Shown in pieces: positions 1-64,000 of a stretch of 64,000 nucleotides of DNA. Position 1 is the stretch's first letter. The number at the start of each line of letters is the position of its first letter. The notes beneath the pieces are model-generated. The model did no database searches. It saw nothing but the letters and a program-made list of their open reading frames with translations, and was not told the origin of the DNA. The DNA comes from Rhodothermales bacterium. Lineage in GTDB: Bacteria > Bacteroidota > Rhodothermia > Rhodothermales > Bin80. The stretch spans positions 152,819-216,818 of the forward strand of contig OX638318.1 of NCBI GenBank assembly GCA_951812585.1, given 5' to 3'. Position numbers and translations under genes: made by a program.

Positions 1-695
1 GCTGAAGCCAGCGCATGACTCAAGTAACATGCCTGCGGCGCCACCGGCTCACTGCAGCCGGTCAGGCAGCGGTGACACTCGGTCAGCAGACCTTGGCTGT
101 CCAAGGCCGTTACAAGAAAGGTCGCACTCAGGTGGTCGCGCACTTCCTGGAGCGTGTCCTTGAACCGTTCCAATACGTGCCGATAGTCCAGATGCGACCT
201 GGAACCACTGACCACGAGGCGTTCCCAGCGCCGCACATGATCCTTGGGCGGTGTATAGCCGAGGAGTACGGTATTGGTGGTTTCGTAGTGCTCCTTAGGC
301 TGCAAAAATTGGTGCCGGCGTTCCATCTCCACGGCCCGGAGCGCCGGTGTGGGAAAGTGGCATTCGTCCAGGGACGGATACTCGCGCCGTTCGCGGCGAT
401 GCACATTGACTTCCAAGGCGTACCCTTCACCCAAGAGCGCAATCGCTTCATGCACGGCACTGGCCGCCTGGCTTACTTCTTCTTTGGAGGCGCTTTCCAG
501 ATCGCGACCGCGGAGCGTCATGCCTGCGACAAAGGTGCCGTCCTTCATCAGTATCACGCCTTCATCAACGAAAAACGCCCAGCCCAGGAGATCTCCCAGT
601 CCTTCCCGCGGCACGCCGGATGAAGCCAGGCGCCGGGCCAAGGGCCATGTGCTGGCGCCCAGAAGGGCGCCGCCCAAAAAGCTTAAAGGGTCCAT
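1..695 (-). CDS. trbE: TrbE/VirB4-family conjugal transfer ATPase, N-terminal part (runs off window)
   Basis: The minus-strand frame is open from an ATG at 693-695 to the window edge, giving 231 codons. The N-terminal hydrophobic stretch is followed by LGWAFFVDEGVILMKDGTF and AGMTLRGRDLES, the typical opening of the CagE/TrbE/VirB N-terminal domain. This family supplies the inner-membrane-associated ATPase that powers type IV secretion or conjugative pilus assembly. The Walker motifs would lie beyond the window. trbD and trbC lie upstream on the same strand, which fits the usual trbC-trbD-trbE order, although 440 bases separate trbD from this start. The frame stays open a little upstream of the ATG, so the exact start is uncertain. 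Whether the gene is intact beyond the edge cannot be judged. Confidence 0.82.
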   Translation of the reverse strand, partial: MDPLSFLGGALLGASTWPLARRLASSGVPREGLGDLLGWAFFVDEGVILMKDGTFVAGMTLRGRDLESASKEEVSQAASAVHEAIALLGEGYALEVNVHRRERREYPSLDECHFPTPALRAVEMERRHQFLQPKEHYETTNTVLLGYTPPKDHVRRWERLVVSGSRSHLDYRHVLERFKDTLQEVRDHLSATFLVTALDSQGLLTECHRCLTGCSEPVAPQACYLSHALAS

Positions 696-1134
696 GATCG
701 GCCGGGTCGTGTTATCCGCAGCGGATTGTATGCCGAAACCATGCGAGGCGAAACGCGGCAAGCGCAACGATCCCGGCAAGAATGCCGCAGATACGCCCAT
801 TGTCGCGTACGGTCCAGCGTCACGCGCACACGGAACGCGCCATAATAAGGGCGATTGGAGGTTGGTTGTCAACGTCACGTGCAGGGAAGCCGCACGCATC
901 CGGGCAGACCCTGTGCAACTCGTGCAACTCGGTCCACCCACCAAGACGTGCACCTGGTCTCCGCCAAGGGCTGCACCTCTGCTCAGCGCAGCTAGCGCTG
1001 GTAGAGGAGCCGCCAGGAAGCGTTCAGCGCCGTGGTCGCTTAGCTGCTCCGCCCAATTGCCTGCCAGGCGTGACTTTCAGCATGCGCATAGGCCCGCGCA
1101 GTCATCAAGCACTACCGGGCTGCGTGCAGGCGGC
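696..1134. other. Gap between trbD and trbE without a recognisable gene
   Basis: This is about 440 bases inside what should be a tight operon. On the minus strand the best frame near 700-800 encodes a short hydrophobic stretch (ILAGIVALAAFRLAW) but has no start codon and ends about 20 bases before trbE. The plus-strand open frames here are continuations of shadows of trbE. It may be the remnant of a lost small gene or of an insertion, but nothing was identified. Confidence 0.4.
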
Positions 1135-1458
1135 TTAGCCAAACCGACCGCCCACGCGGTCCATCCACATCTGAGACTGCTCTTTTGCCTGGTGCGGATA
1201 GTACGCGTTGTAGCGCAGTGCGCGCGGCAGGATGTCCATGAGGTACGGCTCATTTTCGAAGAGGCGGCGCAGTATCGGCAATAGTACTAGGAACACGAGT
1301 GCGCAGCCGCCGACCACGAGCGGATCCAGTCGGGAAGCAATCGCCATGCACACCATCAAGAGGGCCAAAAGCAGAAACGCCTCTTGTGGCAGGCCCAGTA
1401 ACTGCGGCCGCCGTTGGAGCGAATCGTACACGGGTGCACGCAGCAGCGATTCGGACAT
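1135..1458 (-). CDS. trbD: TrbD/VirB3-like type IV secretion inner-membrane protein
   Basis: A 107-residue protein. After a short cytoplasmic N-terminus (APVYDSLQRRPQLLGLP) it has two adjacent hydrophobic segments at about residues 26-43 and 46-62, then a basic region with FENEPYLMDILPRALRY. This is the usual size and plan of VirB3/TrbD, a small bitopic partner of the VirB4 ATPase. Its ATG overlaps the trbC stop codon (TAATG at 1456-1460), which implies translational coupling. A longer frame reaches 1911, but the part upstream of this ATG is a shadow of trbC. The assignment rests on size, topology and gene order. Confidence 0.8.
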   Translation of the reverse strand: MSESLLRAPVYDSLQRRPQLLGLPQEAFLLLALLMVCMAIASRLDPLVVGGCALVFLVLLPILRRLFENEPYLMDILPRALRYNAYYPHQAKEQSQMWMDRVGGRFG

Positions 1459-1793
1459 TAGAGCACTGCGCCCTGAAATGCGAAGAACTCTGAAATCTGC
1501 GCCGCGCCGAAGATGATCACCGCGCCAACCACCGTGCGGCCAAGCAGTTCGCCGGCGCGCGTGGCACGCGTGATCCACCAGGCGATGCCACCAAGCACGA
1601 TGATAAGCAGGAATGCAGCGGTTGCCAGATCGCCCGTCAGAAGCGCAACGATCTTCTGGACAGTGCCGGTTGCGATCTCCACGCCGCCGATGCCGCTGGC
1701 AAGCCCGACAGCGGGGCAAAGAGCCACGGCCATAGCCGCAATGGCAAGCCTCTGAACAAGCCTCGACCTGTACCGCATAGATAGACGCATCAT
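1458..1793 (-). CDS. trbC: TrbC/VirB2-like pilin
   Basis: A 111-residue protein with a signal sequence (LVQRLAIAAMAVALCPAVGL) and two further hydrophobic helices, at about residues 54-74 and 84-105, separated by the short polar loop ITRATRAGELLGR. This is the layout of VirB2/TrbC major pilins, which are processed and inserted in the inner membrane before pilus assembly. It is the first recognisable gene of the Trb group here and is coupled to trbD by overlapping stop and start codons. The start could also be the second or third nearby ATG. No promoter was identified; a decayed transposase begins about 170 bases upstream. Confidence 0.78.
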   Translation of the reverse strand: MMRLSMRYRSRLVQRLAIAAMAVALCPAVGLASGIGGVEIATGTVQKIVALLTGDLATAAFLLIIVLGGIAWWITRATRAGELLGRTVVGAVIIFGAAQISEFFAFQGAVL

Positions 1794-1959
1794 GATACTG
1801 CCTTGAAGTGACTGATATGGTACGCCGGGCGCGGGGCCACTGGCACGCGGTTGCCGCTACGAAAAGGACAAGATCGCCATGCTGGCACCAGTACAGGCAA
1901 ACTTGGCGCAATGCAATTCCGCCGGCCTATACGCTGCTGGTGATCCGCGTGGCATTTGT

Positions 1960-2366
1960 TGGAACGCAGCACCGCAATCGGTTCAGTGTGCTGGAACGCG
2001 CCAGCGGATGCCCCCTGGTCACGCTCCCGGCGCGCACCGGTTATATCTTCGCAGCCCATGGCCACACGGGATCGTCCCGCAGGCGGTGATGGCCCTTCAC
2101 GTCTTCGTAGCCCAGGCCTATCGCGTAGATTCGTTGCCTAAGCATCGCCTCCAAGGTGAGCTCGACCTTGCCGGATCACGGTGGCCCGTGAAGCAGGCGG
2201 CCAAGCGGCCCAAGACGTCGAACGTCTGGTCGGCCTCTCGTAGCAGCAGTGACCCTGTGTCCGGGGACATAGGGTCGCCATCGAACGTTCCGACCACTTG
2301 TGCAACCGCCCCAAGTCCGAGAAACGAAGCGCTTCCGTATGACCATTTTGCTCCTTTGCAGCGCAA
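1960..2366 (-). pseudogene. IS1380-family transposase, N-terminal fragment, frameshifted
   Basis: Reading leftward from 2366, the first frame gives MSPDTGSLLLREADQTFDVL and RLAACFTGHRDPARS. It then shifts to a second frame with LEAMLRQRIYAIGLGYEDVK and HHRLRDDP, and finally shifts again to RGHPLARSSTLNRL. This order matches the N-terminal third of IS1380-family DDE transposases, where such segments run in one frame. At least two frameshifts and the loss of the catalytic part make it a dead fragment. It lies between the Trb genes and the LRR protease and may mark the edge of an integrated element. Confidence 0.75.
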
Positions 2367-2525
2367 AGGATGGTTATAACTGATGGTATATCGTCCGGGC
2401 TAGGAGGGTGCCCGTGGCCTGCCTCACAAGTGACAAAACCTTCAATTCCGGGCTTTTGCAAGAGACTTTTTTTTACAATTGGAGTATGCTACAAGCAATT
2501 GCATCTTCTAATGGATGGATTTGAC

Positions 2526-5500
2526 ATGCGTATCCTGATCGTGTTGCTACTGCCTGTGGTTCTGGCTGTGCCCTTGGCTGGAGCGCAGGGCGATCCCGAG
2601 TATGCGTCTCATGTGGTCGTGGTACAGTTTGCGCCGGAGGTGGCCATGGCCAACAGAGCCAGCACGACCGGGCTGCGCGACTTTGACCAGAGGGCGTCGC
2701 AGTACGGCGTCCACCTGATTGCGCGCGTGTATCCGTTTCTGGATCATGTGGAGCCCACGCCGAAGACCAGGCAGAACCTGATGGCGCTCCGCCGCACGTA
2801 TTATGTGCGCTATCAGGCGAATGTGGCTCCGAAGGCGGTGGCCAGTAATCTGGCCACGGCGCCAGGCGTGGTGTATGCCGAGCCGGTGCTCGTGAATCGT
2901 ACGCAGGCGTATTGGGAGCGTGTGCACCCCAATGATCCCATGTACAGTCAGCAGACGGAGCTACGTCAATTGCGCTTGCCGGAGGCGTGGGATGAGGTCA
3001 AGAGCGAAGGCGGCGCACCGCGGGTCGTCATAGCCATCGTGGACGGTGGCGGCGAATGGCGGCATGAGGATCTTCGCGCCAACGTTTGGACGAATCCGGG
3101 TGAGGTTGCCGACAACGGTGTCGATGACGACGGCAACGGGTTCATCGACGATGTGCACGGTGTCAACTTCGCCAACGGCGACGACACGGACAACGATCCG
3201 ACGGGGCTGCCGGAGACGCCCTCGAATGCCCAACATGGCACGGCCGTTGCAGGTTCGGCCAGCGCGGTGACCGACAACAGCGTGGGAGTAGCCGGTGCGG
3301 CCTGGAACGCGGATCTGATGCACATCAATGCTGGGTGCGAGCAGCGTGATTCAGGTATCTGCTATGGCTACGAGGGCATTCTCTATGCGGCGGCCAATGG
3401 GGCGGATATCATCAATGCGAGCTGGGGAGGCCTGGCAGGACACGATGATTATATCAGGCTTCCGGACCAAACGCTGAATCTGGCCACGGACATGGGAGCC
3501 CTTGTGGTAGCCGCCGCCGGTAATTTTGCGCGCAGCAACGATCTGTTCCGATACTATCCGGCCCGTAGTCCGCGCGTGCTGTCGGTGGGTGCAACGGAGA
3601 AGGACACGCGCAGACGGGCGGGTTTCTCGAATTACGGAAAGCTGGTAAACGTTTTTGCTCCGGGCGAGGGCATCGTGACCACCGGATCAGACAACGGCTA
3701 TATATCTGCCAGCGGGACGTCGTTTTCGTCGCCGTTGACGGCAGGCGTGGCGGCATTGGTGAAGACCCGGTTTCCCAACATGGGACCGGACGCGCTGCGG
3801 GAGCACATTAGGCTTACGAGCGACAATATGGATGCGGAGAATCCGGGCCTGGCCGGACGGCTCGGGCGGGGGTTTGTAAACGCGCTGGCGGCCCTCGGCG
3901 TGCCGGCTGTACCCGCCGTACGCCTCAAGCGCTGGAGTTGGGTGGACGACGACGGTGACCGCCAGATTGCTTCGGGCGATGTGGTAACGGTAACGGCAAC
4001 GGTAGTCAATTACCTGGCCGATGCCCGTCAACTCCGTGTGGGGCTTGTGGGGGCCGAACCGTATTCGTTCATAGACTTGACCGCTGCGTCGGTCAATATT
4101 GGAAGCCTGGCCGGTGGCGACTCGGTCGAGGTCCGGCTGGAGTTTACGGTGGCTTCGGACGCGCCTGCCAACCAGCGAGTGCGTTTCTTCACGCACATCC
4201 GTGAAGGGGCACACGAGGACGAGGCGGACCAGCTTTCGTTTCGGGTCAACCGGTCGCTGGAGCCGGTCCATCAAAGCTTGAGTGCATTATACGTGGCCAC
4301 CGGCGGGGACGAATGGACGCGCAATGACCATTGGGACATCACGACGGTTCCGAATGAGGAGGCGCTGGCCTTGTGGTTTGGTGTTTTCCTCAATCAGGGA
4401 TGGCTGTATCAGCTGGCATTGCCTAATAACAATCTTACGGGGTCGCTTCCGCCCGAACTCGGCAATCTCTCGGAACTGCAGGTGCTATGGCTGTCCGACA
4501 ATTCGTTGACGGGGCCGCTTCCACCCGAGATAGGCAATCTTTCGCAATTGCAAGGGCTGTATCTGTACAAAAATTCGCTGACGGGGTCGATCCCTTCCGA
4601 ACTCGGCAAGCTCTCGGAATTGCAAGAGCTGCAGCTGTTCGGCAATTCGCTGACGGGACCGCTTCCGGCCGAGATAGGCAATCTTTCGCAATTGCAAGTG
4701 CTGTGGATGGACGGCAATTCTCTGACGGGGCCGCTTCCGCCCGAGATAGGCAATCTTTCGCAATTGCAAGTGCTGTATCTGTACAAAAATTCGCTGACGG
4801 GGCCGATCCCGTCCGAAATCGGCAATCTTTCGGAATTGCGAAGGTTATCTCTGCACAGCAATTCGTTGACAGGGCCGCTTCCGCCCGAACTCGGCAATCT
4901 TTCGCAATTGCAAGTGCTGTATCTGGACGGGAATAGGCTGGCAGGGTCGATCCCGGCCGAAATCAGCAACCTCTCGGCTTTGAAAGAGCTGTATCTGTAC
5001 AACAATTCGCTAACGGGGTCGATCCCGCCCGAAATCGGCAACCTCTCGGCTTTGAAAGAGCTGTTTCTGTCCCGCAATTCGCTGACGGGGTCGATCCCGG
5101 CCGAACTCGGCAACCTCTCGGCTTTGCAAGCGCTGGATCTGTCCAGCAATTTGCTAACGGGGCCGCTTCCGCCCGAACTCGGCAATCTTTCGGAATTGCA
5201 AGTGCTGGATCTGCGCGGCAATTCGCTGACGGGGCCACTTCCAGCCGGAATCGGCAATCTTTCGGAATTGCAGTGGTCATATCTGAATAACACTTCGCTG
5301 ACGGGGCCGCTTCCGCCCGAAATCGGCAATCTCTCGGCTTTGCAAACGCTGTATCTGCACGACAATTCGCTGACGGGGCCGATCCCACCCGAAATCGGCA
5401 ACCTCTCGGAATTGGGCATTCTGTATCTGTACAATAATTCACTAACGGGGCCGCTTCCGCCCGAACTCGGCAATCTTTCGCAATTGAGATGGTTATCTCT

Positions 5501-6518
5501 GCACAACAATTCGCTGACAGGTGTGCTGCCGCGGAGTCTCATGCAGCTGGACAGTCTAAGCCATTTCTACTTTTACGGCCAGGAACTGTGCGCACCGGCG
5601 GACAATGACTTCCAAGCGTGGCTGAGCAGCATCCCGAATACAGACGGGCCCACCTGTGCATTCTTGCATCTTACAGGTACAATTGCAAATCAAACCTTTC
5701 CCAGAGCACAACCCATTGCACCGCTGGTCTTGCCTGAAGCCTCGGGAGGTGTGTCGCCGATCAATTACACGCTGGCCCCCACACCGCCGACAGGCCTAAG
5801 CTTTGACTCGGCAACGCGCACGATCAGCGGTACGCCGACGGAAGTCACGCAAGGTCCCTTGCCCTACACATACACGGCGACCGACGCGAACGGATCTGCC
5901 GACAGTTTGCACTTCACTATTGAGGTGTTTTTACCTTTGCATCTTACAGGTACAATTGCAAATCAAACCTTTCCCAGAGCACAGGCCATTGCGCCGCTGG
6001 TCTTGCCTGAAGCCTCGGGAGGCGTGTCGCCGATCAATTACACGCTGGCCCACACACTGCCGACAGGCCTAAGCTTTGACTCGGCAACACGCACGATCAG
6101 CGGTACGCCGACGGAAGTCACGCAAGCTCCCTTACCCTACACATACACGGCGACCGACGCGATCGGGTCCGCCGACAGTTTGCACTTCACCATTGAGGTG
6201 TTTTCACCAGTGGCCGCTGAGCACGAAACATTGCCGGAGTCGTTTGCCGTGCATGGCAATTACCCGAATCCCTTCCGTGCATGGACCCGCATCGTGTTCG
6301 ATCTGCCTTGGCCGGCGCGCGTGACCGTTGAAGTCATGGACTTAACGGGCCGGCGCGTGCTTGCTATAGCGCCGGTGGATCTGGCCGCTGGATGGGCGCA
6401 TAACATTGCAATAAGCGGCCTTACCCTTTCTTCAGGACTCTACCTGTATCGCCTGATGGCCGTGTCGCCCGAGAGCCACGCAACGTATCGGATGGGTCGC
6501 TTCGTGCACATTCGCTAA
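2526..6518 (+). CDS. Secreted S8 subtilase with 16 leucine-rich repeats, two Ig-like repeats and a T9SS C-terminal domain
   Basis: The ATG at 2526 opens a signal peptide (MRILIVLLLPVVLAVPLAGA); the frame is open further upstream but lacks signal-peptide character. The protein has 1330 residues. The peptidase S8 triad is complete: Asp173 in AIVDGGGEW, His237 in NAQHGTAVAG and Ser399 in SGTSFSSPLTAG. A linker domain follows, then 16 24-residue plant-type LRRs of the form NSLTGPLPPELGNLS (about residues 630-1012), two 91-residue putative Ig (He_PIG-like) repeats (about 1047-1228), and a Por-secretion-type tail starting at NYPNPFRAWTRIVFDLP. It is expected to be exported by Sec and then by the type IX system, and anchored or released outside the cell. 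The LRR array suggests protein or glycan binding; the substrate is unknown. Confidence 0.9.
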   Translation: MRILIVLLLPVVLAVPLAGAQGDPEYASHVVVVQFAPEVAMANRASTTGLRDFDQRASQYGVHLIARVYPFLDHVEPTPKTRQNLMALRRTYYVRYQANVAPKAVASNLATAPGVVYAEPVLVNRTQAYWERVHPNDPMYSQQTELRQLRLPEAWDEVKSEGGAPRVVIAIVDGGGEWRHEDLRANVWTNPGEVADNGVDDDGNGFIDDVHGVNFANGDDTDNDPTGLPETPSNAQHGTAVAGSASAVTDNSVGVAGAAWNADLMHINAGCEQRDSGICYGYEGILYAAANGADIINASWGGLAGHDDYIRLPDQTLNLATDMGALVVAAAGNFARSNDLFRYYPARSPRVLSVGATEKDTRRRAGFSNYGKLVNVFAPGEGIVTTGSDNGYISASGTSFSSPLTAGVAALVKTRFPNMGPDALREHIRLTSDNMDAENPGLAGRLGRGFVNALAALGVPAVPAVRLKRWSWVDDDGDRQIASGDVVTVTATVVNYLADARQLRVGLVGAEPYSFIDLTAASVNIGSLAGGDSVEVRLEFTVASDAPANQRVRFFTHIREGAHEDEADQLSFRVNRSLEPVHQSLSALYVATGGDEWTRNDHWDITTVPNEEALALWFGVFLNQGWLYQLALPNNNLTGSLPPELGNLSELQVLWLSDNSLTGPLPPEIGNLSQLQGLYLYKNSLTGSIPSELGKLSELQELQLFGNSLTGPLPAEIGNLSQLQVLWMDGNSLTGPLPPEIGNLSQLQVLYLYKNSLTGPIPSEIGNLSELRRLSLHSNSLTGPLPPELGNLSQLQVLYLDGNRLAGSIPAEISNLSALKELYLYNNSLTGSIPPEIGNLSALKELFLSRNSLTGSIPAELGNLSALQALDLSSNLLTGPLPPELGNLSELQVLDLRGNSLTGPLPAGIGNLSELQWSYLNNTSLTGPLPPEIGNLSALQTLYLHDNSLTGPIPPEIGNLSELGILYLYNNSLTGPLPPELGNLSQLRWLSLHNNSLTGVLPRSLMQLDSLSHFYFYGQELCAPADNDFQAWLSSIPNTDGPTCAFLHLTGTIANQTFPRAQPIAPLVLPEASGGVSPINYTLAPTPPTGLSFDSATRTISGTPTEVTQGPLPYTYTATDANGSADSLHFTIEVFLPLHLTGTIANQTFPRAQAIAPLVLPEASGGVSPINYTLAHTLPTGLSFDSATRTISGTPTEVTQAPLPYTYTATDAIGSADSLHFTIEVFSPVAAEHETLPESFAVHGNYPNPFRAWTRIVFDLPWPARVTVEVMDLTGRRVLAIAPVDLAAGWAHNIAISGLTLSSGLYLYRLMAVSPESHATYRMGRFVHIR
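4430..5560 (+). repeat. 72-base tandem repeats encoding 16 plant-type LRRs
   Basis: Near-identical 72-base units each encode a 24-residue repeat of the form LxxLxLxxNSLTGxLPxELGNLS. They vary mostly at the predicted surface positions and in ELGNLSQLQ versus EIGNLSALK. DNA-level similarity is high between several units, which points to recent expansion or gene-conversion-like shuffling. The last unit (LPRSLMQLDSLSHFYF) is a divergent cap. Confidence 0.9.
5664..6209 (+). repeat. Tandem 273-base duplication encoding two Ig-like domains
   Basis: Units 5664-5936 and 5937-6209 are nearly identical in DNA, differing at scattered positions. Each encodes a 91-residue domain from LHLTGTIANQTFPRA to LHFTIEVF. 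The in-frame period of exactly 91 codons and the high identity indicate a recent duplication inside the protease gene. Confidence 0.9.
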
Positions 6519-6738
6519 AGGAGACATCCACGGCCCGCTGTAATCACGAATCCCCATGGCCGGCCGTAATCTGGATCGATACGGCATTTGTCGGCCATGG
6601 CCCACCTTCATTCGACCGGTCAGAATGGGTGAAACGACATCTGAAATGTACCGACGGGCGTAGGTGGTCCCTAGCCCCCTTGCCGAGTAATCAAAAACAG
6701 GACTTAACATTAGCACGTTTGCCGGTTAAGTTGCCGGC
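6519..6738. other. Intergenic stretch leading into the DruA-like remnant
   Basis: No gene is seen. Positions 6607-6622 (TTCATTCGACCGGTCA) recur in inverted orientation at 24109-24124. The last 60 bases before 6739 (from about 6676) are also conserved upstream of the second DruA-like copy at 17940-18005, so they are likely the native 5-prime flank of that element's gene. Confidence 0.5.
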
Positions 6739-7230
6739 ATGGCGGGGCAGTATCAGATACGGACGACGCTTCGGGCATCGGTGCCAGCGTTGTCCGCGAT
6801 CCTGGACGCGCATCAGGACAAGAGCCGGAACGCGGTCGGCCGGATCGTGTGCGCGGCGTTTGTAAGCTGCGCACCGTCGCACACAGCAGGGCAGCTGTGT
6901 GAAGGTGCTGCGGGTTTTGGAGGCGGAAGGCCACATCACACTGCCCGCGCCGCAGTGCGCACTGCAGATCACCGGTCCGCGACTGCTGGAGCGTCCGGTA
7001 GCAGCGCCGGTTGCTATGCCCGACACGGTGGGGCAGTTAAGGGACTGGCGATTGCTCTGGTCATCAGCCGGCAGGATCGTGCGATATGGAGTACGCTGAT
7101 GGACCGGGAGCATCCGCGTGGGGTGACGACCTTTGCGGGGGCGCAGCGGCGCTATTTGATCAGTAGTAGACACGGCATCCTGGCCGCCGTTGGATTCTCG
7201 GCGCGGCGTGGTATCTCAAGCCCGGGACCT
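6739..7230 (+). pseudogene. DruA-like (DUF4338) gene remnant, copy A
   Basis: The reading starts MAGQYQIRTTLRASVPAL and SRNAVGRIVCAAF. It shifts frame to KVLRVLEAEGHITLPAPQ and returns to the first frame with LMDREHPRGVTTFAGAQRRY and SRHGILAAVGFSA. This is the order of DUF4338 proteins, the family that includes DruA of Druantia anti-phage systems and proteins carried by some transposon-like elements. The compensating frameshifts and the missing C-terminal part show decay. The 210-codon open frame over this region mixes real and out-of-frame sequence and should not be taken as a protein. Copies B and C lie near 17.7 and 25.1 kb. The family assignment is from memory of the motif order. Confidence 0.7.
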
Positions 7231-7232
7231 GC

Positions 7233-8261
7233 TTACGTGAATACATCCGTGACGCGGTTGAAAAACGAGCGAATCTTGGACCTTGCGCTCGGACGGAAAG
7301 AGGGCGACTTGCGCAGGCGTGCAAGCGTATGCCGATCCTCTTTGGTGAGGGTGCGCGGCGTCCATACATGAACAGTAACCAGGAGATCCCCGCGACGGCC
7401 GGAGTTGATGTCCTGGATGCCCTTGCCTGCGATCCGCAGCAAATGGCCCGACTGCGTTCCAGGCTTGATGTTCAGTGGCGCAGTCCCGTCCAGCGTAGGT
7501 ACCGCGACTGCAACGCCCAGTGCAGCGTCGGGAAAGGAAATGTACAGATCGTGAAACAGATCGGTGCCCCTGCGCTCAAAGTCATCGCTGGGAATCTCCT
7601 TGATCACCACCCGCAGATCTCCGGGCGGCCCGCCGCGCTTGCCGGCGTTGCCTTCCCCGCGCAGCGATAGGTACTGCCCCTCCGAAACACCCGCCGGGAC
7701 CCGAACCGAAACCGTCTTTTCGGCATCCACGCGGCCCTCGCCCCAGCACTCGCCGCACTTGTCCTCGATCACCTGCCCCTCGCCATGACAAGCGCGACAA
7801 GGACGCACGTTGACAATCTGGCCCAGCATCGTTTGCCGGGCCTGCCGCTGCTCGCCATAACCATCGCAGGTGCCGCACATACGCAAAGCCTTTCGACCTC
7901 CCTTGGCACCCGTGCCCTCGCAGGCCTCGCAGACAATGAATCGGCGCAACTTGACCTTCTTGCCCGCAATCCCCTGGGCGACTTCTGCAAGCGTGAGCCT
8001 GAGCGTTATTCTGAGATTTTCGCCGGGTTGCCCGATCGACGCGCGGCGACGCGGACCTGAGCCACCCCCAAAAAACTCGCTCCAAGGACTCCCACCCCCC
8101 GCAGACTGGGAAAAGATGTCGCTGAACGCACTGAAGATGTCCTGTACGTTGCTGAAAGGCGAACCGGTGGCTCCGTTGCCGCCCGTGCGCGTTTGCCGTA
8201 GCCGAACGGTTGCCAATTCTTGCCTCCTTCGTGCCACGACCAGTGTTTCCTTCGTGCGCAC
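7233..8261 (-). pseudogene. dnaJ: dnaJ, N-terminally truncated (J domain absent)
   Basis: From about residue 27 the 342-residue frame is a good DnaJ: a Gly/Phe-like linker, four intact zinc-binding CxxCxGxG motifs (CEACEGTG 111-118, CGTCDGYG 129-136, CRACHGEG 155-162, CGECWGEG 169-176), both C-terminal substrate-binding domains, and a natural end (FFNRVTDVFT). The roughly 70-residue J domain with its HPD motif, needed to stimulate DnaK, is absent. The first 26 residues are unrelated, and no HPD motif occurs in any frame just upstream. A broken DruA-like copy abuts the 3-prime end. I read it as a truncated extra dnaJ, possibly a pseudogene. The well-kept remainder leaves open a J-less product that binds substrate without recruiting DnaK. 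Confidence 0.75.
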
Positions 8262-8441
8262 CGACCAGTACTATGCGTGCGTTTGCGCCGCAAGTAATTG
8301 AGTCAAAGAACAACGCCCATAGGCAATGCAAGTGACCTTCGTTTGGCTTAACCCGCGCACTGCGCCCATAGGCGCGGTACCCGCGGGCGATGTCAGCCCC
8401 GACGTTCGTTCCCGTCCAATGTGACCGTAGCCGACCGATTC

Positions 8442-9116
8442 ATGGTCAGACCGATTCATGGCCTCTTGCTGCTACTGGTGGTGCCGGCGCATGCCTGGGC
8501 ACAATCATTCGATCAGGTGACGCGCCCGGTGGCCACCCTCGTGCGTCCGGCACAGATCGACTCGTTTCTCAACGCGCTTCTCATTCCGCCACCAGACACC
8601 GTCAGCACGGTGGACATCGTAGACCTGACCGGCAACGGATACGGGCCTGACGACATGGTCATCCTGTACCCATCCCAGGCAATCTATCCCCTGGGTGCCG
8701 ATGTCCCGCGCACGCTGCAGGACATCATGAAAACATGGGAACTGGCAGCCGACTATCGCCTGGATGCCACGCTGGAAGAAAGCTACACCCTGGAAGTCGA
8801 AGCGCACCGCCAACAGGATCCGCGCTCCGCCATCAGCGGGTCGGTCATCCGCGCGATCGCAAACTACTACGATGGCGCGGACATGGACCTCAGGCTCTCG
8901 CGCGGCGAGGACGGACTGCGTCTGGAAATGTGGAACTACGACCCTGATGCGCTCCAGTACCGGCCCCAAACGGCGGCGGCATGCGGGCCCGCGGCAACGC
9001 AGTGGTTCGCGTTCGCCAAGCCGCGTTTTGTGCTGGCCTTCAGTGAACCGGGCACCTGCATGGAGGTGCGGCAGGATGGCAACCGCGTAATCACCAGGCT
9101 CTGCGACAACGACTAA
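8442..9116 (+). CDS. Secreted protein of unknown function, first gene of the pilus-like cluster
   Basis: A 224-residue protein from the ATG at 8442; an ATG at 8421 would add seven residues. The signal peptide is MVRPIHGLLLLLVVPAHAWA with likely cleavage before QSF. The mature part has VDIVDLTGNGYGPDDMVILY and two Cys residues near the C-terminus. I recognise no family. It lies 11 bases upstream of the first pilin-like gene on the same strand, so it is probably co-transcribed and acts in the periplasm or at the surface with that cluster. A tip adhesin or accessory subunit is possible, but that is a guess from position. Confidence 0.75.
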   Translation: MVRPIHGLLLLLVVPAHAWAQSFDQVTRPVATLVRPAQIDSFLNALLIPPPDTVSTVDIVDLTGNGYGPDDMVILYPSQAIYPLGADVPRTLQDIMKTWELAADYRLDATLEESYTLEVEAHRQQDPRSAISGSVIRAIANYYDGADMDLRLSRGEDGLRLEMWNYDPDALQYRPQTAAACGPAATQWFAFAKPRFVLAFSEPGTCMEVRQDGNRVITRLCDND

Positions 9117-9127
9117 ACCCCTACCCG

Positions 9128-9676
9128 ATGCCGATGAAAGCCCTCGCTTCTCTCTTTGCCTGCCTGCTCGCCGCGGGCACTGCACTGGCACAGTCCACCA
9201 CCGTAGATGCCGAAGTCGTGCTGACTACGCCCGGCGCGACCTGCACCTTCACCGTCGCCAATGACCTGGACTTCGGAAGCGTCGAAAAGCCCTCCACCGG
9301 CTCCGGATCAGTGACCATTAGCGCCACATCCGGAGCACGCAGCTCTTCGGGTGCAGTCGTGTCAGGATCCAGCACCGTCGGGCAGGTGCGCCTGCTGGGA
9401 CAACATGTGAGCAGCTATACGGTGTCGAGAACCTACCCCAGTGCGCTCACCAACAGCACGGAGCCTTTGACCTTCGCCGGCACATGGGCCGAATCTACCA
9501 CCTCCAACAGCGGCTACACATCCATCAGCACCAGCACCTATACCGGCACAGCTGGCGGCGCGGGGACAACCTTTTTACACTACTTCCGCTTTGGCGGCAC
9601 GGTCAGTGGCATCACCTGGTCCGATGGCAACGGCACCTACACCGGCTCCATCTCCACCAGCGCTACCTGCAGCTGA
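9128..9676 (+). CDS. DUF4402-like pilin candidate 1
   Basis: A 182-residue protein with a clear signal peptide (MKALASLFACLLAAGTALAQ). The mature domain is Ser/Thr/Gly-rich and beta-rich: NDLDFGSVEKP near the start, a repeated-strand middle, and NGTYTGSISTSATCS at the end. The early DFG motif, a Gly-x-Tyr near the C-terminus and the size fit DUF4402-type fimbrial subunits secreted through chaperone-usher systems. There are two Cys residues, one early and one last, that could pair. The stop codon overlaps the next start (TGATG, 9674-9678). Calling it a pilin is an inference from fold-like features and from the neighbouring chaperone and usher genes. Confidence 0.7.
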   Translation: MPMKALASLFACLLAAGTALAQSTTVDAEVVLTTPGATCTFTVANDLDFGSVEKPSTGSGSVTISATSGARSSSGAVVSGSSTVGQVRLLGQHVSSYTVSRTYPSALTNSTEPLTFAGTWAESTTSNSGYTSISTSTYTGTAGGAGTTFLHYFRFGGTVSGITWSDGNGTYTGSISTSATCS

Positions 9677-10188
9677 TGCGGCTCACGTTAGCATTGGCTG
9701 CAGGACTTTTTGCGACGCCGACCGGCGCGCAGTCTTCAGCCCACTTAGGCATTCAGCTGGAAGTGCTGCCCGCAGCGGTGCGGATCACCGTCACATCGGC
9801 AGCAGTCGACTTCGGACAGCAGCATGCGAACGCCGGCATCGTCGTGCTGGACCCCGCCACCGGAGAAATCTCCCGGAAAGCCGCGGGCCGACACCAGGTC
9901 GGACAGGTCCAGGTCGCCGGACGGGCCGGCACTGCGTACGCCATCACCGTGACACCGTCCGGCGCGCTCGAGAGCAGCCACGGACGCATTGACTTCGGAC
10001 TGCGATGGGCCCAGAGTTTCAGCTGCGCAAGCGGCGCCTTCGAGGCCATTGCAAACCCTGGTGCTGTGACCGGCCATTTGGGACCGGAGGGATGCAGCGC
10101 TTTGCGCTTCGGCGGTCAGATCGCACTCAACGACGCACCCGAAGGCCGCTACGAAGGCAGCCTTGAGGTGCGCATCCTTTCTTTATGA
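9676..10188 (+). CDS. DUF4402-like pilin candidate 2
   Basis: A 170-residue protein. The true start is the ATG at 9676, overlapping the previous stop codon; longer upstream frames are shadows. The signal peptide is MRLTLALAAGLFATPTGAQ. The mature part has AAVDFGQQHANAG, then VGQVQVAGRAGTAYAITVTP and a C-terminal APEGRYEGSLEVRILSL, the same DFG and Gly-x-Tyr-x-Gly layout as its neighbour. Two Cys residues are available for a disulphide. It ends overlapping the chaperone start (ATGA). It is probably a second structural or minor subunit of the same surface fibre. Confidence 0.7.
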   Translation: MRLTLALAAGLFATPTGAQSSAHLGIQLEVLPAAVRITVTSAAVDFGQQHANAGIVVLDPATGEISRKAAGRHQVGQVQVAGRAGTAYAITVTPSGALESSHGRIDFGLRWAQSFSCASGAFEAIANPGAVTGHLGPEGCSALRFGGQIALNDAPEGRYEGSLEVRILSL

Positions 10189-10958
10189 GATACCTCCTCG
10201 CCGCCGCGGCGTTCTTGTGGAGCAGCCTGCCCTCTCACGCGCAGGCGACGCTCAGCGTGACGCCGGCATACGCCTACGTATCGGCGACGGCCCCGTACGG
10301 CGCTTTTCAGCTGCGCAACGAAGGCACGCAGCCGCTGGAGATTATTGTGACCGCACAATACGGCGTCATCGCGTCGAACAAGTCCGAAACCAACATTCAT
10401 TTAGGCAGCGCAGGCCTGCTCGGCGACCTCACGGATCGGCTGACATTCTTTCCTGAGCGCCTGATCATTGATCCGGGGCAGGAGCGCGTCGTGCGCTACC
10501 TCGTGGAAGGTGCGGAGGCACTACCCGATGGCGGGCATATCGCGCTCATGCACTTCCGACTGCAGGAACGCGCCGCGGTCAGCGACACAGCGGTCCCTGC
10601 CATCGCCACGGCCATCAGCATCGAATACAACCTGGTGGCCCCAATGGTGGTGATCAGCGGGCAAGGCGCGCCGAAGCTGCGCGCCGAAGTCCTGAGCGTC
10701 CGTGACGATGCACTGTCGCTCCTACTGCATAACGAGTCACCATTCCCGTTTGTGGGCGGCATCACGCTGGCGCGCAAGGGCGCACAGCTGACCCGCACCG
10801 TCACGGCCATCTATACGCAAAGACGCATAGACCTTGCGCTGCGCGCGCCGCTTATGCCTGGCTCCTATGTGCTCCACTTCGACCACCGCTATCCTGGACT
10901 TTCGCGCGCGATGCAGCACGCCCTGCAGCGCCCCGAACCCCTTCATTTCCAGTACTGA
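10185..10958 (+). CDS. PapD-like periplasmic pilus chaperone
   Basis: A 257-residue secreted protein (signal peptide MRYLLAAAAFLWSSLPSHAQ). It has the two-domain plan of pilus chaperones: an N-terminal Ig-like domain with FQLRNEGTQPLEIIVTA, a strand with RLTFFPERLIIDPGQERVVR (the region of the chaperone G1/F1 strands), and a C-terminal domain ending in GSYVLHFDHRYPG. Chaperones of this class hold pilin subunits by donating a strand and pass them to the usher. It overlaps pilin 2 by four bases and is followed eight bases later by the usher-like gene. Conservation is weak, so the call depends on both sequence pattern and context. Confidence 0.72.
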   Translation: MRYLLAAAAFLWSSLPSHAQATLSVTPAYAYVSATAPYGAFQLRNEGTQPLEIIVTAQYGVIASNKSETNIHLGSAGLLGDLTDRLTFFPERLIIDPGQERVVRYLVEGAEALPDGGHIALMHFRLQERAAVSDTAVPAIATAISIEYNLVAPMVVISGQGAPKLRAEVLSVRDDALSLLLHNESPFPFVGGITLARKGAQLTRTVTAIYTQRRIDLALRAPLMPGSYVLHFDHRYPGLSRAMQHALQRPEPLHFQY

Positions 10959-10966
10959 ACTAATCT

Positions 10967-13288
10967 ATGGCTCGCACCTTCGCGCTGGTGCTGGCGCTGC
11001 ATCCGGTATGGTGTCGCGCGCAGGCGCCGTCCGGGCATGGCACCGTATTTCTGGAGGTGCCGCTGATGGTGCAAGCACCGGGCTTTCAGTCTGTGGTGCG
11101 CGCCTACCATGATGGCGACCACTTCTTTGTGGATGCTGCGCGCCTAATGGAGCAGCTCGGATACAGCGTCACGCGCGCCGATGCGCAGCTCACCGCCGCT
11201 GACGCCAGGCACCACCTAGTGATGGACTTTGCAGAAATGTATATCCAGCGCCCCGGTGCACCACCGGTGTCGATGAGTGGCCACGCCGTATACAGCCAGG
11301 GCCGCTACCTCCTAGACGTATCCGCTTTGTCCCGGCTGTTCGGGGCCGATGTCTTTTTTGACGAGGCCCGCTTGAGTCTGACGCTGTCCACGGCTGCGGA
11401 GCACTTTGACACCTACGCCCTGGGGCGCCGGGCCTTCCTGGACAGCGAAGTGCCTGGTCCGGTGCAGTTTGGTCGCCAGCGCCACTTCCTGGGTGGCATA
11501 ACCGCTTCCTGGCACGCCACGCAGCAGTGGCATCACGGAAGGCCTGTCTATCGCGATGGCGTGGTGCACTTTACTGCGAGCGCACTGGGCGGCGCGGTGC
11601 GTGGCCTGGCAGGCCGCACCGCCGAGGCAACCTACCTGTTTGACCGACCCCGCAGAACGCATCTCACCCGCGTGGAAGTGGGCCGCATGACGCTGCACGA
11701 CGGGGTGCCCGTCCGTGCGCTTCGACTTTCCAATGTCCCGTTGGCTGCACTGCATGTGCAGCGCTCCGCTACGCTCCGGGGAGAGGCTCCGCCACACGCC
11801 ATGGTGGAGGTCACAGCGGCCGGGCAGATTGTGGATCGCGTCCAGGTGGGTCCGGACGGCCAATATCGACTCCGCGTTCCTGCCTACTACGGCACCACCG
11901 AAGCCCTGGTGCGCGTGCAGCCGATGGGCGGCGCTGCGCCGTACGAAACGCAACGCTACCTAGTGACGACGCCCGCCCTGGTGCCGCCGGGCCGGCTCTA
12001 TTACGATGCCATGTTCGGTACCCGACATGCACTTCGCATCCGCTATGGCGCGGGCCCGCGTCTGACTGTGCAAGCCCATGGAATCTATGGCGGTAAGTTC
12101 CACTTCGGCGCGTCCGCAAGCCCGTGGCCGTTTATGGTACTGAGCGCCGATGTGGCCTTTTGGCCGCTGGCGCTGGTGCAAGCAAGCGCGCACCTCTGGC
12201 GACGCCATCTGCGCGCTGAGGCCGCCTTCTCAGCTTCAGATGGGCAATCCCATGGCCACCTGGTCGTTTATGGACAGCGACATCGGATGGGTGCGCAGCT
12301 TACCGGCCATTTGACGCAGGGGGGAGCCGGAACCGCGTTTCGGCTTGCGCCGTCGGTGGCCTACCATGGGACCGAAGGCTTGGCCGTGCGCCTGCAGCTG
12401 GAAACTGCGAACGATCACGGGTTGCACGCGGTACGCTGGCATGCTGCGGCGACGAAGACACAGCCGCTCCTGGGCGGCGCGTTGCAGATCGGGCTTTTCC
12501 TTCGCGGCATGCAGGGAGTGCAAAACGGCGGCGTCGATGCGCTCTTCAGCCTGCGCCATGGAGCTGTGGGGGCCGTCTTATTCTATGATCCGTCGCTGCG
12601 GCGCGCCCAGGGCAAGGTTGCCGTCCAGGTACGTACGCGCGCCTTGGGCGTGGCTTCGCATGCAACCAGCACAGGCACGCATACCCACAGCGCCTACGGA
12701 AGCGTCAGCATCGGGCCCGGGCTTCGCTTCACGAGCACACTGAGCGACGAAACAGCCGCCCTCCTCCGCATCTTTGAAGACATGGATGGCGATGGCGTGC
12801 TGGACAGCGGCGAGCCGCTACTTTCAGGCGTCGATGTGCAACTCTTTCATGCGCCCTTGAAGCGAACGGCCAGCGGCCTGCTTCGGGCCTCTTACCTGGA
12901 GCCGTACACCACGTACCAGGTGAGAATCCTAGAGCAATCCATCCGCGATCCGTGGCTGCGGCCAGCCACCGGCTATTCCTTCAGCTTCATCGCTGATCCC
13001 GGCCGCACCAAGGTGCTGGACATCCCGCTGCAAAGTGCCCCGCTGGTGCGGGGCCGGGTCAGTGGATTCGAACGTGCTGCGTCTCGCCTGCGTGTGCACG
13101 CGATGCGTGATGGCGTGGCGGTGGACAGCGCGGAGGTGTTTCGCGATGGCGGTTTCGCCTTGCGCCTGGAGCGGGGACCCTACCGCTTGCGGCTGCAGGA
13201 TGTGGTGGACGGCTCACTGCTGAAAGTGCAGACCCTGCATGTGCCTGACGGTGCGCGCATCGTGGATGTGACAATCACCAGCCAATAG
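10967..13288 (+). CDS. Usher-like outer-membrane protein
   Basis: A 773-residue protein with a signal sequence (about residues 1-19). An N-terminal domain (residues about 25-140) is followed by a small strand-rich domain with SNVPLAALHVQRSATLRGEA and YRLRVPAYYGTTEALVRVQP. This resembles the plug/middle region of ushers, which have a typical amplification of beta-domain repeats. A long beta-barrel-like section (about 340-590) follows, and the C-terminal domain carries a calcium-binding-like loop DMDGDGVLDSGE at about 604-615. Ushers form the pore through which pilins are threaded. It is somewhat short against classical ushers (about 800-880 residues). The 229 bases between this gene and exbB hold no convincing gene. 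Confidence 0.7.
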   Translation: MARTFALVLALHPVWCRAQAPSGHGTVFLEVPLMVQAPGFQSVVRAYHDGDHFFVDAARLMEQLGYSVTRADAQLTAADARHHLVMDFAEMYIQRPGAPPVSMSGHAVYSQGRYLLDVSALSRLFGADVFFDEARLSLTLSTAAEHFDTYALGRRAFLDSEVPGPVQFGRQRHFLGGITASWHATQQWHHGRPVYRDGVVHFTASALGGAVRGLAGRTAEATYLFDRPRRTHLTRVEVGRMTLHDGVPVRALRLSNVPLAALHVQRSATLRGEAPPHAMVEVTAAGQIVDRVQVGPDGQYRLRVPAYYGTTEALVRVQPMGGAAPYETQRYLVTTPALVPPGRLYYDAMFGTRHALRIRYGAGPRLTVQAHGIYGGKFHFGASASPWPFMVLSADVAFWPLALVQASAHLWRRHLRAEAAFSASDGQSHGHLVVYGQRHRMGAQLTGHLTQGGAGTAFRLAPSVAYHGTEGLAVRLQLETANDHGLHAVRWHAAATKTQPLLGGALQIGLFLRGMQGVQNGGVDALFSLRHGAVGAVLFYDPSLRRAQGKVAVQVRTRALGVASHATSTGTHTHSAYGSVSIGPGLRFTSTLSDETAALLRIFEDMDGDGVLDSGEPLLSGVDVQLFHAPLKRTASGLLRASYLEPYTTYQVRILEQSIRDPWLRPATGYSFSFIADPGRTKVLDIPLQSAPLVRGRVSGFERAASRLRVHAMRDGVAVDSAEVFRDGGFALRLERGPYRLRLQDVVDGSLLKVQTLHVPDGARIVDVTITSQ

Positions 13289-13517
13289 CCTATGCGCCTA
13301 CTTTCAGAACCTTGGATGATTGCCCATTGCTGCGAGCGCTGCCCCCAGCATGTCAGGCCTCGATGCATCCAAAGGGCGTTGACTGTGCCACACCGATTTG
13401 CATTTGCGCTGCCCATCACGCATCGCATGCAGGTGATCTGCAGTACCTGGAAATGCAAGGGAAGCACAGAGCGGCGCGGCCATCAGGGACAATCGGACGA
13501 ACCAACACTGTAATCTC

Positions 13518-14189
13518 ATGCTGATCACTATGCAGGCCGCTGCGGATACGACGCAGCTTTCGGCAATTCAGTCTGACTCGCTGCACGACCTTTTTGCGCA
13601 GGCAGGCGGCTTTGAATGGCCGATTTTGGGAGTGCTTCTGGCGGGACTTTTGACGTTGGCGCTGGCGGCAGTTCGCCTGCTGGCGGACCACTACGCAGCG
13701 CGCAAGATGCGTGCGCTGCGCGTTGGCGCAGCACATGCTACGGAGCTTGAAGCCGCGGCGCTTGCAAGCGACGACAGCCTGTATCGCCGTCTCCTAGAAG
13801 CCATGCTTCAGGTCTGGCGGAGCACGCCCCAGGCGCTTGGCAACGAGTCAAGCACCGTACTGGCGGCCGCCCGGGCGGCCTTGGGACGCACCCAGCGTCT
13901 GGTGGGATTCTATTCGAGCACCGCCGGCGGCCTAGGCCTGTTGGGCACGCTGGTCGGCATCTACGCACTCTTTTCGGCGCAAACCCGCGACGCGCAGACC
14001 ATCTTTGCGGGGATTGCCATCGCGATTGTTTCGACGCTTCTGGGCATTGTGGTTTCGATCATCCTGGAGCTTCTGGAAGCGCTGCTGCACCACTGGGCCA
14101 GCCGCTACATGGAGCGAGCAGAGGAATGGGCCGCTGCCGTACGGTATCGACTGTTGTCGCTCACCGGACAAGATTCCGATGCACCATGA
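13518..14189 (+). CDS. exbB: ExbB/TolQ/MotA-family proton channel
   Basis: A 223-residue protein with three membrane helices: about 32-55 (WPILGVLLAGLLTLALAAV), about 134-155 (GGLGLLGTLVGIYALFSA) and about 160-190 (IFAGIAIAIVSTLLGIVV). The paired GLLGT and IVSTLLGI segments are the hallmark of the MotA/TolQ/ExbB family, which forms the channel that converts proton flow into mechanical force. A second ATG lies at 13530. It overlaps the next gene by four bases (ATGA). The setting next to a chaperone-usher-like set and upstream of two ExbD genes suggests a dedicated motor for a cell-envelope machine rather than ordinary siderophore uptake. Confidence 0.85.
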   Translation: MLITMQAAADTTQLSAIQSDSLHDLFAQAGGFEWPILGVLLAGLLTLALAAVRLLADHYAARKMRALRVGAAHATELEAAALASDDSLYRRLLEAMLQVWRSTPQALGNESSTVLAAARAALGRTQRLVGFYSSTAGGLGLLGTLVGIYALFSAQTRDAQTIFAGIAIAIVSTLLGIVVSIILELLEALLHHWASRYMERAEEWAAAVRYRLLSLTGQDSDAP

Positions 14190-14557
14190 AGCATACACTC
14201 ATCGTGCGTTTGGTCGACATCACGCTGCTCTTGCTGCTCAGCCTGATGGCCATAGCCAGCATAGACCCCTACGCGGTGACCCTGCCCTACAGCGAGGTGC
14301 TGGAGGATACAGGTTCGCTGCACCAGCCGCTCCAGGTGGCAATCAGCGCCCAGGGCGAAATCCAGGCCTACGACGACACCGGCAACCTTATCGCGCTGTC
14401 CCCGGCGGCACTTGCCATCCGCGCAGCGGGCCAGGTCGTCGAGGTGGCCGTAGACCAAAAGGCCCCCGCACGGCGGCTTCTAGAACTGCACCGCGCCTTG
14501 GATGCACACGACGTTGCTGCCGCCTTCCTGGTTGCGCGCGCTCCTTCCGCGCCCTGA
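14186..14557 (+). CDS. exbD: ExbD/TolR-family protein 1
   Basis: A 123-residue protein from the ATG at 14186. Cytoplasmic N-terminus, then one membrane helix RLVDITLLLLLSLMAIASI in which Asp11 sits at the position of the proton-carrying Asp of ExbD/TolR. The periplasmic domain follows (LPYSEVLEDTGSLHQPLQVA, then a helix-strand segment with ARRLLELHRALDAHD). The start overlaps the exbB stop. ExbD dimers form the rotor-like or stator-like core inside the ExbB pentamer. It ends with a Pro/Ala tail. Confidence 0.8.
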   Translation: MKHTLIVRLVDITLLLLLSLMAIASIDPYAVTLPYSEVLEDTGSLHQPLQVAISAQGEIQAYDDTGNLIALSPAALAIRAAGQVVEVAVDQKAPARRLLELHRALDAHDVAAAFLVARAPSAP

Positions 14558-14585
14558 CGCTCCAAGCCTACACCCTGCCCAATCC

Positions 14586-14951
14586 ATGCACGCTTCATAC
14601 CGACTGCTGATCCGATTCATTGACCTCGGCCTCCTTCTCTTGATGGCGTTTTTGGCCACGGCCGCGCTCAGGCCTGCGATCCAGGTGCCGTTACCACGGG
14701 GCGCAGGCGAGTCGGCGCTGGCCTATCGCATCGCTTTTGACGCTGCCGGTGCGACAGTACGACGCGAGCCATCGGACACGAATCTATGCCAGATCACTGC
14801 ACTGGACGACCTTGTGCCGTGCCTGCGCACACTGCGTGCGGCACCGGCGCCGGTGCTGCTCACGCCGCTGAGTGGAGCCAGCACACAGCGCCTGGTGCGC
14901 ATCCTGGACCTTTGCCAGCAGGCGCACTTGATATGCGCATTGTCTTATTGA
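14586..14951 (+). CDS. exbD: ExbD/TolR-family protein 2
   Basis: A 121-residue protein from the ATG at 14586. The N-terminal helix RFIDLGLLLLMAFLATAAL again has an Asp (Asp13) at the conserved ExbD position, and is followed by IQVPLPRGAG and a periplasmic domain with a Cys pair (CQITALDDLVPC). It is divergent from its neighbour, so the two may form a heterodimer. Two ExbD-type genes after one ExbB gene also occur in some gliding and Tol-like systems. It ends five bases before the next gene. Confidence 0.75.
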   Translation: MHASYRLLIRFIDLGLLLLMAFLATAALRPAIQVPLPRGAGESALAYRIAFDAAGATVRREPSDTNLCQITALDDLVPCLRTLRAAPAPVLLTPLSGASTQRLVRILDLCQQAHLICALSY

Positions 14952-14955
14952 AGCC

Positions 14956-15882
14956 ATGAAACGCAGGACCTACGAGCGCGTCCTGGCAGCGGCGCTTACC
15001 GCCCTGCTGGTGCTCTTTCTGTTTGTGCTGGCCGGCACCTACCAAGTGCGCCAGGCCCATCCTGAATACGTAGCGCTGATGTTTGCGCGCGGTGCCTCAG
15101 GGCCCGCGATGCCAATGGCCGCACCGACTGCTTCGGCTGCGCCCCGCCGCATGGGTATCGATGCCATGCGAATTCCAAGCACCCAGCGTACGGTGACTGC
15201 ACTCAAGCGACCGTTACGCGAAATGGGTTCAAAAACTGCCACTTTGGCGCTGCAGCGCACGGAGAGTCCCAAGGGCAGCGCGGAGCAGCCGCGCGCCTCA
15301 CGAAACCTTGTGCCGCGCACGCGGACTTCAATGCAGCGTGGTATCGTTCTGACCCCCGTGGTAACGGCGCCGAACGAGAAGCTGCGGACTGCGTTGCCAC
15401 TCAGGACGCCCAAGCCTCATGCACCGATGCCACAAATGCCTGCACCGGCGGTCCAGTCACGGGCGGCAAAGACTTCTGCCGCGCCCGATGCTCCGCGCAC
15501 CGACGCGATCATGGACTGGATGCGGCTTCAGCCATCGACACTTCCCATCGGCATAAGGCACCACATCGAATACAGAGAGGGCAGCCTGACCTCGGCGGCA
15601 CTGCTGGAACATGAGGGCGCCTCGTATGAGCTGTATCTGATGGCGCACCTGTCGCTGCGCGAGGTGCACATCGTCCTGGTCAGGGACGAGAATTCGTACT
15701 ACCTGATTGATCGAAGCTTTCAACGGGAGGGACTCAAGTTTCGCGTGGGAGCCGTTCGCCGCAATGGTGGCGTAATCACGGGCATTGTATCCGAGGAGCG
15801 TGCGGCCTCAAGTCCCGAGGCACGTCACTACTACAACGTGTTTCTGCAGTGGTGGGACCGTGAACGATATAAACTGCAATAG
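14956..15882 (+). CDS. Single-pass periplasm-spanning protein in TonB position
   Basis: A 308-residue protein. An N-terminal membrane anchor (VLAAALTALLVLFLFVLAG, about residues 8-27) is followed by about 150 residues of low-complexity Pro/Ala/Arg/Thr-rich sequence, and then a compact C-terminal domain from about residue 180 with YELYLMAHLSLREVHIVLV and HYYNVFLQWWDRERYK. The plan (anchor, extended linker, small periplasmic domain) and its place after exbB-exbD-exbD are those of a TonB/TolA-type force transducer. The C-terminal domain lacks the usual TonB signature. I infer that it carries motor force to an outer-membrane partner, possibly the usher-like protein or the TPR lipoprotein. Confidence 0.7.
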   Translation: MKRRTYERVLAAALTALLVLFLFVLAGTYQVRQAHPEYVALMFARGASGPAMPMAAPTASAAPRRMGIDAMRIPSTQRTVTALKRPLREMGSKTATLALQRTESPKGSAEQPRASRNLVPRTRTSMQRGIVLTPVVTAPNEKLRTALPLRTPKPHAPMPQMPAPAVQSRAAKTSAAPDAPRTDAIMDWMRLQPSTLPIGIRHHIEYREGSLTSAALLEHEGASYELYLMAHLSLREVHIVLVRDENSYYLIDRSFQREGLKFRVGAVRRNGGVITGIVSEERAASSPEARHYYNVFLQWWDRERYKLQ

Positions 15883-15884
15883 CG

Positions 15885-17345
15885 ATGCACAAAGCTGCCT
15901 ATGGCCTCCTGGCCGCGGTCTTCTTATGTGGTGCGGGCTGCCAGCGCCCGCAGCCCTTGATTTTGGTGCCGGTACCGACACCGGACTCTGCGCCTGAGCC
16001 GCCGCCCGTCTGGGCCGGTGTAGACAACGCCGTGGCGGTGACTGCTGATTCGCTAGCCTCCAAGGCGCTTGTCAGCCGACAAGCCCTAGAGACGAGCCGC
16101 GCGGAGGCCGCCGCGGCGATGGTGCTCGCGCGCCTGGCAGACAGCCTCCTGGGCACGGAGGTGTTCGCTGCGTTGCCCGCCGATGAAGTCAGCATCAGTC
16201 AGATGAGCGTCGCTACGCAGTCCTACAACCGGGGTGCGCGGGCACTTACGAATTATGCCGAGGAACCCGACAGCATGCGTGCTGCGCGCCTTTTGAGCGA
16301 AGCTTCAGAGAGTTTCAAGGCCGCCCTTCAGGCGAATCCGGCCGATGAAGATGCACACTACTGGCTCGCCAGGGTGTACGAGTTGCAGGCCGACGCACTG
16401 AATGAGGCGAGTGCTGTAGAAGCCCGCATTGCGGTCCTCGCTAGCCTCGTCGCGCTGATGGGCCATCGTGGAGCATACATCGCACTATTGGCTGACGCGC
16501 ATGAGCGGCGCGGCACGCCTGCAGCGGGGCTGGCTGCCGGAGCGCTTTGGCAGCGCGCCGCCCAGGTCATTATTGACGAGGCTGTGCTCGATCCTGAGGG
16601 TGTGGTCGTTGTGGATTCTGCACGCGTGTTTACGCATTACGCACGCGGCAGCCGCGCTTTTGTGCAGGCGATGCGCAGTGAGCTGGCACTGGATGCGCTC
16701 ACTGCTGCCGCGCACTGGGCTGCGCAACCGGATGATCGCGCCTATGTGGAAGCGGAGCGCCAGTGGATCCTCTGGGACGGGGGCAACCTTGTGACGCGCA
16801 CGCGCTTTGATACGCTCTTGAACACCACGGATGCTGCGGCTGCAGCAGCGGGAATGGAGGCGCTGCTTTCAGTTGTATCGCGTCCCGGTGCAAGTCTGGA
16901 GGTTCGACATGAGCTGGCGCTGCGCTGGTACCGTCTCGGTCAGGAGGAAAGAGCCATTGAGAGCCTTCAGTCCCTGGCACTGGAATCAGGTGATGCAGAC
17001 AACAGTCGCCGGGCACAGATTCGCGAGGATTACGGTGTCATGGCCTTCAACATCGGAATGCAGCGCCATGCGCAAGGCGAATTGCACGCCGCTCTTGGCT
17101 ACCTGCTGCAGAGCGAGGCGACGGAGTTCAGCCAGTCTGCACGGGCTTCGTTTGCGGCGTCGCGCCTGTTGTCCAACGACATTTCAGCGTCGCTGGACGC
17201 AGCTTTGCGCGCCGAGGCCCACATAGATCAGCTGGATCTGGCCGAGCGCAAGAACCTGTATCGTCACCTGATAGAATTGCATCGGCGGAGCGGCGACCGC
17301 ACGCGTGCGGCGGCCTATGTGGCAAAGTATCGGAGTTTGCGCTAG
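15885..17345 (+). CDS. TPR-repeat lipoprotein
   Basis: A 486-residue protein beginning two bases after the previous stop. The N-terminus MHKAAYGLLAAVFLCGAGC gives a lipoprotein signal with Cys19 as the likely lipidated residue; the lipobox is imperfect but acceptable. A Pro-rich spacer follows, then helix pairs with TPR-like pattern (DEDAHYWLARVYELQADAL, ALRWYRLGQEERAIESLQSL, and RKNLYRHLIELHRRSGD near the end). It is likely outer-membrane anchored and facing the periplasm, acting as a scaffold for the motor or pilus complex. It is the last gene of the block; a hairpin lies 35 bases downstream. Confidence 0.8.
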   Translation: MHKAAYGLLAAVFLCGAGCQRPQPLILVPVPTPDSAPEPPPVWAGVDNAVAVTADSLASKALVSRQALETSRAEAAAAMVLARLADSLLGTEVFAALPADEVSISQMSVATQSYNRGARALTNYAEEPDSMRAARLLSEASESFKAALQANPADEDAHYWLARVYELQADALNEASAVEARIAVLASLVALMGHRGAYIALLADAHERRGTPAAGLAAGALWQRAAQVIIDEAVLDPEGVVVVDSARVFTHYARGSRAFVQAMRSELALDALTAAAHWAAQPDDRAYVEAERQWILWDGGNLVTRTRFDTLLNTTDAAAAAAGMEALLSVVSRPGASLEVRHELALRWYRLGQEERAIESLQSLALESGDADNSRRAQIREDYGVMAFNIGMQRHAQGELHAALGYLLQSEATEFSQSARASFAASRLLSNDISASLDAALRAEAHIDQLDLAERKNLYRHLIELHRRSGDRTRAAAYVAKYRSLR

Positions 17346-17379
17346 CCCTAGCCTGTTACTCATAAAAACGACTGGAAAA

Positions 17380-17405
17380 CGGGTCCGTGCACGGCATCGG
17401 ACCCG
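17380..17405 (+). terminator. Candidate terminator of the pilus/ExbBD block
   Basis: A perfect 8-base stem CGGGTCCG / CGGACCCG with a 10-base loop lies 35 bases after the TPR lipoprotein gene. There is no T run after it on the plus strand, so it is not a classic intrinsic terminator. An A-rich stretch precedes it, and it could act in the other direction or as an mRNA-stabilising hairpin. Confidence 0.35.
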
Positions 17406-17469
17406 CGTAACGACGCCTCTTGCCTAAGCGCTATTGCGGCGATGGAGCATCGCTTCCTGATGTGTACGG

Positions 17470-17939
17470 CTCACTGTTTCTGCCTGCCTCACGCTTTGCG
17501 CTACCAGGGATCCAAGCCATCCATAAGTCCCGGGGATTGAGATACCACGCCGCCGAGAGTCCGACGGCGGCCAGGATGCCGTGTCTACTATTGATCAAAT
17601 AGCGCAGCTGCGCCCCCGCAAAGATCGTCACCGCGCGCGGATGCTCCCGGTCCATCAGCGTATTCCATATCGCACGATCTTGCCGGCTGGTGACCAGAAC
17701 GATCGCCAGCCCCTCAACCGCCCCCACCGTGTCGGGCACAGCAACCGGCGCTGCTACCGAGCTTTCCAGCAGCCGCGGACCGGTGATCTGCAGTGTGCAC
17801 TGCGGCGCGGGCAGTGTGATGTGGCCTTCCGCCTCCAAAACCCGCAGCGCCTTCACAAAGCTGCCCTGCTGCGCGCGCATCTTACAAACGCCGGCACCGA
17901 TGCCCGAAGCGTCGTCCGTACCTGATGCTGCCCCGCCAT
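17470..17939 (-). pseudogene. DruA-like (DUF4338) gene remnant, copy B
   Basis: Reading leftward from the ATG at 17937-17939 (MAGQHQVRTTLRASVPA). Part of the region that reads SRNAVGRIV in copy A has been lost. Then comes one open frame with KALRVLEAEGHITLPAPQ, AVEGLAIVLVTSRQDRAIWN, LMDREHPRAVTIFAGAQLRY and AAWYLNPRDLWMAWIP. This is the best-kept core of the three copies and shows the DUF4338/DruA signature (an IW..LMDREHP segment and GAQLRYL). The C-terminal half is missing. Sixty conserved bases upstream of the ATG are shared with copy A. It is dead or truncated. Confidence 0.7.
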
Positions 17940-18276
17940 GCCGATAACTTAACCGGCAAACATGCTAATGTTACGTTCTGTTTTTGGTTACTCGGCAAGG
18001 CTAGGGCGTACGCTGTATGGATTCCTAATTGTTGCTTGCCCGAAAAATGCCTGATTGGTCCTGCAGACCAGCAGTTGTGGGCGCATAGGGGGCGGATATA
18101 CGGGTGCAAGCGGCGAAAGATTGGGCATTTGGGGGTGTGGAGCGGCTGCTTTCGGGGCCGTTCCCCCCAACGGCGGCCTACGTTGTTTTAGCGAATGCTG
18201 CACCGTTTTCTGATCCTGGGCTTGTTATTGGTGGGATTCGTACGCTTCTGCCCTGACCTTCGCCCGTTGTACTGCT

Positions 18277-19217
18277 ATGCGCGCGATCTTCGAGCCACCG
18301 TTTGCGCTTGGGCATACGCCCATTGGAGAGATCACGTTGGATCCTCGGTCCAGAGACGATATTCCGGCCGTTCTCCGTGGACTGCAGGGCCGCTTCACGC
18401 ACCGCAGCACGCGCGTGTTCGCGATCTTGCGGGAGCACTTGGGTGCGAAGGTCACTCTGCGGCGTAGTCGCCCGGGCTTGTGTTTATGGCGGCTCTTCGT
18501 GCTGGACACCTTGCAGAAGGCGCTCGCTGCGATTTAGACCGCATGGTGGAATGGGCGAACTGTCACACGGCGTTGCGTCCAGCTGTTGGGACACGCAGAC
18601 TGTGGAGACAAGCATCCCTATCGTCTGCAGACCGTTATGGACCACATGCGCCTGCTTACCGAGGAGGTGCTGCAGAAGATCAATGCGGTGGTGGCCCGTG
18701 GGCATCAGCTGCTGAAGCACATACGGATTCGCTTCGTTGCCGGGCCGATTCAGCGGTGGCAAAGACGCCTGTGCACTAGCCCGCGGATGTCCGCTTGCTG
18801 TGGGATGCGCTGCATTGCCTGATCCGGCACCTGGCGCGCCTGAGCCAGCAGCATGCGATCGCGGGTTGGCGCAAGGCGCGTTTCTGGATCAAGCAGGTCA
18901 AGCGCGCCTTCGATCGCATACGTACGGCCCGTCAGTGGCGTAACAAAGAGAAAGTGGCGATTTACCTTGCGCGCAGTCGCGAAATAGGTGGAGAAAGCTG
19001 TGGCTACGCAGGTGTTGCTGCTGCCAAGCCCAGCCTGGGTGGAACGGTGGCGCGCAGGTACACCTGGATCGATAAGCTGTCGAGCAAGAAGAAGATGCAG
19101 CGTGCGTGGCGCCCCTGCACGGAACCCTGCGCAGGAATACGAGACAAAGGCAGAGCCTTGAGCAGTTACGCTAATCGGACATGGCGAGAGCCTGCCGAAT
19201 GGCTCACAAGCTCTTGA
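18277..19217 (+). pseudogene. ISNCY-family transposase, frameshifted
   Basis: The first frame gives IGEITLDPRSRDDIPAVLRG and RRSRPGLCLWRLFVLDTL. A shift gives the segment with LLTEEVLQKINAVVARGHQL, and a further shift gives LLWDALHCLIRHLARLSQQH, GWRKARFWIKQVKRAFDRIR and ARQWRNKEKVAIYLARSR. These are consecutive parts of an ISNCY-type transposase. Several frameshifts and an internal deletion around 18760 make it non-functional. It ends against the 3-prime end of the DUF302 gene. Terminal inverted repeats were not found. Confidence 0.7.
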
Positions 19218-19593
19218 CCACTCTCTTAAGGCTCTCTCGGACTTCTCCGGCAATGACCCCGAGTTGTTTGTTCTCCACAGCCTGCATAGAAGCAATGGGG
19301 TCAATGGCCGTGACCTCGGTCAAGCCGTTGCCTGTCTCCTGCACGATGACGTTGCACGGTAGCATCGTTCCGATTTTGTCGTCTACTTGAAGGGCTTCGT
19401 AGGCGAATTGAGGATTGCATGCGCCCAGGATTCTATAAGGCTGAAAATCTACGTCGAGCTTCTTTTTCAGCGTTGCCTTAACGTCGATTTCCGTCAGCAC
19501 GCCAAATCCTTCTTGCTTCAGCGCCTCGGTAACGAGTTCTGCAGCCTCGTCGAGCGGCATCTCGACCATTTTGGTGAAATAGTAGGTTGACAT
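19204..19593 (-). CDS. DUF302 family protein
   Basis: A 129-residue protein from the ATG at 19593 (MSTYYFTKMVEM); an upstream ATG adds four residues. It reads as a complete DUF302 domain: KQEGFGVLTEIDVKATLKKK, RILGACNPQFAYEALQ, KIGTMLPCNVIVQ and the terminal ENKQLGVIAGEVRE. DUF302 proteins are small cytoplasmic proteins of unsettled function, some linked to metal or redox stress. It is intact among decayed neighbours, with a GxACNP segment conserved in the family. No operon partner is visible. Confidence 0.88.
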   Translation of the reverse strand: MSTYYFTKMVEMPLDEAAELVTEALKQEGFGVLTEIDVKATLKKKLDVDFQPYRILGACNPQFAYEALQVDDKIGTMLPCNVIVQETGNGLTEVTAIDPIASMQAVENKQLGVIAGEVRESLKRVVKSL

Positions 19594-19605
19594 GAGGGGT
19601 AGCAT

Positions 19606-20519
19606 GTAGTGGGAGGAAGGTGGGGTTCTTCAAGGCCTGTGTGCCTCGATCATTCGGTAGCTGTCGTTCCTGGCAAGCGACGTGATGCGATCGATGATCC
19701 GCACGGTCGACGCGAACGGCTCAATAGCGTTTGCTCAAACAGCAGTAGATGGCCGCCCCGCCGAGTTGACCACACGGATTCTCGCATTCGCAGCCGAATC
19801 CGGTACCAACCTGAGAACGATCGTATGAAAGCGTTGTCAAGCATGTCGTCGGACGGTCCGCCTTAGGTACTAGAGGACGATCGTAGCAGTGTGGAGGCAG
19901 AAGTGCGTACGCCCTAGAGCGCGCGGCGAAGATGTGCAATATACGACGCATTGGCTACGCGGTACATGCGTGTCCCCATTCCAGGCAATCCCAGGGCCAT
20001 AACGGTATCGCGGTGGTCAAGCGGTATCCATCGGGCATACTGCTTAAGACATGTGGCCAATCGTTGACTGGCATGCCCAATCTAGCGCGAGACCTTAAGG
20101 CTGCGGCCCGTGGCAGCTAAGATGTCCACGCGGTGCTCCATCAGCGTCTCCCCTAAGCCTCTCGAGCAGGCAACGCCTCGTGTCTCCGAATCGTTGGGCC
20201 ACAGTGCCCTGCGCGCGCATCAGTGAACGTTGTACCGCGTCGCGAACGGTCGCTTCCCATGCGTGTCGCAATGGGCGAGCAAGAGCACCCAGATCTACAT
20301 GTTGCCTGCCCAAAAACACATTTACATTGCCTTAAAGGACCGCGGTGAAATGTCCGAATAAATCAGATAGGATGTACTGGCACGGCCGACATGTACCTTA
20401 GCTAACAGCCAAAATGCAGCGGCCTGCGCCGATGTGTACATGGCCGCATTGCGCCATACGCACCCTGCGATCTTTCACAGGGCGCGCAATTCACAAGTAC
20501 AGAGACAGCTGCCGTATCG
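19606..20519. other. Stretch without a recognisable gene
   Basis: About 900 bases in which open frames are short and of poor composition on both strands. No family was recognised. The setting between transposase remnants suggests decayed insertion sequence or lost genes. Confidence 0.45.
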
Positions 20520-20632
20520 CTGGATGTCGACATCAAGATATCAATGTGAGGCCACGGTCGATGCTACGGCAACGCCCTGATTGAACGACTATGGCGTAGC
20601 GTAAGCTACGAGAAGTACGCCCATAAACGCGT
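20520..20632 (+). pseudogene. IS3-family OrfB transposase remnant
   Basis: One frame reads DVDIKISM, an in-frame stop, then GHGRCYGNALIERLWRSVSY and EKYAHKRV. This is the stretch near the third catalytic residue of IS3-group transposases (the consensus has DN before an IERLWRS segment; here GN). Only about 37 codons survive, with a nonsense codon in the middle. Confidence 0.65.
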
Positions 20633-21029
20633 CACTGCGAGAAGTGCGGGCCTGACTGCAGGCTTTCTTCCTACAATCATCAAGCGCCCTTGTTAAGCTC
20701 TCGGAGACCGCGCGACGTATGCGGTGCTCATACGCTTGCTGCAAGTCGACCAGACATTGCGCCAGCGTAGGCGCGAACGCAAACTCCATTGAGACAGTTC
20801 GGTCTCGCGATCCCCAGTCATCCAGGTGGCGAATACTCTGGAATGGGCGAACCTTGTCCAGCGACTTAGGTACTCTCTTGAAGGGCATTTTCCCACTCAC
20901 CGAAGCTTTTGGTATGTCCGCACTCACCCACCGCATTCCGCTCCTAGGGCGTCTCACTGTCGTCGTATTTCTTGTTGCGCCCTAGGCGCTTGTGAGCGCT
21001 CGCCGGTGGATCCCCGTTGGGGATCAGGG
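20633..21029. other. Stretch without a recognised gene (contains a doubtful minus-strand frame)
   Basis: A 122-codon minus-strand frame (20589-20957) encodes a helical, Arg-rich sequence with CLVDLQQAYEHRIRRAVSE. It overlaps the IS3 remnant and resembles no family I know, so I do not call it a gene. Confidence 0.35.
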
Positions 21030-22434
21030 TGCTTCTTGAACGACTCCGGGTCCGCGCGTCTGCGATAAGGGCGGAGAACGATCCGAAGCTGAAGCTTCTA
21101 GTCGGGGAACTCGCGCATCGCGGCAGAAGCCGAGCGGAAGGGCATCTCGGAGCGCGACATCCGCAACCGGCGCAAAGTGCTTGTGTTCTCCTACTTCGGC
21201 GACACCGTCGCGTGGATCGCCGAGAGATTGCTTAATGTGGTGGCGGTGGATCGGCGGCTCGCTCGCTACCGGGGCCGGATTGCCGTCGTGAAGGGATCCG
21301 AATCGTTCGAGGGGATTACCCGAAGCGACGCGGTGTTCGGCTTCGCGCCCGAATCCACGGAGGCCCCGCCATCACGCTGCGATGATAAATATGACATCCT
21401 GGTGACGACCGACGTTCTGGCCGAGGGTATGAACCTCCAGCAGTGCGGACGGATCATCAACTACGATCTGCCCTGGAACCCGATGCGACTCGTGCAGCGC
21501 CACGGGCGCATCGACCGTATCGGCAGTCCCCACGAGAAGGTGTTCCTCACCTGTGTGTGTTTCCCGACCGCCAACTCGAAGCCCTTCTCGCCCTCGAAGA
21601 GCGGATCCGCCGGAAGCTTGCCCGAGCGGCGGCTTCCATCGGACTCGATCAGATCGTCATTCCGGACGGGGCCACACGGAACACGTCTTCGCGGACGACC
21701 GGAAGCAAATCGAGGCGCTCCGAAGGGGCGACTCATCCCTATTCGAGCGGAGAGGCTAAGGCGTGCACGCGCACAGTGGTGAAGAGTACCGGCAGGAGCT
21801 ATGGAAGGGAATCGAGCGCTGGGGTAACCAGATCCGAACCCTCGCGTGGGGCGTGGGATCCGGGTTCGCCGGGGCAACCCGAACCGGGCACGTTTTCTGT
21901 GCCCGCGTGTTCGACCGCGTGTTCATGCGGTTCGTGCCCGTAGATCCGGACGCGGAGATCGAGCGCGACAGCCTTACATGCCTCGGGATCCTCTCATGCA
22001 CCGAGTACACCGAGCGCACGCTGCCGAAGACGTTTGTGGAAGGAGCCTTCGGCGCTTGGGAGCGCGCCCGCCGCGACATCTACGAGGAATGGATGCGCGC
22101 CACGGATCCGGCCACACTCCAGCCCAGCATCCGCCCGCTCTTTCGAGCCGCCGCCAACCATGTCCGCATGCACCCCGCAGCTGGGCTTTCGGTTAAAGAC
22201 AGGGATCGGGTGGCCGACGCTCTCGAAGCACCGTGGGGCATCCGCCAGGAGCGTCGGCTCAGGGAGGTGTTCGCTCCCGATCGCATCGCCCCTGGAGAAC
22301 AGACGCGCAAAGTCGCCGATGTCGTGAATAAACTCGGGCTACAACCGTGGCAGCCGCCCAAGCCGCTCGATCCCATCGAAGAGGACGAAGTAAATCTCGT
22401 CGTCTGGATGGGCATCATGGCTACGGAAACCTGA
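21030..22434 (+). pseudogene. SNF2/DEAD-type helicase, C-terminal half, decayed (DrmD-like)
   Basis: The remnant covers the second RecA domain and the following region. It reads [13 protein letters not shown], shifts, then [37 protein letters not shown] (motif V), [20 protein letters not shown] (motif VI) and [10 protein letters not shown]. It then shifts near 21550 to [18 protein letters not shown] and near 21675 to [19 protein letters not shown]. An in-frame TAA follows at 21757, and the same frame continues with [18 protein letters not shown] to 22434. The pattern resembles SNF2-like helicases of restriction or DISARM-type defence (DrmD), but the specific family is an impression. The N-terminal helicase domain is missing. 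At least three frameshifts and a nonsense codon mean it is dead. Confidence 0.75.
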
Positions 22435-22649
22435 TTTGCACCCGGCTTCTGCTCGATCTGTGTGAATGGCGTGATCGTGCCACCAAGTCGGCCATTCCAG
22501 AACACGAGCCACTTAACTCGAATTCGCCGTGCGCCGTGAAAAGGCGCTTTCCTGTGGCGGGTGCGAATCCCGTCCAACAACTGGTGTAGCGGACACTATG
22601 TCAAGTCGGGTTCACATTTTTTACGGTCTTGGCTTAAGGAGGTGACGAC

Positions 22650-22724
22650 ATGGCAGCTCCCATTGGCTGCTCGCGTATGGGCCAATGCGAACAGATATCA
22701 ATCTCGGATTGTGCTATCCAGTAA
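22650..22724 (+). CDS. Possible 24-residue peptide with a perfect ribosome-binding site
   Basis: ATG at 22650 follows TAAGGAGGTGA (22635-22645), an 11-base perfect match to the usual 16S rRNA 3-prime end, at proper spacing. The frame runs 24 codons to TAA and contains three Cys (IGCSRMGQCEQ, SDCAIQ). No homologue is known to me. Such strong sites are uncommon in this lineage, so either a real small peptide or the start of a truncated gene is possible. The surrounding 22435-22826 holds no other gene. Confidence 0.3.
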   Translation: MAAPIGCSRMGQCEQISISDCAIQ

Positions 22725-22826
22725 AGGCTCGCTTGTCCACCTCTCAGTGCAGGTGTGTTTCGCCAATATGGCTATCTTCTACGAGATAGAGTCTATAAGC
22801 CGTCATTTACATCACGCATTTCCCCT

Positions 22827-24035
22827 ATGGCGATTCGGTTAAGCAGTCTATGTCCTTCATGCATGCGACGCAAGCCTCTCCGCACTAGGGGTGCCGGGCC
22901 CAATGCCTCCCGGGTAGCTTCTGCCGGATGGGTGCTGGCCGTTACGCTTCTGATTTGCGGCGCAGATGCGTACGGGATGACCTGCAGCATCGAGAGAGGG
23001 AGCCAGGACTTACCTGGTATTGAAGTCGTGGAGTTCATGCGTCTAGGCGAAGAAGCGAACGGGGATTCGATCCTTTTCGGCTCAATCTCCGCCATTGCTG
23101 TAGGTGGTACTGGCCGCGTCTTCGTTGGAGAGCGCCAGGATCCAAAGGTCTATGTGTTCTCCGAAGAGGGCAGGCTCCTGACGGCCCTGGGAAGCAGGGG
23201 AGACGCTCCGGGCGAGTACAACGCCATATCAGGCATTTACCCCGGCCCGGCCGATTCCCTGTACGTATATGACAATTGGGACTTGGACCTTACAGTATAT
23301 GAGCCGCAGCAGTACAGATTCGTTTATTCATTGCCTATCCAAAAAGGTGGGCCGGGTAGCGCGCGGGAGCTTCTTGGCATAACGTCGGAGTCGCTCGTCT
23401 TTAGCTATGGGCGGTCTACAGGGACGGGCACAGAAAACCCGAGGCGATGGTCCGATGTTCGGCTTGTGGACTGGAACGGGAAAATCATTTCCGAATCTCT
23501 GCTGACTGTTGAGCAGGGAGAATACTTTCTTACTGTCACGCCCGAGTTCCAGCGTAACGAGGCGCTTCCATTCGGGCGCAGTTCCACCATTCGTATGAGT
23601 TCGGACCATGCGCTGTATTCTGGCTGGAATGATGCCATCGACATCAAGGTTGTCAGCCTGGACGGGACAGCCCTTCACGAGTTCACATACCCACGGCGGC
23701 CTCGGAGCGTAACCCCTGAAGATCGGCGCGCAGCCCTTGCGCGTAGCTCCAACGAGATGCGGAAAAGGCTCGCTGCAGGAGACCTACACGATACCTGGCC
23801 GATCTACGAGACCTTTGTCGTAGATGATCGGGGAGCCGTTTGGCTTAAGCTCGTCGAGAATGATGAGGACGAATGGACAAGCTGGCTTGTAATCGATTCA
23901 AATGGTCGAGCAACGGGGACGGCCGTTCTGCCGGCAACTTTCGACCTGAGCGTGGTGCAAGCTGGCCACATCTACGGCAGCGGTCGCAATGAATCAGGTG
24001 ATCCAATCGTGGTAGGCTACGAAATCCTGGACTAG
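22827..24035 (+). CDS. Six-bladed beta-propeller secreted protein
   Basis: A 402-residue protein from the ATG at 22827; an upstream in-frame start at 22755 lacks signal character. The hydrophobic segment GWVLAVTLLICGADAYG (about residues 26-42) is preceded by a long basic region, so it is a signal peptide or anchor. The rest has blade-like repeats with GSISAIAVGGTGRVFVGERQ, PKVYVFSEEGRLLTALGSRG, DSLYVYDNWDLDLTVYEPQ and FVVDDRGAVWLKLVENDEDE, typical of the six-bladed propeller proteins common in Bacteroidota. The GSRGDAPGEY segment matches the G-x-G-x-G-P-G-E motif of the family. The ligand is unknown. It is intact, flanked by decayed genes. Confidence 0.8.
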   Translation: MAIRLSSLCPSCMRRKPLRTRGAGPNASRVASAGWVLAVTLLICGADAYGMTCSIERGSQDLPGIEVVEFMRLGEEANGDSILFGSISAIAVGGTGRVFVGERQDPKVYVFSEEGRLLTALGSRGDAPGEYNAISGIYPGPADSLYVYDNWDLDLTVYEPQQYRFVYSLPIQKGGPGSARELLGITSESLVFSYGRSTGTGTENPRRWSDVRLVDWNGKIISESLLTVEQGEYFLTVTPEFQRNEALPFGRSSTIRMSSDHALYSGWNDAIDIKVVSLDGTALHEFTYPRRPRSVTPEDRRAALARSSNEMRKRLAAGDLHDTWPIYETFVVDDRGAVWLKLVENDEDEWTSWLVIDSNGRATGTAVLPATFDLSVVQAGHIYGSGRNESGDPIVVGYEILD

Positions 24036-24367
24036 CCTGATCGACCACCAGGTTAGGGATCCCATCAGCGTCCCAGCTGTCGTGCGCCACATTCAATTCT
24101 ACAAACGGTGACCGGTCGAATGAATGCCTGTCGGCCCATCTGCAGCTCGGTAAGGATTTTAACCAGCAGTACCATTCGCACTTTTCCGCATGGCTAACGT
24201 TTTCTCTTCAGCTTCTTGGCCGAAGTAGGATCGGGAGCGAATTGAGGTGTTGTACGCGCTGCTAATCTGAACTTCATAGTACTCTACCCGGCAAGGGGGC
24301 CGAAAATGCGCTTGGATTTTGTGGAATTTGCGACGAGTGCAGCTGGCTGGCTGCGCTGTCGGCCAGC
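24036..24367. other. Stretch without a gene
   Basis: No open frame of note. The 16-base TGACCGGTCGAATGAA at 24109-24124 is the reverse complement of 6607-6622 near DruA-like copy A. Nothing else was recognised. Confidence 0.45.
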
Positions 24368-24580
24368 CTAGTGGTGGCTTACGCCGAGCAGCCTGAAGGC
24401 CTTCTTCTGCTTGGGGCTTAGCGTCTGCAGCACCAGCCTGACCGTCTCCTCAGGCTTGTTTTTCTCTACCAGCTTGCCCTTGCCCAGTTGAGCCAGGTGG
24501 CTCAACAGCGACTGGAAGCTGGTGGCGCGAGCGCCGTCGCTGGTCTTTTTGGTTCGTGCCTTGCTTTGTGCTTCCGGGGA
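24368..24580 (-). pseudogene. IS1634/IS4-type transposase, C-terminal fragment
   Basis: Reading leftward from about 24580, one frame with no start codon gives TKKTSDGARATSFQSLLSHL, then LVEKNKPEETVRLVLQTL and SPKQKKAFRLLGVSHH, ending in TAG at 24368-24370. This is the ending typical of IS1634-like transposases (a SFQSLL segment, then a terminal LLGV). The catalytic part is absent and unrelated sequence lies to the right. Confidence 0.55.
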
Positions 24581-24609
24581 GGGCTCCGCCGGCGCACCAC
24601 GCTGGCGCG

Positions 24610-24758
24610 GGACAAAAGTGTTTCACGAGCAGGCGCTGGATGTGAGTCAGGGTCCGCACGTGCTCACAGTGGTGGATGATCGTGGCAACCGGGCGCGGCG
24701 CTTCATTGAAGTGCTGTCGAAGGGCTCAGCGTCCGGTCCCGCCTCCTCCGTCAATTGA
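24610..24758 (+). pseudogene. pbpC: Penicillin-binding protein 1C, C-terminal fragment
   Basis: The frame ending at 24758 contains KVFHEQALDVSQGPHVLTVV and DDRGNRARRFIEVLSKG. This matches the last strand-rich segment of the PBP1C C-terminal domain (a P-G-x-H-x-L-T-V-V-D pattern followed by a short tail). The transglycosylase and transpeptidase domains are missing. It is apparently the surviving tail of a gene disrupted by mobile elements. Confidence 0.55.
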
Positions 24759-24964
24759 AGCAGGCGCTCTACTCTGAGTTGGCTATTTCAGCGCTCAATA
24801 CTGTGCAAATGTGGCGGTCATATCGGTGCTTGGCCAAAAGTCCACTGATGAGCACGAGGCCGACCCCGCTCCATGGACGCGAGAGCGCCGGCGACACCAG
24901 CGGGCTGCCGGAAGGTGGACCCCATAGTAGTGACAGCAGGGCCACGGCCAGGACCAGTGCAACG

Positions 24965-25265
24965 GCAGCCAGGATGCCGTGCCTACTATTGATCAAATAG
25001 CGCAGCTGCGCCCCTGCAAAGATCGTCACCGCGCGCGGATGCTCCCGGTCCATCAGCGTATTCCATATCGCACAATCCTGCCGGCTGGTGACCAGAACGA
25101 TCGCCAGTCCCTCAACCGCCTCCCTCCACCGTGTCGGGCACAGCAACCGGCACTGCTACCGAGCTTTCCAGCAGCCGCGGACCGGTGATCTGCAGTGCGC
25201 ACTGCGGCGCGGGCAGTGTGATGTGGCCTTCCGCCTCCAAAACCCGCAGCGCCTTAACACAGCTG
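24965..25265 (-). pseudogene. DruA-like (DUF4338) gene remnant, copy C
   Basis: Reading leftward from about 25265: CVKALRVLEAEGHITLPAPQ, LQITGPRLLESSVAVPVAVP, a frameshift around 25125-25135, then GLAIVLVTSRQDCAIWNTLM, REHPRAVTIFAGAQLRY and SRHGILAAVA. Similarity to copies A and B ends at both sides. The right end joins sequence with a Cys pair (VCRNCGQAALRSRF), and the left end joins a hydrophobic stretch (LVLAVALLSLLWGPP). It is a truncated, frameshifted copy. Confidence 0.68.
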
Positions 25266-25493
25266 CATTGTTGACCGTAATCGCGTTTCAGGCTGTGCGC
25301 AGCAGATCCCCTTGAAGCGGCTTCGCAAGGCGGCTTGGCCGCAGTTGCGGCACACATTCCAGATGCGCTGCGCTTTTGGTGGGACTTTGATAAGGTTGCC
25401 GGGTACGCGTGGACTGAGGGTCGCGCACGGTGGCACTTTTGTTGGCCTTCAGGATATATTGGGCTGCGACTAATTGATGGCGGAGGTTAGCTC

Positions 25494-25994
25494 ATGGACT
25501 TCAGTATAGATGGCACTGTACTGCTGATCAATGTGAGCGCCATACTTTTGATGGTTGGCCTTATGTGGCGGCTGAGCCACAACATGGCTGCAGCGGAGCA
25601 ACGTCAACGTGCGGAGACCAAAGAATATTATACTGATCTGCGCCAGGAGCTCAAGGCGGCCATCGCAGAGCTCAAGGCGGACATCGCTGCCTTGCGCCAG
25701 AAGTTCAAGGCGGACAACGCCGCCTTGCGCCAGGAGTTCAAGGCGGACAACACCGCCTTGCGCCAGGAGTCCAAGGCGGACATCGCAGAGCTCAAGGCGG
25801 CCATCGCTGCCTTGCGCCAGGAGCTCAAGGAGAGTACGGACAAGCTCTCGGTTCGGATCGATGGGTTGTCGCAGCGCACGTCGACGTTAACCGAGCGTGT
25901 GGCGCGCATGGAAGGGCGAACAGAATGGCCATGGGGACACCTGGGAGCGACAGGAATGGCGACATCGGAAACTGATGTAGTTTCCACCCCCTAA
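25494..25994 (+). CDS. Membrane-anchored coiled-coil protein with hendecad repeats
   Basis: A 166-residue protein. An N-terminal membrane helix (LLINVSAILLMVGLMWRL, about residues 10-27) is followed by a long charged coiled coil with 11-residue repeats of the form ALRQEFKADNT, encoded by 33-base DNA repeats, and then a second heptad-like stretch (LSVRIDGLSQRTSTLTERVA). Frame, composition and repeat preservation support a real protein. Proteins of this plan occur as structural or phage-lysis-associated coiled coils in many bacteria; the function here is unknown. It stands alone among decayed mobile DNA. Confidence 0.65.
   Translation: MDFSIDGTVLLINVSAILLMVGLMWRLSHNMAAAEQRQRAETKEYYTDLRQELKAAIAELKADIAALRQKFKADNAALRQEFKADNTALRQESKADIAELKAAIAALRQELKESTDKLSVRIDGLSQRTSTLTERVARMEGRTEWPWGHLGATGMATSETDVVSTP
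25660..25830 (+). repeat. 33-base tandem repeats in the coiled-coil gene
   Basis: Units with core GCCTTGCGCCAGGAGTTC recur with a period of 33 bases, interrupted by GCAGAGCTCAAGGCGG segments. Each unit encodes 11 residues. The near identity suggests recent expansion or contraction by slippage. Confidence 0.8.
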
Positions 25995-26571
25995 GCACAC
26001 TTTGTGTGTGGCTAGACATCAGCCGCTTAAGAAGAACCAGCGCGGTCGCTGTCCGCCCTCTAGCAACCCAGGTACTGCGCTGCTATCGTTAACAAGGCGC
26101 GGTCGCCGCTACTGACCGCATGGGCAGCAGCGCCTTGAAGTCCGGGGTAGCCCGCACTGCGTATACGCTAGGCTCCAGTGCTGACTGCGGTGGTGGGCTA
26201 CTGCAAAGCTGCAGTGCATCCCGTGTGCCCGAATTGCACTAACACGCCGGAGCCATTCCCGCTGCATGCCCGCATAGCCGAGCCGCAGCTGCACCACAGG
26301 CTCATTGGCGAACCGGGCATTTACTGCGGACGAGATGACTCCACTGGTCGCATTGGAGGAGAAGACGCAGACGGTTGCGGCCTTTCTTAATCGCAGCTGG
26401 CATACTGACAACCTTATCAGGAGGCCGCGCCTGCAGACAGACTACAGATCTTCGTGAAGGCAGGAGAGCCGGCGGCAGCTGAACGGGCATAGAGGTACGG
26501 TTTCCTGACGAGACTCAGGTGCGCTCTTTTGCTCCGGTGCCTGCGTCGCACAGGGCACAGCTGGTGCGGTC
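25995..26571. other. Stretch without a recognisable gene
   Basis: About 580 bases with only short frames on both strands. The region precedes an IS66 remnant and is probably decayed mobile DNA. Confidence 0.4.
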
Positions 26572-26760
26572 ATGAACGGATTGGAGCCTTCGCGCTGGTA
26601 CTCTTTCTACCGGCAGCCGGCCAACATGCGCAAGAACTTTGATGGCACGCGTGCCTTGGTGCTAAGCGGGATGAAGAAGAATCCTGTGTCGGGGGACGCC
26701 TTCGTTTTCACCAACCGCAGGCGGAGCCACCTGCAGGCGTCATGCACGGGACCGGAATAG
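26572..26760 (+). pseudogene. IS66-family TnpB remnant
   Basis: The frame reads WYSFYRQPANMRKNFDGTRA, LVLSGMKKNPVSGDAFVF and TNRRRSHLQ. It matches the core of IS66 accessory protein TnpB (DMRKSFDG, then DPLSG and FxNRRR). It ends early, and the next frame offers a degraded version of the KxLVWDR continuation. TnpA and TnpC are absent nearby. Confidence 0.7.
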
Positions 26761-26832
26761 GATTGCGCGCTACTACAAAGCAATGAGCGGCGGACACCTT
26801 GTCGCGGCCTCCACCTTGCACGCTTCTTGACG

Positions 26833-27591
26833 CTAATGCGTTTGCCACAGCGTGAAAGAAACGCCGAGCGTAGACACGAGCATGTCGGTGCGTGAACGGA
26901 TGACATCATATGTGACCTTGCCATCGGCGCGCGTTATGGCACCTTCCTCCAGGTATTCTGATGGGGCACCGAGCAGGTACCGTACGCCCGCGTTGACGTG
27001 GATGTTCGTGCCGAAGGCAGGCGCCACAAGAACCATGACGCCCGCGCCCAAGCCATAGCTGAAGGACACATCTTCTTGGTTGATGCCTGGGACTCCAAGA
27101 CGTACCGCTTCTTCCAGCGGTTTTTCGAAGCGGTACGTCTTAGTGCCTGAGGCTCCGCATAGGTCGCAAGTCACCAGCTGCGTCTCGGTAACCATGTACT
27201 TCAGCCCCAATAAACCTTCCGCATACGGCATCACGGATCCCTTCGGCCGCTGCAGCCGGGTCACGAAATGCGCGGAAATAAAACTGTTTGCCGTCTCGTA
27301 GCGGTCGGTGACATCGGAGACCAGCGGGTCTATGGAAACATGAAAATACTCCCGACCATACTCATAGATGCTGCCTTCCAAGCCCAGAATCACGGGGGTA
27401 TTTCGAAGCTGTGCCCCAGCAAACATGGACAGGCCGACACCTTGTCTGTCAATGTTCTCGGCAAACTCGCCCTGCGGGACCGCCACGCCACCTTGGATGG
27501 ACCAATGAGGGGAAAGCAGCTGCGCTGAGACATCCATGACAAGGCTGGCGGCCAGCATTGCACACAACAGGAAACATCGGCTCGTAGTCAT
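26833..27591 (-). CDS. Outer-membrane beta-barrel protein
   Basis: A 252-residue protein with signal peptide MTTSRCFLLCAMLAASLVMD and SAQ at the likely cleavage site. The mature part alternates polar and hydrophobic residues (WSIQGGVAVPQGEFAENI, FISAHFVTRLQRP, VMPYAEGLLGLKYM, SYGLGAGVMVLVAPAF, HVNAGVRYLLG) and ends TLGVSFTLWQTH with an aromatic near the C-terminus, as expected for an 8-10-strand barrel. There is one Cys pair in an extracellular-loop-like segment (TCDLCGAS). The start region carries a 30-base tandem duplication that copies the ATG (see the repeat entry). The function is unknown. Confidence 0.8.
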   Translation of the reverse strand: MTTSRCFLLCAMLAASLVMDVSAQLLSPHWSIQGGVAVPQGEFAENIDRQGVGLSMFAGAQLRNTPVILGLEGSIYEYGREYFHVSIDPLVSDVTDRYETANSFISAHFVTRLQRPKGSVMPYAEGLLGLKYMVTETQLVTCDLCGASGTKTYRFEKPLEEAVRLGVPGINQEDVSFSYGLGAGVMVLVAPAFGTNIHVNAGVRYLLGAPSEYLEEGAITRADGKVTYDVIRSRTDMLVSTLGVSFTLWQTH

Positions 27592-27637
27592 TGCCCGTTC
27601 GTGTTATCGGTTCGTAGTCATTGCCAAAGTTCGTGTT
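27578..27637 (-). repeat. 30-base tandem duplication across the start of the beta-barrel gene
   Basis: CGGCTCGTAGTCATTGCC (27578 on) recurs as CGGTTCGTAGTCATTGCC (27608 on), each followed by a GTTCGTGTT block. On the minus strand this places a second ATG at 27619-27621, thirty bases upstream of and in frame with the gene's ATG, but followed after five codons by a stop. It would act as a tiny upstream reading frame. Confidence 0.8.
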
Positions 27638-27671
27638 GCTCATCCAACAGCCGCGCCAATCGGCTGCTTGG

Positions 27672-28649
27672 TCACATCGCAGGATTCACCACATGCCGTC
27701 CGTGTGTCTCTGCCGCGATCATCGATGCGCACACCGCGGGAATCTCAACCAAAGATACTGTCCCCGTATGAATAGCCCGGATCATGGGCTCGTCCAATAG
27801 CGCGGACAGCCGCCCCCAGGCTTCGACGCGTCGGGCGCGCGGGGCGGTATTGGAGTCAATGCCCAACAGATTCACGCCGCGCAAGATGAAAGGAAACACG
27901 GTCGTATTCAGCACATGGCCGGCTGCGTTGCCTGAAGCAGCCACACTGCCATGACGCTTCAGGAGACTGAGCACGGCAGCCAGGCTGTCTCCGCCCGCCG
28001 CATCCACCGCGCCGCTGAAGCGTGCCGATTCCAGCGCCCTGCCGGGCCTCAGCCGATCAATAGTCTGTGCAGCACCCAGGCCGCGAAGATAGTCCCATTG
28101 CGCCCGCTTGCCTGACGCAGCTACAACGGTATAGCCTAACTTGGCCAGCAGTGCCACCGCAAAGCTGCCAACGCCGCCCGAAGCACCGGTAACCACCACA
28201 TCTCCGCTTTCGGGCGTGACGCCGTGCGTCTCCAGGGCCAACACGGAATACATCGCCGTAAGCCCGGCAGTGCCCACCACCATGCTCCATAGCGGGGGTA
28301 TGTCAGCAGGCAGCTTGAGCAGATAGGTCGATGGCACAACCTGTCGCTCCGTATACGCGCCCCAAAAGCGTTCCCCCAACCCACCGCCGGTGAGCACGAC
28401 CGTATCGCCCGCCGCAAAGTCACCGTTGCCCCCAACCACACGCCCAACAAGGTCTATGCCCGGAACGAACGGATACGTTCCTCGGACAATCTTGCCCGCG
28501 CCAGTAACTGCGAGCGCATCTTTGTAGTTTATGCTGGAGTACAGAACGTCTACGAGAGCGCCTTCTCCGCCGAGCGCCGCTTCGCTGAGGCGGCGAACTT
28601 CGGGAGAACCGGGCGCAGTCAAGACCAGTGCGTTGAAGGAGTCTGCCAT
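27672..28649 (-). CDS. YhdH/AcuI-like MDR oxidoreductase (probable acrylyl-CoA reductase)
   Basis: A 325-residue protein from the ATG at 28649. Medium-chain dehydrogenase fold without the zinc ligands: NYKDALAVTGAGKIVR and FVPGIDLVGRVV at the N-terminal catalytic domain, then the Rossmann motif VTGASGGVGSFAVALLAKLG. It ends LVEIPAVCASMIAAETHGRH. These features match the YhdH/AcuI subfamily, which uses NADPH to reduce acrylyl-CoA or similar enoyl compounds. Divergent from the TonB gene, whose start is 13 bases away, so the two share a very short promoter region or their promoters lie inside each other's coding sequence. Confidence 0.85.
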   Translation of the reverse strand: MADSFNALVLTAPGSPEVRRLSEAALGGEGALVDVLYSSINYKDALAVTGAGKIVRGTYPFVPGIDLVGRVVGGNGDFAAGDTVVLTGGGLGERFWGAYTERQVVPSTYLLKLPADIPPLWSMVVGTAGLTAMYSVLALETHGVTPESGDVVVTGASGGVGSFAVALLAKLGYTVVAASGKRAQWDYLRGLGAAQTIDRLRPGRALESARFSGAVDAAGGDSLAAVLSLLKRHGSVAASGNAAGHVLNTTVFPFILRGVNLLGIDSNTAPRARRVEAWGRLSALLDEPMIRAIHTGTVSLVEIPAVCASMIAAETHGRHVVNPAM

Positions 28650-28661
28650 AGCCCTGTCGTG

Positions 28662-29336
28662 ATGACCGTGCAGCACAGCCTGCATCAGACAGCGTACGCG
28701 ATACGCATGCTTGCCTGCCTGGCCGCAAGTATCCTGATGGTTGGGATAGCCTTTAACCTGCCGATTACGGACAAGTCCCAGACTGATGCGCAGCGCTTCA
28801 CCGTACGCTTTGGCACTCCGCCGCTGGGGCTCAGCGAGCTTGAGCAGGCAATGTACTACGAAATGCCGCTTATGACGCACCACGCAACCACGGCGCCGGC
28901 TTCTGCTCCAATGGTATTGGCTGCACCGGTGGAACCGGAATCATCGACGTCTGCGGTGGATCCCGAGCCTGTGAAACCAAGGCTGACCAAGCTGACGTAT
29001 ATGCCCATAGTGGACTTTGCCGAGCTCATGCCTGAAATTCGGGGCGGCCTCGCCGCGTACTATATCCATATTGAGTATCCCGAAGAGGCCAAGATGCTCG
29101 GCATCGAAGGCCGGCTGGTCCTGGCGTTTGTAGTCGAACCCGACGGATCCACCAGCGACATACGCATCGTGAACAGCCTGCATCCGCTCTGTGATTCCGC
29201 GGCAGTGCGGGCTCTTCGCCATACCAGCTTCATCCCGGGCCAGCACGAGGGCCAACCGCGTCGGGTGCGCATGCGCCTGCCGGTGCGCTTTGTGCTGGTT
29301 GATCCTGACTCAAGCAATGCAGCAGTAAGCTCCTAG
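28662..29336 (+). CDS. tonB: TonB-family energy transducer
   Basis: A 224-residue protein from the ATG at 28662; a GTG three bases earlier is also in frame. N-terminal membrane helix MLACLAASILMVGIAFNL, a Pro/Ala-rich linker (APVEPESSTSAVDPEPVKPR), and a complete TonB C-terminal domain: YPEEAKMLGIEGRLVLAFVV, then DGSTSDIRIVNSLHPLCDSA and AVRALRHTSFIPGQHEGQPR. It links proton motive force to outer-membrane receptors. It carries no exbB or exbD beside it, so it must use a motor encoded elsewhere. Transposase remnants begin just downstream. Confidence 0.88.
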   Translation: MTVQHSLHQTAYAIRMLACLAASILMVGIAFNLPITDKSQTDAQRFTVRFGTPPLGLSELEQAMYYEMPLMTHHATTAPASAPMVLAAPVEPESSTSAVDPEPVKPRLTKLTYMPIVDFAELMPEIRGGLAAYYIHIEYPEEAKMLGIEGRLVLAFVVEPDGSTSDIRIVNSLHPLCDSAAVRALRHTSFIPGQHEGQPRRVRMRLPVRFVLVDPDSSNAAVSS

Positions 29337-29499
29337 CGGCATGCAGATAGCGTGTGATTGCTGGCGACCGTAGTCAATGTCAGGCAGCCGTACACAAGGG
29401 CGGTCGTATTTGTGAAATAGTAGCTGCGGGCGCATCCGGCCAATGAGCAAGCCTGATATGGCCAAATGGCCCTCTGAAGCCAAGACAGCCGCTGGCACA

Positions 29500-29850
29500 A
29501 GCGGAAAAGGACGAAGCAGCAAGGGTAGCCTGCACTTTGATCGCGGCTGAGCGGCGCCGAACCGCTGCAGCACATGCGGTGTGCCGACCCCGCACCGCTT
29601 ACGCTTCAGAAGCCCGAGGTTGAAAGCCGCCGCGTGGATGAGTATGTGTTTTCGGGTCTCCTTCTGCCTGTGCACGGGAAACCGTCGCGAGCCTCCGGCC
29701 TCAAGCAGGTGTGCAAACATTCGTTCCACCTTCGCGCCTCGCTGACGCAACCGATACTTATCGCGACTTTCCTCCATCCGTCGTCGGTTGACGTATACCG
29801 CCTGCTTCGATTCCTGCCTGTTTTTCCCTTTGCGTCCGCCCGATTAGGCC
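29500..29850 (-). pseudogene. IS1182-type transposase, C-terminal fragment
   Basis: Reading leftward: GRKGKNRQESKQAVYVNRRR, then RLRQRGAKVERMFAHLLEAG, RKHILIHAAAFNLGLLKR and GVGTPHVLQ. This is the C-terminal RGxxVERxFAHLLE and AAAFNLGLL ending of IS1182-like transposases. A stop codon lies directly before the preserved part and the catalytic core is missing. The open frame runs on to 29310 and overlaps the end of tonB, but that part is not transposase-like. Confidence 0.68.
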
Positions 29851-30147
29851 GGATAAATCACGTTAACCCGCTCGCATTGCACAACTGCCTGATCTGGAAT
29901 GGCTTCCAGAAAGAAGCTGCACCACGGTGCCCAGTCCCGGTCCTTCGATATGGATAGTGGTCCGTCGTAGTACCGTTGCCGCTGAGCCTCGAATAGCTGC
30001 TGATGTAGAGATTTGGTTGTGTTATCAAACCAGCCTTCCACAAGAACAGCGGATTCAGCATGCGGCCCAGCCTACCGTTGCCATCCAGAAATGGATGCAA
30101 TGCCTCGAATTCACCGTGGAGGATGGCAGGCTGGGGAAATCATGAGC
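29842..30147 (-). pseudogene. Fic-domain protein, C-terminal part, frameshifted
   Basis: Reading leftward: HGEFEALHPFLDGNGRLGRM contains a full Fic motif (HPFxxGNGRxxR), then LFLWKAGLITQPNLYISS. A frameshift near 30000 follows, then FEAQRQRYYDGPLSISKDRD, WAPWCSFFLEAIPDQAV and the end in VIYPA. Fic proteins transfer AMP or related groups to target proteins. The frameshift and the lack of an intact N-terminal half mean this copy cannot make a full protein. Confidence 0.75.
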
Positions 30148-30212
30148 CAATATTAGCCTGGTATATAACCCCCATCGCAAGGGCGTTCGCGCGACGCGTG
30201 CGCCAAGCCTGC

Positions 30213-31778
30213 TTACACGGGCGTGTATACGTACGAAGCACCGAGGCCCAACGGGATGCCGAGTACCCAGTACAGGATCAAAAACAATGACCAGATCACC
30301 ATAAACAGCAGACTGTACGGTATCATGAAAGAGGTCAGCGTGCCTATCCCCGTCTTCTTGACATAGCGCTGACAATACACCACCACCAGCGGGAAGTACG
30401 GCATCAAAGGCGTTATGATGTTGGAAGAAGAGTCCCCAACGCGGTATGCCGCCTGCGTCAGATCAGGAGAGATCCCAACCTGCATAAGCATAGGCACGAA
30501 GATCGGAGCCAGAAGCGCCCACTTCGCGGATGCCGAGCCCACAAAAAGGTTGACGAATGCCGTCAGAAAGATGATGCCGACGATCGTCACCGGCCCCGGA
30601 AGCATCAGCGCCTTCAGAACACTTGCGCCCTTGAGCGCGAGGAGCGCCCCGATGTTAGAAGCACCAAACGCATGTACAAAAAGCGCGCAGAAAAATGCCA
30701 TCACGATGTAATACGCCATGCCGTCCATCGCCTTCGTCATCGCATCCACCATGTCTTTGGACTTCTTGAAAACACCGGCGACATAACCGAAGACCACGCC
30801 CGGGATCAGAAAGAGCAAGAATATCAGCGGCACGATAGACTGCATGATCGGCGCGGCGAAAGAGTTCAAGCTGCCCTCCGCATCCCTGAACGGTGAATCC
30901 GCCGGCAAGAGTGCCAAAAGCAACAGCAAAAGGCCCAGCACCATGATGCCGGTGGCCCACCAGAATGCTTTGATCTCCCTCGGATCAATCGTGGACATCT
31001 CCGGCGCTTCCTCGGCGTCGTCATCCACCGGCGTGTTACGTCTTAAACGCGGCTCCACGATACGGTCCGTAACAAACCAGCCAAGTGCGATGATCACAAT
31101 GCTGGACAACGCAGTAAAGAAGTAGTTGCACAGCGGATTGACCAGAATGGCCGGATCAATGATCTGCGCCGCAGGCTGCGTGAATCCCTGCAAGAGCGGA
31201 TCCAGTGCCGACGGCACCGGATTGGCACTAAAGCCGCCCGAAACGCCAGCAAAAGCTGCTGCAATGCCCGCCAGCGGATGCCGACCCGCCGCATAGAAGA
31301 TGACGCCGCCCAGCGGAATCACCAGCACATAGCCTGCATCCACCGCGCTGTGGCTGATCAGGCCCACGAGCACCACCATGGGCGTGAGCAGCCTGGCCGT
31401 GGTCTTGCTGAGGAGCAGCTTGATGCTTGTGTTGAAGTAGCCCGCTTCGTCCGCCACACCCACGCCGAGCATAGCGACCAGCACCACGCCCAGCGGAGCA
31501 AAGCCCGTGAAGATGCCGACCATCTGGGACAGAAAGGCAGTCAGCGCCGAGCCGGTCAGCAGGTTGTTCACCTGCAGGGCGGTGCCGGTACGCGGATCTT
31601 CCACGGTAAAGGCCACGGGTGCCAGGATCGCGGACAAGACCCAGACGATGATCAGAGAGAACAGAAAAAGCATGGAGGGGTCCGGCAGCTTGTTGCCGAC
31701 GACCTCGATGCCGCCAAGTGCACGATCAACAAAGCCCTTTGGGGGGCTGGACGCGCGTTGTGTGGGAGTGACTTTCAC
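30213..31778 (-). CDS. AbgT-family transporter
   Basis: A 521-residue protein, start GTG at 31778. It has about eleven hydrophobic segments and family landmarks: an opening with GGIEVVGNKLPDPSMLFLF, the hairpin-like VSGGFSANPVPSALDPLLQG, the region VNLFVGSASAKWALLAPIFV and the late RVGDSSSNIITPLMPYFPLV. AbgT proteins import p-aminobenzoyl-glutamate or export sulphonamides and similar compounds. It lies 15 bases after the DUF5916 gene, so probably in one transcript with it and the TIGR02206 gene. The ligand cannot be told from sequence. Confidence 0.92.
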   Translation of the reverse strand: MKVTPTQRASSPPKGFVDRALGGIEVVGNKLPDPSMLFLFSLIIVWVLSAILAPVAFTVEDPRTGTALQVNNLLTGSALTAFLSQMVGIFTGFAPLGVVLVAMLGVGVADEAGYFNTSIKLLLSKTTARLLTPMVVLVGLISHSAVDAGYVLVIPLGGVIFYAAGRHPLAGIAAAFAGVSGGFSANPVPSALDPLLQGFTQPAAQIIDPAILVNPLCNYFFTALSSIVIIALGWFVTDRIVEPRLRRNTPVDDDAEEAPEMSTIDPREIKAFWWATGIMVLGLLLLLLALLPADSPFRDAEGSLNSFAAPIMQSIVPLIFLLFLIPGVVFGYVAGVFKKSKDMVDAMTKAMDGMAYYIVMAFFCALFVHAFGASNIGALLALKGASVLKALMLPGPVTIVGIIFLTAFVNLFVGSASAKWALLAPIFVPMLMQVGISPDLTQAAYRVGDSSSNIITPLMPYFPLVVVYCQRYVKKTGIGTLTSFMIPYSLLFMVIWSLFLILYWVLGIPLGLGASYVYTPV

Positions 31779-31793
31779 TGAAGAATGAGCTGG

Positions 31794-33992
31794 TTAGAGC
31801 AGAATGAGATAGGTCAGCTTCGCAACACCGGCGCGGCTGAGCATGGTCGCATTGCGGTGAGGATCAAACAGTATGTCCTGGCTGCCCGTAAAGTGGTAGG
31901 CGGTATTGAACACCAGGAACAGGTCGCTCCCCGGCGTGTGAATCCAGTTGATGCGGATGTTGGTCTGCAAATCCCGGGTAAAGTTATCGTATTGAATAAG
32001 CGCCGTAGCGAACAGCTTCCTGCTGACCGCGCCCAGAATGGACATGGACAAGGTGGTGGCATTGAACTGGCTGTGATGCAGATCAACGTGTGAGTACGTC
32101 AGGCTGCCTTCCACATTCAGGTGCCGCGAAGGCCGGTATCCGATTTCCGCCTCCAGGTCGCTTCGCGTGCCGGAAAAAAAACCGCCCGTACCCACGGTGG
32201 CACCCCCGTACAGGCGACGGCTTGAATCGGTCATGCCACCGAGTGACACTTGCGTAAACGCATGGTCACCCTCGTCTATGGCGACATCCGGTCGGATGTA
32301 AAAGGTGCTGTGCAATCGCTCAAACCGGCGCTCTACTTCGAGCTCAATGCCGTCTCGGCGGTGCAGGTCAACAGCGGCGCCAAACGATGCGTCAGACGAC
32401 TGCAGCCTGCCATCCTGGCCCGTGATATACGTAAAGCCGCCCTCAAAGCTGAAACGCCGGACATAAGACATAGAAGCGATCTCAACGACCGGCGTGTATT
32501 GCAGGCGGCCGCTGTAGCGACGCTGGTCACGGCGGCGCACAAAGCCCAAAGCGGGATAGAAGTCCCTTCCTACACTGGTGAAGGAAGCAGATGCGCCGTA
32601 GGTGTCATTGAGTAGTCGCAGACTGGCGTGTCCTGCACCCGATCGGCCACTGTAAGTATCCGATACGTGCGTCCACCATGCGTTGATTTCGCTGGAGCTG
32701 AAAAAGCGGTACTGCATATCCAAACCCGTCGCAGTATTGGAACCATCAATGTCCTTTACGTTGGTGAGGATCGCACCGGCCGTCGCACGAGGAGAGAGCG
32801 TGGTCCGTATGCGGGCCACCGTGTTGTTGTCGCTTCGGCTTCCGAATGCGTCACCGAGGTTGTCGCCGGTTTCAATGTTCAAGAGCCCTACGGACAGCGG
32901 CCCGACCTGTCCGGTGACCCGTGCACCCCCCAGGATGCGACGATAGGATCCTATTCTGCGCGAAAAGAATGTCTGCGTTGAGCGGGGATTGCCGTGCTCA
33001 AACAGCCCACTGCGCTCAAGAAAAAACTCGCGCTTTTCTGGAAAGAACAGGTTGAAGCGCGTAAGGTTTAGCTGCACATTGTCCGCTTCGACCTGTGCAA
33101 AGTCGGTGTTGACACTCAGGTCCACCGTCATGTTGGAGGTAATGCCATACTTGAAGTCCAGGCCCAGGTCTCGCTTGAATGTCTGCTCAACGTCCGCGGA
33201 CTCAAGGTCCTCGCGAACGGCTTGCAGGCCCGTGATGACATAGGGCTTGATCTCAATATTCTTGCCGCGGTGCACATCCCTTAGTCCGGTGAGTTCACCA
33301 TACTGCGAAACCGCCGCAAGCACGCCGAAACGGCCGCCGTACTCCAGCCCAATCTCCGGCCAGATGACGCGTTCATTCTTTCGGTTGATCGTGCGCGAGA
33401 GCATCAGTCCAAACGTCAGATCGTCCCCCTTGGAGAAGCGGAGCTGGCGAAAAGGTATGGACACCTCCATCGTCCATCCGTTTTCATTAATGACGGTCTC
33501 GCTCCTGAACACTGCATCCCACGAGAAGCTGTCCAGCGTCAAGCCTTCGTCGGTGATCGTGGCGTCGTCCTGCGTGCCGAGCGCATTCATCTCGAACAAA
33601 TACGAGTTGCGCTTGTCCATGTAGGTATCGAGCGCAATGTAGGCGTGATCGTCGCGATCATTGCGGCCGCCCCGCTCCAAGTTCTTCGCTCGAATGAGGT
33701 GCGGCTCCTGATCGTGGAAGGTAAACGCGAAGAAGAGGAAGTCGCGGTTATAGGCGATGCGCACCTCCGAGTACTCGGTCGGGGGATCGCCTTCATGAGG
33801 CCAAACCTGCACAAACGAGGTAATGGGCGCGATCTCTTTCCAGATCGCTTCGTCTAGGACGCCATCAATGCGTGGTGCCTCATCGACAAACACCGCGGTG
33901 GCTCGGTCGGGCGCTGGCTGCACTTGAGTGCGCGCCATGGCCGGTACGACCAAGATAGACCCAAGCACGAGGCCTATGAATCGTATGGGCAT
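31794..33992 (-). CDS. DUF5916 outer-membrane protein with CBM9-like N-terminal domain
   Basis: A 732-residue protein from the ATG at 33992, which overlaps the previous stop codon (TGATG) and follows a strong AGGAGG. Signal peptide about residues 1-21, ending VVPAMARTQ. The N-terminal part (PRIDGVLDEAIWKEIAP, FFAFTFHDQEPHLIRA, NGWTMEVSIPFRQLRFS) is the carbohydrate-binding-module-9-like domain. The rest is a beta-barrel-like DUF5916 region with NTDFAQVEADNVQLNLTRF and FFPEKREFFLERSGLFEHGN, a hallmark segment. Members are common in Bacteroidota and Gemmatimonadota and have no settled role. Confidence 0.9.
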   Translation of the reverse strand: MPIRFIGLVLGSILVVPAMARTQVQPAPDRATAVFVDEAPRIDGVLDEAIWKEIAPITSFVQVWPHEGDPPTEYSEVRIAYNRDFLFFAFTFHDQEPHLIRAKNLERGGRNDRDDHAYIALDTYMDKRNSYLFEMNALGTQDDATITDEGLTLDSFSWDAVFRSETVINENGWTMEVSIPFRQLRFSKGDDLTFGLMLSRTINRKNERVIWPEIGLEYGGRFGVLAAVSQYGELTGLRDVHRGKNIEIKPYVITGLQAVREDLESADVEQTFKRDLGLDFKYGITSNMTVDLSVNTDFAQVEADNVQLNLTRFNLFFPEKREFFLERSGLFEHGNPRSTQTFFSRRIGSYRRILGGARVTGQVGPLSVGLLNIETGDNLGDAFGSRSDNNTVARIRTTLSPRATAGAILTNVKDIDGSNTATGLDMQYRFFSSSEINAWWTHVSDTYSGRSGAGHASLRLLNDTYGASASFTSVGRDFYPALGFVRRRDQRRYSGRLQYTPVVEIASMSYVRRFSFEGGFTYITGQDGRLQSSDASFGAAVDLHRRDGIELEVERRFERLHSTFYIRPDVAIDEGDHAFTQVSLGGMTDSSRRLYGGATVGTGGFFSGTRSDLEAEIGYRPSRHLNVEGSLTYSHVDLHHSQFNATTLSMSILGAVSRKLFATALIQYDNFTRDLQTNIRINWIHTPGSDLFLVFNTAYHFTGSQDILFDPHRNATMLSRAGVAKLTYLILL

Positions 33993-34714
33993 CAGTAACT
34001 CCTCCTGGCAAAAGAAAAGGGCGCGTAACACAGCACGAACAAGCACAGCGCTACGGCTTCGGTGACCAGTATGTACCACGGCCACGGCCCAAAGAGGTCA
34101 AGCAGGGACACCGTTTCGGGCTTTTCCATCAAATACAAGTAGTTCGTGCCCGCCAGGCTGTTAAAGGCAAAGGCACCGGCTGCCAACACATTAAGCCAGA
34201 CCCAGGCCCGAAGTATACCCCGCCTGGTCGGAAAAAGCCGCTGCGTTGCGGTCACATACACGGCATAGATCACCAGGCCCCCGTGCGTCACCCAGTAGTA
34301 GATGAAGTCATAGTGTGGAAAGCTCTCAAAAAGCCGCGGTGTCAGAATAGCTTGCAGTGTACCCGCCAGAACCCAGTAGTAAATCACCTCATGCGCCCGC
34401 GGCCATGGCTTCCACGCAAAAATGGGCAAGACCATCGACAAGCCGTAGCAGACGTGAATAGGCAGGTCTTCAGTCCAATCGTAGTGTCCGACCCAGATAG
34501 CCATGCCGGTCCACGCAACGAGTACGCCACTGATAAACAGCGCCATGCCACGGGCTACATAGCGCTGATGCCTGCGGGACAGGCGGTTGCGCGTCAGCAC
34601 AGGGAGGACCACAGCCAACAGCAACACCGTGGCCGCCGCAACCAGGTGTTCACCGCTGAACATGGTAAACGACCCGTTGTCCTGAATGAACGCGCCCATA
34701 TTTGCGCCTTGCAC
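33992..34714 (-). CDS. TIGR02206/YwaF-family membrane protein
   Basis: A 240-residue protein with about seven membrane helices and conserved polar motifs: FTMFSGEHLVAAATVLLL, DLPIHVCYGLSMVLPIF and a central YWVLAGTLQAILTPRLFESF with FPHYDFIYYWVTHGGLVIYA. Two start codons are possible (34714 and 34699). The family is of unknown function and is predicted to be integral to the inner membrane. Translation is coupled to the DUF5916 gene by overlapping stop and start. No partner gives a role. Confidence 0.85.
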   Translation of the reverse strand: MQGANMGAFIQDNGSFTMFSGEHLVAAATVLLLAVVLPVLTRNRLSRRHQRYVARGMALFISGVLVAWTGMAIWVGHYDWTEDLPIHVCYGLSMVLPIFAWKPWPRAHEVIYYWVLAGTLQAILTPRLFESFPHYDFIYYWVTHGGLVIYAVYVTATQRLFPTRRGILRAWVWLNVLAAGAFAFNSLAGTNYLYLMEKPETVSLLDLFGPWPWYILVTEAVALCLFVLCYAPFSFARRSY

Positions 34715-34769
34715 CTAAGAAATCCGATGTTAGCGCATTAAATTAGCGAACTGAATTGGCACCAACAGA

Positions 34770-34797
34770 GCGAATCCCGCGGCTTCGCGGGGTTCGC
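34770..34797. promoter_or_regulatory. Strong stem-loop in the divergent intergenic region
   Basis: GCGAATCCCGCG, loop GCTT, CGCGGGGTTCGC forms a 12-base stem with one G-T pair. It lies between the divergently oriented TIGR02206 and class V aminotransferase genes. No T run follows on either strand, so it may be a transcript 5-prime hairpin rather than a terminator. Confidence 0.4.
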
Positions 34798-34847
34798 CAA
34801 TGCCGCGCCATCTGGACGTGATGGCAGGCTGCCGCAGCTTTCTCCCT

Positions 34848-36062
34848 ATGCAAACCGCACTGAGCGTACAAGACATCCGGGCACAGTTTCCTGCCCTCGC
34901 ACGGCGTCACAACGGACATGCCGTGGCGTATTTCGACGGGCCGGGCGGTACACAGATACCCCGCGCCGTAGCGGAGGCCATGACCGCATACCTGTACCAC
35001 CACAACGCGAATACGCACTGGGCATACCCCACGAGCCGCGAAACGGACGCCGCACTCCTTGCCGCGCGTACGACGCTCGGGGATTTCCTGAATGCCCCGG
35101 CCGATTCAATCGTGTTCGGCCCCAACATGACGAGCCTCACCTTCCATGTGGCTCGTGCACTAGGGCGCGACTGGCTGCCTGGCGACGAGGTGATCGTAAC
35201 AGACCTGGACCACCACGCGAACATCGACCCGTGGCGGGACCTAGCCGCCGAGCAGGACCTTGTGATTCGCGCCGTCCCTTTTGATCCCTGCACCGGTCAA
35301 CTGGACCTGACAGCGCTCGAGCGTGCACTCAGCGCCAGGACACGCCTGGTAGCTGTGGGATTCGCCTCGAACGCCCTTGGCACCATCAACGATGTAGCGC
35401 ATGTGGTGGACCTCGCCAAGGCGGCGAAAGCGCTGACTTTTGTGGATGCGGTGCACTACGCACCGCATGTGCTGCCGGATGTGGAAGCTTTGGGATGCGA
35501 TTTTTTCGCGTGCTCGCCGTACAAGTTCTACGGCCCCCATGCAGGCGTGCTCTACGGCCGGCGAGCCCTGCTGGATCGGATCAAGGTGGCGCGCCTGGTT
35601 CCCGCGCCGCAGGCGTCACCCGAGCGCATAGAGACGGGCACGCTCAGCCATGAGGCTATCGTTGGCTCGGCCGCTGCCGTGGACTTTCTGGCTTCCATCG
35701 GCTCTGGAGCAGTTCGGCGCGACCAGTTGGCGCATGCCTTCGCAGCGCTCCATGCGCGGGCTGCCACACAGATACGGCACCTATGGCACGGGCTGGCATG
35801 CCTGCCGCATGTGACGCTGCACGGACCGGGCCCGGATAATGCACGCACACCTACGGTAGCCTTCACGGTGGATGGCTACACATCGGAATCGGTCAGTGCG
35901 CAGCTGGCCGATCAAGGATTATTCCTTTCGCACGGCGACTTTTACGCTTGGACAGTCGTGCAACGCCTGGGGATCGAAGGGCTGGTTCGCGCCGGGTGCG
36001 CCTGCTACACCACCGACGAAGAGGTTGAGCGGCTGATCAGCGCGATCAAGACGCTGCGTTAG
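34848..36062 (+). CDS. Class V aminotransferase, cysteine-desulfurase-like (TIGR01976 type)
   Basis: A 404-residue PLP enzyme. The start is the ATG at 34848 before QTALSVQDIRAQFPAL; an upstream in-frame ATG at 34800 is less likely. Landmarks: YFDGPGGTQIPRAVAEAM, the cofactor-binding DLDHHANIDPW, FVDAVHYAPHVLPD and the PLP lysine Lys226 in FACSPYKFYGPHAG. The C-terminal domain ends with VRAGCACYTTDEEVERLI. The family is related to SufS/CsdA; the true substrate of TIGR01976 members is not settled. The only gene on the plus strand between 30 and 62 kb. Confidence 0.87.
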   Translation: MQTALSVQDIRAQFPALARRHNGHAVAYFDGPGGTQIPRAVAEAMTAYLYHHNANTHWAYPTSRETDAALLAARTTLGDFLNAPADSIVFGPNMTSLTFHVARALGRDWLPGDEVIVTDLDHHANIDPWRDLAAEQDLVIRAVPFDPCTGQLDLTALERALSARTRLVAVGFASNALGTINDVAHVVDLAKAAKALTFVDAVHYAPHVLPDVEALGCDFFACSPYKFYGPHAGVLYGRRALLDRIKVARLVPAPQASPERIETGTLSHEAIVGSAAAVDFLASIGSGAVRRDQLAHAFAALHARAATQIRHLWHGLACLPHVTLHGPGPDNARTPTVAFTVDGYTSESVSAQLADQGLFLSHGDFYAWTVVQRLGIEGLVRAGCACYTTDEEVERLISAIKTLR

Positions 36063-36112
36063 CGGACAACCCCGCATCGGCACAGCGCGATGCGATGGCG
36101 CGATGCACCAGG

Positions 36113-36955
36113 CTACGACAGGGCGGAATCCAAGAGGCTCAAGGCACCGGTAACGACATAGATGTCGTAGATAGCATGCGTCCAGGCGGCGACCGCAAAG
36201 CCGCGCACAAGGTAAATGGCGTTGAGCACTAATCCGAACAGGGCGCGAAATGTGAAGCTGCCAAGTGTGAATTCGTCGCCGAGTGATCCCGTGTAGTGCA
36301 TCCAGCTGAACAGCAGCGCGCCCACGACTGCAGCAATGAGGTAAGCACCCCGGCGGGGCATAAAGAGCTTGAGCACAAGGAACAGCCCGCCCGTCAGGAG
36401 CACGCGAAAGAGCAGCTCTTCGTAGATGCCCGCGCCGAGCGATAGGACAATCTGTTGAAACAACCCTACTTCCGCTTCCTGTAGTCCGATGGTGCCCATC
36501 TGCACCACGCCATAGGTGACAAACGAGACGAGGTAGGCGACCACGACCGCATAGGCGGCACTTTCAAGGATCACACCAGCACCGTAGCTGGCCTTCAGCC
36601 CGATGTTTTGCTTGCGCTCCCACAAGAACACGCCGACCCCGACCAAAATGATCACGACCAGCATGCCGATCTCTGCCGTAATGCCGATTTCCAAAAGCTT
36701 GGTTTGGACCCACTGGCCGACGGGGGCGTCCATCGGTATGTTTTTGATCCAGACCTCGGAGCTGATCCGCACCCCGCCGCCTGCACCCCTGTTGATCCAC
36801 CGCACCAGCACCTCGTACGCCACAATGAGCGGCAGCGCCATCCAGAATCCGTACGTGGCCGACCGCGTGAAACGGTGGTAGCCCGCCTTGGGTGCTTCAC
36901 CCGGCGACGAGGCGGGCCCCTCAATCGATGGTATCGTGAATTCGCTATGCATCAT
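36113..36955 (-). CDS. CPBP-family intramembrane glutamic protease
   Basis: A 280-residue protein with about eight membrane helices. The active-site signature GIYEELLFRVLL places Glu179-Glu180 and Arg184, with a later conserved His in LLFSWMHYTGS and in WTHAIYDIYV. This is the ABI/CPBP (Rce1-like) arrangement. Roles of bacterial members include prenyl-protein-type proteolysis, bacteriocin immunity and membrane-protein processing; none can be chosen here. The start overlaps the end of the TPR gene by 11 bases. Confidence 0.87.
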   Translation of the reverse strand: MMHSEFTIPSIEGPASSPGEAPKAGYHRFTRSATYGFWMALPLIVAYEVLVRWINRGAGGGVRISSEVWIKNIPMDAPVGQWVQTKLLEIGITAEIGMLVVIILVGVGVFLWERKQNIGLKASYGAGVILESAAYAVVVAYLVSFVTYGVVQMGTIGLQEAEVGLFQQIVLSLGAGIYEELLFRVLLTGGLFLVLKLFMPRRGAYLIAAVVGALLFSWMHYTGSLGDEFTLGSFTFRALFGLVLNAIYLVRGFAVAAWTHAIYDIYVVTGALSLLDSALS

Positions 36956-37265
36956 CCAACGCCATCAGCACCTGCTTCAGCTCGGCAAGGTCCTTGTGTG
37001 CCCGCAGGCGCGAACAGACCGCGATCCCGCTGCGCAGCACTGCTCTTGCCTCTTTCCGCAGGCCCTGGGACAAGTAGAGCTTGCCTAAATGGTAATACGT
37101 ACCAGTATAGGAAGGTTGCGCCTTGACGAGCGTTTCGTAGTAGCTGATCGCCGCGTTCGTGTTACCTCGCTTCGCGTGCTCGTGCGCCAGCGCAAAGCAG
37201 GTGAATGCATCCTCCGGGTCCTCCGCGTGGTACGCCTGAAGCAAGGAAAGCCGGTCCGCAGCCAT
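36945..37265 (-). CDS. Small TPR protein
   Basis: A 106-residue protein from the ATG at 37265. It consists of about two to three TPR motifs: DAFTCFALAHEHAKRGNTNA, AISYYETLVKAQPSYTGTYY and HLGKLYLSQGLRKEARAVL. There is no signal peptide, so it is likely cytosolic, mediating protein contacts. Overlap with the CPBP gene and the 54-base distance to the TPM gene suggest shared transcription. Confidence 0.78.
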   Translation of the reverse strand: MAADRLSLLQAYHAEDPEDAFTCFALAHEHAKRGNTNAAISYYETLVKAQPSYTGTYYHLGKLYLSQGLRKEARAVLRSGIAVCSRLRAHKDLAELKQVLMALDDA

Positions 37266-37319
37266 AGGCACCTGTTCAACGTGTCTGGCACGCCCACTCC
37301 GTACGTACCCGCCGGGAGA

Positions 37320-38105
37320 CTACCAGCCGCCCGCCGCGCCGCCTCCGCCGAAGCCGCCGCCACCAAAGCCGCCACCGCCAAAGCCCCCGCCGCCAAAGCC
37401 GCCGCCGCCAAAGCCGCCGCCACCAAGCGAGCTGCGGCCCGATGCACTGCCCAGCAAGTACATCAGCGGAATGATGGCGTCGCTGCCATCACGGTGCCGA
37501 CGACCGCCACCCTTTCGAGGTCGGCGAATGATCCTGAACAGCACAAAGGCCATAAGCACAATCCAGAAGCAGACGTCCCCTGAGGGGACCGGGACGCGCG
37601 ACGAACGCACCGGCACGTCTGCCACATACTCGCCGGCAGCGCGCAGCATAATGGCGTCCAACGCCAAGGATAACCCCTCATAAAACTGCCCGCGCTGAAA
37701 CTTGGGCGTGATGACTTCTCGGATGATGCGGCTGACGACAACGTCCGGAAGCACGCCCTCCAAGCCGTATCCCACCGCAATAAAGACCTGACGCTCCTCG
37801 CGGGCCACAAGGATCACTACGCCGTTGTCCTGGTCGGCTTGGCCGACGCCCCACTCTTGGCCGAGCTCGGTCGCATAGGTGGCAATGTCGACGCCCCCAA
37901 GGTTCGACTTCGTCACGATCGCAACCTGCGTGGAGGTAGTGTCCACATAGCCGCTCAGCCTGCGAGCCAACAACTGCTCTTCGACATCGGACAGAAAGCC
38001 CCCGTCATCGGTCACCCACCGGGCAGCCCCCGCACGCTGCTGCGCCTCGGCCGTCGCCCCGGCCATCAGAAGCGCCGCCACGCAAAGGACCAGCCGCTTC
38101 CTCAC
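37320..38105 (-). CDS. TPM-domain protein with glycine-rich tail
   Basis: A 261-residue secreted protein (signal peptide MRKRLVLCVAALLMAGATAE). It has a TPM/YgcG domain: DDGGFLSDVEEQLLARRLSG, TSTQVAIVTKSNLGGVDIAT, GVGQADQDNGVVILVAREER and GYGLEGVLPDVVVSRIIREV. One membrane helix (VCFWIVLMAFVLFRII) and a tail of six GGGGF-type repeats ending GGAAGGW follow. TPM proteins pair with LemA proteins in many genomes; here lemA overlaps by four bases. A role in membrane or photosystem-type quality control is known only for plant relatives. Confidence 0.88.
   Translation of the reverse strand: MRKRLVLCVAALLMAGATAEAQQRAGAARWVTDDGGFLSDVEEQLLARRLSGYVDTTSTQVAIVTKSNLGGVDIATYATELGQEWGVGQADQDNGVVILVAREERQVFIAVGYGLEGVLPDVVVSRIIREVITPKFQRGQFYEGLSLALDAIMLRAAGEYVADVPVRSSRVPVPSGDVCFWIVLMAFVLFRIIRRPRKGGGRRHRDGSDAIIPLMYLLGSASGRSSLGGGGFGGGGFGGGGFGGGGFGGGGFGGGGAAGGW
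37329..37427 (-). repeat. 15-base repeats encoding GGGGF units
   Basis: Tandem 15-base units such as GGCGGCGGGGGCTTT on the coding strand, about six copies with few changes. They are prone to slippage, so the tail length may vary between strains. Confidence 0.75.
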
Positions 38106-38704
38106 GAAGGGAAGTTCACCTCGGGTGCCGCATCGGCACCCTTCTCCGCCTCAAAGGCTGCCCGCGGCGCATGTCCAAACATTCCAGCAAAAAGTGCGGC
38201 CGGCATGCGACGGATCGCGGTGTTGTATTGCCGCACGGCAGCGTTGTAGCGCGTGCGCGCCGTATTGATGCGATTCTCGGTACCCTCCAGTTGGGCCTGC
38301 AAATCCCTGAACGCTTCCGTTGCGCGCAGCTGCGGGTAATTCTCGCTAACGACGAGCAGGCGTCCAAGCGCACCTCCGAGCTGTGACTGCGCCGCCTGAA
38401 ACTCCATAAGCCGCTCCGCATCCTGCAGATCGTCCGCCTGCAGCGTTACGCCTGTAGCGCGTGCACGCGCCGCCGTGACCTGTGACAACGTTTCCTGTTC
38501 AAAATCGCCCGCCGCCTGCACGGTGCTGACAAGGTTGGGAATAAGGTCCGAACGGCGCTGGTAGGCCGTTTCCACATTGCCCCAGGCCTCATTAACAGCC
38601 TCTTCCTCACCCACCAGGCTGTTGTACGTGCCGCAGCCCATGCAGCCGCCAAAGAGCAGCAATACCAAAACGATCAGAAGCCCAATGCCCCGTGTGCTAC
38701 GCAT
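38102..38704 (-). CDS. lemA: LemA-family protein
   Basis: A 200-residue protein. The N-terminal membrane segment GIGLLIVLVLLLFGGCMGC may double as a lipoprotein signal. The LemA core follows: YNSLVGEEEAVNEAWGNVET, YQRRSDLIPNLVSTVQAAG, FEQETLSQVTAARARA, SENYPQLRATEAFRDLQAQL and EGTENRINTARTRYNAAVR. The protein is a membrane-anchored four-helix-bundle type, of unsettled function. It overlaps the TPM gene (ATGA), the usual LemA-TPM pairing. Confidence 0.92.
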   Translation of the reverse strand: MRSTRGIGLLIVLVLLLFGGCMGCGTYNSLVGEEEAVNEAWGNVETAYQRRSDLIPNLVSTVQAAGDFEQETLSQVTAARARATGVTLQADDLQDAERLMEFQAAQSQLGGALGRLLVVSENYPQLRATEAFRDLQAQLEGTENRINTARTRYNAAVRQYNTAIRRMPAALFAGMFGHAPRAAFEAEKGADAAPEVNFPS

Positions 38705-38841
38705 GCAGTCTCATTGTTTATTGATGCTTCAGCATACGATTGCAGCCGCGCCTGGTTTCCTTCGCGCACAGGGCGCTCCCTCATCCTGGCACCAAGCGCA
38801 CAGGAGCAGCCGGAAGGTCGACGATGACTAAACGCTGCTCG

Positions 38842-39399
38842 TTAGTGATGCTGCAACGTGGGCCGTGCGCTGAATCCGAACACGCGCACAAAGAACCGTG
38901 CCAAACTGCTCTTCAGTGCCGCATTGTACGTGCGGACCGCCTCGTTGTATTGCGTCAGCACGATGCCCATCCGATAGTTGTTGCTCTGCAACTGCATATC
39001 CCACATGGTCCCGTCGGTAAGAAAGCGTGCCAGGCTGCTGCCCTCACGACCAAAGGCCAGGGTGTTCAGCCTACGGCCCAGTTGGATTTGCGCCGCCTCA
39101 TACACCGCAAACCGCGCGACGTCGCCCAGGGCGTCTGCCTCCAGAGTATGCGCCAAAGCGTTCTCGTGCGACGCGCGAAGCGTCCGAACCGCCGCCTCGC
39201 TGGCACCCTCCGAGTCTTGCAAATCACGGATCAGGTTTTCAGCTAATTCCTGGCGCAGCTCATGCACCGCCACAACATCGGCCCAAGCCGCGTCTACTAC
39301 AGCCATGGCACCGGAAAGCGTACTGTGGGTGTACCAGCCCAAACCGGCATACAGCGCTACAACAAGCCCGATAGCAATAAATCCAACGTGCTTATGCAT
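38842..39399 (-). CDS. Divergent second LemA-like protein
   Basis: A 185-residue protein from the ATG at 39399. Membrane anchor FIAIGLVVALYAGLGWYTH, then a helical domain that follows the LemA plan but is diverged: VVDAAWADVVAVHELRQELA, ENLIRDLQDSEGASEAAVRT and a final YNEAVRTYNAALKSSLARFF, which matches the YNxAVxxYNxxI segment of LemA. It overlaps the ruvX 3-prime end by eight bases. It is probably a paralogue adapted to another partner. A 137-base gap separates it from the first lemA. Confidence 0.72.
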   Translation of the reverse strand: MHKHVGFIAIGLVVALYAGLGWYTHSTLSGAMAVVDAAWADVVAVHELRQELAENLIRDLQDSEGASEAAVRTLRASHENALAHTLEADALGDVARFAVYEAAQIQLGRRLNTLAFGREGSSLARFLTDGTMWDMQLQSNNYRMGIVLTQYNEAVRTYNAALKSSLARFFVRVFGFSARPTLQHH

Positions 39400-39859
39400 G
39401 TTCAGGGAGAGATGGTGCGCGTTTCCCATCCATTGCCTCGGCGCGGTCCAGATACTCCTGCAAGATAATCCCGGCCGCCGCCATATCCACGCGCGCCTTG
39501 GTGAACGAGCACTGCTGCACCCGCAACTGGTCCTTGGCCTCTTCCGAAGTGTAGCGCTCGTCCCACCGCACAAACTGCACACCCGGCAACACTTTCTTGA
39601 GCCGGTTGATGTACGCCTGCACACGCGCCGTGGCGGATCCCTCCAGACCCGCCTCCGTGAGCGGCCACCCGATGACGATGGTGTCAAGCCCTTCGGCTGC
39701 ATTGAGCGACTGCAGGCGCACGACGGCTTCATCCTGACTGAACGTCCCGTAGGGCTGCGCAAAAAGGCGCAGCGGATCCGCCAGCGCCAGCCCTACGCGG
39801 CGCGTGCCAAAATCGACAGCAACAATGCGCGACGGCCCCTGGAGTGCGCTCTGCTGCAT
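39392..39859 (-). CDS. ruvX: Holliday junction resolvase-like RuvX/YqgF
   Basis: A 155-residue protein from the ATG at 39859. RNase H-like fold: IVAVDFGTRRVGLALADPL (Asp16), DTIVIGWPLTEAGLEGSATA, VRWDERYTSEEAKDQLR and VDMAAAGIILQEYLDRA (catalytic Asp). It is known as YqgF/RuvX, required for pre-16S rRNA 5-prime maturation in E. coli and proposed as a resolvase. It lies one base downstream of the HU-like gene. Confidence 0.9.
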   Translation of the reverse strand: MQQSALQGPSRIVAVDFGTRRVGLALADPLRLFAQPYGTFSQDEAVVRLQSLNAAEGLDTIVIGWPLTEAGLEGSATARVQAYINRLKKVLPGVQFVRWDERYTSEEAKDQLRVQQCSFTKARVDMAAAGIILQEYLDRAEAMDGKRAPSLPEHA

Positions 39860-39860
39860 G

Positions 39861-40205
39861 CTACGGGGCCGACTCTTCACGCGCCAACGTGTCAAGCGGC
39901 TGATTGAGCACGGCCTTAATGCGCTTGGATGGCTTGAAAAAGACCTTGCGGCGCGCAGGAAGCGTAAAGGCCTCCCCCGTACGCAAATTGCGCACCGATG
40001 GCCGCGGCGGGGTCCTGCGCACCTTGAACACGCCCAGATTGCGCAGCTCAATCGCCTTTTCTGGACCTTCTTCCATGAACATGTCCCCTAGGCAGTTCAG
40101 GGTGGCGTCCATGACCGCTTTACAACGCGCCATCGGTAAACCCGTGTGCGCCGCAACGCGCCGCAGCAGGTCCTTTCGCGTCAGCTTTACGAATTCGTGC
40201 GTCAT
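39861..40205 (-). CDS. HU/IHF-family DNA-binding protein
   Basis: A 114-residue protein. The HU/IHF fold is clear: TRKDLLRRVAAHTGLPMARC, an ELRNLGVFKVRRTPPRPSVR beta-arm, and RRKVFFKPSKRIKAVL at the end. The arm carries the conserved Pro near RxPRxxRNLRTG, the residue that intercalates in DNA. It lies immediately upstream of ruvX. It likely bends DNA as a nucleoid protein; whether it acts as HU or IHF cannot be told. Two 11-base direct repeats sit just upstream of the start. Confidence 0.9.
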   Translation of the reverse strand: MTHEFVKLTRKDLLRRVAAHTGLPMARCKAVMDATLNCLGDMFMEEGPEKAIELRNLGVFKVRRTPPRPSVRNLRTGEAFTLPARRKVFFKPSKRIKAVLNQPLDTLAREESAP

Positions 40206-40217
40206 ATTCCCTGTTTA

Positions 40218-40243
40218 GAATGTATTGATTTGGAATGTATTGA
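40218..40243 (-). promoter_or_regulatory. Direct repeats upstream of the HU-like gene
   Basis: GAATGTATTGA occurs at 40218-40228 and 40233-40243, fifteen bases apart, ending 13 bases from the start codon. On the coding strand they read TCAATACATTC. They are AT-rich against the surroundings and could be an operator or part of the promoter. They are seen directly; the function is inferred. Confidence 0.35.
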
Positions 40244-40392
40244 CCCCAGAAAGATAGGCAATTGCGCGGAAGTGTCCTATCCGCTCGCCTGGTTGCACTG
40301 GCCTGTAAAGCTCCACTGCCTCCCAACATGTGCCCGTTCATAAGCGATCTGAAACGCCTGTACGTTCTTCCTTCAAGACTCAGACGCCGCGT

Positions 40393-42624
40393 CTACTGCT
40401 CGAACCGATATACGCCGTGAATGCCATCCACTCGTTTCAGGCGCGTGATCAGACGTGTGAGATGCTTCAGATCGCTCACATCCAGCACGATCGTGCCCTC
40501 AAAAACGCCATCCTCGGTGTCCACCGTGATAGATCGAATGTTCGTCTTGAGATTGCGTGAAATCACCGTGGTCAGATCATGCACGATGCCCACCCGATCC
40601 TCCCCCACCACCCTGAGTCCCACGATGTAGCGTACATCCTTCTGCCGGCTCCAGTCGCACGGCTGTATGCGCTCGCCATGATTGCCCAGGAGGTAAGGCG
40701 CATTGCGGCACACGGTGCGATGAATTTTCAGCATGCCGGCCTTGCTCGTATAACCAAAGACCGGATCGCCCGGAATTGGATTGCAGCAAGATGCATACAC
40801 CACGGCCACGCCCGCAATTTTCTCTCCATTGATGACGAGCGTGTCCTGCCCTGACGTCTGGGCATGCACGCGAAAGGCGTCATACTGCTCTTGAACCTGG
40901 GGAGGCTCTTCTTCCTCGGATTCGCGGGTCAGACCCGTTCGCGCCAGGTGAACCAGATCCTTCACATCAAACAGCCCCGTGGCAATCTCATAAAACATCT
41001 GGCCTGCATTGGCATACTTGAAGCGGGCTGCATACCGCGCCAGCACGGCGTCAGAAATGGTGATCTTGGCGCGAGCGGCCCTCTTCTCCCAGATCTCCCG
41101 GCCATGCCGGGTCGTTTGCCGACGCTCTTCATTGATCCAATACCGGATGCGGCTGCGCGCCTTGTGCGTAACCACAAACTTCATCCAGTCCGGGTTGGGC
41201 GTCTTCTTCTTGGAGGTGATAATCTCCACCTGATCCCCGCTGTGCAGCCGATGAGACAATGGCACCATCTTGCCATTGACCTTCGCCCCAATGCACTGAT
41301 ACCCCACATCCGTGTGTATCTGAAACGCGAAGTCTACCGGCGTCGCCCCGCGCGGTAGCGTCTTGAGGTCACCCCGCGGCGTAAAGACATAAATCTCGTC
41401 CGTGTACAGGTTCAGACTGAAATCCTTGACAAAATCCGTGGCCGCTTCCTGGCGCGGGTTCTCCATAAGGTCCCGGACCCAATTCAAGAACTGATCCATG
41501 CTCGCGTCCGCCTTCCGGACTCCCTCCTTGTACTTCCAATGCGCCGCCACGCCGCGCTCGGCTATCTCGTGCATCTCCTGCGTCCGTATCTGCACCTCTA
41601 TGCGGCGGCCATCCGCGCCCAGCACCGTGGTGTGCAAGCTCTGATAGCCATTGGACTTCGGCACCGAGATGAAATCCCTGAAACGCTCCGGCAACGGCTT
41701 GTACAAATCCGTAATGATCGAATAGACCCGCCAACAGTCCTCCTTGCCCAGACGCCCTTCGCGCTTGAGCACAATGCGGATCGCGAAGATGTCGTAGATC
41801 TCGGTCAACGGCTTGTTCTGGGCATTCATCTTTAGAAAGATCGAATGGACATTCTTGGATCGACCGTAAATGTCGAACGCAAAGCCCATCTCCTCCAGAC
41901 GCTCTTTGAGCGGCTCTATGAATGACCGGATATAGACATCGCGTTCCGTGCGGCTCGCCTTAAGTCCGCGAACGATGGCGTTGTAGGCGTCATTCTGCAG
42001 GACGCGCAGCGAGAGATCTTCCAGCTCGTTCTTGATGGCCTGCAATCCAAAACGGTGGGCGAGCGGAGCAAACAGCGATTGGGTTTCGGTGGCCACCCGC
42101 AACTGCTTGGCTCGCGGCAAGGAATCGATCGTGCGCATGTTGTGCAACCGATCCGCAAACTTGACCAGCATCACCCTGATATCCTGGGCCATAGACAGGA
42201 TGAGCTTGCGGACATTCTCAGCCTGTCCCAACGTACGGTTGGAATAGACCCCGCGAATCTTGGTGAGACCGTCAATCAACATGGCCACCTCTTCGCCGAA
42301 CTCCTCGCGCACCAAGCCCAGCGACAGCTCGGTGTCTTCCACCACATCATGCAAGAGCGCCGCGGCCACGCTGATGTCATCGATGCGGATGTCCTCCGCC
42401 ACGATTTGCGCCACCGCCAGCGGATGTGTGACATAGAGCTCGCCCGAGGCGCGCCGATCGTTGCGGTGAGCCCAGAAGCTGAGCGCAAACGCGCGGCGGA
42501 TCATCTCCTCGTCCACCGATGGCAGGTGCACCTGACACGTCCCTACCAGACGCCGCAGGCTGCGCTCAAAGGCGGTACTGACCTGGGCCCGCGACTCCTT
42601 CAGTATGGCCGAGGTCTCCAGCAT
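40393..42624 (-). CDS. rel: Bifunctional (p)ppGpp synthetase/hydrolase
   Basis: A 743-residue Rel/SpoT protein with all domains. HD hydrolase: THPLAVAQIVAEDI, LLHDVVEDTELS (His92-Asp93) and KFADRLHNMRT, so the hydrolase looks active. Synthetase (about 240-390): YGRSKNVHSIFLKM, YDIFAIRIVL and SVPKSNGYQSLHTTVLG. TGS (about 415-480): IYVFTPRGDLKTLPRGATPV. A RIS/zinc-finger-like region with YASCCNPIPGDPVFGY, and a C-terminal ACT domain (about 670-743). It makes and degrades (p)ppGpp in response to starved ribosomes. A 16-base inverted repeat lies 24 bases upstream of the start. Confidence 0.95.
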   Translation of the reverse strand: MLETSAILKESRAQVSTAFERSLRRLVGTCQVHLPSVDEEMIRRAFALSFWAHRNDRRASGELYVTHPLAVAQIVAEDIRIDDISVAAALLHDVVEDTELSLGLVREEFGEEVAMLIDGLTKIRGVYSNRTLGQAENVRKLILSMAQDIRVMLVKFADRLHNMRTIDSLPRAKQLRVATETQSLFAPLAHRFGLQAIKNELEDLSLRVLQNDAYNAIVRGLKASRTERDVYIRSFIEPLKERLEEMGFAFDIYGRSKNVHSIFLKMNAQNKPLTEIYDIFAIRIVLKREGRLGKEDCWRVYSIITDLYKPLPERFRDFISVPKSNGYQSLHTTVLGADGRRIEVQIRTQEMHEIAERGVAAHWKYKEGVRKADASMDQFLNWVRDLMENPRQEAATDFVKDFSLNLYTDEIYVFTPRGDLKTLPRGATPVDFAFQIHTDVGYQCIGAKVNGKMVPLSHRLHSGDQVEIITSKKKTPNPDWMKFVVTHKARSRIRYWINEERRQTTRHGREIWEKRAARAKITISDAVLARYAARFKYANAGQMFYEIATGLFDVKDLVHLARTGLTRESEEEEPPQVQEQYDAFRVHAQTSGQDTLVINGEKIAGVAVVYASCCNPIPGDPVFGYTSKAGMLKIHRTVCRNAPYLLGNHGERIQPCDWSRQKDVRYIVGLRVVGEDRVGIVHDLTTVISRNLKTNIRSITVDTEDGVFEGTIVLDVSDLKHLTRLITRLKRVDGIHGVYRFEQ

Positions 42625-42647
42625 ACTTCAAGTTAATGCTTATGCCG

Positions 42648-42663
42648 CATTGCCGGGGCAATG
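42648..42663. promoter_or_regulatory. Inverted repeat upstream of rel
   Basis: CATTGCC-GG-GGCAATG, a perfect 7-base inverted repeat with a 2-base spacer, lies 24 bases upstream of the rel start codon. The size and symmetry suit a dimeric repressor or activator site. No regulator can be named. Confidence 0.4.
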
Positions 42664-43101
42664 AATGTCGAAGCCGTGCCGGATCCCGCCGGCCCAGGTC
42701 AGCACGCTGCTCGGGCCGCCTGGCCGGCTAGGTGCGGCATCACCCGCCTATGGCGCTGCCTACGTTTCTAGGTGCACCTACACCGACGCTCGTGCCGCAG
42801 ATCCATGGATCTGGCACTAACGGTGGATCCGAGAGCGTCCTGGACTACACTTTCTACGGAGAGGCTCTGCAAAACTATCCAAAGCAGCGGTGTAGCGGTG
42901 ATCCAAGCGACATGAAGTGGTGCAATGGCCCCTGACTACGTGGGTGATCGACACGTTTTCGCCGTCTCCCTCCGAAGACATAGGCAATCCGTCACCACTG
43001 TGGCCTCTCCGCAGGGAATGCAGTCACAATCCCTGCGCTGCGCACGGACGTACCCCATGGCATGGCTCCCGTTCGATTGACAGCCTGAAATACGCAACCG
43101 G
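42664..43101. other. Stretch without a gene between rplQ and rel
   Basis: About 440 bases. A 67-codon plus-strand frame (42732-42935) has no recognisable content. A hairpin at 43011-43038 is listed separately. The transcripts of rel and of the ribosomal cluster both run leftward, so this holds the cluster's 3-prime end and the promoter region of rel. Confidence 0.5.
43011..43038 (-). terminator. Candidate hairpin at the end of the ribosomal cluster
   Basis: A perfect 8-base stem CGCAGGGA / TCCCTGCG with a 12-base loop lies 64 bases after the rplQ stop codon in the direction of transcription. No T run follows, so termination may be factor-dependent or the hairpin may only protect the 3-prime end. 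Confidence 0.35.
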
Positions 43102-43581
43102 CTACGCCGAATCAGAAGCCGAATCAGAAGCCGAATCAGAATCGGGCGCAGCATTCGACGCGCGGCGACGGCGACCGCGGCGCGTACGGCGACGACGGGT
43201 CGTGGGGGCCTCGACCACGCTTTCATTGTAGTCCACCAGCTCCACCATGGCCATCTCAGCACCATCGCCGGAGCGCTGCCCGAGCCGCACGATCCGCGTA
43301 TAGCCGCCGGCCCGGGTGCCGATCATCTCGGCCACCTCGCCAAAAAGCTCCGTCACCGCCTCCTTGTCCCGCAAACGCCGGAACACCTGGCGTCGATTGT
43401 GCATGGTGTCGTCAAGGCCTCGCGTGATCAGCGGCTCTACGAAGCGGCGCACCGCCTTGGCCTTGGTGATCGTCGTCCGTATGCGCTTGTGTTTGATCAG
43501 CGCAGTGGACAACGCCGCAAGTGTCGCCTTGCGATGCGCGTGGGTACGGCCGAGCTTGTAGCCCTTCTTGCCGTGTCGCAT
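43102..43581 (-). CDS. rplQ: 50S ribosomal protein L17 with Ser/Asp tail
   Basis: A 159-residue protein. The L17 core is standard: [55 protein letters not shown] and [20 protein letters not shown], lining the peptide exit region of the large subunit. Beyond the core is an added basic stretch ([14 protein letters not shown]) and a repeated ASDSASDSA tail encoded by 12-base repeats. Its start overlaps the rpoA stop by one base. It is the last gene of the cluster. Confidence 0.95.
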
Positions 43582-44564
43582 TATTCGGCAGTGTCTGGTT
43601 CGAGTGCACCAATGTCCATGCCAAACGCCAGACCGCGCTCCTCCAGCACGCGCTCAAGCTCCTGCAACGACTTCCGGCCGAAGTTGCGAAACTTCAGCAT
43701 CGCAGAATGATCTCGCTTGACAAGGTCACCGATCGTCCGGATGTTCGCGGCCTTCAGGCAGTTCTTCGCCCGCACGGAAAGTTCCAAATCGTCTACCGAC
43801 TGCTGCAGGAGATCCCGCGTGCGGGCAAGCTCCCGCGTGGCGGCCGAGTCCAAAACCTTCGTCTCGGATTCGACCTGCATGTCTGTGAAGATATTGATGT
43901 GCGTGTTCAGGATCTCCGCCGCCTGAGCCAGGGCCTCCTCCGGCGCAAGACTGCCATCAGTCTCCACCTCCAACTCGAGCCGCTCGTAATCCACCCGCTG
44001 CTTGACGCGCGTGGGCTTGACAGTATAACTCACCCGCTTGATCGGCGTGAATACCGCATCAATCGCAATGATGCCGATTGGGTCGTCTGCCCGCCTGTTC
44101 TCGTGCGACGGCACGTACCCGCGCCCCGATTCCACGCGCAGCTCGATGCCGAAGGCGACATCTGCTCCGAGCGTAGCAATGTAGTGGTCAGGATTGAGCA
44201 CTGCGTACTCGCTCGAAGCGGCGCTAAAATCCCCCGCCCTCCAAACACCTGGACCCTTCACGCGATGATAGAGGGCACCCCCGGCAAATTCGGATGCCTT
44301 GAAACGCACACCCTTGAGATTCAGAATGATGTCCGACACATCCTCGGTGACACCGGGAATCACTGAAAACTCATGCTGCACGCCATCGATCCGAATGGCG
44401 GTGATCACTACGCCTTCAAGCGAAGACAACAACACCCTGCGCAGCGCATTGCCGATGGTGGCACCAAAACCGCGCTCCAGCGGCTGAAGCACAAATCGCG
44501 CAAAGGAACCCGTGCCGCGCTCAATCGCGACGATTTCAGGCATCTGTATGCCGTAGTTGCCCAT
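43581..44564 (-). CDS. rpoA: RNA polymerase alpha subunit
   Basis: A 327-residue protein. The N-terminal dimerisation domain has [20 protein letters not shown] and [20 protein letters not shown]; the C-terminal domain has [20 protein letters not shown] and [20 protein letters not shown], the DNA- and activator-binding helix-hairpin region. Length and motifs are normal. It sits between rpsD and rplQ as in most bacteria. Confidence 0.97.
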
Positions 44565-44586
44565 AGTATTCTATTGAGAGTTGGTG

Positions 44587-45189
44587 CTACTTGGAGTACA
44601 ACTCCACAATGAGTTGCTCCTTGATGTTTTCTGGGATATCCGCCCGACTGGGATAGTCAACGAACTTCCCACGAAGCGCCTTGCGGTCCATCTCAAGCCA
44701 CCCGTAGCTGCGCCGATTACGCCGAACATTCTCACGAAACAACGCACACTGCCGACTCTTGGGCCGCACCGCGACAGTGTCGCCCGGGCGCAGCTGATAC
44801 GACGGGATGCTCACCACATGGTCATTGACCATGATGTGGCCGTGATTTACCAACTGCCGCGCTTGGCGGCGCGTGCTGCCAAGACCAAACCGAAATACGG
44901 TATTGTCCAAGCGCGCTTCCAGAAAGCGCAAAAGATTCTCGCCCGTGACACCCTTCTTGCGAGCCGCCTTCTTAAACAAATTCCTGAACTGACGCTCCAG
45001 AATGCCATACGTATGCTTGGCCTTCTGCTTCTCCTTGAGCTGCACCGAGTACTCGCTTTCGCGGCGGCGGCGCGAACGGCCGTGCTGCCCGGGCGGGTGC
45101 GGCTTGCGCTCCAGCACCGCGCTAGGGCCAAACAGCGGTTCCTTGAACCGCCGGGCAATCTTCTGCTTGGGGCCTCGATACCGGGCCAT
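44587..45189 (-). CDS. rpsD: 30S ribosomal protein S4
   Basis: A 200-residue protein. ARYRGPKQKIARRFKEPLFG opens it; the S4 RNA-binding domain has RLDNTVFRFGLGSTRRQAR and QLVNHGHIMVNDHVVSIPSY; it ends IPENIKEQLIVELYSK. The N-terminal four-Cys zinc site of some S4 proteins is absent. It is an early 16S rRNA binder and, in many bacteria, a translational repressor of the alpha cluster. Confidence 0.97.
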   Translation of the reverse strand: MARYRGPKQKIARRFKEPLFGPSAVLERKPHPPGQHGRSRRRRESEYSVQLKEKQKAKHTYGILERQFRNLFKKAARKKGVTGENLLRFLEARLDNTVFRFGLGSTRRQARQLVNHGHIMVNDHVVSIPSYQLRPGDTVAVRPKSRQCALFRENVRRNRRSYGWLEMDRKALRGKFVDYPSRADIPENIKEQLIVELYSK

Positions 45190-45209
45190 AATCGGTTAAT
45201 CGGTTTGGT

Positions 45210-45617
45210 CTAGACGCGTCGACGTTTAGGGGGCCTGCAGCCGTTGTGGGGTAGCGGCGTCACATCGCGAATCACCGCAACACTAAGGCCTGAGGTGGAT
45301 AGCGCACGGATTGCCGACTCCCGTCCGGAGCCTGGGCCCTTCACGTACACTTCCACGCGGCGCAGCCCCAGCTCATAGGCCTCGGTCGCCGCCGTGGTGG
45401 ACGCGACCTGCGCTGCATACGGCGTGCTCTTTCGGCTCCCTTTGAAGCCTTCCTTGCCTGAGCTGGACCACGCAATGCAGTTGCCGTACTGATCGGTTAG
45501 GGTGATGATCACGTTGTTGAACGTGGCACGGATAAACGCCATTCCGTGCGCTTCGACCGCGATCTTCTTGCGGCGGCCGCGCGTGCCGCGCCCTTTGCGC
45601 TGTTGCCTCTTTGCCAT
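45210..45617 (-). CDS. rpsK: 30S ribosomal protein S11
   Basis: A 135-residue protein. An Arg/Lys-rich start is followed by [60 protein letters not shown]-type segments (here [17 protein letters not shown]) and the C-terminal [17 protein letters not shown]. Normal for the family; part of the platform of the small subunit. Confidence 0.97.
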
Positions 45618-45629
45618 GTGGTGCAGTGA

Positions 45630-46010
45630 TTATTTCCGTGGAGCCTTCTTCTTGCCCGCCACCGTCTTCTTGCGCCCCTTGCGCGTGCGCGCATTGGTCT
45701 GTGTACGCTGTCCGCGCACCGGCAGGTTGCGCCGATGGCGCAGTCCGCGATAGCAACCGATGTCCATCAGCCGCTTGATGTTCAGCTGCGTCTCGGTGCG
45801 TAACTGCCCCTCCACCAGGTAGTGGTCCTCGATCAGACGCCGAATCTTACGCGTCTGATCATCTGTCCAGTCCTCGGGACGTGTGTCAACATCCAAGTCC
45901 ATGCGCGCGAGGATCTCGCGCGCACGAGAGCGACCTATCCCGTAGATGGCCGTCAGCGCGACCTCGCCGCGCTTCCTGGCTGGTACATCGACTCCGGCTA
46001 TTCGCGGCAT
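45630..46010 (-). CDS. rpsM: 30S ribosomal protein S13
   Basis: A 126-residue protein: [60 protein letters not shown] and the Arg-rich [20 protein letters not shown]. It contacts the P-site tRNA and bridges to the large subunit. The Lys-rich tail ([16 protein letters not shown]) is normal. Confidence 0.97.
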
Positions 46011-46016
46011 ATCGTC

Positions 46017-46133
46017 CTACCCCTGGCGCTGCTTGTGCCGAGGATTCTTTTTGTTGATGACGTAAAGGCGACCCTTCCGGCGGACAATCTTGTCGCCGGC
46101 ACTCCGCTTCTTGATGCTTGAGCGCACCTTCAT
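46017..46133 (-). CDS. rpmJ: 50S ribosomal protein L36 (zinc-free form)
   Basis: A 38-residue protein: [38 protein letters not shown]. The Cys and His ligands of the zinc form are replaced ([10 protein letters not shown] in place of a Cys-x-x-Cys segment, and no later Cys), as usual in Bacteroidota. It lies between infA and rpsM, six bases from rpsM. Too short for most gene-finding cut-offs. Confidence 0.95.
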
Positions 46134-46198
46134 GATGTTGGCTCTGATTTGATGGCAAACACAGGTAAACGCTTGGCTACGCCGATGGTTCTCCGCGC

Positions 46199-46417
46199 CT
46201 ACTTGTACCGGTACACGATGCGACCCTTCGTAAGGTCGTAGGCGGAGAGCTCCATCTTGACCCGGTCTCCCGGCAAGATCTTGATGTAGTACATGCGCAT
46301 CTTGCCCGAAAGGAGTCCCAAGATCTCGTGTCCGTTCTCCAGGCGGACTCTGAACTGTGCATTGGGCAAAGCCTTAATGACTTCACCGTCCTGCTCAAGC
46401 GGTTTCTGCTTAGCCAT
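46199..46417 (-). CDS. infA: Translation initiation factor IF-1
   Basis: A 72-residue OB-fold protein: [60 protein letters not shown] and GRIVYRYK. It blocks the ribosomal A site during initiation. The start overlaps the map stop by eight bases. Confidence 0.97.
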
Positions 46418-47216
46418 ACGTTGCTGTAAATGGGGGTTCTACGACGTCCTCGATATAGTCGAAGGTCGTCAGGATTTCCGGGCCACCATCGCCGATGGCG
46501 ACCATGTGTTCGTAATGCGCCGACCTGGCGCCGTCGGCTGTGCGCACCGTCCAACCGTCGGCGCTGGTGGCCACCCGATGGGTGCCCAGATTGATCATTG
46601 GTTCTATGCAGATCGTAACGCCACTCCGCAGGCGCTTACCCCTGCCGGGTACGCCCACATTCGGCACCTGCGGTTCTTCGTGCAGCCGGGTGCCGATGCC
46701 GTGCCCCGCGAGCTCACGCACCACGCCGAAGCCCGCGCAGCGCCGCTGGACCGCATGGCCAATATCGCCCACCCGGTTGCCCGGCTGTGCGGCCTTGATC
46801 CCCAGATGCAGTGCTTCGTAGGTAGCCTGGCACAAGGCGCGCGCCTGCGTGCCAATGGCACCCAGTCCAAACGTGTAGGCACTGTCTCCGTAGTAGCCGT
46901 TAAGCCGCACCCCGCAGTCAATGGAAACCACATCCCCCTCCTGCAGCGCGTAGCCGCCAGGGATGCCGTGCACCACTACATCGTTGACCGACACGCATAG
47001 CGTACCCGGGAATGGCTTGAGCCCGCTGATGCTGTACCCCTTGAAAGCCGGCTCCGCATCATGGGCGCGCACAAAGCGCTCCGCCACGCGATCCAGCGCC
47101 GCTGTCGTCACCCCGGGCTCCAGCACCCGGGCGACCGCGCCCAACGTGCGCCCGACAAGGTCGGCACTGGCGCGCATATGATCCAGTTCCCGCTGATCCT
47201 TGATTCGAATTATCAT
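46410..47216 (-). CDS. map: Methionine aminopeptidase type I
   Basis: A 268-residue enzyme. The metal ligands are recognisable in [19 protein letters not shown] (two Asp), [18 protein letters not shown] (His), [11 protein letters not shown] (Glu) and the last Glu in [12 protein letters not shown]. It removes the initiator Met from new proteins. It sits directly after secY; adk, often between them, is absent. Its start overlaps the secY stop by one base. Confidence 0.96.
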
Positions 47217-48532
47217 CAGCGCCGCCCGCGTATGCGGCCACTCTTCATAAAACCACTGTAGTGGCGCATCAACAGGTGACTCTCTACCTGCTTGAGCGTG
47301 TCCAGCGTGACGCCCACCATGATGAGCAGGCTCGTGCCGCCGAAGAACTGCGCAAACTGCTGCGTCTCGGTGATGCCCAGCTGCACAGCAAACGCGGGCA
47401 GGATCGCCGCAAAGCCGATAAAGAGCGAGCCAGGAAACGTCACGCGCGTCAGAATGCCATCAATGAACTCGCTGGTCTGCTTGCCCGGCCGAATGCCCGG
47501 GATAAAGCCGCCCTGCCGCTTCATGGTGTCAGCCATCTCCTTGGGATTGACCGCAATAGCCGTATAGAAATACGTGAAGAAGACGCAGACAAAGAAGAAA
47601 ATAATGGAATAGCCCCAGCTGGTGAAGTCCAGAAACAGCGCGCCGAACTCCTGCATCGCCGTGCTGTTCGGAAAGAACTGTACGACCGTGCCCGGGACAA
47701 ACATGATGGACTGCGCAAAGATGATAGGCATCACGCCCGCGGCGTTGATGCGGATGGGCAGGTACTGCGTCGTGCCTCCGTAGACCCTGCGCCCTACCAC
47801 ACGCTTGGCGTACTGCACCGGCACACGGCGCGTCGCCTGCGTCATCAGCACCACAAAGGCTGTCACCAGCACCAGCACCCCGATCTCAAACAGGAACAAG
47901 AACAGGTTTGGAACCTGGCGCGCCTCGTTCACGAACGCCTGCGGCAAAAAGGCAATAATTCCGATGGTGATGATGAGGCTAATGCCGTTGCCGATGCCGC
48001 TTTCTGTGATGCGCTCACCCAGCCACATGACAAACATGGTGCCCGCCGTCAGCACAATCACCGTCACGACCATGAACAGCGTGGGGTTGATCACAATCGC
48101 TGTGCGCACCGTGTTGAGCAGATACAGCGAATAGCCGATGGACTGCAAAGCGGTGATGCCGGCCGTGCCGTAGCGCGTCAGCTGTGTAATCTTGCGCCGC
48201 CCCTCCTCGCCTTCGCGCTGCAGCTTCTGAAAGTACGGCACCGCGGCACCCAACAGCTGAATGATGATGCTCGCCGTGATATACGGCATGATCCCCAGCG
48301 CAAAGACACCGGCCTGCAGGAAGGCACCGCCGACAAAAAGATTGAAGAACCCGAACAGGTTGTTGACATCGCCCTGCGCAAAGGCAGCGGTTAGCGCAGC
48401 GGCATCAATGCCAGGCAGCGTCACATAGGCGCCGAGCCTGTAGATAACCAGGATCCCGAGCGTATACAGAATGCGCTTGCGCAGCTCGTCGATCTTCCAG
48501 ATGTCGCGCAGACTCTGCGCCAGTCCAGCCAT
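47216..48532 (-). CDS. secY: Protein translocase subunit SecY
   Basis: A 438-residue protein with ten membrane helices: start KRILYTLGILVIYRLGAYVT, plug region near LFGFFNLFVGGAFLQAGVFA, the conserved ITASIIIQLLGAAVPYFQKL, GIGNGISLIITIGIIAFLP and GGFIPGIRPGKQTSEFIDGI. It forms the membrane pore of the Sec pathway, needed for the many signal-peptide proteins in this window. Length is normal. Confidence 0.97.
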   Translation of the reverse strand: MAGLAQSLRDIWKIDELRKRILYTLGILVIYRLGAYVTLPGIDAAALTAAFAQGDVNNLFGFFNLFVGGAFLQAGVFALGIMPYITASIIIQLLGAAVPYFQKLQREGEEGRRKITQLTRYGTAGITALQSIGYSLYLLNTVRTAIVINPTLFMVVTVIVLTAGTMFVMWLGERITESGIGNGISLIITIGIIAFLPQAFVNEARQVPNLFLFLFEIGVLVLVTAFVVLMTQATRRVPVQYAKRVVGRRVYGGTTQYLPIRINAAGVMPIIFAQSIMFVPGTVVQFFPNSTAMQEFGALFLDFTSWGYSIIFFFVCVFFTYFYTAIAVNPKEMADTMKRQGGFIPGIRPGKQTSEFIDGILTRVTFPGSLFIGFAAILPAFAVQLGITETQQFAQFFGGTSLLIMVGVTLDTLKQVESHLLMRHYSGFMKSGRIRGRR

Positions 48533-48540
48533 ATTCCTCG

Positions 48541-49008
48541 TCAGTTAGTCACCACCTTCGCCGTGCCGCCTGCGGCTTCGATCGCTGCCGCCGCCGCGCG
48601 GCTGTAGGCGTGTGCTTCTACATGCACGGCCATCTCCAACGTGCCGCCCCCGAGAATCTTCACCTTGTCACGAGCGCGGGCCTGCCCCGCTGCGACGAGC
48701 ACCCCAAGCGTCACCGGTGCGGCCGCGTCCAAGCGCTTGGCCTTAACCAGCGCATTTAGCCGGGCCACACTGATGGTGCGGTACACCACCCGGTTGGGGT
48801 TTCTGAAGCCGAACTTGGGCACGCGCCGCTGCAGGGGCATCTGCCCCCCTTCGAACCACGCGGGCATCCGCCGATTGCCCGTGCGGCTCTTCTGGCCCTT
48901 GTTGCCACGCGTGGAGCTGTGGCCACCCTTTCCGGAGCCCACGCCGCGCCCGAGACGCTTGCGCTTGCGGGTAGCGCCCGGTGCTGGTGTCAGATTGCTC
49001 AGATCCAT
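48541..49008 (-). CDS. rplO: 50S ribosomal protein L15
   Basis: A 155-residue protein: MDLSNLTPAPGATRKRKRLG, RGVGSGKGGHSSTRGNKGQK and RRMPAWFEGGQMPLQRRVPK, then the globular part. Contacts 23S rRNA at the peptidyl-transferase edge. Eight bases before secY. Confidence 0.97.
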   Translation of the reverse strand: MDLSNLTPAPGATRKRKRLGRGVGSGKGGHSSTRGNKGQKSRTGNRRMPAWFEGGQMPLQRRVPKFGFRNPNRVVYRTISVARLNALVKAKRLDAAAPVTLGVLVAAGQARARDKVKILGGGTLEMAVHVEAHAYSRAAAAAIEAAGGTAKVVTN

Positions 49009-49015
49009 GATCGTT

Positions 49016-49195
49016 TCAGTCCTGCTCCCGCACCGCCACCAGATGCTGCACCGCGCGAATCATGCCGCGGATCATTGGCGTGTCTTCATGCCGTACCGTG
49101 TGGCGAATGCGGCGGAGCCCCAGCGCACGGATGGTGCGGCGCTGCCTTTCAGAAGCGTGTATGAGACTGCGTATTTGTGTGATGGTAAGGGCCAT
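49016..49195 (-). CDS. rpmD: 50S ribosomal protein L30
   Basis: A 59-residue protein from the ATG at 49195 (MALTITQIRSLIHASERQR); a longer frame starts at 49216 but the ATG chosen matches the family length. It continues TIRALGLRRIRHTVRHEDTP and GMIRAVQHLVAVREQD. Confidence 0.94.
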   Translation of the reverse strand: MALTITQIRSLIHASERQRRTIRALGLRRIRHTVRHEDTPMIRGMIRAVQHLVAVREQD

Positions 49196-49218
49196 AGGTC
49201 TATCCATGAAAAACACGT

Positions 49219-49758
49219 CTATCCCTCAAAGACGCGCTGCAACGGCAGGGTGCGCCGCCGTGCGACTTCCGCCGGACCCTCCAGCTTTCCAAGCGCATCC
49301 AGCGTGGCACCCACCTGATTATGCGGATTGCTGCTGCCCAGCGACTTAGACAGGATGTTGTTGATGCCGGCACACTCCAGCACCGCGCGCACACCGCCGC
49401 CGGCGATGACACCCGTGCCGGGCGAGGCCGGCTTCAGCAGCACGCGTCCCGCGTCCTGCTTCCCGATGACGCGGTGCGGTATCGTGCCCTGCTTGGTCAC
49501 GGGCACGCGCACCAAGCGCTTTTTGGCATCCTCGGTCGCTTTGCCGATGGCGTCGGCCACCTCATTGGCCTTGCCCAGCCCCGCCCCCACATTACCCTTG
49601 CCGTCTCCGACGACCACGATGGCATTAAACGAAAACCGCCGCCCGCCCTTGACCACCTTGGCGACCCGGTTCACCGTAACGAGCCGGTCAATCCAGTCCG
49701 TGCTGTCCTCCGTCTGCCTGGCTCGGAACCGTCCTCCGCCCCTTGATTGTCTGGCCAT
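49219..49758 (-). CDS. rpsE: 30S ribosomal protein S5
   Basis: A 179-residue protein: [60 protein letters not shown] and the C-terminal domain with [20 protein letters not shown]. It helps form the mRNA entry site and decoding fidelity; motifs and length are normal. Confidence 0.97.
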
Positions 49759-49769
49759 AATAAGCTTTG

Positions 49770-50135
49770 CTAAAACGTGAGACCGCCCTCGCGGGCACCC
49801 TCGGCAACCGACCGCACGCGGCCGCGAAAGCCGTAGCCGTTGCGATCAAACACCGCCGCTTCTATGCCGGCCGCCTTGGCGCGCTCGGCCAGGCGGAGCC
49901 CTACCTGCGCGCTGACGGCGGCGGGTATACCAGCTTCCTGCAGGTGTTCCAGGCTGGATGCAGACGCCAGCGTGTGCCCCTGCACATCGTCAATAAGCTG
50001 CGCATAGATGTGTCGGTTGGACCGGAACACCGTCAACCGCGGCCGGGCTGCGGTGCCGGACACCTTCTTGCGGACGCTGCGCTTTACGCGCTGGCGACGC
50101 CGCGTCTTGACCGTGTGTGCCTTTCTGATCGCCAT
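49770..50135 (-). CDS. rplR: 50S ribosomal protein L18
   Basis: A 121-residue protein: [40 protein letters not shown] and [20 protein letters not shown]. It binds 5S rRNA. Normal length and motifs. Confidence 0.97.
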
Positions 50136-50138
50136 AGG

Positions 50139-50696
50139 TTACTTCGCTGCCGTCTTGCCTGCCTTGCGCCGAACATCTTCGCCCACGTATCGAATGCCTT
50201 TGCCCTTGTAAGGCTCGGGCGGCCGCAATGAGCGAATCTTTGCCGCCACCTGCCCGACCATCTGCTTGTCTATGCCCTCGATGGTCACACGCGGGGCCGT
50301 GCCGCGCCGACCCGGATCGGCTGTCACCTTAATCTCCGGCGGCGCCACAAAAAATACCGGATGCGAAAAGCCCAGCGCCAGCTCCAATACACCGTTCTTC
50401 AGCTCTGCGCGCGCGCCCACGCCGATAATCTCCAGTTCCTTCTTGTATCCCCTGGTGACGCCGGTGACCATGTTCTGGATCAGCGAGCGGTACAACCCGT
50501 GCTGGGCGCGGTGCCGCTTCTGGTCCGAGGGCCGATCCACGAAGACGTGACCATCCGCGCAGCGCACCGTGATGTCGGGGCCCACCGCCATGCTAAGCGT
50601 ACCCTTCGGCCCTGTCACCTGCACCTCGTTGTCGCCTGACACCGACACCGCGACGCCCTGGGTGATGGCTATGGGAAGTCTGCCTATCCTGGACAT
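50139..50696 (-). CDS. rplF: 50S ribosomal protein L6
   Basis: A 185-residue protein from the ATG at 50696 (MSRIGRLPIAITQGVAVSVS); the longer frame is not family-like. It has VTGPKGTLSMAVGPDITVR, MVTGVTRGYKKELEIIGVGA, ELALGFSHPVFFVAPPEIKV and the end PPEPYKGKGIRYVGEDVRRK. Near the GTPase-associated centre. Confidence 0.97.
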   Translation of the reverse strand: MSRIGRLPIAITQGVAVSVSGDNEVQVTGPKGTLSMAVGPDITVRCADGHVFVDRPSDQKRHRAQHGLYRSLIQNMVTGVTRGYKKELEIIGVGARAELKNGVLELALGFSHPVFFVAPPEIKVTADPGRRGTAPRVTIEGIDKQMVGQVAAKIRSLRPPEPYKGKGIRYVGEDVRRKAGKTAAK

Positions 50697-50703
50697 AATC
50701 CGT

Positions 50704-51105
50704 TTAGAAAATGTGCGCCAGAACCTCGCCGCCGACACTGATCTGGCGGGCCTCCTTGTCGGTCATGACCCCGCGCGAGGTGGACAGGATAGCCACCCCG
50801 AGACCGTTCTGCACGCGCGGCAAGTCGGAGGCCCGCACAAAATGACGCAGCCCCGGCGTGGAGATGCGCTGCATGTTCCTGATTGCACCGCGCCCCCGCC
50901 GATCATACTTGAGGTATACACGCAAGAGCCCCTGCTTGCCGTCATCAATGTTGACAAAGTTGCGGATATACCCCTTCTCCTGAAGGATGTGCGTCATGGC
51001 GCGCTTCAGCCGGGACGCCGGTATGTCCGTAAACCGCTGCCCCGCGTGCTGCGCGTTGCGGATGCGCGACAGGTAGTCTGCTACTGGATCCGTGATACCG
51101 CTCAT
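50704..51105 (-). CDS. rpsH: 30S ribosomal protein S8
   Basis: A 133-residue protein from the ATG at 51105 ([19 protein letters not shown]), which overlaps the rpsN stop codon. It has LKRAMTHILQEKGYIRNFVN, YDRRGRGAIRNMQRISTPGL and the C-terminal SRGVMTDKEARQISVGGEVL. A central 16S binder, in E. coli also the translational regulator of the spc cluster. Confidence 0.97.
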   Translation of the reverse strand: MSGITDPVADYLSRIRNAQHAGQRFTDIPASRLKRAMTHILQEKGYIRNFVNIDDGKQGLLRVYLKYDRRGRGAIRNMQRISTPGLRHFVRASDLPRVQNGLGVAILSTSRGVMTDKEARQISVGGEVLAHIF

Positions 51106-51374
51106 CACCAACTGGCCTTTCTGATTCCTGGGATTCTGCCGGCCCGCGCCATGTCCCTGAAGACAATGCGCGAGATGCCGTAGGCGCGCATGTATCCGCG
51201 CGCACGGCCGGTCAGTGCGCACCGGTTGCGCAGTCGCGACGGAGACGCGTTGCGCGGCAGCCGCTGCAGTGCTTGATAGTCTCCTTGCTGCTTCAAGGTC
51301 GCCCGAAGGGCGGCGTACTTGGCCACCAGCGCCTCGCGCTTCTTCTGCCGTGCGATCCAGCTCTTTTTTGCCAT
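51105..51374 (-). CDS. rpsN: 30S ribosomal protein S14 (zinc-free long form)
   Basis: An 89-residue protein from the ATG at 51374: [40 protein letters not shown] and [20 protein letters not shown]. The CxxC zinc pairs of the short form are absent (one Cys only), so this is the zinc-independent class. Coupled to rpsH by overlapping stop and start (TGATG). Confidence 0.96.
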
Positions 51375-51379
51375 GTTGT

Positions 51380-51955
51380 TTAGCGTTGATCTCTGCGTAC
51401 GAAGGGCATGCCCAAGGCCTTCAAAAGCACATGGCCCTCCTCGTCGGTGAGCGCCGTTGTGACGCATGTGATACCGAGCCCGCTGATCTTTTCGATCTTG
51501 TCCATGTCGATTTCAGGAAAGATGATCTGCTCCCTGATGCCCAAGGAGTAGTTGCCCCGCCCGTCAAAGCTGCCGTCGGGCACACCCCTGAAGTCCCGGA
51601 CGCGCGGCAGCGCCAGCGTGATAAGCCGATCCAGGAACTCCCACATGCGGTTGCCCCGGAGCGTCACCATCGCACCAATCGCCATGCCTTGACGCAGCTT
51701 GAAGTTGGACACGCTCTTGCGCGCCCGGCGTATGGCCGGATGCTGCCCGGTAATGGCGCGCAGCTCCTGGACTGCGCCTTCTAACAGTTTGGCATTCTGC
51801 GTGGCTTCGCCCACGCCCTTGTTGACGGTGATCTTCACCAGGCGCGGCACCTGCATGTCATTCTTGTAGCCGAAGCGTTCGCGCATCTGCGCGACGGTTT
51901 CGTCGCGATAGCGCTGCTTCAGCCGGGGCACGTACGGTGCCTTTGTCTTAGTCAT
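51380..51955 (-). CDS. rplE: 50S ribosomal protein L5
   Basis: A 191-residue protein: [60 protein letters not shown] and [20 protein letters not shown]. It binds 5S rRNA and contacts P-site tRNA. It overlaps rplX by eight bases. Confidence 0.97.
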
Positions 51956-52325
51956 CTATCTCCTCTCCCGTGGTTTTTGCGTACCGTATCCAGCGGCCAC
52001 CGCCGGCGTCCATATCCCGAATCCATTTGCGTCCCACGCGCGTCGGGTCGCCGCTGCTGTCTACAGGTTGCACGTTGGAGATATGTATGGGCATCTCCCT
52101 CTCAATGCGTCCGCCCTGCTGGTGAGTCTGGTTGGGCTTGGTGTGCCGCAGGCGCAGGTTGACGCCCTCCACGATGATCCGGTCAGTCTTGGCGAAAGTC
52201 TTCAGCACCCGCCCGATGTAGCCGCGTTCGCGGTCATTGCGCGGATTGGCAGCGGTGATCGTCTTGTTGAGCATCACCGTGTCGCCCTTCTTTACGTGCC
52301 GCTTCCGGCTTTTTCGCTGTGCCAT
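51948..52325 (-). CDS. rplX: 50S ribosomal protein L24
   Basis: A 125-residue protein: [20 protein letters not shown] (KOW motif), [40 protein letters not shown] and [20 protein letters not shown]. An early assembly protein of the large subunit. Slightly longer C-terminus than in E. coli, as in relatives. Confidence 0.96.
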
Positions 52326-52331
52326 GATGCG

Positions 52332-52700
52332 TTAGAGAACTTCCGGCGCCAGTGATACAATGCGCATGTACTGCTTCTCGCGCAGCTCCCGCGCAACCGG
52401 CCCAAAGATGCGCGTGCCGCGCGGCTCGCCCTGGGCATTCAGCAGAACGGCCGCATTCTCATCAAACCGGATATACGACCCATCCCTGCGCCGATGCTCC
52501 TTGGCGGTGCGCACCACGACGGCACGGGATAATTCGCCCTTCTTGATGGTGCCGCCGGGGATGGCCGACTTCACTGTGACCACGATGCGGTCGCCAATGC
52601 GTGCATAGCGACGCCCGCTGCCACCCAGCACCCGGATGCAGAGCACCTCTTTGGCGCCGCTGTTGTCGGCTACGGTCAGTCTGGATTCCTGCTGTATCAT
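52332..52700 (-). CDS. rplN: 50S ribosomal protein L14
   Basis: A 122-residue protein: [40 protein letters not shown] and [20 protein letters not shown]. Conserved at the subunit interface. Normal length. Confidence 0.97.
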
Positions 52701-52706
52701 GATGCG

Positions 52707-52973
52707 TTACTTGGCCCGCGCGATGATCTCGACCAGGCGCCAGCGCTTCCGCTTGCTCAGCGGTCGCGTCTCCATGATGCGCACGGTGTCTCCCTGCCGC
52801 GCATCTTCGTGCTCGTCGTGCGCCATCAGCTTCGTCGTGCGCTTGATGAACTTCCCGTACATCGGATGCCGCAACTGACGCTGGATGCCGACCAAGATGG
52901 TCTTCTGCATCCTGTCGCTGACGACTAGCCCGATGCGCTCCTTGCGCTTGCGCCGTGTCCCTTCGCTGCTCAT
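52707..52973 (-). CDS. rpsQ: 30S ribosomal protein S17
   Basis: An 88-residue OB-fold protein: [40 protein letters not shown] and [20 protein letters not shown]. Its start overlaps the rpmC stop by four bases (ATGA). Confidence 0.97.
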
Positions 52974-53161
52974 GCGCTGTGCTCGTTCAAGATGGTCTTA
53001 AGCCGGGCAATGAACCGGCGCTTCTCACGGAGAATCAGTGGATTCTCGAGACGTGCGATGGCATGACGAAAAGTCAGCTCCCGCACCTGGTCCTGCTCTT
53101 CACGGATACGCTCCACAATTTCCTTCCTGCTGAGCGTCCGCACCTCTTTGGAATCCATCAT
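52970..53161 (-). CDS. rpmC: 50S ribosomal protein L29
   Basis: A 63-residue helical protein: [40 protein letters not shown] and [16 protein letters not shown]. Two adjacent ATGs can serve as start. At the polypeptide exit site. Confidence 0.95.
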
Positions 53162-53583
53162 GGGGCTACGTAGTCTGGCCGTACGACAACCTTGGTCTTC
53201 AGGGGCAGCTTATGCTGCCCCAGGCGCAGCGCTGCCCGCGCCAACTCCTCGGACACATTGCCCCCAATCTCAAAGAGGATGCGCCCCGGGCGAATGGGGG
53301 CCGCCCAGTGGTCAATGGCCCCTTTCCCTTTGCCCATCCGCACCTCGGCGGGCTTGTTGGTAATCGGCTTGTCCGGAAAGATGCGGATGTACACCTTGCC
53401 CACGCGCTTCATCTTGCGCGTGATCGCAATACGGGCCGCCTCTATCTGCCGGCTTGTGACCCTTCCAGGCTCCACGGCTTTGATGCCGAAGTCCCCAAAG
53501 CTCACGCGGGCCCCCCGGGGCGCGTTGCCGCGAATTCGTCCCTTCTGCTGTTTGCGGTACTTGGTCCGCTTGGGCATCAGCAT
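53158..53583 (-). CDS. rplP: 50S ribosomal protein L16
   Basis: A 141-residue protein: [60 protein letters not shown] and [20 protein letters not shown]. The MLMPKR start is the family's usual one. It overlaps rpmC. Confidence 0.97.
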
Positions 53584-53596
53584 AGTGTACCTCCTG

Positions 53597-54370
53597 TTAT
53601 CTTCGACGCGGGGCGCGGCGACGCTTCCGGGCGTCGGCGCGCCGGCGTTCGCGCGCGCGGCCCCCGTCGCTGCGGCGGCCGCCCGGCTGCATCTGGCGCA
53701 GCTGTTGACGCTGGGCCTGCTCGTTTGGGCTCAGGCTCGGACGGCCAAGAATCTCTCCGCGGTACACCCAGACCTTGACTCCGGTCGTGCCTTGGATCGT
53801 AAAGGCCGTGGCTTCCGCATAGTCGATGTCTGCGCGGATCGTGTGCAGGGGCACGCGGCCTTCCAGATACTGTTCAACGCGGCCCATCTCCGCGCCGCCC
53901 AGGCGTCCACTGGCTTTGATGCGGATCCCCATCGCGCCCATGCGCATGGCACCGGTGATCGCCTGCTTCATGGCGCGGCGATAGGAGACACGGCCTTCCA
54001 GCTGCTGCGCCACATTCTGGGCCACCAGGTTGGCGTCCAGTTCCGGGCGCTTGATCTCGTTGATGTTGATCTGGATGTCCTTGTTGGTCAGCTGCTTGAT
54101 TTCCTCCCGCAGCTTTTCGACCTCGGTGCCACCGCGCCCGATAACCACGCCCGGACGGCTGGTATGCAGCGTCAATATGACGCGGCGCGGTGTGCGTTCT
54201 ATGACGATGCGGCTCAGACCCGCACGCTTGAGACGCGTCGTCATATAGCGGCGAATCTCTTCGTCCTCGACGAGCTTCGTCGCCATATCCCGCCTGGAGG
54301 CGTACCAGTTTGAATCCCAGCCCCGGATGATGCCGAGGCGAAAACCTACGGGATGTGTTTTTTGACCCAT
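53597..54370 (-). CDS. rpsC: 30S ribosomal protein S3
   Basis: A 257-residue protein: [20 protein letters not shown], the KH domain [20 protein letters not shown], the C-terminal domain [20 protein letters not shown] and [16 protein letters not shown], and an Arg-rich tail ([20 protein letters not shown]) longer than in E. coli. At the mRNA entry channel. Confidence 0.97.
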
Positions 54371-54376
54371 AACGCG

Positions 54377-54724
54377 TTAGTTGTCGTCTGTGGTGATGAC
54401 GACCTTCAAGTGGCTGAGCCGCTTCTTGTACGGCTTGGCGCGCCCGCGCGCGCCTGCACGAAACCGCTTGAGCCGCGGTCCTTCGTCCACGCGAATCTCG
54501 CGGATCACCAGGTTGTCTTCGTCAAAGCGCTCGTCTGGATTTTTGTTCGTCAGGTTGCGAACGGCATTGCGCAGGGTCAGCTCCACGGGCCTGGTTACGG
54601 CCTGGGGCATGAAGGTCAACGCCTCGATCGCCTTGGGCACGCTCAGCCCGCGAATGACGTTCACCACCCGCCGCATCTTGCGCGGGGAGCTCCGGATGTA
54701 CTTGCGTGTGGCGCTTGCTTCCAT
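54377..54724 (-). CDS. rplV: 50S ribosomal protein L22
   Basis: A 115-residue protein: KYIRSSPRKMRRVVNVIRGL, LRNAVRNLTNKNPDERFDED and GPRLKRFRAGARGRAKPYKK. Its extended hairpin lines the exit tunnel. Confidence 0.97.
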   Translation of the reverse strand: MEASATRKYIRSSPRKMRRVVNVIRGLSVPKAIEALTFMPQAVTRPVELTLRNAVRNLTNKNPDERFDEDNLVIREIRVDEGPRLKRFRAGARGRAKPYKKRLSHLKVVITTDDN

Positions 54725-54730
54725 GAGCGG

Positions 54731-55012
54731 CTACCGGCCCCGCCGGTCTTTTTTCTTGCCTGAATGGCCCCGATAGTTGCGGGTAGGCGAAAACTCTCCC
54801 AGCCGGTGTCCGACCATGTTTTCCGTTACGTAGACGGGGATGAACTGCCTGCCGTTGTGCACGGCAAACGTGTGTCCCACAAAGTCCGGCGTGATCATGG
54901 AGGCCCGGCTCCAAGTCTTGATCACCCGTTTCTTGTCTGTCAGATTCAGGGTGTCCACCTTGCGCTGCAGCTTCTGGTGGACATAGGGCCCTTTCTTCAA
55001 TGATCGCGCCAT
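54731..55012 (-). CDS. rpsS: 30S ribosomal protein S19
   Basis: A 93-residue protein: [40 protein letters not shown] and [20 protein letters not shown]. Normal. Confidence 0.97.
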
Positions 55013-55017
55013 AGCTG

Positions 55018-55851
55018 CTACCTGCGTTTGGTGCCGCGCCTGTGCACAATGAACTTGTTGGACGCCTTGTTGCGTGCACGTGTCTTGAATCCCTTGGCGA
55101 TCTGCCCGGATCGCGACCGTGGATGGCCACCTGACGCCTTGCCTTCGCCCCCGCCCATGGGGTGGTCTACCGGGTTCATGGCTACGCCGCGCGTCTTTGG
55201 ACGCGACCCCAGCCAGCGCCGGCGGCCGGCCTTGCCCAAGTCAATGTTCATGTGATCCGGGTTCGAAGTCGTGCCGATGGTGGCGACGCACCGTCCGAGC
55301 ACCCGGCGAATCTCGCCCGAGGGCAGCTTCAGCGTGACGTACTTGCCTTCCTTGGCGGTCAGTTGCGCATAGGTGCCCGCGGCCCGCGCCATCTGCGCGC
55401 CCTTGCCCGGCTTCATTTCTATGCAGTGCACAAACGTGCCCATCGGCACGCGGCTCAGGGGCAGGCAGTTGCCCACCTCGGGCGGCGCATCATAACCGCT
55501 TTCGACCTTGTCGCCTACGGACAGCTTATCAGGCGCAATAATGTAGCGCCGCTCGCCGTCCGCGTACACCAGAAGCGCAATGCGTGCAGATCGGTTCGGA
55601 TCATACTGTATGCTCTCCACACGCGCAGGCACGCCCGGCTTGTTGCGTTTGAAGTCGATGATCCGGTACCGGCGCTTGTGCCCGCCGCCTCTGCAGCGCA
55701 CCATCATGCGGCCGGTATTGTTGCGACCGCCCTTGCGCGTTAGCGGCGCGGCTAGCCGTTTTTCCGGCTTGGATGTGGTAACGGACTCGAACATGGACAC
55801 CGACCGCTGCCGTTGCCCAGGCGTGACCGGATTGAGCTTGCGAATACCCAT
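55018..55851 (-). CDS. rplB: 50S ribosomal protein L2
   Basis: A 277-residue protein: [40 protein letters not shown], and the essential C-terminal [20 protein letters not shown] with its conserved His. Supports peptidyl-transferase activity and subunit joining. Confidence 0.97.
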
Positions 55852-55852
55852 A

Positions 55853-56152
55853 CTATATGGATGCGAAAAAGTCGATCTGTTCGCTGTTCGGCTTCAGCGT
55901 CACGATGGCCTTCTTGACCTGCGCCGTGCGCCCTTCACGCACACCGCGCCGCGACAGTTGCCGGCGGCGCTTCCCGCGCACAATCATCGTGCGCACCTCA
56001 TCGACTTCCACCTCTGGAAAGCGCTTCTCCACCGCCTTGCGAATCTCCACCTTGTTGGCCCGCTTGTCCACGATGAATGCGTAGTGCCCGCGCTCCATCT
56101 GCTTGACGAGCTTTTCCGTGACCAGGGGCCGTTTCAGGATTTCGTATGGCAT
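55853..56152 (-). CDS. rplW: 50S ribosomal protein L23
   Basis: A 99-residue protein from the ATG at 56152 ([19 protein letters not shown]); the longer frame to 56269 is a shadow of the rplD tail. It continues [20 protein letters not shown] and [20 protein letters not shown]. The docking site for trigger factor and SRP at the tunnel exit. Confidence 0.96.
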
Positions 56153-56156
56153 GGTG

Positions 56157-57113
56157 CTACTCCGGTTGTGCGGACGTATCCGAGGCCGCAGGTACTTCCG
56201 CAGTCTCGACTGGCTTCGCTGACACTGCGGTCTCCGCATCGGCCTGCACCGCGTCCGCCTGCAAGGCATCTGCCTCCGCTGCGATGCTGCCCTCCGCCGC
56301 CGCTTCGGTATCGGCTGCTTCCATCGCTACCGTTTCGGGCTCGGCTGTTTCGGGCTCGGCTGTTTCGATCGCTGCTGTTTCTGCCTTTGCAGCGGCAGCC
56401 ATGGCTTCGGTTGTGGCTGCATCGGCAGCCACGGACTCTGTCGCCGCTGGTTCTGCTACTAAGGCGGCCGCGGCCGCCCCACGGACTGCCGAGCGCAGCG
56501 CGGCCTGGAGCACATCCAAAGCCGCTTCCTCGAGCAGTAGCACGCGGGCGCGCAAGATATCCTCAGCGCACAGGCTTCGGGCTTCCTTCACGTCCACACG
56601 CGACAGGTTGGCAGCGGAACGGTGCACCGCCGGGGCATGCGCCCCGGTCACCACCAGCACGCGCTGACGCTCCAGTCCAAAGTCGTGCACCAGATTTAAT
56701 AGACGCCTCGTGTTCGGCGCGCTGAAGCGGAGCGGCTCCACCACCCGGAGCGCCTCATGCTGCACCTTGTAGCTCAAGGCACTGGCGCGGGCAAGGCGTC
56801 GCGTCTTCTTCGACAGCCGCAGACCATACCGCCGCGGGCGCGGCCCGAAGGTACGTCCGCCGCTGCGCCTTATCGGAGAAGTGATGCTGCCGCTGCGCGC
56901 CATGCCCGTGCCTTTCTGGCGATAAAGCTTGCGCGTGGAACCCCGCACCTCTCCGCGCTCTTTGGTCTTGTGCGTACCCTGGTGCCTGGACGCCTGCGTG
57001 CGGCGCACATCCAGCCACAGCACATGGTCATTGGGCGCGATGGTCAGCACACTATCCAGCTGCACTGTACGCCCGCTCTCCGTGCCATCAATCTGGTATA
57101 CGGGTAGCTCCAT
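56157..57113 (-). CDS. rplD: 50S ribosomal protein L4 with long acidic Ala/Glu-rich extension
   Basis: A 318-residue protein. The L4 core occupies about residues 1-205: RQKGTGMARSGSITSPIRRS (the tunnel loop), FGPRPRRYGLRLSKKTRRLA and VDVKEARSLCAEDILRARVL. After it comes a roughly 110-residue tail of Ala, Glu, Thr and Val with motifs such as ETAEPETAEPETVAMEA, partly encoded by short DNA repeats (56330-56390). Ordinary L4 is about 205-210 residues. The tail is predicted to be disordered and acidic. Nothing suggests a separate gene. Confidence 0.95.
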   Translation of the reverse strand: MELPVYQIDGTESGRTVQLDSVLTIAPNDHVLWLDVRRTQASRHQGTHKTKERGEVRGSTRKLYRQKGTGMARSGSITSPIRRSGGRTFGPRPRRYGLRLSKKTRRLARASALSYKVQHEALRVVEPLRFSAPNTRRLLNLVHDFGLERQRVLVVTGAHAPAVHRSAANLSRVDVKEARSLCAEDILRARVLLLEEAALDVLQAALRSAVRGAAAAALVAEPAATESVAADAATTEAMAAAAKAETAAIETAEPETAEPETVAMEAADTEAAAEGSIAAEADALQADAVQADAETAVSAKPVETAEVPAASDTSAQPE

Positions 57114-57117
57114 CTGC

Positions 57118-57747
57118 CTACGACTGTTTCAAGAGTGAAACCACCCCTTTGCGTGCACCAGGAACAGCCCCGCGCACCAGGAGCAGATTGTGCTCCGGAT
57201 AGATGGCAGCCACATCCAGATTCCTGACCGTCACTCGACGGTTTCCCATCTGTCCGCCCATACGCATGCCCTTGTACACGCGCGAAGGGTCCGAAGACTG
57301 TCCGATAGAACCCGGTGCGCGCTGCCTGTTGTGCTGGCCATGCGTGCGATCATTCACACCGCGAAAACCATGGCGGCGTACCACACCCTGAAATCCCTTG
57401 CCTTTGGACACGCCGGCGACGCTGATCATCTCGCCTACGGCAAACACATCCTCCACACGCACCTCGTCGCCGGGCTCCGGGGCTGCATCGCTCCAGTGGA
57501 ACTCCCGGACCACGCGCTGCGGCGATGCACCGGCCGCGGCAAAATGTCCACGCATCGCCTTGGTAGTCCGCCGCGGCTTGGCAGGCAAAAAGCCCAGCTG
57601 CACGGCGTCGTACCCATCGCGACCATCCGACTGCTTCACCTGGACGACCACATTCGGGCCCACCTCAATCACCGTACATGGCAAGTTGTTGCCCCGCGCA
57701 TCAAAGATGCTGGTCATTCCCACCTTGCGGCCTAGCATTCCACTCAT
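57118..57747 (-). CDS. rplC: 50S ribosomal protein L3
   Basis: A 209-residue protein: [59 protein letters not shown] and [20 protein letters not shown]. Near the peptidyl-transferase centre. Confidence 0.97.
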
Positions 57748-57755
57748 GACACCTG

Positions 57756-58064
57756 TCAGACCTTGATTTCCACGTCCACGCCGCTGGGTAACTCCAGCTT
57801 CATCAGGGCGTCTACGGTCTTGCTGCTGGTAGAAAGAATATCGATGAGTCGCTTGTGGCTTCGGCTCTCAAATTGCTCCCTGCTCTTCTTGTTCACGTGC
57901 GGACTCCGCAATACGGTATAGATTGCCTTTCGTGTCGGCAGCGGAATCGGCCCGCTGACCACCGCACCCGTCGCCTTGACGGTCTTGATGATCTTCTCTG
58001 CACTGCGGTCGATCAGCGTGTGATCGTATGATCGCAGCTTGATACGGATCTTCTGGCTTGGCAT
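57756..58064 (-). CDS. rpsJ: 30S ribosomal protein S10
   Basis: A 102-residue protein: [40 protein letters not shown] and [20 protein letters not shown]. Also a partner of NusB in antitermination. It begins nine bases after tuf. Confidence 0.97.
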
Positions 58065-58073
58065 TACGCCTCG

Positions 58074-59264
58074 TTAGTCAAGGATTTTTGTTACGACTCC
58101 GGCGCCCACCGTGCGACCGCCCTCGCGAATCGCAAAGCGCAGCCCCTGCTCCATCGCCACCGGCTGAATCAATCGAACCGTGAAGCTCGTGTTGTCCCCC
58201 GGCATAACCATCTCCACACCCGCACTCAGTGCGATGTCCCCCGTCACATCCGTCGTACGAAAGTAGAACTGCGGACGGTAGCCACGAAAAAATGGCTTGT
58301 GACGACCCCCCTCTGCCGCCGTCAACACATACACCTCGCACGCAAACTCCTTGTGCGGCGTGATCGAGCCCGGATGCACAATCACCTGGCCCCGCTCGAC
58401 ACCATCCTTCGGCACCCCGCGTAGCAATAAACCCACATTGTCTCCCGCCTGACCCTCATCCAATATCTTCCGAAACATCTCCACACCCGTCACCGTCGTG
58501 CCCGTCTTCTCCTCCCGAATACCCACAATCTCCACCTTCTCACCCGTGCGAACAACCCCCCGCTCTATACGACCCGTCGCCACCGTGCCCCGACCCGTGA
58601 TCGAAAATACATCCTCCACCGACATCAAAAACGGCTTGTCCTTCTCGCGCTGAGGCGTCGGAATATACGCGTCCACATGACCCATCAACTCCATGATCTT
58701 CTCCTCCCAATCCAACTCCCCGTTCAACGCACCCAGCGCCGAACCCATCACCACCGGAATGTCGTCGCCCGGAAACTCGTATAACTCCAACAACTCCCGT
58801 ACCTCCAGCTCCACCAGCTCCAAAAGCTCCGCGTCATCCACCATGTCCACCTTGTTCATGAATACCACGATGTACGGAACGCCCACCTGACGCGCTAACA
58901 AAATGTGCTCCCGCGTCTGCGGCATCGGACCATCGCTCGCGTCTACCACCAATATCGCACCATCCATCTGCGCCGCACCCGTCACCATGTTCTTCACATA
59001 GTCCGCATGACCCGGACAGTCCACATGCGCATAGTGACGCGCCGCCGTCTCGTACTCCACATGCGCCGTCGCTATCGTGATCCCGCGCTCGCGCTCCTCC
59101 GGCGCATTGTCAATAGAATCAAACGAACGTACCTCCGTACCGCCGTAATGATCGTTCAAAACCTTCGTGATCGCCGCCGTAAGCGTCGTCTTGCCATGGT
59201 CCACATGACCAATCGTGCCAACGTTCACATGCGGCTTCGTGCGCTTGAAATGCTCCTTTGCCAT
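58074..59264 (-). CDS. tuf: Elongation factor Tu
   Basis: A 396-residue GTPase from the ATG at 59264 ([19 protein letters not shown]); the longer frame is not EF-Tu. G1 [11 protein letters not shown]2 region in [15 protein letters not shown]3 [13 protein letters not shown]4 NKVDMVDD and G5 GSALGALNG (S-A-L). Delivers aminoacyl-tRNA to the ribosome. Codon choice is visibly more biased than in neighbouring genes, as expected of a very highly expressed gene. Confidence 0.98.
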
Positions 59265-59283
59265 GTCTTGCGTTTTGCTTGGG

Positions 59284-61380
59284 TTATACGGCTTTGCCGT
59301 AGTTTTTGAGGATGATCTTCTCTGCGACGCTCTGCGGCGCCGCCTCATAAGACTCGAACTGCATGGTGTAGATCGCACGTCCCTGCGTGATCGAACGCAT
59401 ATCGGTGGAGTAACCGAACATTTCCGACAGCGGCACGAACGCCTTGACAACCCGCGCATCGGGTCGCTGCATCATGGACACGATGCGCCCGCGGCGGCTG
59501 TTGAGGTCGCCAATGACATCCCCCATGTATTCCTCGGGCGTCACCACCTCAACCACCATGATCGGCTCCATCAGCATGGGCTTGGCGCGCCGTGCCGCAC
59601 TGCGGAATGCCATCTGGCCCGCGATTTCGAACGCGTGCTGGTCCGAGTCCACCTCATGGTGCTTGCCATCGAGCAGCCGAACCCTGATGCCTTCGATGGG
59701 GTAGCCCGCAAGGGGGCCTTGGCCCATCGCCGCCTTCAGCCCCTTGGCCACTGAAGGGATATACTCCTTCGGAATCGCGCCCCCTACAATCTTGCTTTCA
59801 AACTCGAAGCCCGTACCCTTTTCATTGGGCCCGATCTCAAGCTCCACGACCGCAAACTGGCCGCGGCCGCCGGTCTGCTTCTTGTGCGCATACCGCTCGA
59901 CAACCGTGCGGCCGAGCGCCTCGCGATAGGCCACCTGCGGCTTGCCGACGTTGGCTTCCACCTTGAACTCCCGCCGCAGGCGATCCACGATGATCTCCAG
60001 GTACAGCTCCCCCATGCCCGCGATCAGGGTCTGCCCCGTGTCGCTGTCCACCGATACCTTGAAGGTCGGATCTTCTTCCGACAGCTTTTGCAAGCCCGCG
60101 CTGAGTTTGTCGCCATCGGCTTTGGTCCTGGGCTCAATGGCAATGCGAATGACCGGATCCGGGAACCTCATCCGTTCCAGGATGACAGGATGCCGCGGAT
60201 CAGCGAGCGTGTCGCCGGTGCGCACATGCTTCAGACCAACCGCCGCCGCGATGTCTCCCGCGGCGACACGCGACACATCCTCTCGTCGATTCGCATGCAT
60301 GAAGAGCAGGCGCCCGATGCGCTCCTTGCGTTCGGTGGTCGCATTGTAGACTTGCGTGCCCTTTTCGAGCGCGCCGCTGTAGGCACGAAAAAATATCAGC
60401 TTGCCGACATAGGGATCGGTCGCAATCTTGAATGCAATGGCCGAGAACGGCTGCCGCGGATCAGGATGGCGCACGATTTCCGCGTTTGTGCCCGGCTGAA
60501 CACCTTTGACAGCGGGTACATCCAGCGGGCTAGGTAAATAGTCCAGGACACCGTCCAGGAGGCGCTGGATCCCTTTGTTCTTAAACGCAGAGCCACAAAA
60601 CACCGGTGTGATATCCAGATTGAGCGTGGCCTGGCGCACAGTCTGGCGGATCTCGTCGGGCGTTATGTCGTCGCCCTCGAGATACTTCATCAGCAGCTCA
60701 TCATTGTACTCCGCGACAGATTCAAGCAGGTTGATGCGCCAGTGGCGCGCCTGCTCGCGCAGGTCGGCGGGAATCTGGATCTCGTCCCAAGTGGCCCCCT
60801 GCGTTTCGTCGTGCCAGATGATTGCTTTGGCTCGGATAAGGTCGATGACGCCTTTGAAGAGCGCCCCGCTTCCGATGGGAATCTGGACCGGGACCGCTTT
60901 GGCCTTCAGCCGATCCGCCATGGATTCCACCGTGGTGATGAAATCCGCGCCAGTGCGGTCCATCTTGTTGACAAAAGCGATGCGGGGCACGCCATACCGA
61001 TTGGCTTGACGCCAGACCGTTTCTGACTGCGGCTCTACGCCGCCGACCGCACAGAAGAGGGCCACGGCCCCATCGAGCACGCGCAGCGAACGCTCAACCT
61101 CGACCGTGAAATCCACATGCCCCGGCGTATCGATGATATTGATACGGTAATCCTTCCAGAAGCATGTGGTGGCCGCACTGGTTATCGTGATGCCTCGCTC
61201 CTTTTCCTGCTCCATCCAGTCCATGGTCGCGCCGCCTTCGTGCACCTCGCCCATGCGGTGCAGCCGACCGGTATAAAACAGTATACGCTCGGTCGTCGTC
61301 GTCTTGCCCGCGTCGATATGGGCCATGATGCCAATATTGCGCATCCGGCGCAGCGATATGTCTTTCGTGATCGCCCTCAC
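59284..61380 (-). CDS. fusA: Elongation factor G
   Basis: A 698-residue GTPase: [20 protein letters not shown] (G1), [11 protein letters not shown] (G2), [20 protein letters not shown] (G3), [11 protein letters not shown] (G4); domain IV with YRVL-type loop and end [16 protein letters not shown]. Catalyses translocation. Between rpsG (3 bases) and tuf (19 bases). Confidence 0.98.
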
Positions 61381-61383
61381 AGA

Positions 61384-61851
61384 TCAGAACCGGAAGTGGG
61401 CAAACGCTTTGTTGGACTCGGCCATGCGGTGCGTATCATCCTTCTTCTTTATGGACGCGCCTTCGCCGTTGGAGGCGGCCACAAGCTCGTAGGCCAAGCG
61501 GCTGGACATGGCCCGGTCCGACCGCATGCGTGCAGCTTGGATGAGCCAGCGAAAGGCAAGCGCCGTACGCCGCTCTGCCCGTACCTCGATGGGTACCTGG
61601 TAGGTGGACCCCCCTACGCGGCGACTGCGCACCTCCACCAGCGGCGCTACGTTGTTCACCGCCTTGTGAAAGGTCTCCAGGCCGGCCTGCCCCGTCCGCT
61701 GCTCTATGAGCTTGAACGCATCGTAAACAATGCCCTGCGCTACGCCCTTCTTGCCGTCATGCATGACGTAATTGATAAAGCGCGCAACCAGCGCATCGTC
61801 GTACTTGGAATCCGGGGTCACCGAACGCCGCTCTGCTGACCGTCTTCGCAT
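61384..61851 (-). CDS. rpsG: 30S ribosomal protein S7
   Basis: A 155-residue protein: [60 protein letters not shown] and [20 protein letters not shown]. Nucleates the 30S head. A terminator-like hairpin lies 16 bases upstream of its start, between it and rpsL. Confidence 0.97.
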
Positions 61852-61866
61852 TCGCTATGGCTGGTC

Positions 61867-61899
61867 AAAAAAGACGCCGTGCCTCATGCGTGGCACAGC
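61867..61899 (-). terminator. Intrinsic-terminator-like attenuator between rpsL and rpsG
   Basis: On the minus strand GCTGTGCC, an 8-base loop, GGCACGGC forms an 8-base stem with one G-T pair, followed three bases later by TTTTTT (61867-61872). It starts 33 bases after the rpsL stop and ends 16 bases before rpsG. This has all elements of a Rho-independent terminator inside an operon, so it could attenuate read-through into rpsG-fusA-tuf and the S10 cluster. Confidence 0.55.
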
Positions 61900-61931
61900 G
61901 CCATATTGCTGCTGATGATTGTGGTGTTTCG

Positions 61932-62306
61932 CTATCGTTTGGAGCGTTTCGTCCCGTATTTCGACCGGGACTGCAGCCGGTCTTCCACGCCTGACGTGTC
62001 CAGCGCACCACGCACGATGTGATATTTCACGCCCGGCAGGTCCTTGACGCGTCCACCCCGTACGAGCACGATGGAGTGCTCCTGCAGGTTGTGCCCCTCC
62101 CCCGGGATGTATGCAATGACCTCAATCTGATTCGTAAGCCGAACCTTGGCCACCTTGCGCAGCGCTGAGTTCGGCTTCTTCGGTGTCGTTGTGTACACAC
62201 GGGTGCACACGCCCCGCCGCTGCGGGTTGCCCTGCAGCGCCGCCGCCTTCGTCTTGCGAACCTTGGGATGGCGTCCTTTCCGGACGAGTTGCTGAATCGT
62301 TGGCAC
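61932..62306 (-). CDS. rpsL: 30S ribosomal protein S12
   Basis: A 124-residue protein with a GTG start at 62306: [40 protein letters not shown] and [20 protein letters not shown]. The two Lys positions linked to streptomycin resistance (in PKKPNS and GRVKDLPG) are wild type. First gene of the cluster; a candidate promoter lies upstream. Confidence 0.97.
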
Positions 62307-62310
62307 TGTG

Positions 62311-62337
62311 TCTGGTATCTACGGTCTGGTATCTACG
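62311..62337 (-). repeat. Tandem 14-base repeat in the rpsL leader
   Basis: TCTGGTATCTACG occurs at 62311-62323 and 62325-62337, period 14, directly upstream of the rpsL start codon. It lies within the predicted 5-prime untranslated region and might affect translation. Confidence 0.6.
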
Positions 62338-62376
62338 TCGCTATTGCGCTGTACTCTGGTTCTGCATTAGCCTTGT

Positions 62377-62405
62377 AAGATAGCGTTATACGCGCATTAG
62401 TGCAA
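62377..62405 (-). promoter_or_regulatory. Candidate promoter of the ribosomal cluster
   Basis: On the minus strand TTGCAC (62400-62405), a 17-base spacer, and TATCTT (62377-62382) lie about 71 bases upstream of the rpsL start, in the AT-rich gap between ftsH and rpsL. The -10-like box fits TATAAT at four of six places; the -35-like box is weak apart from TTG. This is a pattern match only. Confidence 0.35.
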
Positions 62406-62447
62406 TAAACTCCTTTAAGATTGTGTTAAACGAGTCTCTGCCGCCTG

Positions 62448-64000
62448 TCAGCGGGCAGCCAGATCCGAGGCTTCGGCCTCGCGCCCGTTACCATCAGTGA
62501 CCGCCGCCTCAGACGCGACGGGGCCATCACCGCCGGCAGGCTCCTCGGCAGCGGCCTGGCCATTCTCCGCGACGGGATCTTCAGACGCGATGGGGCCATC
62601 GACGGTGGCAGGACTCTCGGATGCGGAGTGGGCATTTTCAGCGGCGGCTACGCGCGGCGGTCCATTGACAGTCACATATTCACCATAGGGCCGCTCACCC
62701 AATACGTGCACCAGATCTGCAGGCCCCAGCACTTCCTGATCCAAGAGGAGCTGGGCCAGCTCCTCCAGCTTTTCGCGCTTGGCTTCCAAAAGCGCAAAAG
62801 CGCGGCGGCGCACCTCGTCGATAAGCACGCGCACCTCTTCGTCAATGGTTTCCGCGAGCCGCTGCGAGTACGGCTTGTCAAATACAGGCATATCCTTGCG
62901 CCCGTACATCACATTGAAGCTGACATGGCCCACCTTGTCGCTCATGCCGAAGTCTATCACCATCGCGTAGGCCGTCTTGGTGATGCGCTCCAGATCGTTT
63001 TGCGCTCCGGTCGACAGCTGCCCGAACACGATCTCTTCCGCTACGCGGCCGCCGATCATCATCGTCATCTGGTCCAGGAACGCTTCGCGCGTGGTGATAT
63101 ACCGTTCATCCGGCAACGACTGCGCGTAGCCCAACGCAGCCAGCCCGCGCGGCACAATCGATACCTTGATGACCGGATCGGTGTGTTTCAGGTACCACCC
63201 TGCGATGGCATGACCCGCCTCGTGATAGGCAACGATGCGCTTCTCCTCCGGCTTGATGAGCTTGTTCTTTTTCTCCAGGCCCCCGATGGTGCGATCAATG
63301 GCTTTCTCAAAGTCCACCATCGCGATGGCCTCCTTGTCCTGTCGGGCGGCCAATAGCGCCGCTTCGTTGCAGACGTTGGCAATCTCAGCACCCGCGAAGC
63401 CGGGTGTCTGCGATGCCAGCACCTCGTGATTCACATCCGTGTGCAGGACCAGGACACGCGTGTGCACCTTGAAGATTTCCGCCCGCTCCATGCGGTCGGG
63501 ACGGTCTATCATGATCTGTCGATCAAAACGCCCGGGGCGCAGCAGCGCGCTGTCCAGCACATCGGGACGATTGGTGGCAGCCATGATGATGACACCCTTA
63601 TCGGTGTTGAATCCATCCATCTCCACCAGGAGCTGGTTGAGCGTGTTTTCGCGCTCGTCATTGCCGCCCATCATCATGTTGCGACCGCGGCTGCGCCCGA
63701 TCGCGTCCACTTCGTCCACAAAAATGATGCACGGGGCCTTTTCCTTGGCCTGCTTGAAGAGGTCTCGGACGCGGGCAGCGCCCACGCCGACGAACATTTC
63801 AACAAAGTCGCTGCCTGACAGGGAAAAGAACGGCACTCCGGCTTCGCCGGCGACCGCTTTGCCCATAAGCGTCTTTCCGGTCCCCGGCGGCCCCACAAGC
63901 AGCACGCCCTTGGGCAGCACACCGCCCAGTTTTGTGAACTTCTTGGGATTCTGCAGGAACTCCACGACCTCCGCCACCTCTTCCTTGGCCTCGACCAGCC
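62448..64000 (-). CDS. ftsH: ATP-dependent zinc metalloprotease FtsH, C-terminal part (runs off window)
   Basis: Open from the window edge to 62448, about 517 codons. AAA module: [14 protein letters not shown] (Walker A), [18 protein letters not shown] (Walker B), [20 protein letters not shown] (second region of homology). Protease: [16 protein letters not shown] with the HExxH zinc site, and later [18 protein letters not shown]. FtsH degrades membrane and regulatory proteins. The membrane-spanning N-terminus lies beyond the window. The last roughly 75 residues are an Ala/Glu/Gly-rich low-complexity tail ([20 protein letters not shown]), like those of L4 and L17. Confidence 0.95.

Follow-up and report, generated by a model that had tools for sequence, protein, structure and literature searches.

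The window analysed here is a 64,000-nucleotide stretch of contig OX638318.1 (assembly GCA_951812585.1) from a member of a family of uncultured Rhodothermales. Between positions 8442 and 17345 it carries the following features.

8442..9116, plus strand: 'sec', a secreted protein of 224 aa with unassigned fold; a member of the motor module, seen in usher-type and PorP-type loci.
9128..9676, plus strand: pilin 1, with a signal peptide and a DUF4402 domain (PF14352, E 6.4e-8).
9676..10188, plus strand: pilin 2, with a DUF4402 domain (PF14352, E 3e-5); homologue of the chaperone-fused domain in paralogous loci.
10185..10958, plus strand: predicted PapD-like periplasmic chaperone (fold match of the homologous fused domain; no Pfam match).
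10967..13288, plus strand: predicted usher, with a Cu_amine_oxidN1-like N-terminal domain (~29-140), a beta-barrel with an inserted plug-like Ig domain, and C-terminal Ig-like domains (AlphaFold2, Foldseek, VIA).
13289..13517, no strand: the 229-nt gap from the usher gene to exbB (from spacing).
13518..14189, plus strand: ExbB/TolQ/MotA-type proton-channel subunit (PF01618, E 1e-12).
14186..14557, plus strand: ExbD/TolR subunit 1, with membrane Asp11 (PF02472, E 1e-5).
14586..14951, plus strand: ExbD/TolR subunit 2, with membrane Asp13 and four invariant Cys (weak PF02472).
14956..15882, plus strand: force-transducer-like linker protein, with an N-terminal membrane anchor, a low-complexity linker and a conserved C-terminal domain of ~130 aa (from alignments).
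15885..17345, plus strand: TPR lipoprotein, with a lipobox-like GAGC and weak TPR matches in Pfam; conserved with the module.

All ten plus-strand genes that an earlier note had described are present as open reading frames, with the starts of the second pilin and the second ExbD refined to 9676 and 14586, respectively. The spacing between neighbours ranges from -4 to 28 nt, and the 229 nt between the usher gene and exbB is the sole exception. Support for a machine made of usher and motor is comparative throughout and comes from metagenome-assembled genomes, of which the window's family contributed 16 and a second family five. We refer to the window's own gene arrangement, in which pilins and chaperone are separate, as group A. 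A narrower usher alignment was used to scan named genomes for ushers because the full alignment was too diverse.

The earlier note had read the first half of the locus as two DUF4402-like pilins, a PapD-like chaperone and an usher-like barrel, and the second as ExbB/TolQ with two ExbD/TolR proteins. These assignments stand, by fold for the usher and the chaperone and by Pfam and invariant residues for the others. The AlphaFold2 model of the usher (pLDDT 79.8) gave FimD/PapC for all of the best 18 Foldseek matches (best E 4.7e-23), and VIA returned Z scores of 20.0-23.7 for ushers versus 17.3 for the next row. By its predicted fold, the window barrel is an usher of the FimD/PapC kind and not an unrelated barrel. 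Residues ~29-140, which weakly resemble Cu_amine_oxidN1, lie outside the alignments with solved ushers. Searches of PDB sequences with phmmer and profiles found no convincing relatives of the usher. The Pfam Usher model (PF00577) had no match in the window protein and reached one of 26 family members at E 0.13; this miss is a test of the model's coverage, not of structure.

DUF4402 was found by Pfam in both pilins, at 33.8 bits in pilin 1 and at 25.1 bits, just under the cut-off of 25.2, in pilin 2. The window chaperone had no Pfam match and PF00345 was not reached anywhere in the family, nor did phmmer and profile searches against PDB sequences yield convincing relatives, but PF00345 scored above its cut-off in two proteobacterial chaperones homologous to the window's. 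The fold was tested on a homologous chaperone domain that is fused to a pilin in other loci. SfaE, FimC, PapD and Caf1M chaperones head the match list of its model (Z 11.7-13.9), and the chaperone is PapD-like by this predicted fold; the arrangement of the domains is not fixed by the fused model (pTM 0.52). The pilin-2 profile recognises the chaperone-fused domain at E 1e-12 to 1e-21 in full-length cases. Wherever the gene was recovered in scrambled-order and second-family loci, the pilin-2 domain and the chaperone form a single polypeptide, and no separate pilin genes were found in loci with the fusion. In scrambled loci this single polypeptide also carries long Ig repeats, and with pilin and chaperone joined in this way the base of the fibre may stay periplasmic. 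Pilin and chaperone are separate in group A, so a permanently held base is suggested for the paralogues only.

The ExbB of the window matched MotA_ExbB (PF01618) at 48.3 bits against a cut-off of 22.9, and its profile reached only PomA, MotA and TolQ, at E 0.01 and weaker. The conserved threonines of its second and third membrane helices, T144 and T173, are invariant (33/33). The first ExbD scored 26.1 bits with PF02472, above the cut-off, and the second 16.7 bits, below it, and the membrane aspartates are invariant in both (D11 of ExbD1 in 33/33, D13 of ExbD2 in 31/31). The same genome encodes a second, more canonical ExbB elsewhere (C1:2965566), which suggests that the window motor is a dedicated one. 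Fourteen linker proteins showed no TonB_C or other relevant Pfam family up to E 0.5, and phmmer and profile searches of PDB sequences gave no convincing linker relatives. Sec has no Pfam family or PDB relative.

Do the two halves belong together? The earlier note had left room for separate operons divided by the 229-base gap, and had proposed checking whether the halves co-occur in related genomes. Across the two families, exbB lies beside the usher gene on the same strand in 34 of 35 testable full-length usher loci, far beyond chance expectation. No genome of the window's family lacks the linkage, which takes several arrangements, and in many relatives only 1-22 nt separate the usher gene from exbB. 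Diverged paralogues have the scrambled order sec-exbD2-linker-exbD1-TPR-[pilin/chaperone fusion]-usher-exbB, which places motor genes on both sides of the usher gene, and motor and usher genes are likewise interleaved in the second family. Over 27 loci, the usher and each of the motor genes diverge in parallel (Mantel r 0.91-0.97, 0/999 permutations), and in same-genome paralogue pairs the motor genes are as diverged as the usher.

That two unrelated operons became neighbours by chance is therefore highly improbable. The 229-nt gap in the window would fit such an accident, as would one usher locus without a motor within 19 kb (G003:C41) and two motor loci without an usher (G001:C9 and G003:C65), but the family-wide linkage, the close spacing and the co-divergence speak against it, and the interleaved order in paralogous loci refutes it in practice. 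At the position of the gap, several relatives have a gene for a two-domain DUF4402 protein, and in others the usher gene and exbB nearly touch. We looked for a remnant of this two-domain pilin in the window's gap and found none, and no promoter- or terminator-like site was seen there. Comparison of these loci shows joint inheritance of the usher and pilin/chaperone genes with the six genes of the motor module (exbB, exbD1, exbD2, linker, TPR lipoprotein and sec). Judged by gene order and co-divergence, the ten genes are one system rather than two adjoining operons. Of the three outcomes that the earlier note had named as refuting its reading, two are contradicted by these results: halves that never co-occur in related genomes, and a barrel that is structurally no usher.

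The six motor genes also occur in a second setting. Elsewhere in the class they accompany a PorP/SprF-like barrel and a T9SS-type surface protein (CHU_C/FG-GAP) in 14 of 14 testable loci from five families. Precedents for such a pair are the binding of type B CTD proteins by PorP-like proteins and of the adhesin SprB by SprF (PMC9143113). At these PorP-type loci, another machine should be responsible for export. We also considered the usher as a substitute for a missing T9SS, and rejected this idea because all genomes of the window's family have SprA, as do 234 of the 244 in the class as a whole.

The earlier note had suggested that the joint system could energise subunit release, or retract or move the fibre. 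We think that the locus probably, though by no means certainly, encodes a proton motor that spans the envelope and acts on a surface fibre, with an outer-membrane barrel holding the fibre; the direction and use of the force are our inference from the gene set. ExbB and the two ExbDs would form a proton-driven motor of the 5:2 type in the inner membrane, and the anchored linker would transmit the force of this motor across the cell wall, so that it reaches both the TPR lipoprotein and the usher on its periplasmic side. As in other chaperone-usher systems, folding energy would drive the export of a DUF4402 or Ig-repeat fibre by the usher and the PapD-like chaperone. Pilin 2 and its chaperone, which many paralogues make as one polypeptide, would form a base subunit that is kept periplasmic. 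Acting on this base subunit or on the usher, the motor could keep the exported fibre in place, retract it, rotate it or move it. As known usher-built fibres do without such an energy supply, the system looks like one in which the cell can put power into pulling or holding its fibre. The pairing of the module with a PorP/SprF-like barrel and a T9SS-type protein, for which export should come from elsewhere, supports a role at a held fibre and favours moving or holding a surface structure over energising subunit release.

The motor might instead power export itself, with the linker pulling the plug from the usher as TonB does on receptors, or driving subunit release, which would make this a PMF-dependent usher. 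The usher model aligns with the FimD/PapC barrel and plug, ExbBD-TonB works on receptor plugs (PMC12204202), exbB and the usher gene are closely coupled, and recruitment may differ given the N-terminal region that lies outside the alignments with solved ushers. However, the same module serves PorP/SprF-type loci whose cargo has a T9SS-type CHU_C domain and whose genomes have a T9SS, and no motor gene was seen near distant proteobacterial usher relatives. Moreover, chaperone-usher pili assemble without external energy, as the earlier note had said, and plug removal is energetically cheap (PMC3960871). We regard powered export as unlikely, if worth keeping in mind. More doubtful still is a Tol-like maintenance role, in which the module tethers the outer membrane or the usher to the wall at sites of surface structures without any movement. 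Tol-like systems are widespread (PMC12204202), and a TPR lipoprotein and an anchored linker are at hand, but the proton-carrying aspartates kept in both ExbDs and the two threonines of ExbB would be superfluous in a static tether, and the module was found linked to either one or the other of two types of locus for surface structures.

Returning to a motor that acts on a held fibre, we put forward more tentatively, at a little under even chances, that the module can be exchanged between two unrelated kinds of fibre or adhesin holder: the usher on its pilin-chaperone base, and the PorP/SprF barrel with T9SS cargo. It would then be a new powered surface machine, and the first case of a chaperone-usher-type fibre being actively retracted, rotated or dragged. 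Chaperone-usher fibres are the textbook example of assembly without external energy, and if a conserved family inherits the usher together with a proton motor of its own, coupling to the inner membrane must be possible for them. A module that moves between holders as different as an usher and one for T9SS-type adhesins would be a natural experiment on the outer-membrane role of such motors: the function common to usher-type and PorP-type modules should be action on a held surface structure. The system also points to surface behaviour in an uncultured bacterial group.

Our literature search found no usher system with a motor; the nearest analogues are SiiAB-SiiE, AglRQS-Glt and GldLM-SprB. With chaperone-usher pili (FimD/PapC, FimC/PapD) the window system shares a predicted usher fold, a predicted PapD-like chaperone and short secreted pilin-like proteins in the operon. 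Unlike them, it lacks PF00577 and PF00345 matches and has a Cu_amine_oxidN1-like N-terminal domain and a dedicated proton motor, and its relatives have Ig-repeat pilin-chaperone fusions. ExbBD-TonB likewise combines ExbB, ExbD and an anchored linker protein, whereas the window has two ExbDs, no match to the TonB C-terminal family and an usher as partner rather than a TonB-dependent receptor. In Salmonella SPI4, SiiAB is a MotAB-like proton channel dedicated to an Ig-repeat surface adhesin, SiiE, whose retention it controls in a PMF-dependent manner (PMC6272769); the SiiA-F system, however, uses a type I exporter with an ATPase (SiiCDF) and has no usher, chaperone, second ExbD, linker or TPR lipoprotein. 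Myxococcus AglRQS-Glt/Nfs has one ExbB/TolQ, two ExbD/TolR and TPR proteins that extend to partners in the outer membrane (PMC3169522, PMC9389320), a gene content that the window matches, which we take as a likeness in working and not as membership. It differs in having no usher, in the TonB-C-like motifs of GltG/GltJ, which the Pfam scan did not find in the window linker, and in the separate clusters of its motor and Glt genes. In GldLM-SprF-SprB gliding and T9SS, a PMF motor works on an adhesin that a PorP/SprF barrel holds at the surface. The window type has an usher in place of PorP/SprF and no CHU_C cargo in the operon, whereas in the PorP-type relatives of the module the partner genes are of the same kinds as in the gliding machinery.

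Ten plus-strand genes are tightly packed in the window, as the earlier note had claimed, with intergenic distances of -4 to 28 nt and a single larger gap, 229 nt, upstream of exbB:

8442-9116, +, sec, secreted protein, fold unassigned
9128-9676, +, pilin-like protein 1, DUF4402
9676-10188, +, pilin-like protein 2, DUF4402
10185-10958, +, chaperone-like protein
10967-13288, +, barrel protein (usher), 773 aa
13518-14189, +, ExbB
14186-14557, +, ExbD1
14586-14951, +, ExbD2
14956-15882, +, linker protein, anchored
15885-17345, +, TPR lipoprotein

No promoter- or terminator-like site was found in the 229-nt gap. The whole cluster is flanked by inverted copies of a dispersed repeat with several genomic copies (6678-7203 and 17551-18000), and homologous recombination between these arms, which are 91-93% complementary, could invert it. 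Between repeat and cluster lies a DnaJ-like ORF (7233-8261, minus strand), apparently lacking the J domain in its reading frame. The upstream neighbour (2370-6518) reads in translation as an LRR-repeat serine-protease-like protein, of which the C-terminal stretch resembles a T9SS-type sorting domain.

The Pfam usher model did not match the barrel protein, and among the 26 usher family members it matched a single one, at E 0.13. We predicted the usher structure from the 26-sequence alignment (pLDDT 79.8, pTM 0.57). Foldseek rows 1-18 were all FimD or PapC, and VIA-align gave Z of 20.0-23.7 against ushers, the next row being a siderophore receptor at Z 17.3. The proposed usher-like barrel was thereby borne out as a predicted FimD/PapC fold. 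The alignments with these ushers span residues 164-773, comprising the barrel, plug and C-terminal region; residues ~29-140 lie outside them and are weakly similar to Cu_amine_oxidN1. The chaperone-like protein had no Pfam match either, and its fold was modelled on a homologue fused to a DUF4402 domain (pLDDT 81.4). Residues 193-423 of this homologue match SfaE, Caf1M, FimC, PapD and other PapD-type chaperones (Z 11.7-13.9), in agreement with the suggested PapD-like identity. Chaperones recognised by the same profile adjoin distant proteobacterial usher relatives; two of them exceed the PapD_N cut-off, and one chaperone-adjacent usher relative exceeds that of Cu_amine_oxidN1. Neither a motor gene nor a DUF4402 pilin was detected near these proteobacterial ushers.

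The usher and motor halves, which the earlier note had regarded as one system or two operons, occur together in related genomes. Usher, ExbB and TPR genes are present in 16/16 genomes of the window's family. Of the 36 loci with full-length ushers from this family and a second family of Rhodothermales, 34 have exbB as the usher's same-strand neighbour, the genomes compared being mostly fragmented assemblies. In one exception (contig G003:C41), no motor gene lies within 19 kb; the other is cut off by its contig end. The named close relatives are all metagenome-assembled genomes of Rhodothermales, Rhodothermaceae or Bacteroidota. In many relatives' loci, 1-22 nt separate usher and exbB. Several relatives with the window's gene order (group A) have, between these two, a gene whose product contains two DUF4402-like domains; it is absent from the window. 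Diverged paralogues (group B) and second-family loci are arranged as sec-exbD2-linker-exbD1-TPR-(giant)-usher-exbB or as giant-sec-exbD2-linker-exbD1-TPR-usher-exbB. Pairwise usher divergence across 27 loci correlated with that of each motor gene (Mantel r 0.91-0.97, 0/999 permutations as high), in part a product of shared ancestry. In same-genome A/B pairs, the motor-gene distance is as large as the usher distance; such sequence distances show that usher and motor genes were duplicated or acquired jointly, as a whole unit. At two orphan motor loci, L213 (3489-4535) and L255 (2182-3228), a gene reading as relaxase-like lies directly upstream of exbB in the usher's place, suggesting replacement of the usher by a mobile element.

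Wherever the gene was recovered in scrambled-order and second-family loci, the pilin-2 domain and the chaperone form a single polypeptide (E 1e-18 to 1e-32 with the chaperone profile and, one truncated case apart, 1e-12 to 1e-21 with the pilin profile). Longer fusions, the giants, reach 2260 aa, with Ig-like or other repeats N-terminal of the pilin-chaperone part, and the fusion-carrying loci showed no stand-alone pilin genes. Because a fused chaperone is not recyclable, we infer that the fusion forms a base kept in the periplasm, with the repeats outside the cell.

ExbB T144 and T173 and ExbD1 D11 are invariant in 33/33 sequences, and ExbD2 D13 in 31/31; these correspond to the proton-path residues established for ExbB/TolQ and ExbD/TolR. 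Since the same genome encodes a more canonical ExbB elsewhere, the cluster ExbB is extra and dedicated. ExbD2 and its relatives also have four invariant Cys (31/31), unlike ordinary ExbD. A second ExbB relative (locus L257, 8963-9633; G000:C1, ~2131 kb), apparently frameshifted, lies beside a receptor-like ORF; the rest of the module is absent from that locus.

Searched with a linker profile, additional families of the class yielded full-length relatives; outside the class, nothing beyond a short anchor-region match was found in 395 phylum genomes drawn evenly. The order in these families is FG-GAP/CARDB/CHU_C protein, PorP/SprF-like barrel, exbB, exbD1, exbD2, linker, TPR, sec; the PorP-like gene, assigned from scores just under the Pfam cut-off, adjoins exbB in 14/14 loci where the contig permits the test. 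So exbB, exbD1, exbD2, linker, TPR and sec make up a six-gene module with two alternative outer-membrane partners, the usher or a PorP/SprF-like barrel. At PorP-type loci L203, L204, L209 and L210, ExbB has 538-571 codons; the C-terminal extension of L203, the one scanned, contains invasin/Big_1-like Ig domains, which the usual ExbB topology would put on the cytoplasmic side. One genome with a PorP-type module (G052) also has a partial usher and chaperone at a contig end (L212, 3-2404). The usher as a T9SS replacement is ruled out, since 234/244 genomes of the class have SprA, the T9SS translocon, among them every genome of the window's family.

In known chaperone-usher systems, export is driven by folding (PMC3960871). 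A plausible, if less likely, alternative is that the motor opens the usher plug in a TonB-like manner. The module is, however, common to PorP/SprF-type loci, which argues for a motor role after export: type B CTD proteins are held by PorP-like proteins, and the gliding adhesin SprB by SprF (PMC9143113). The best reading of the sequences and models is that fibre export through the usher would be folding-driven, as in known systems, and that motor force would pass via the linker and TPR lipoprotein to the held base or usher, so that the fibre may be held, pulled or moved. An usher system with a dedicated motor was not found in the open-access literature searched, and a recent force-transducer survey mentions neither ushers nor pili (PMC12204202). 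AglR with AglQ and AglS resembles the cluster in its set of one ExbB and two ExbD (PMC3169522, PMC9389320). The nearest functional precedent is SiiAB, which depends on the PMF to retain SiiE, an adhesin of Ig repeats (PMC6272769).
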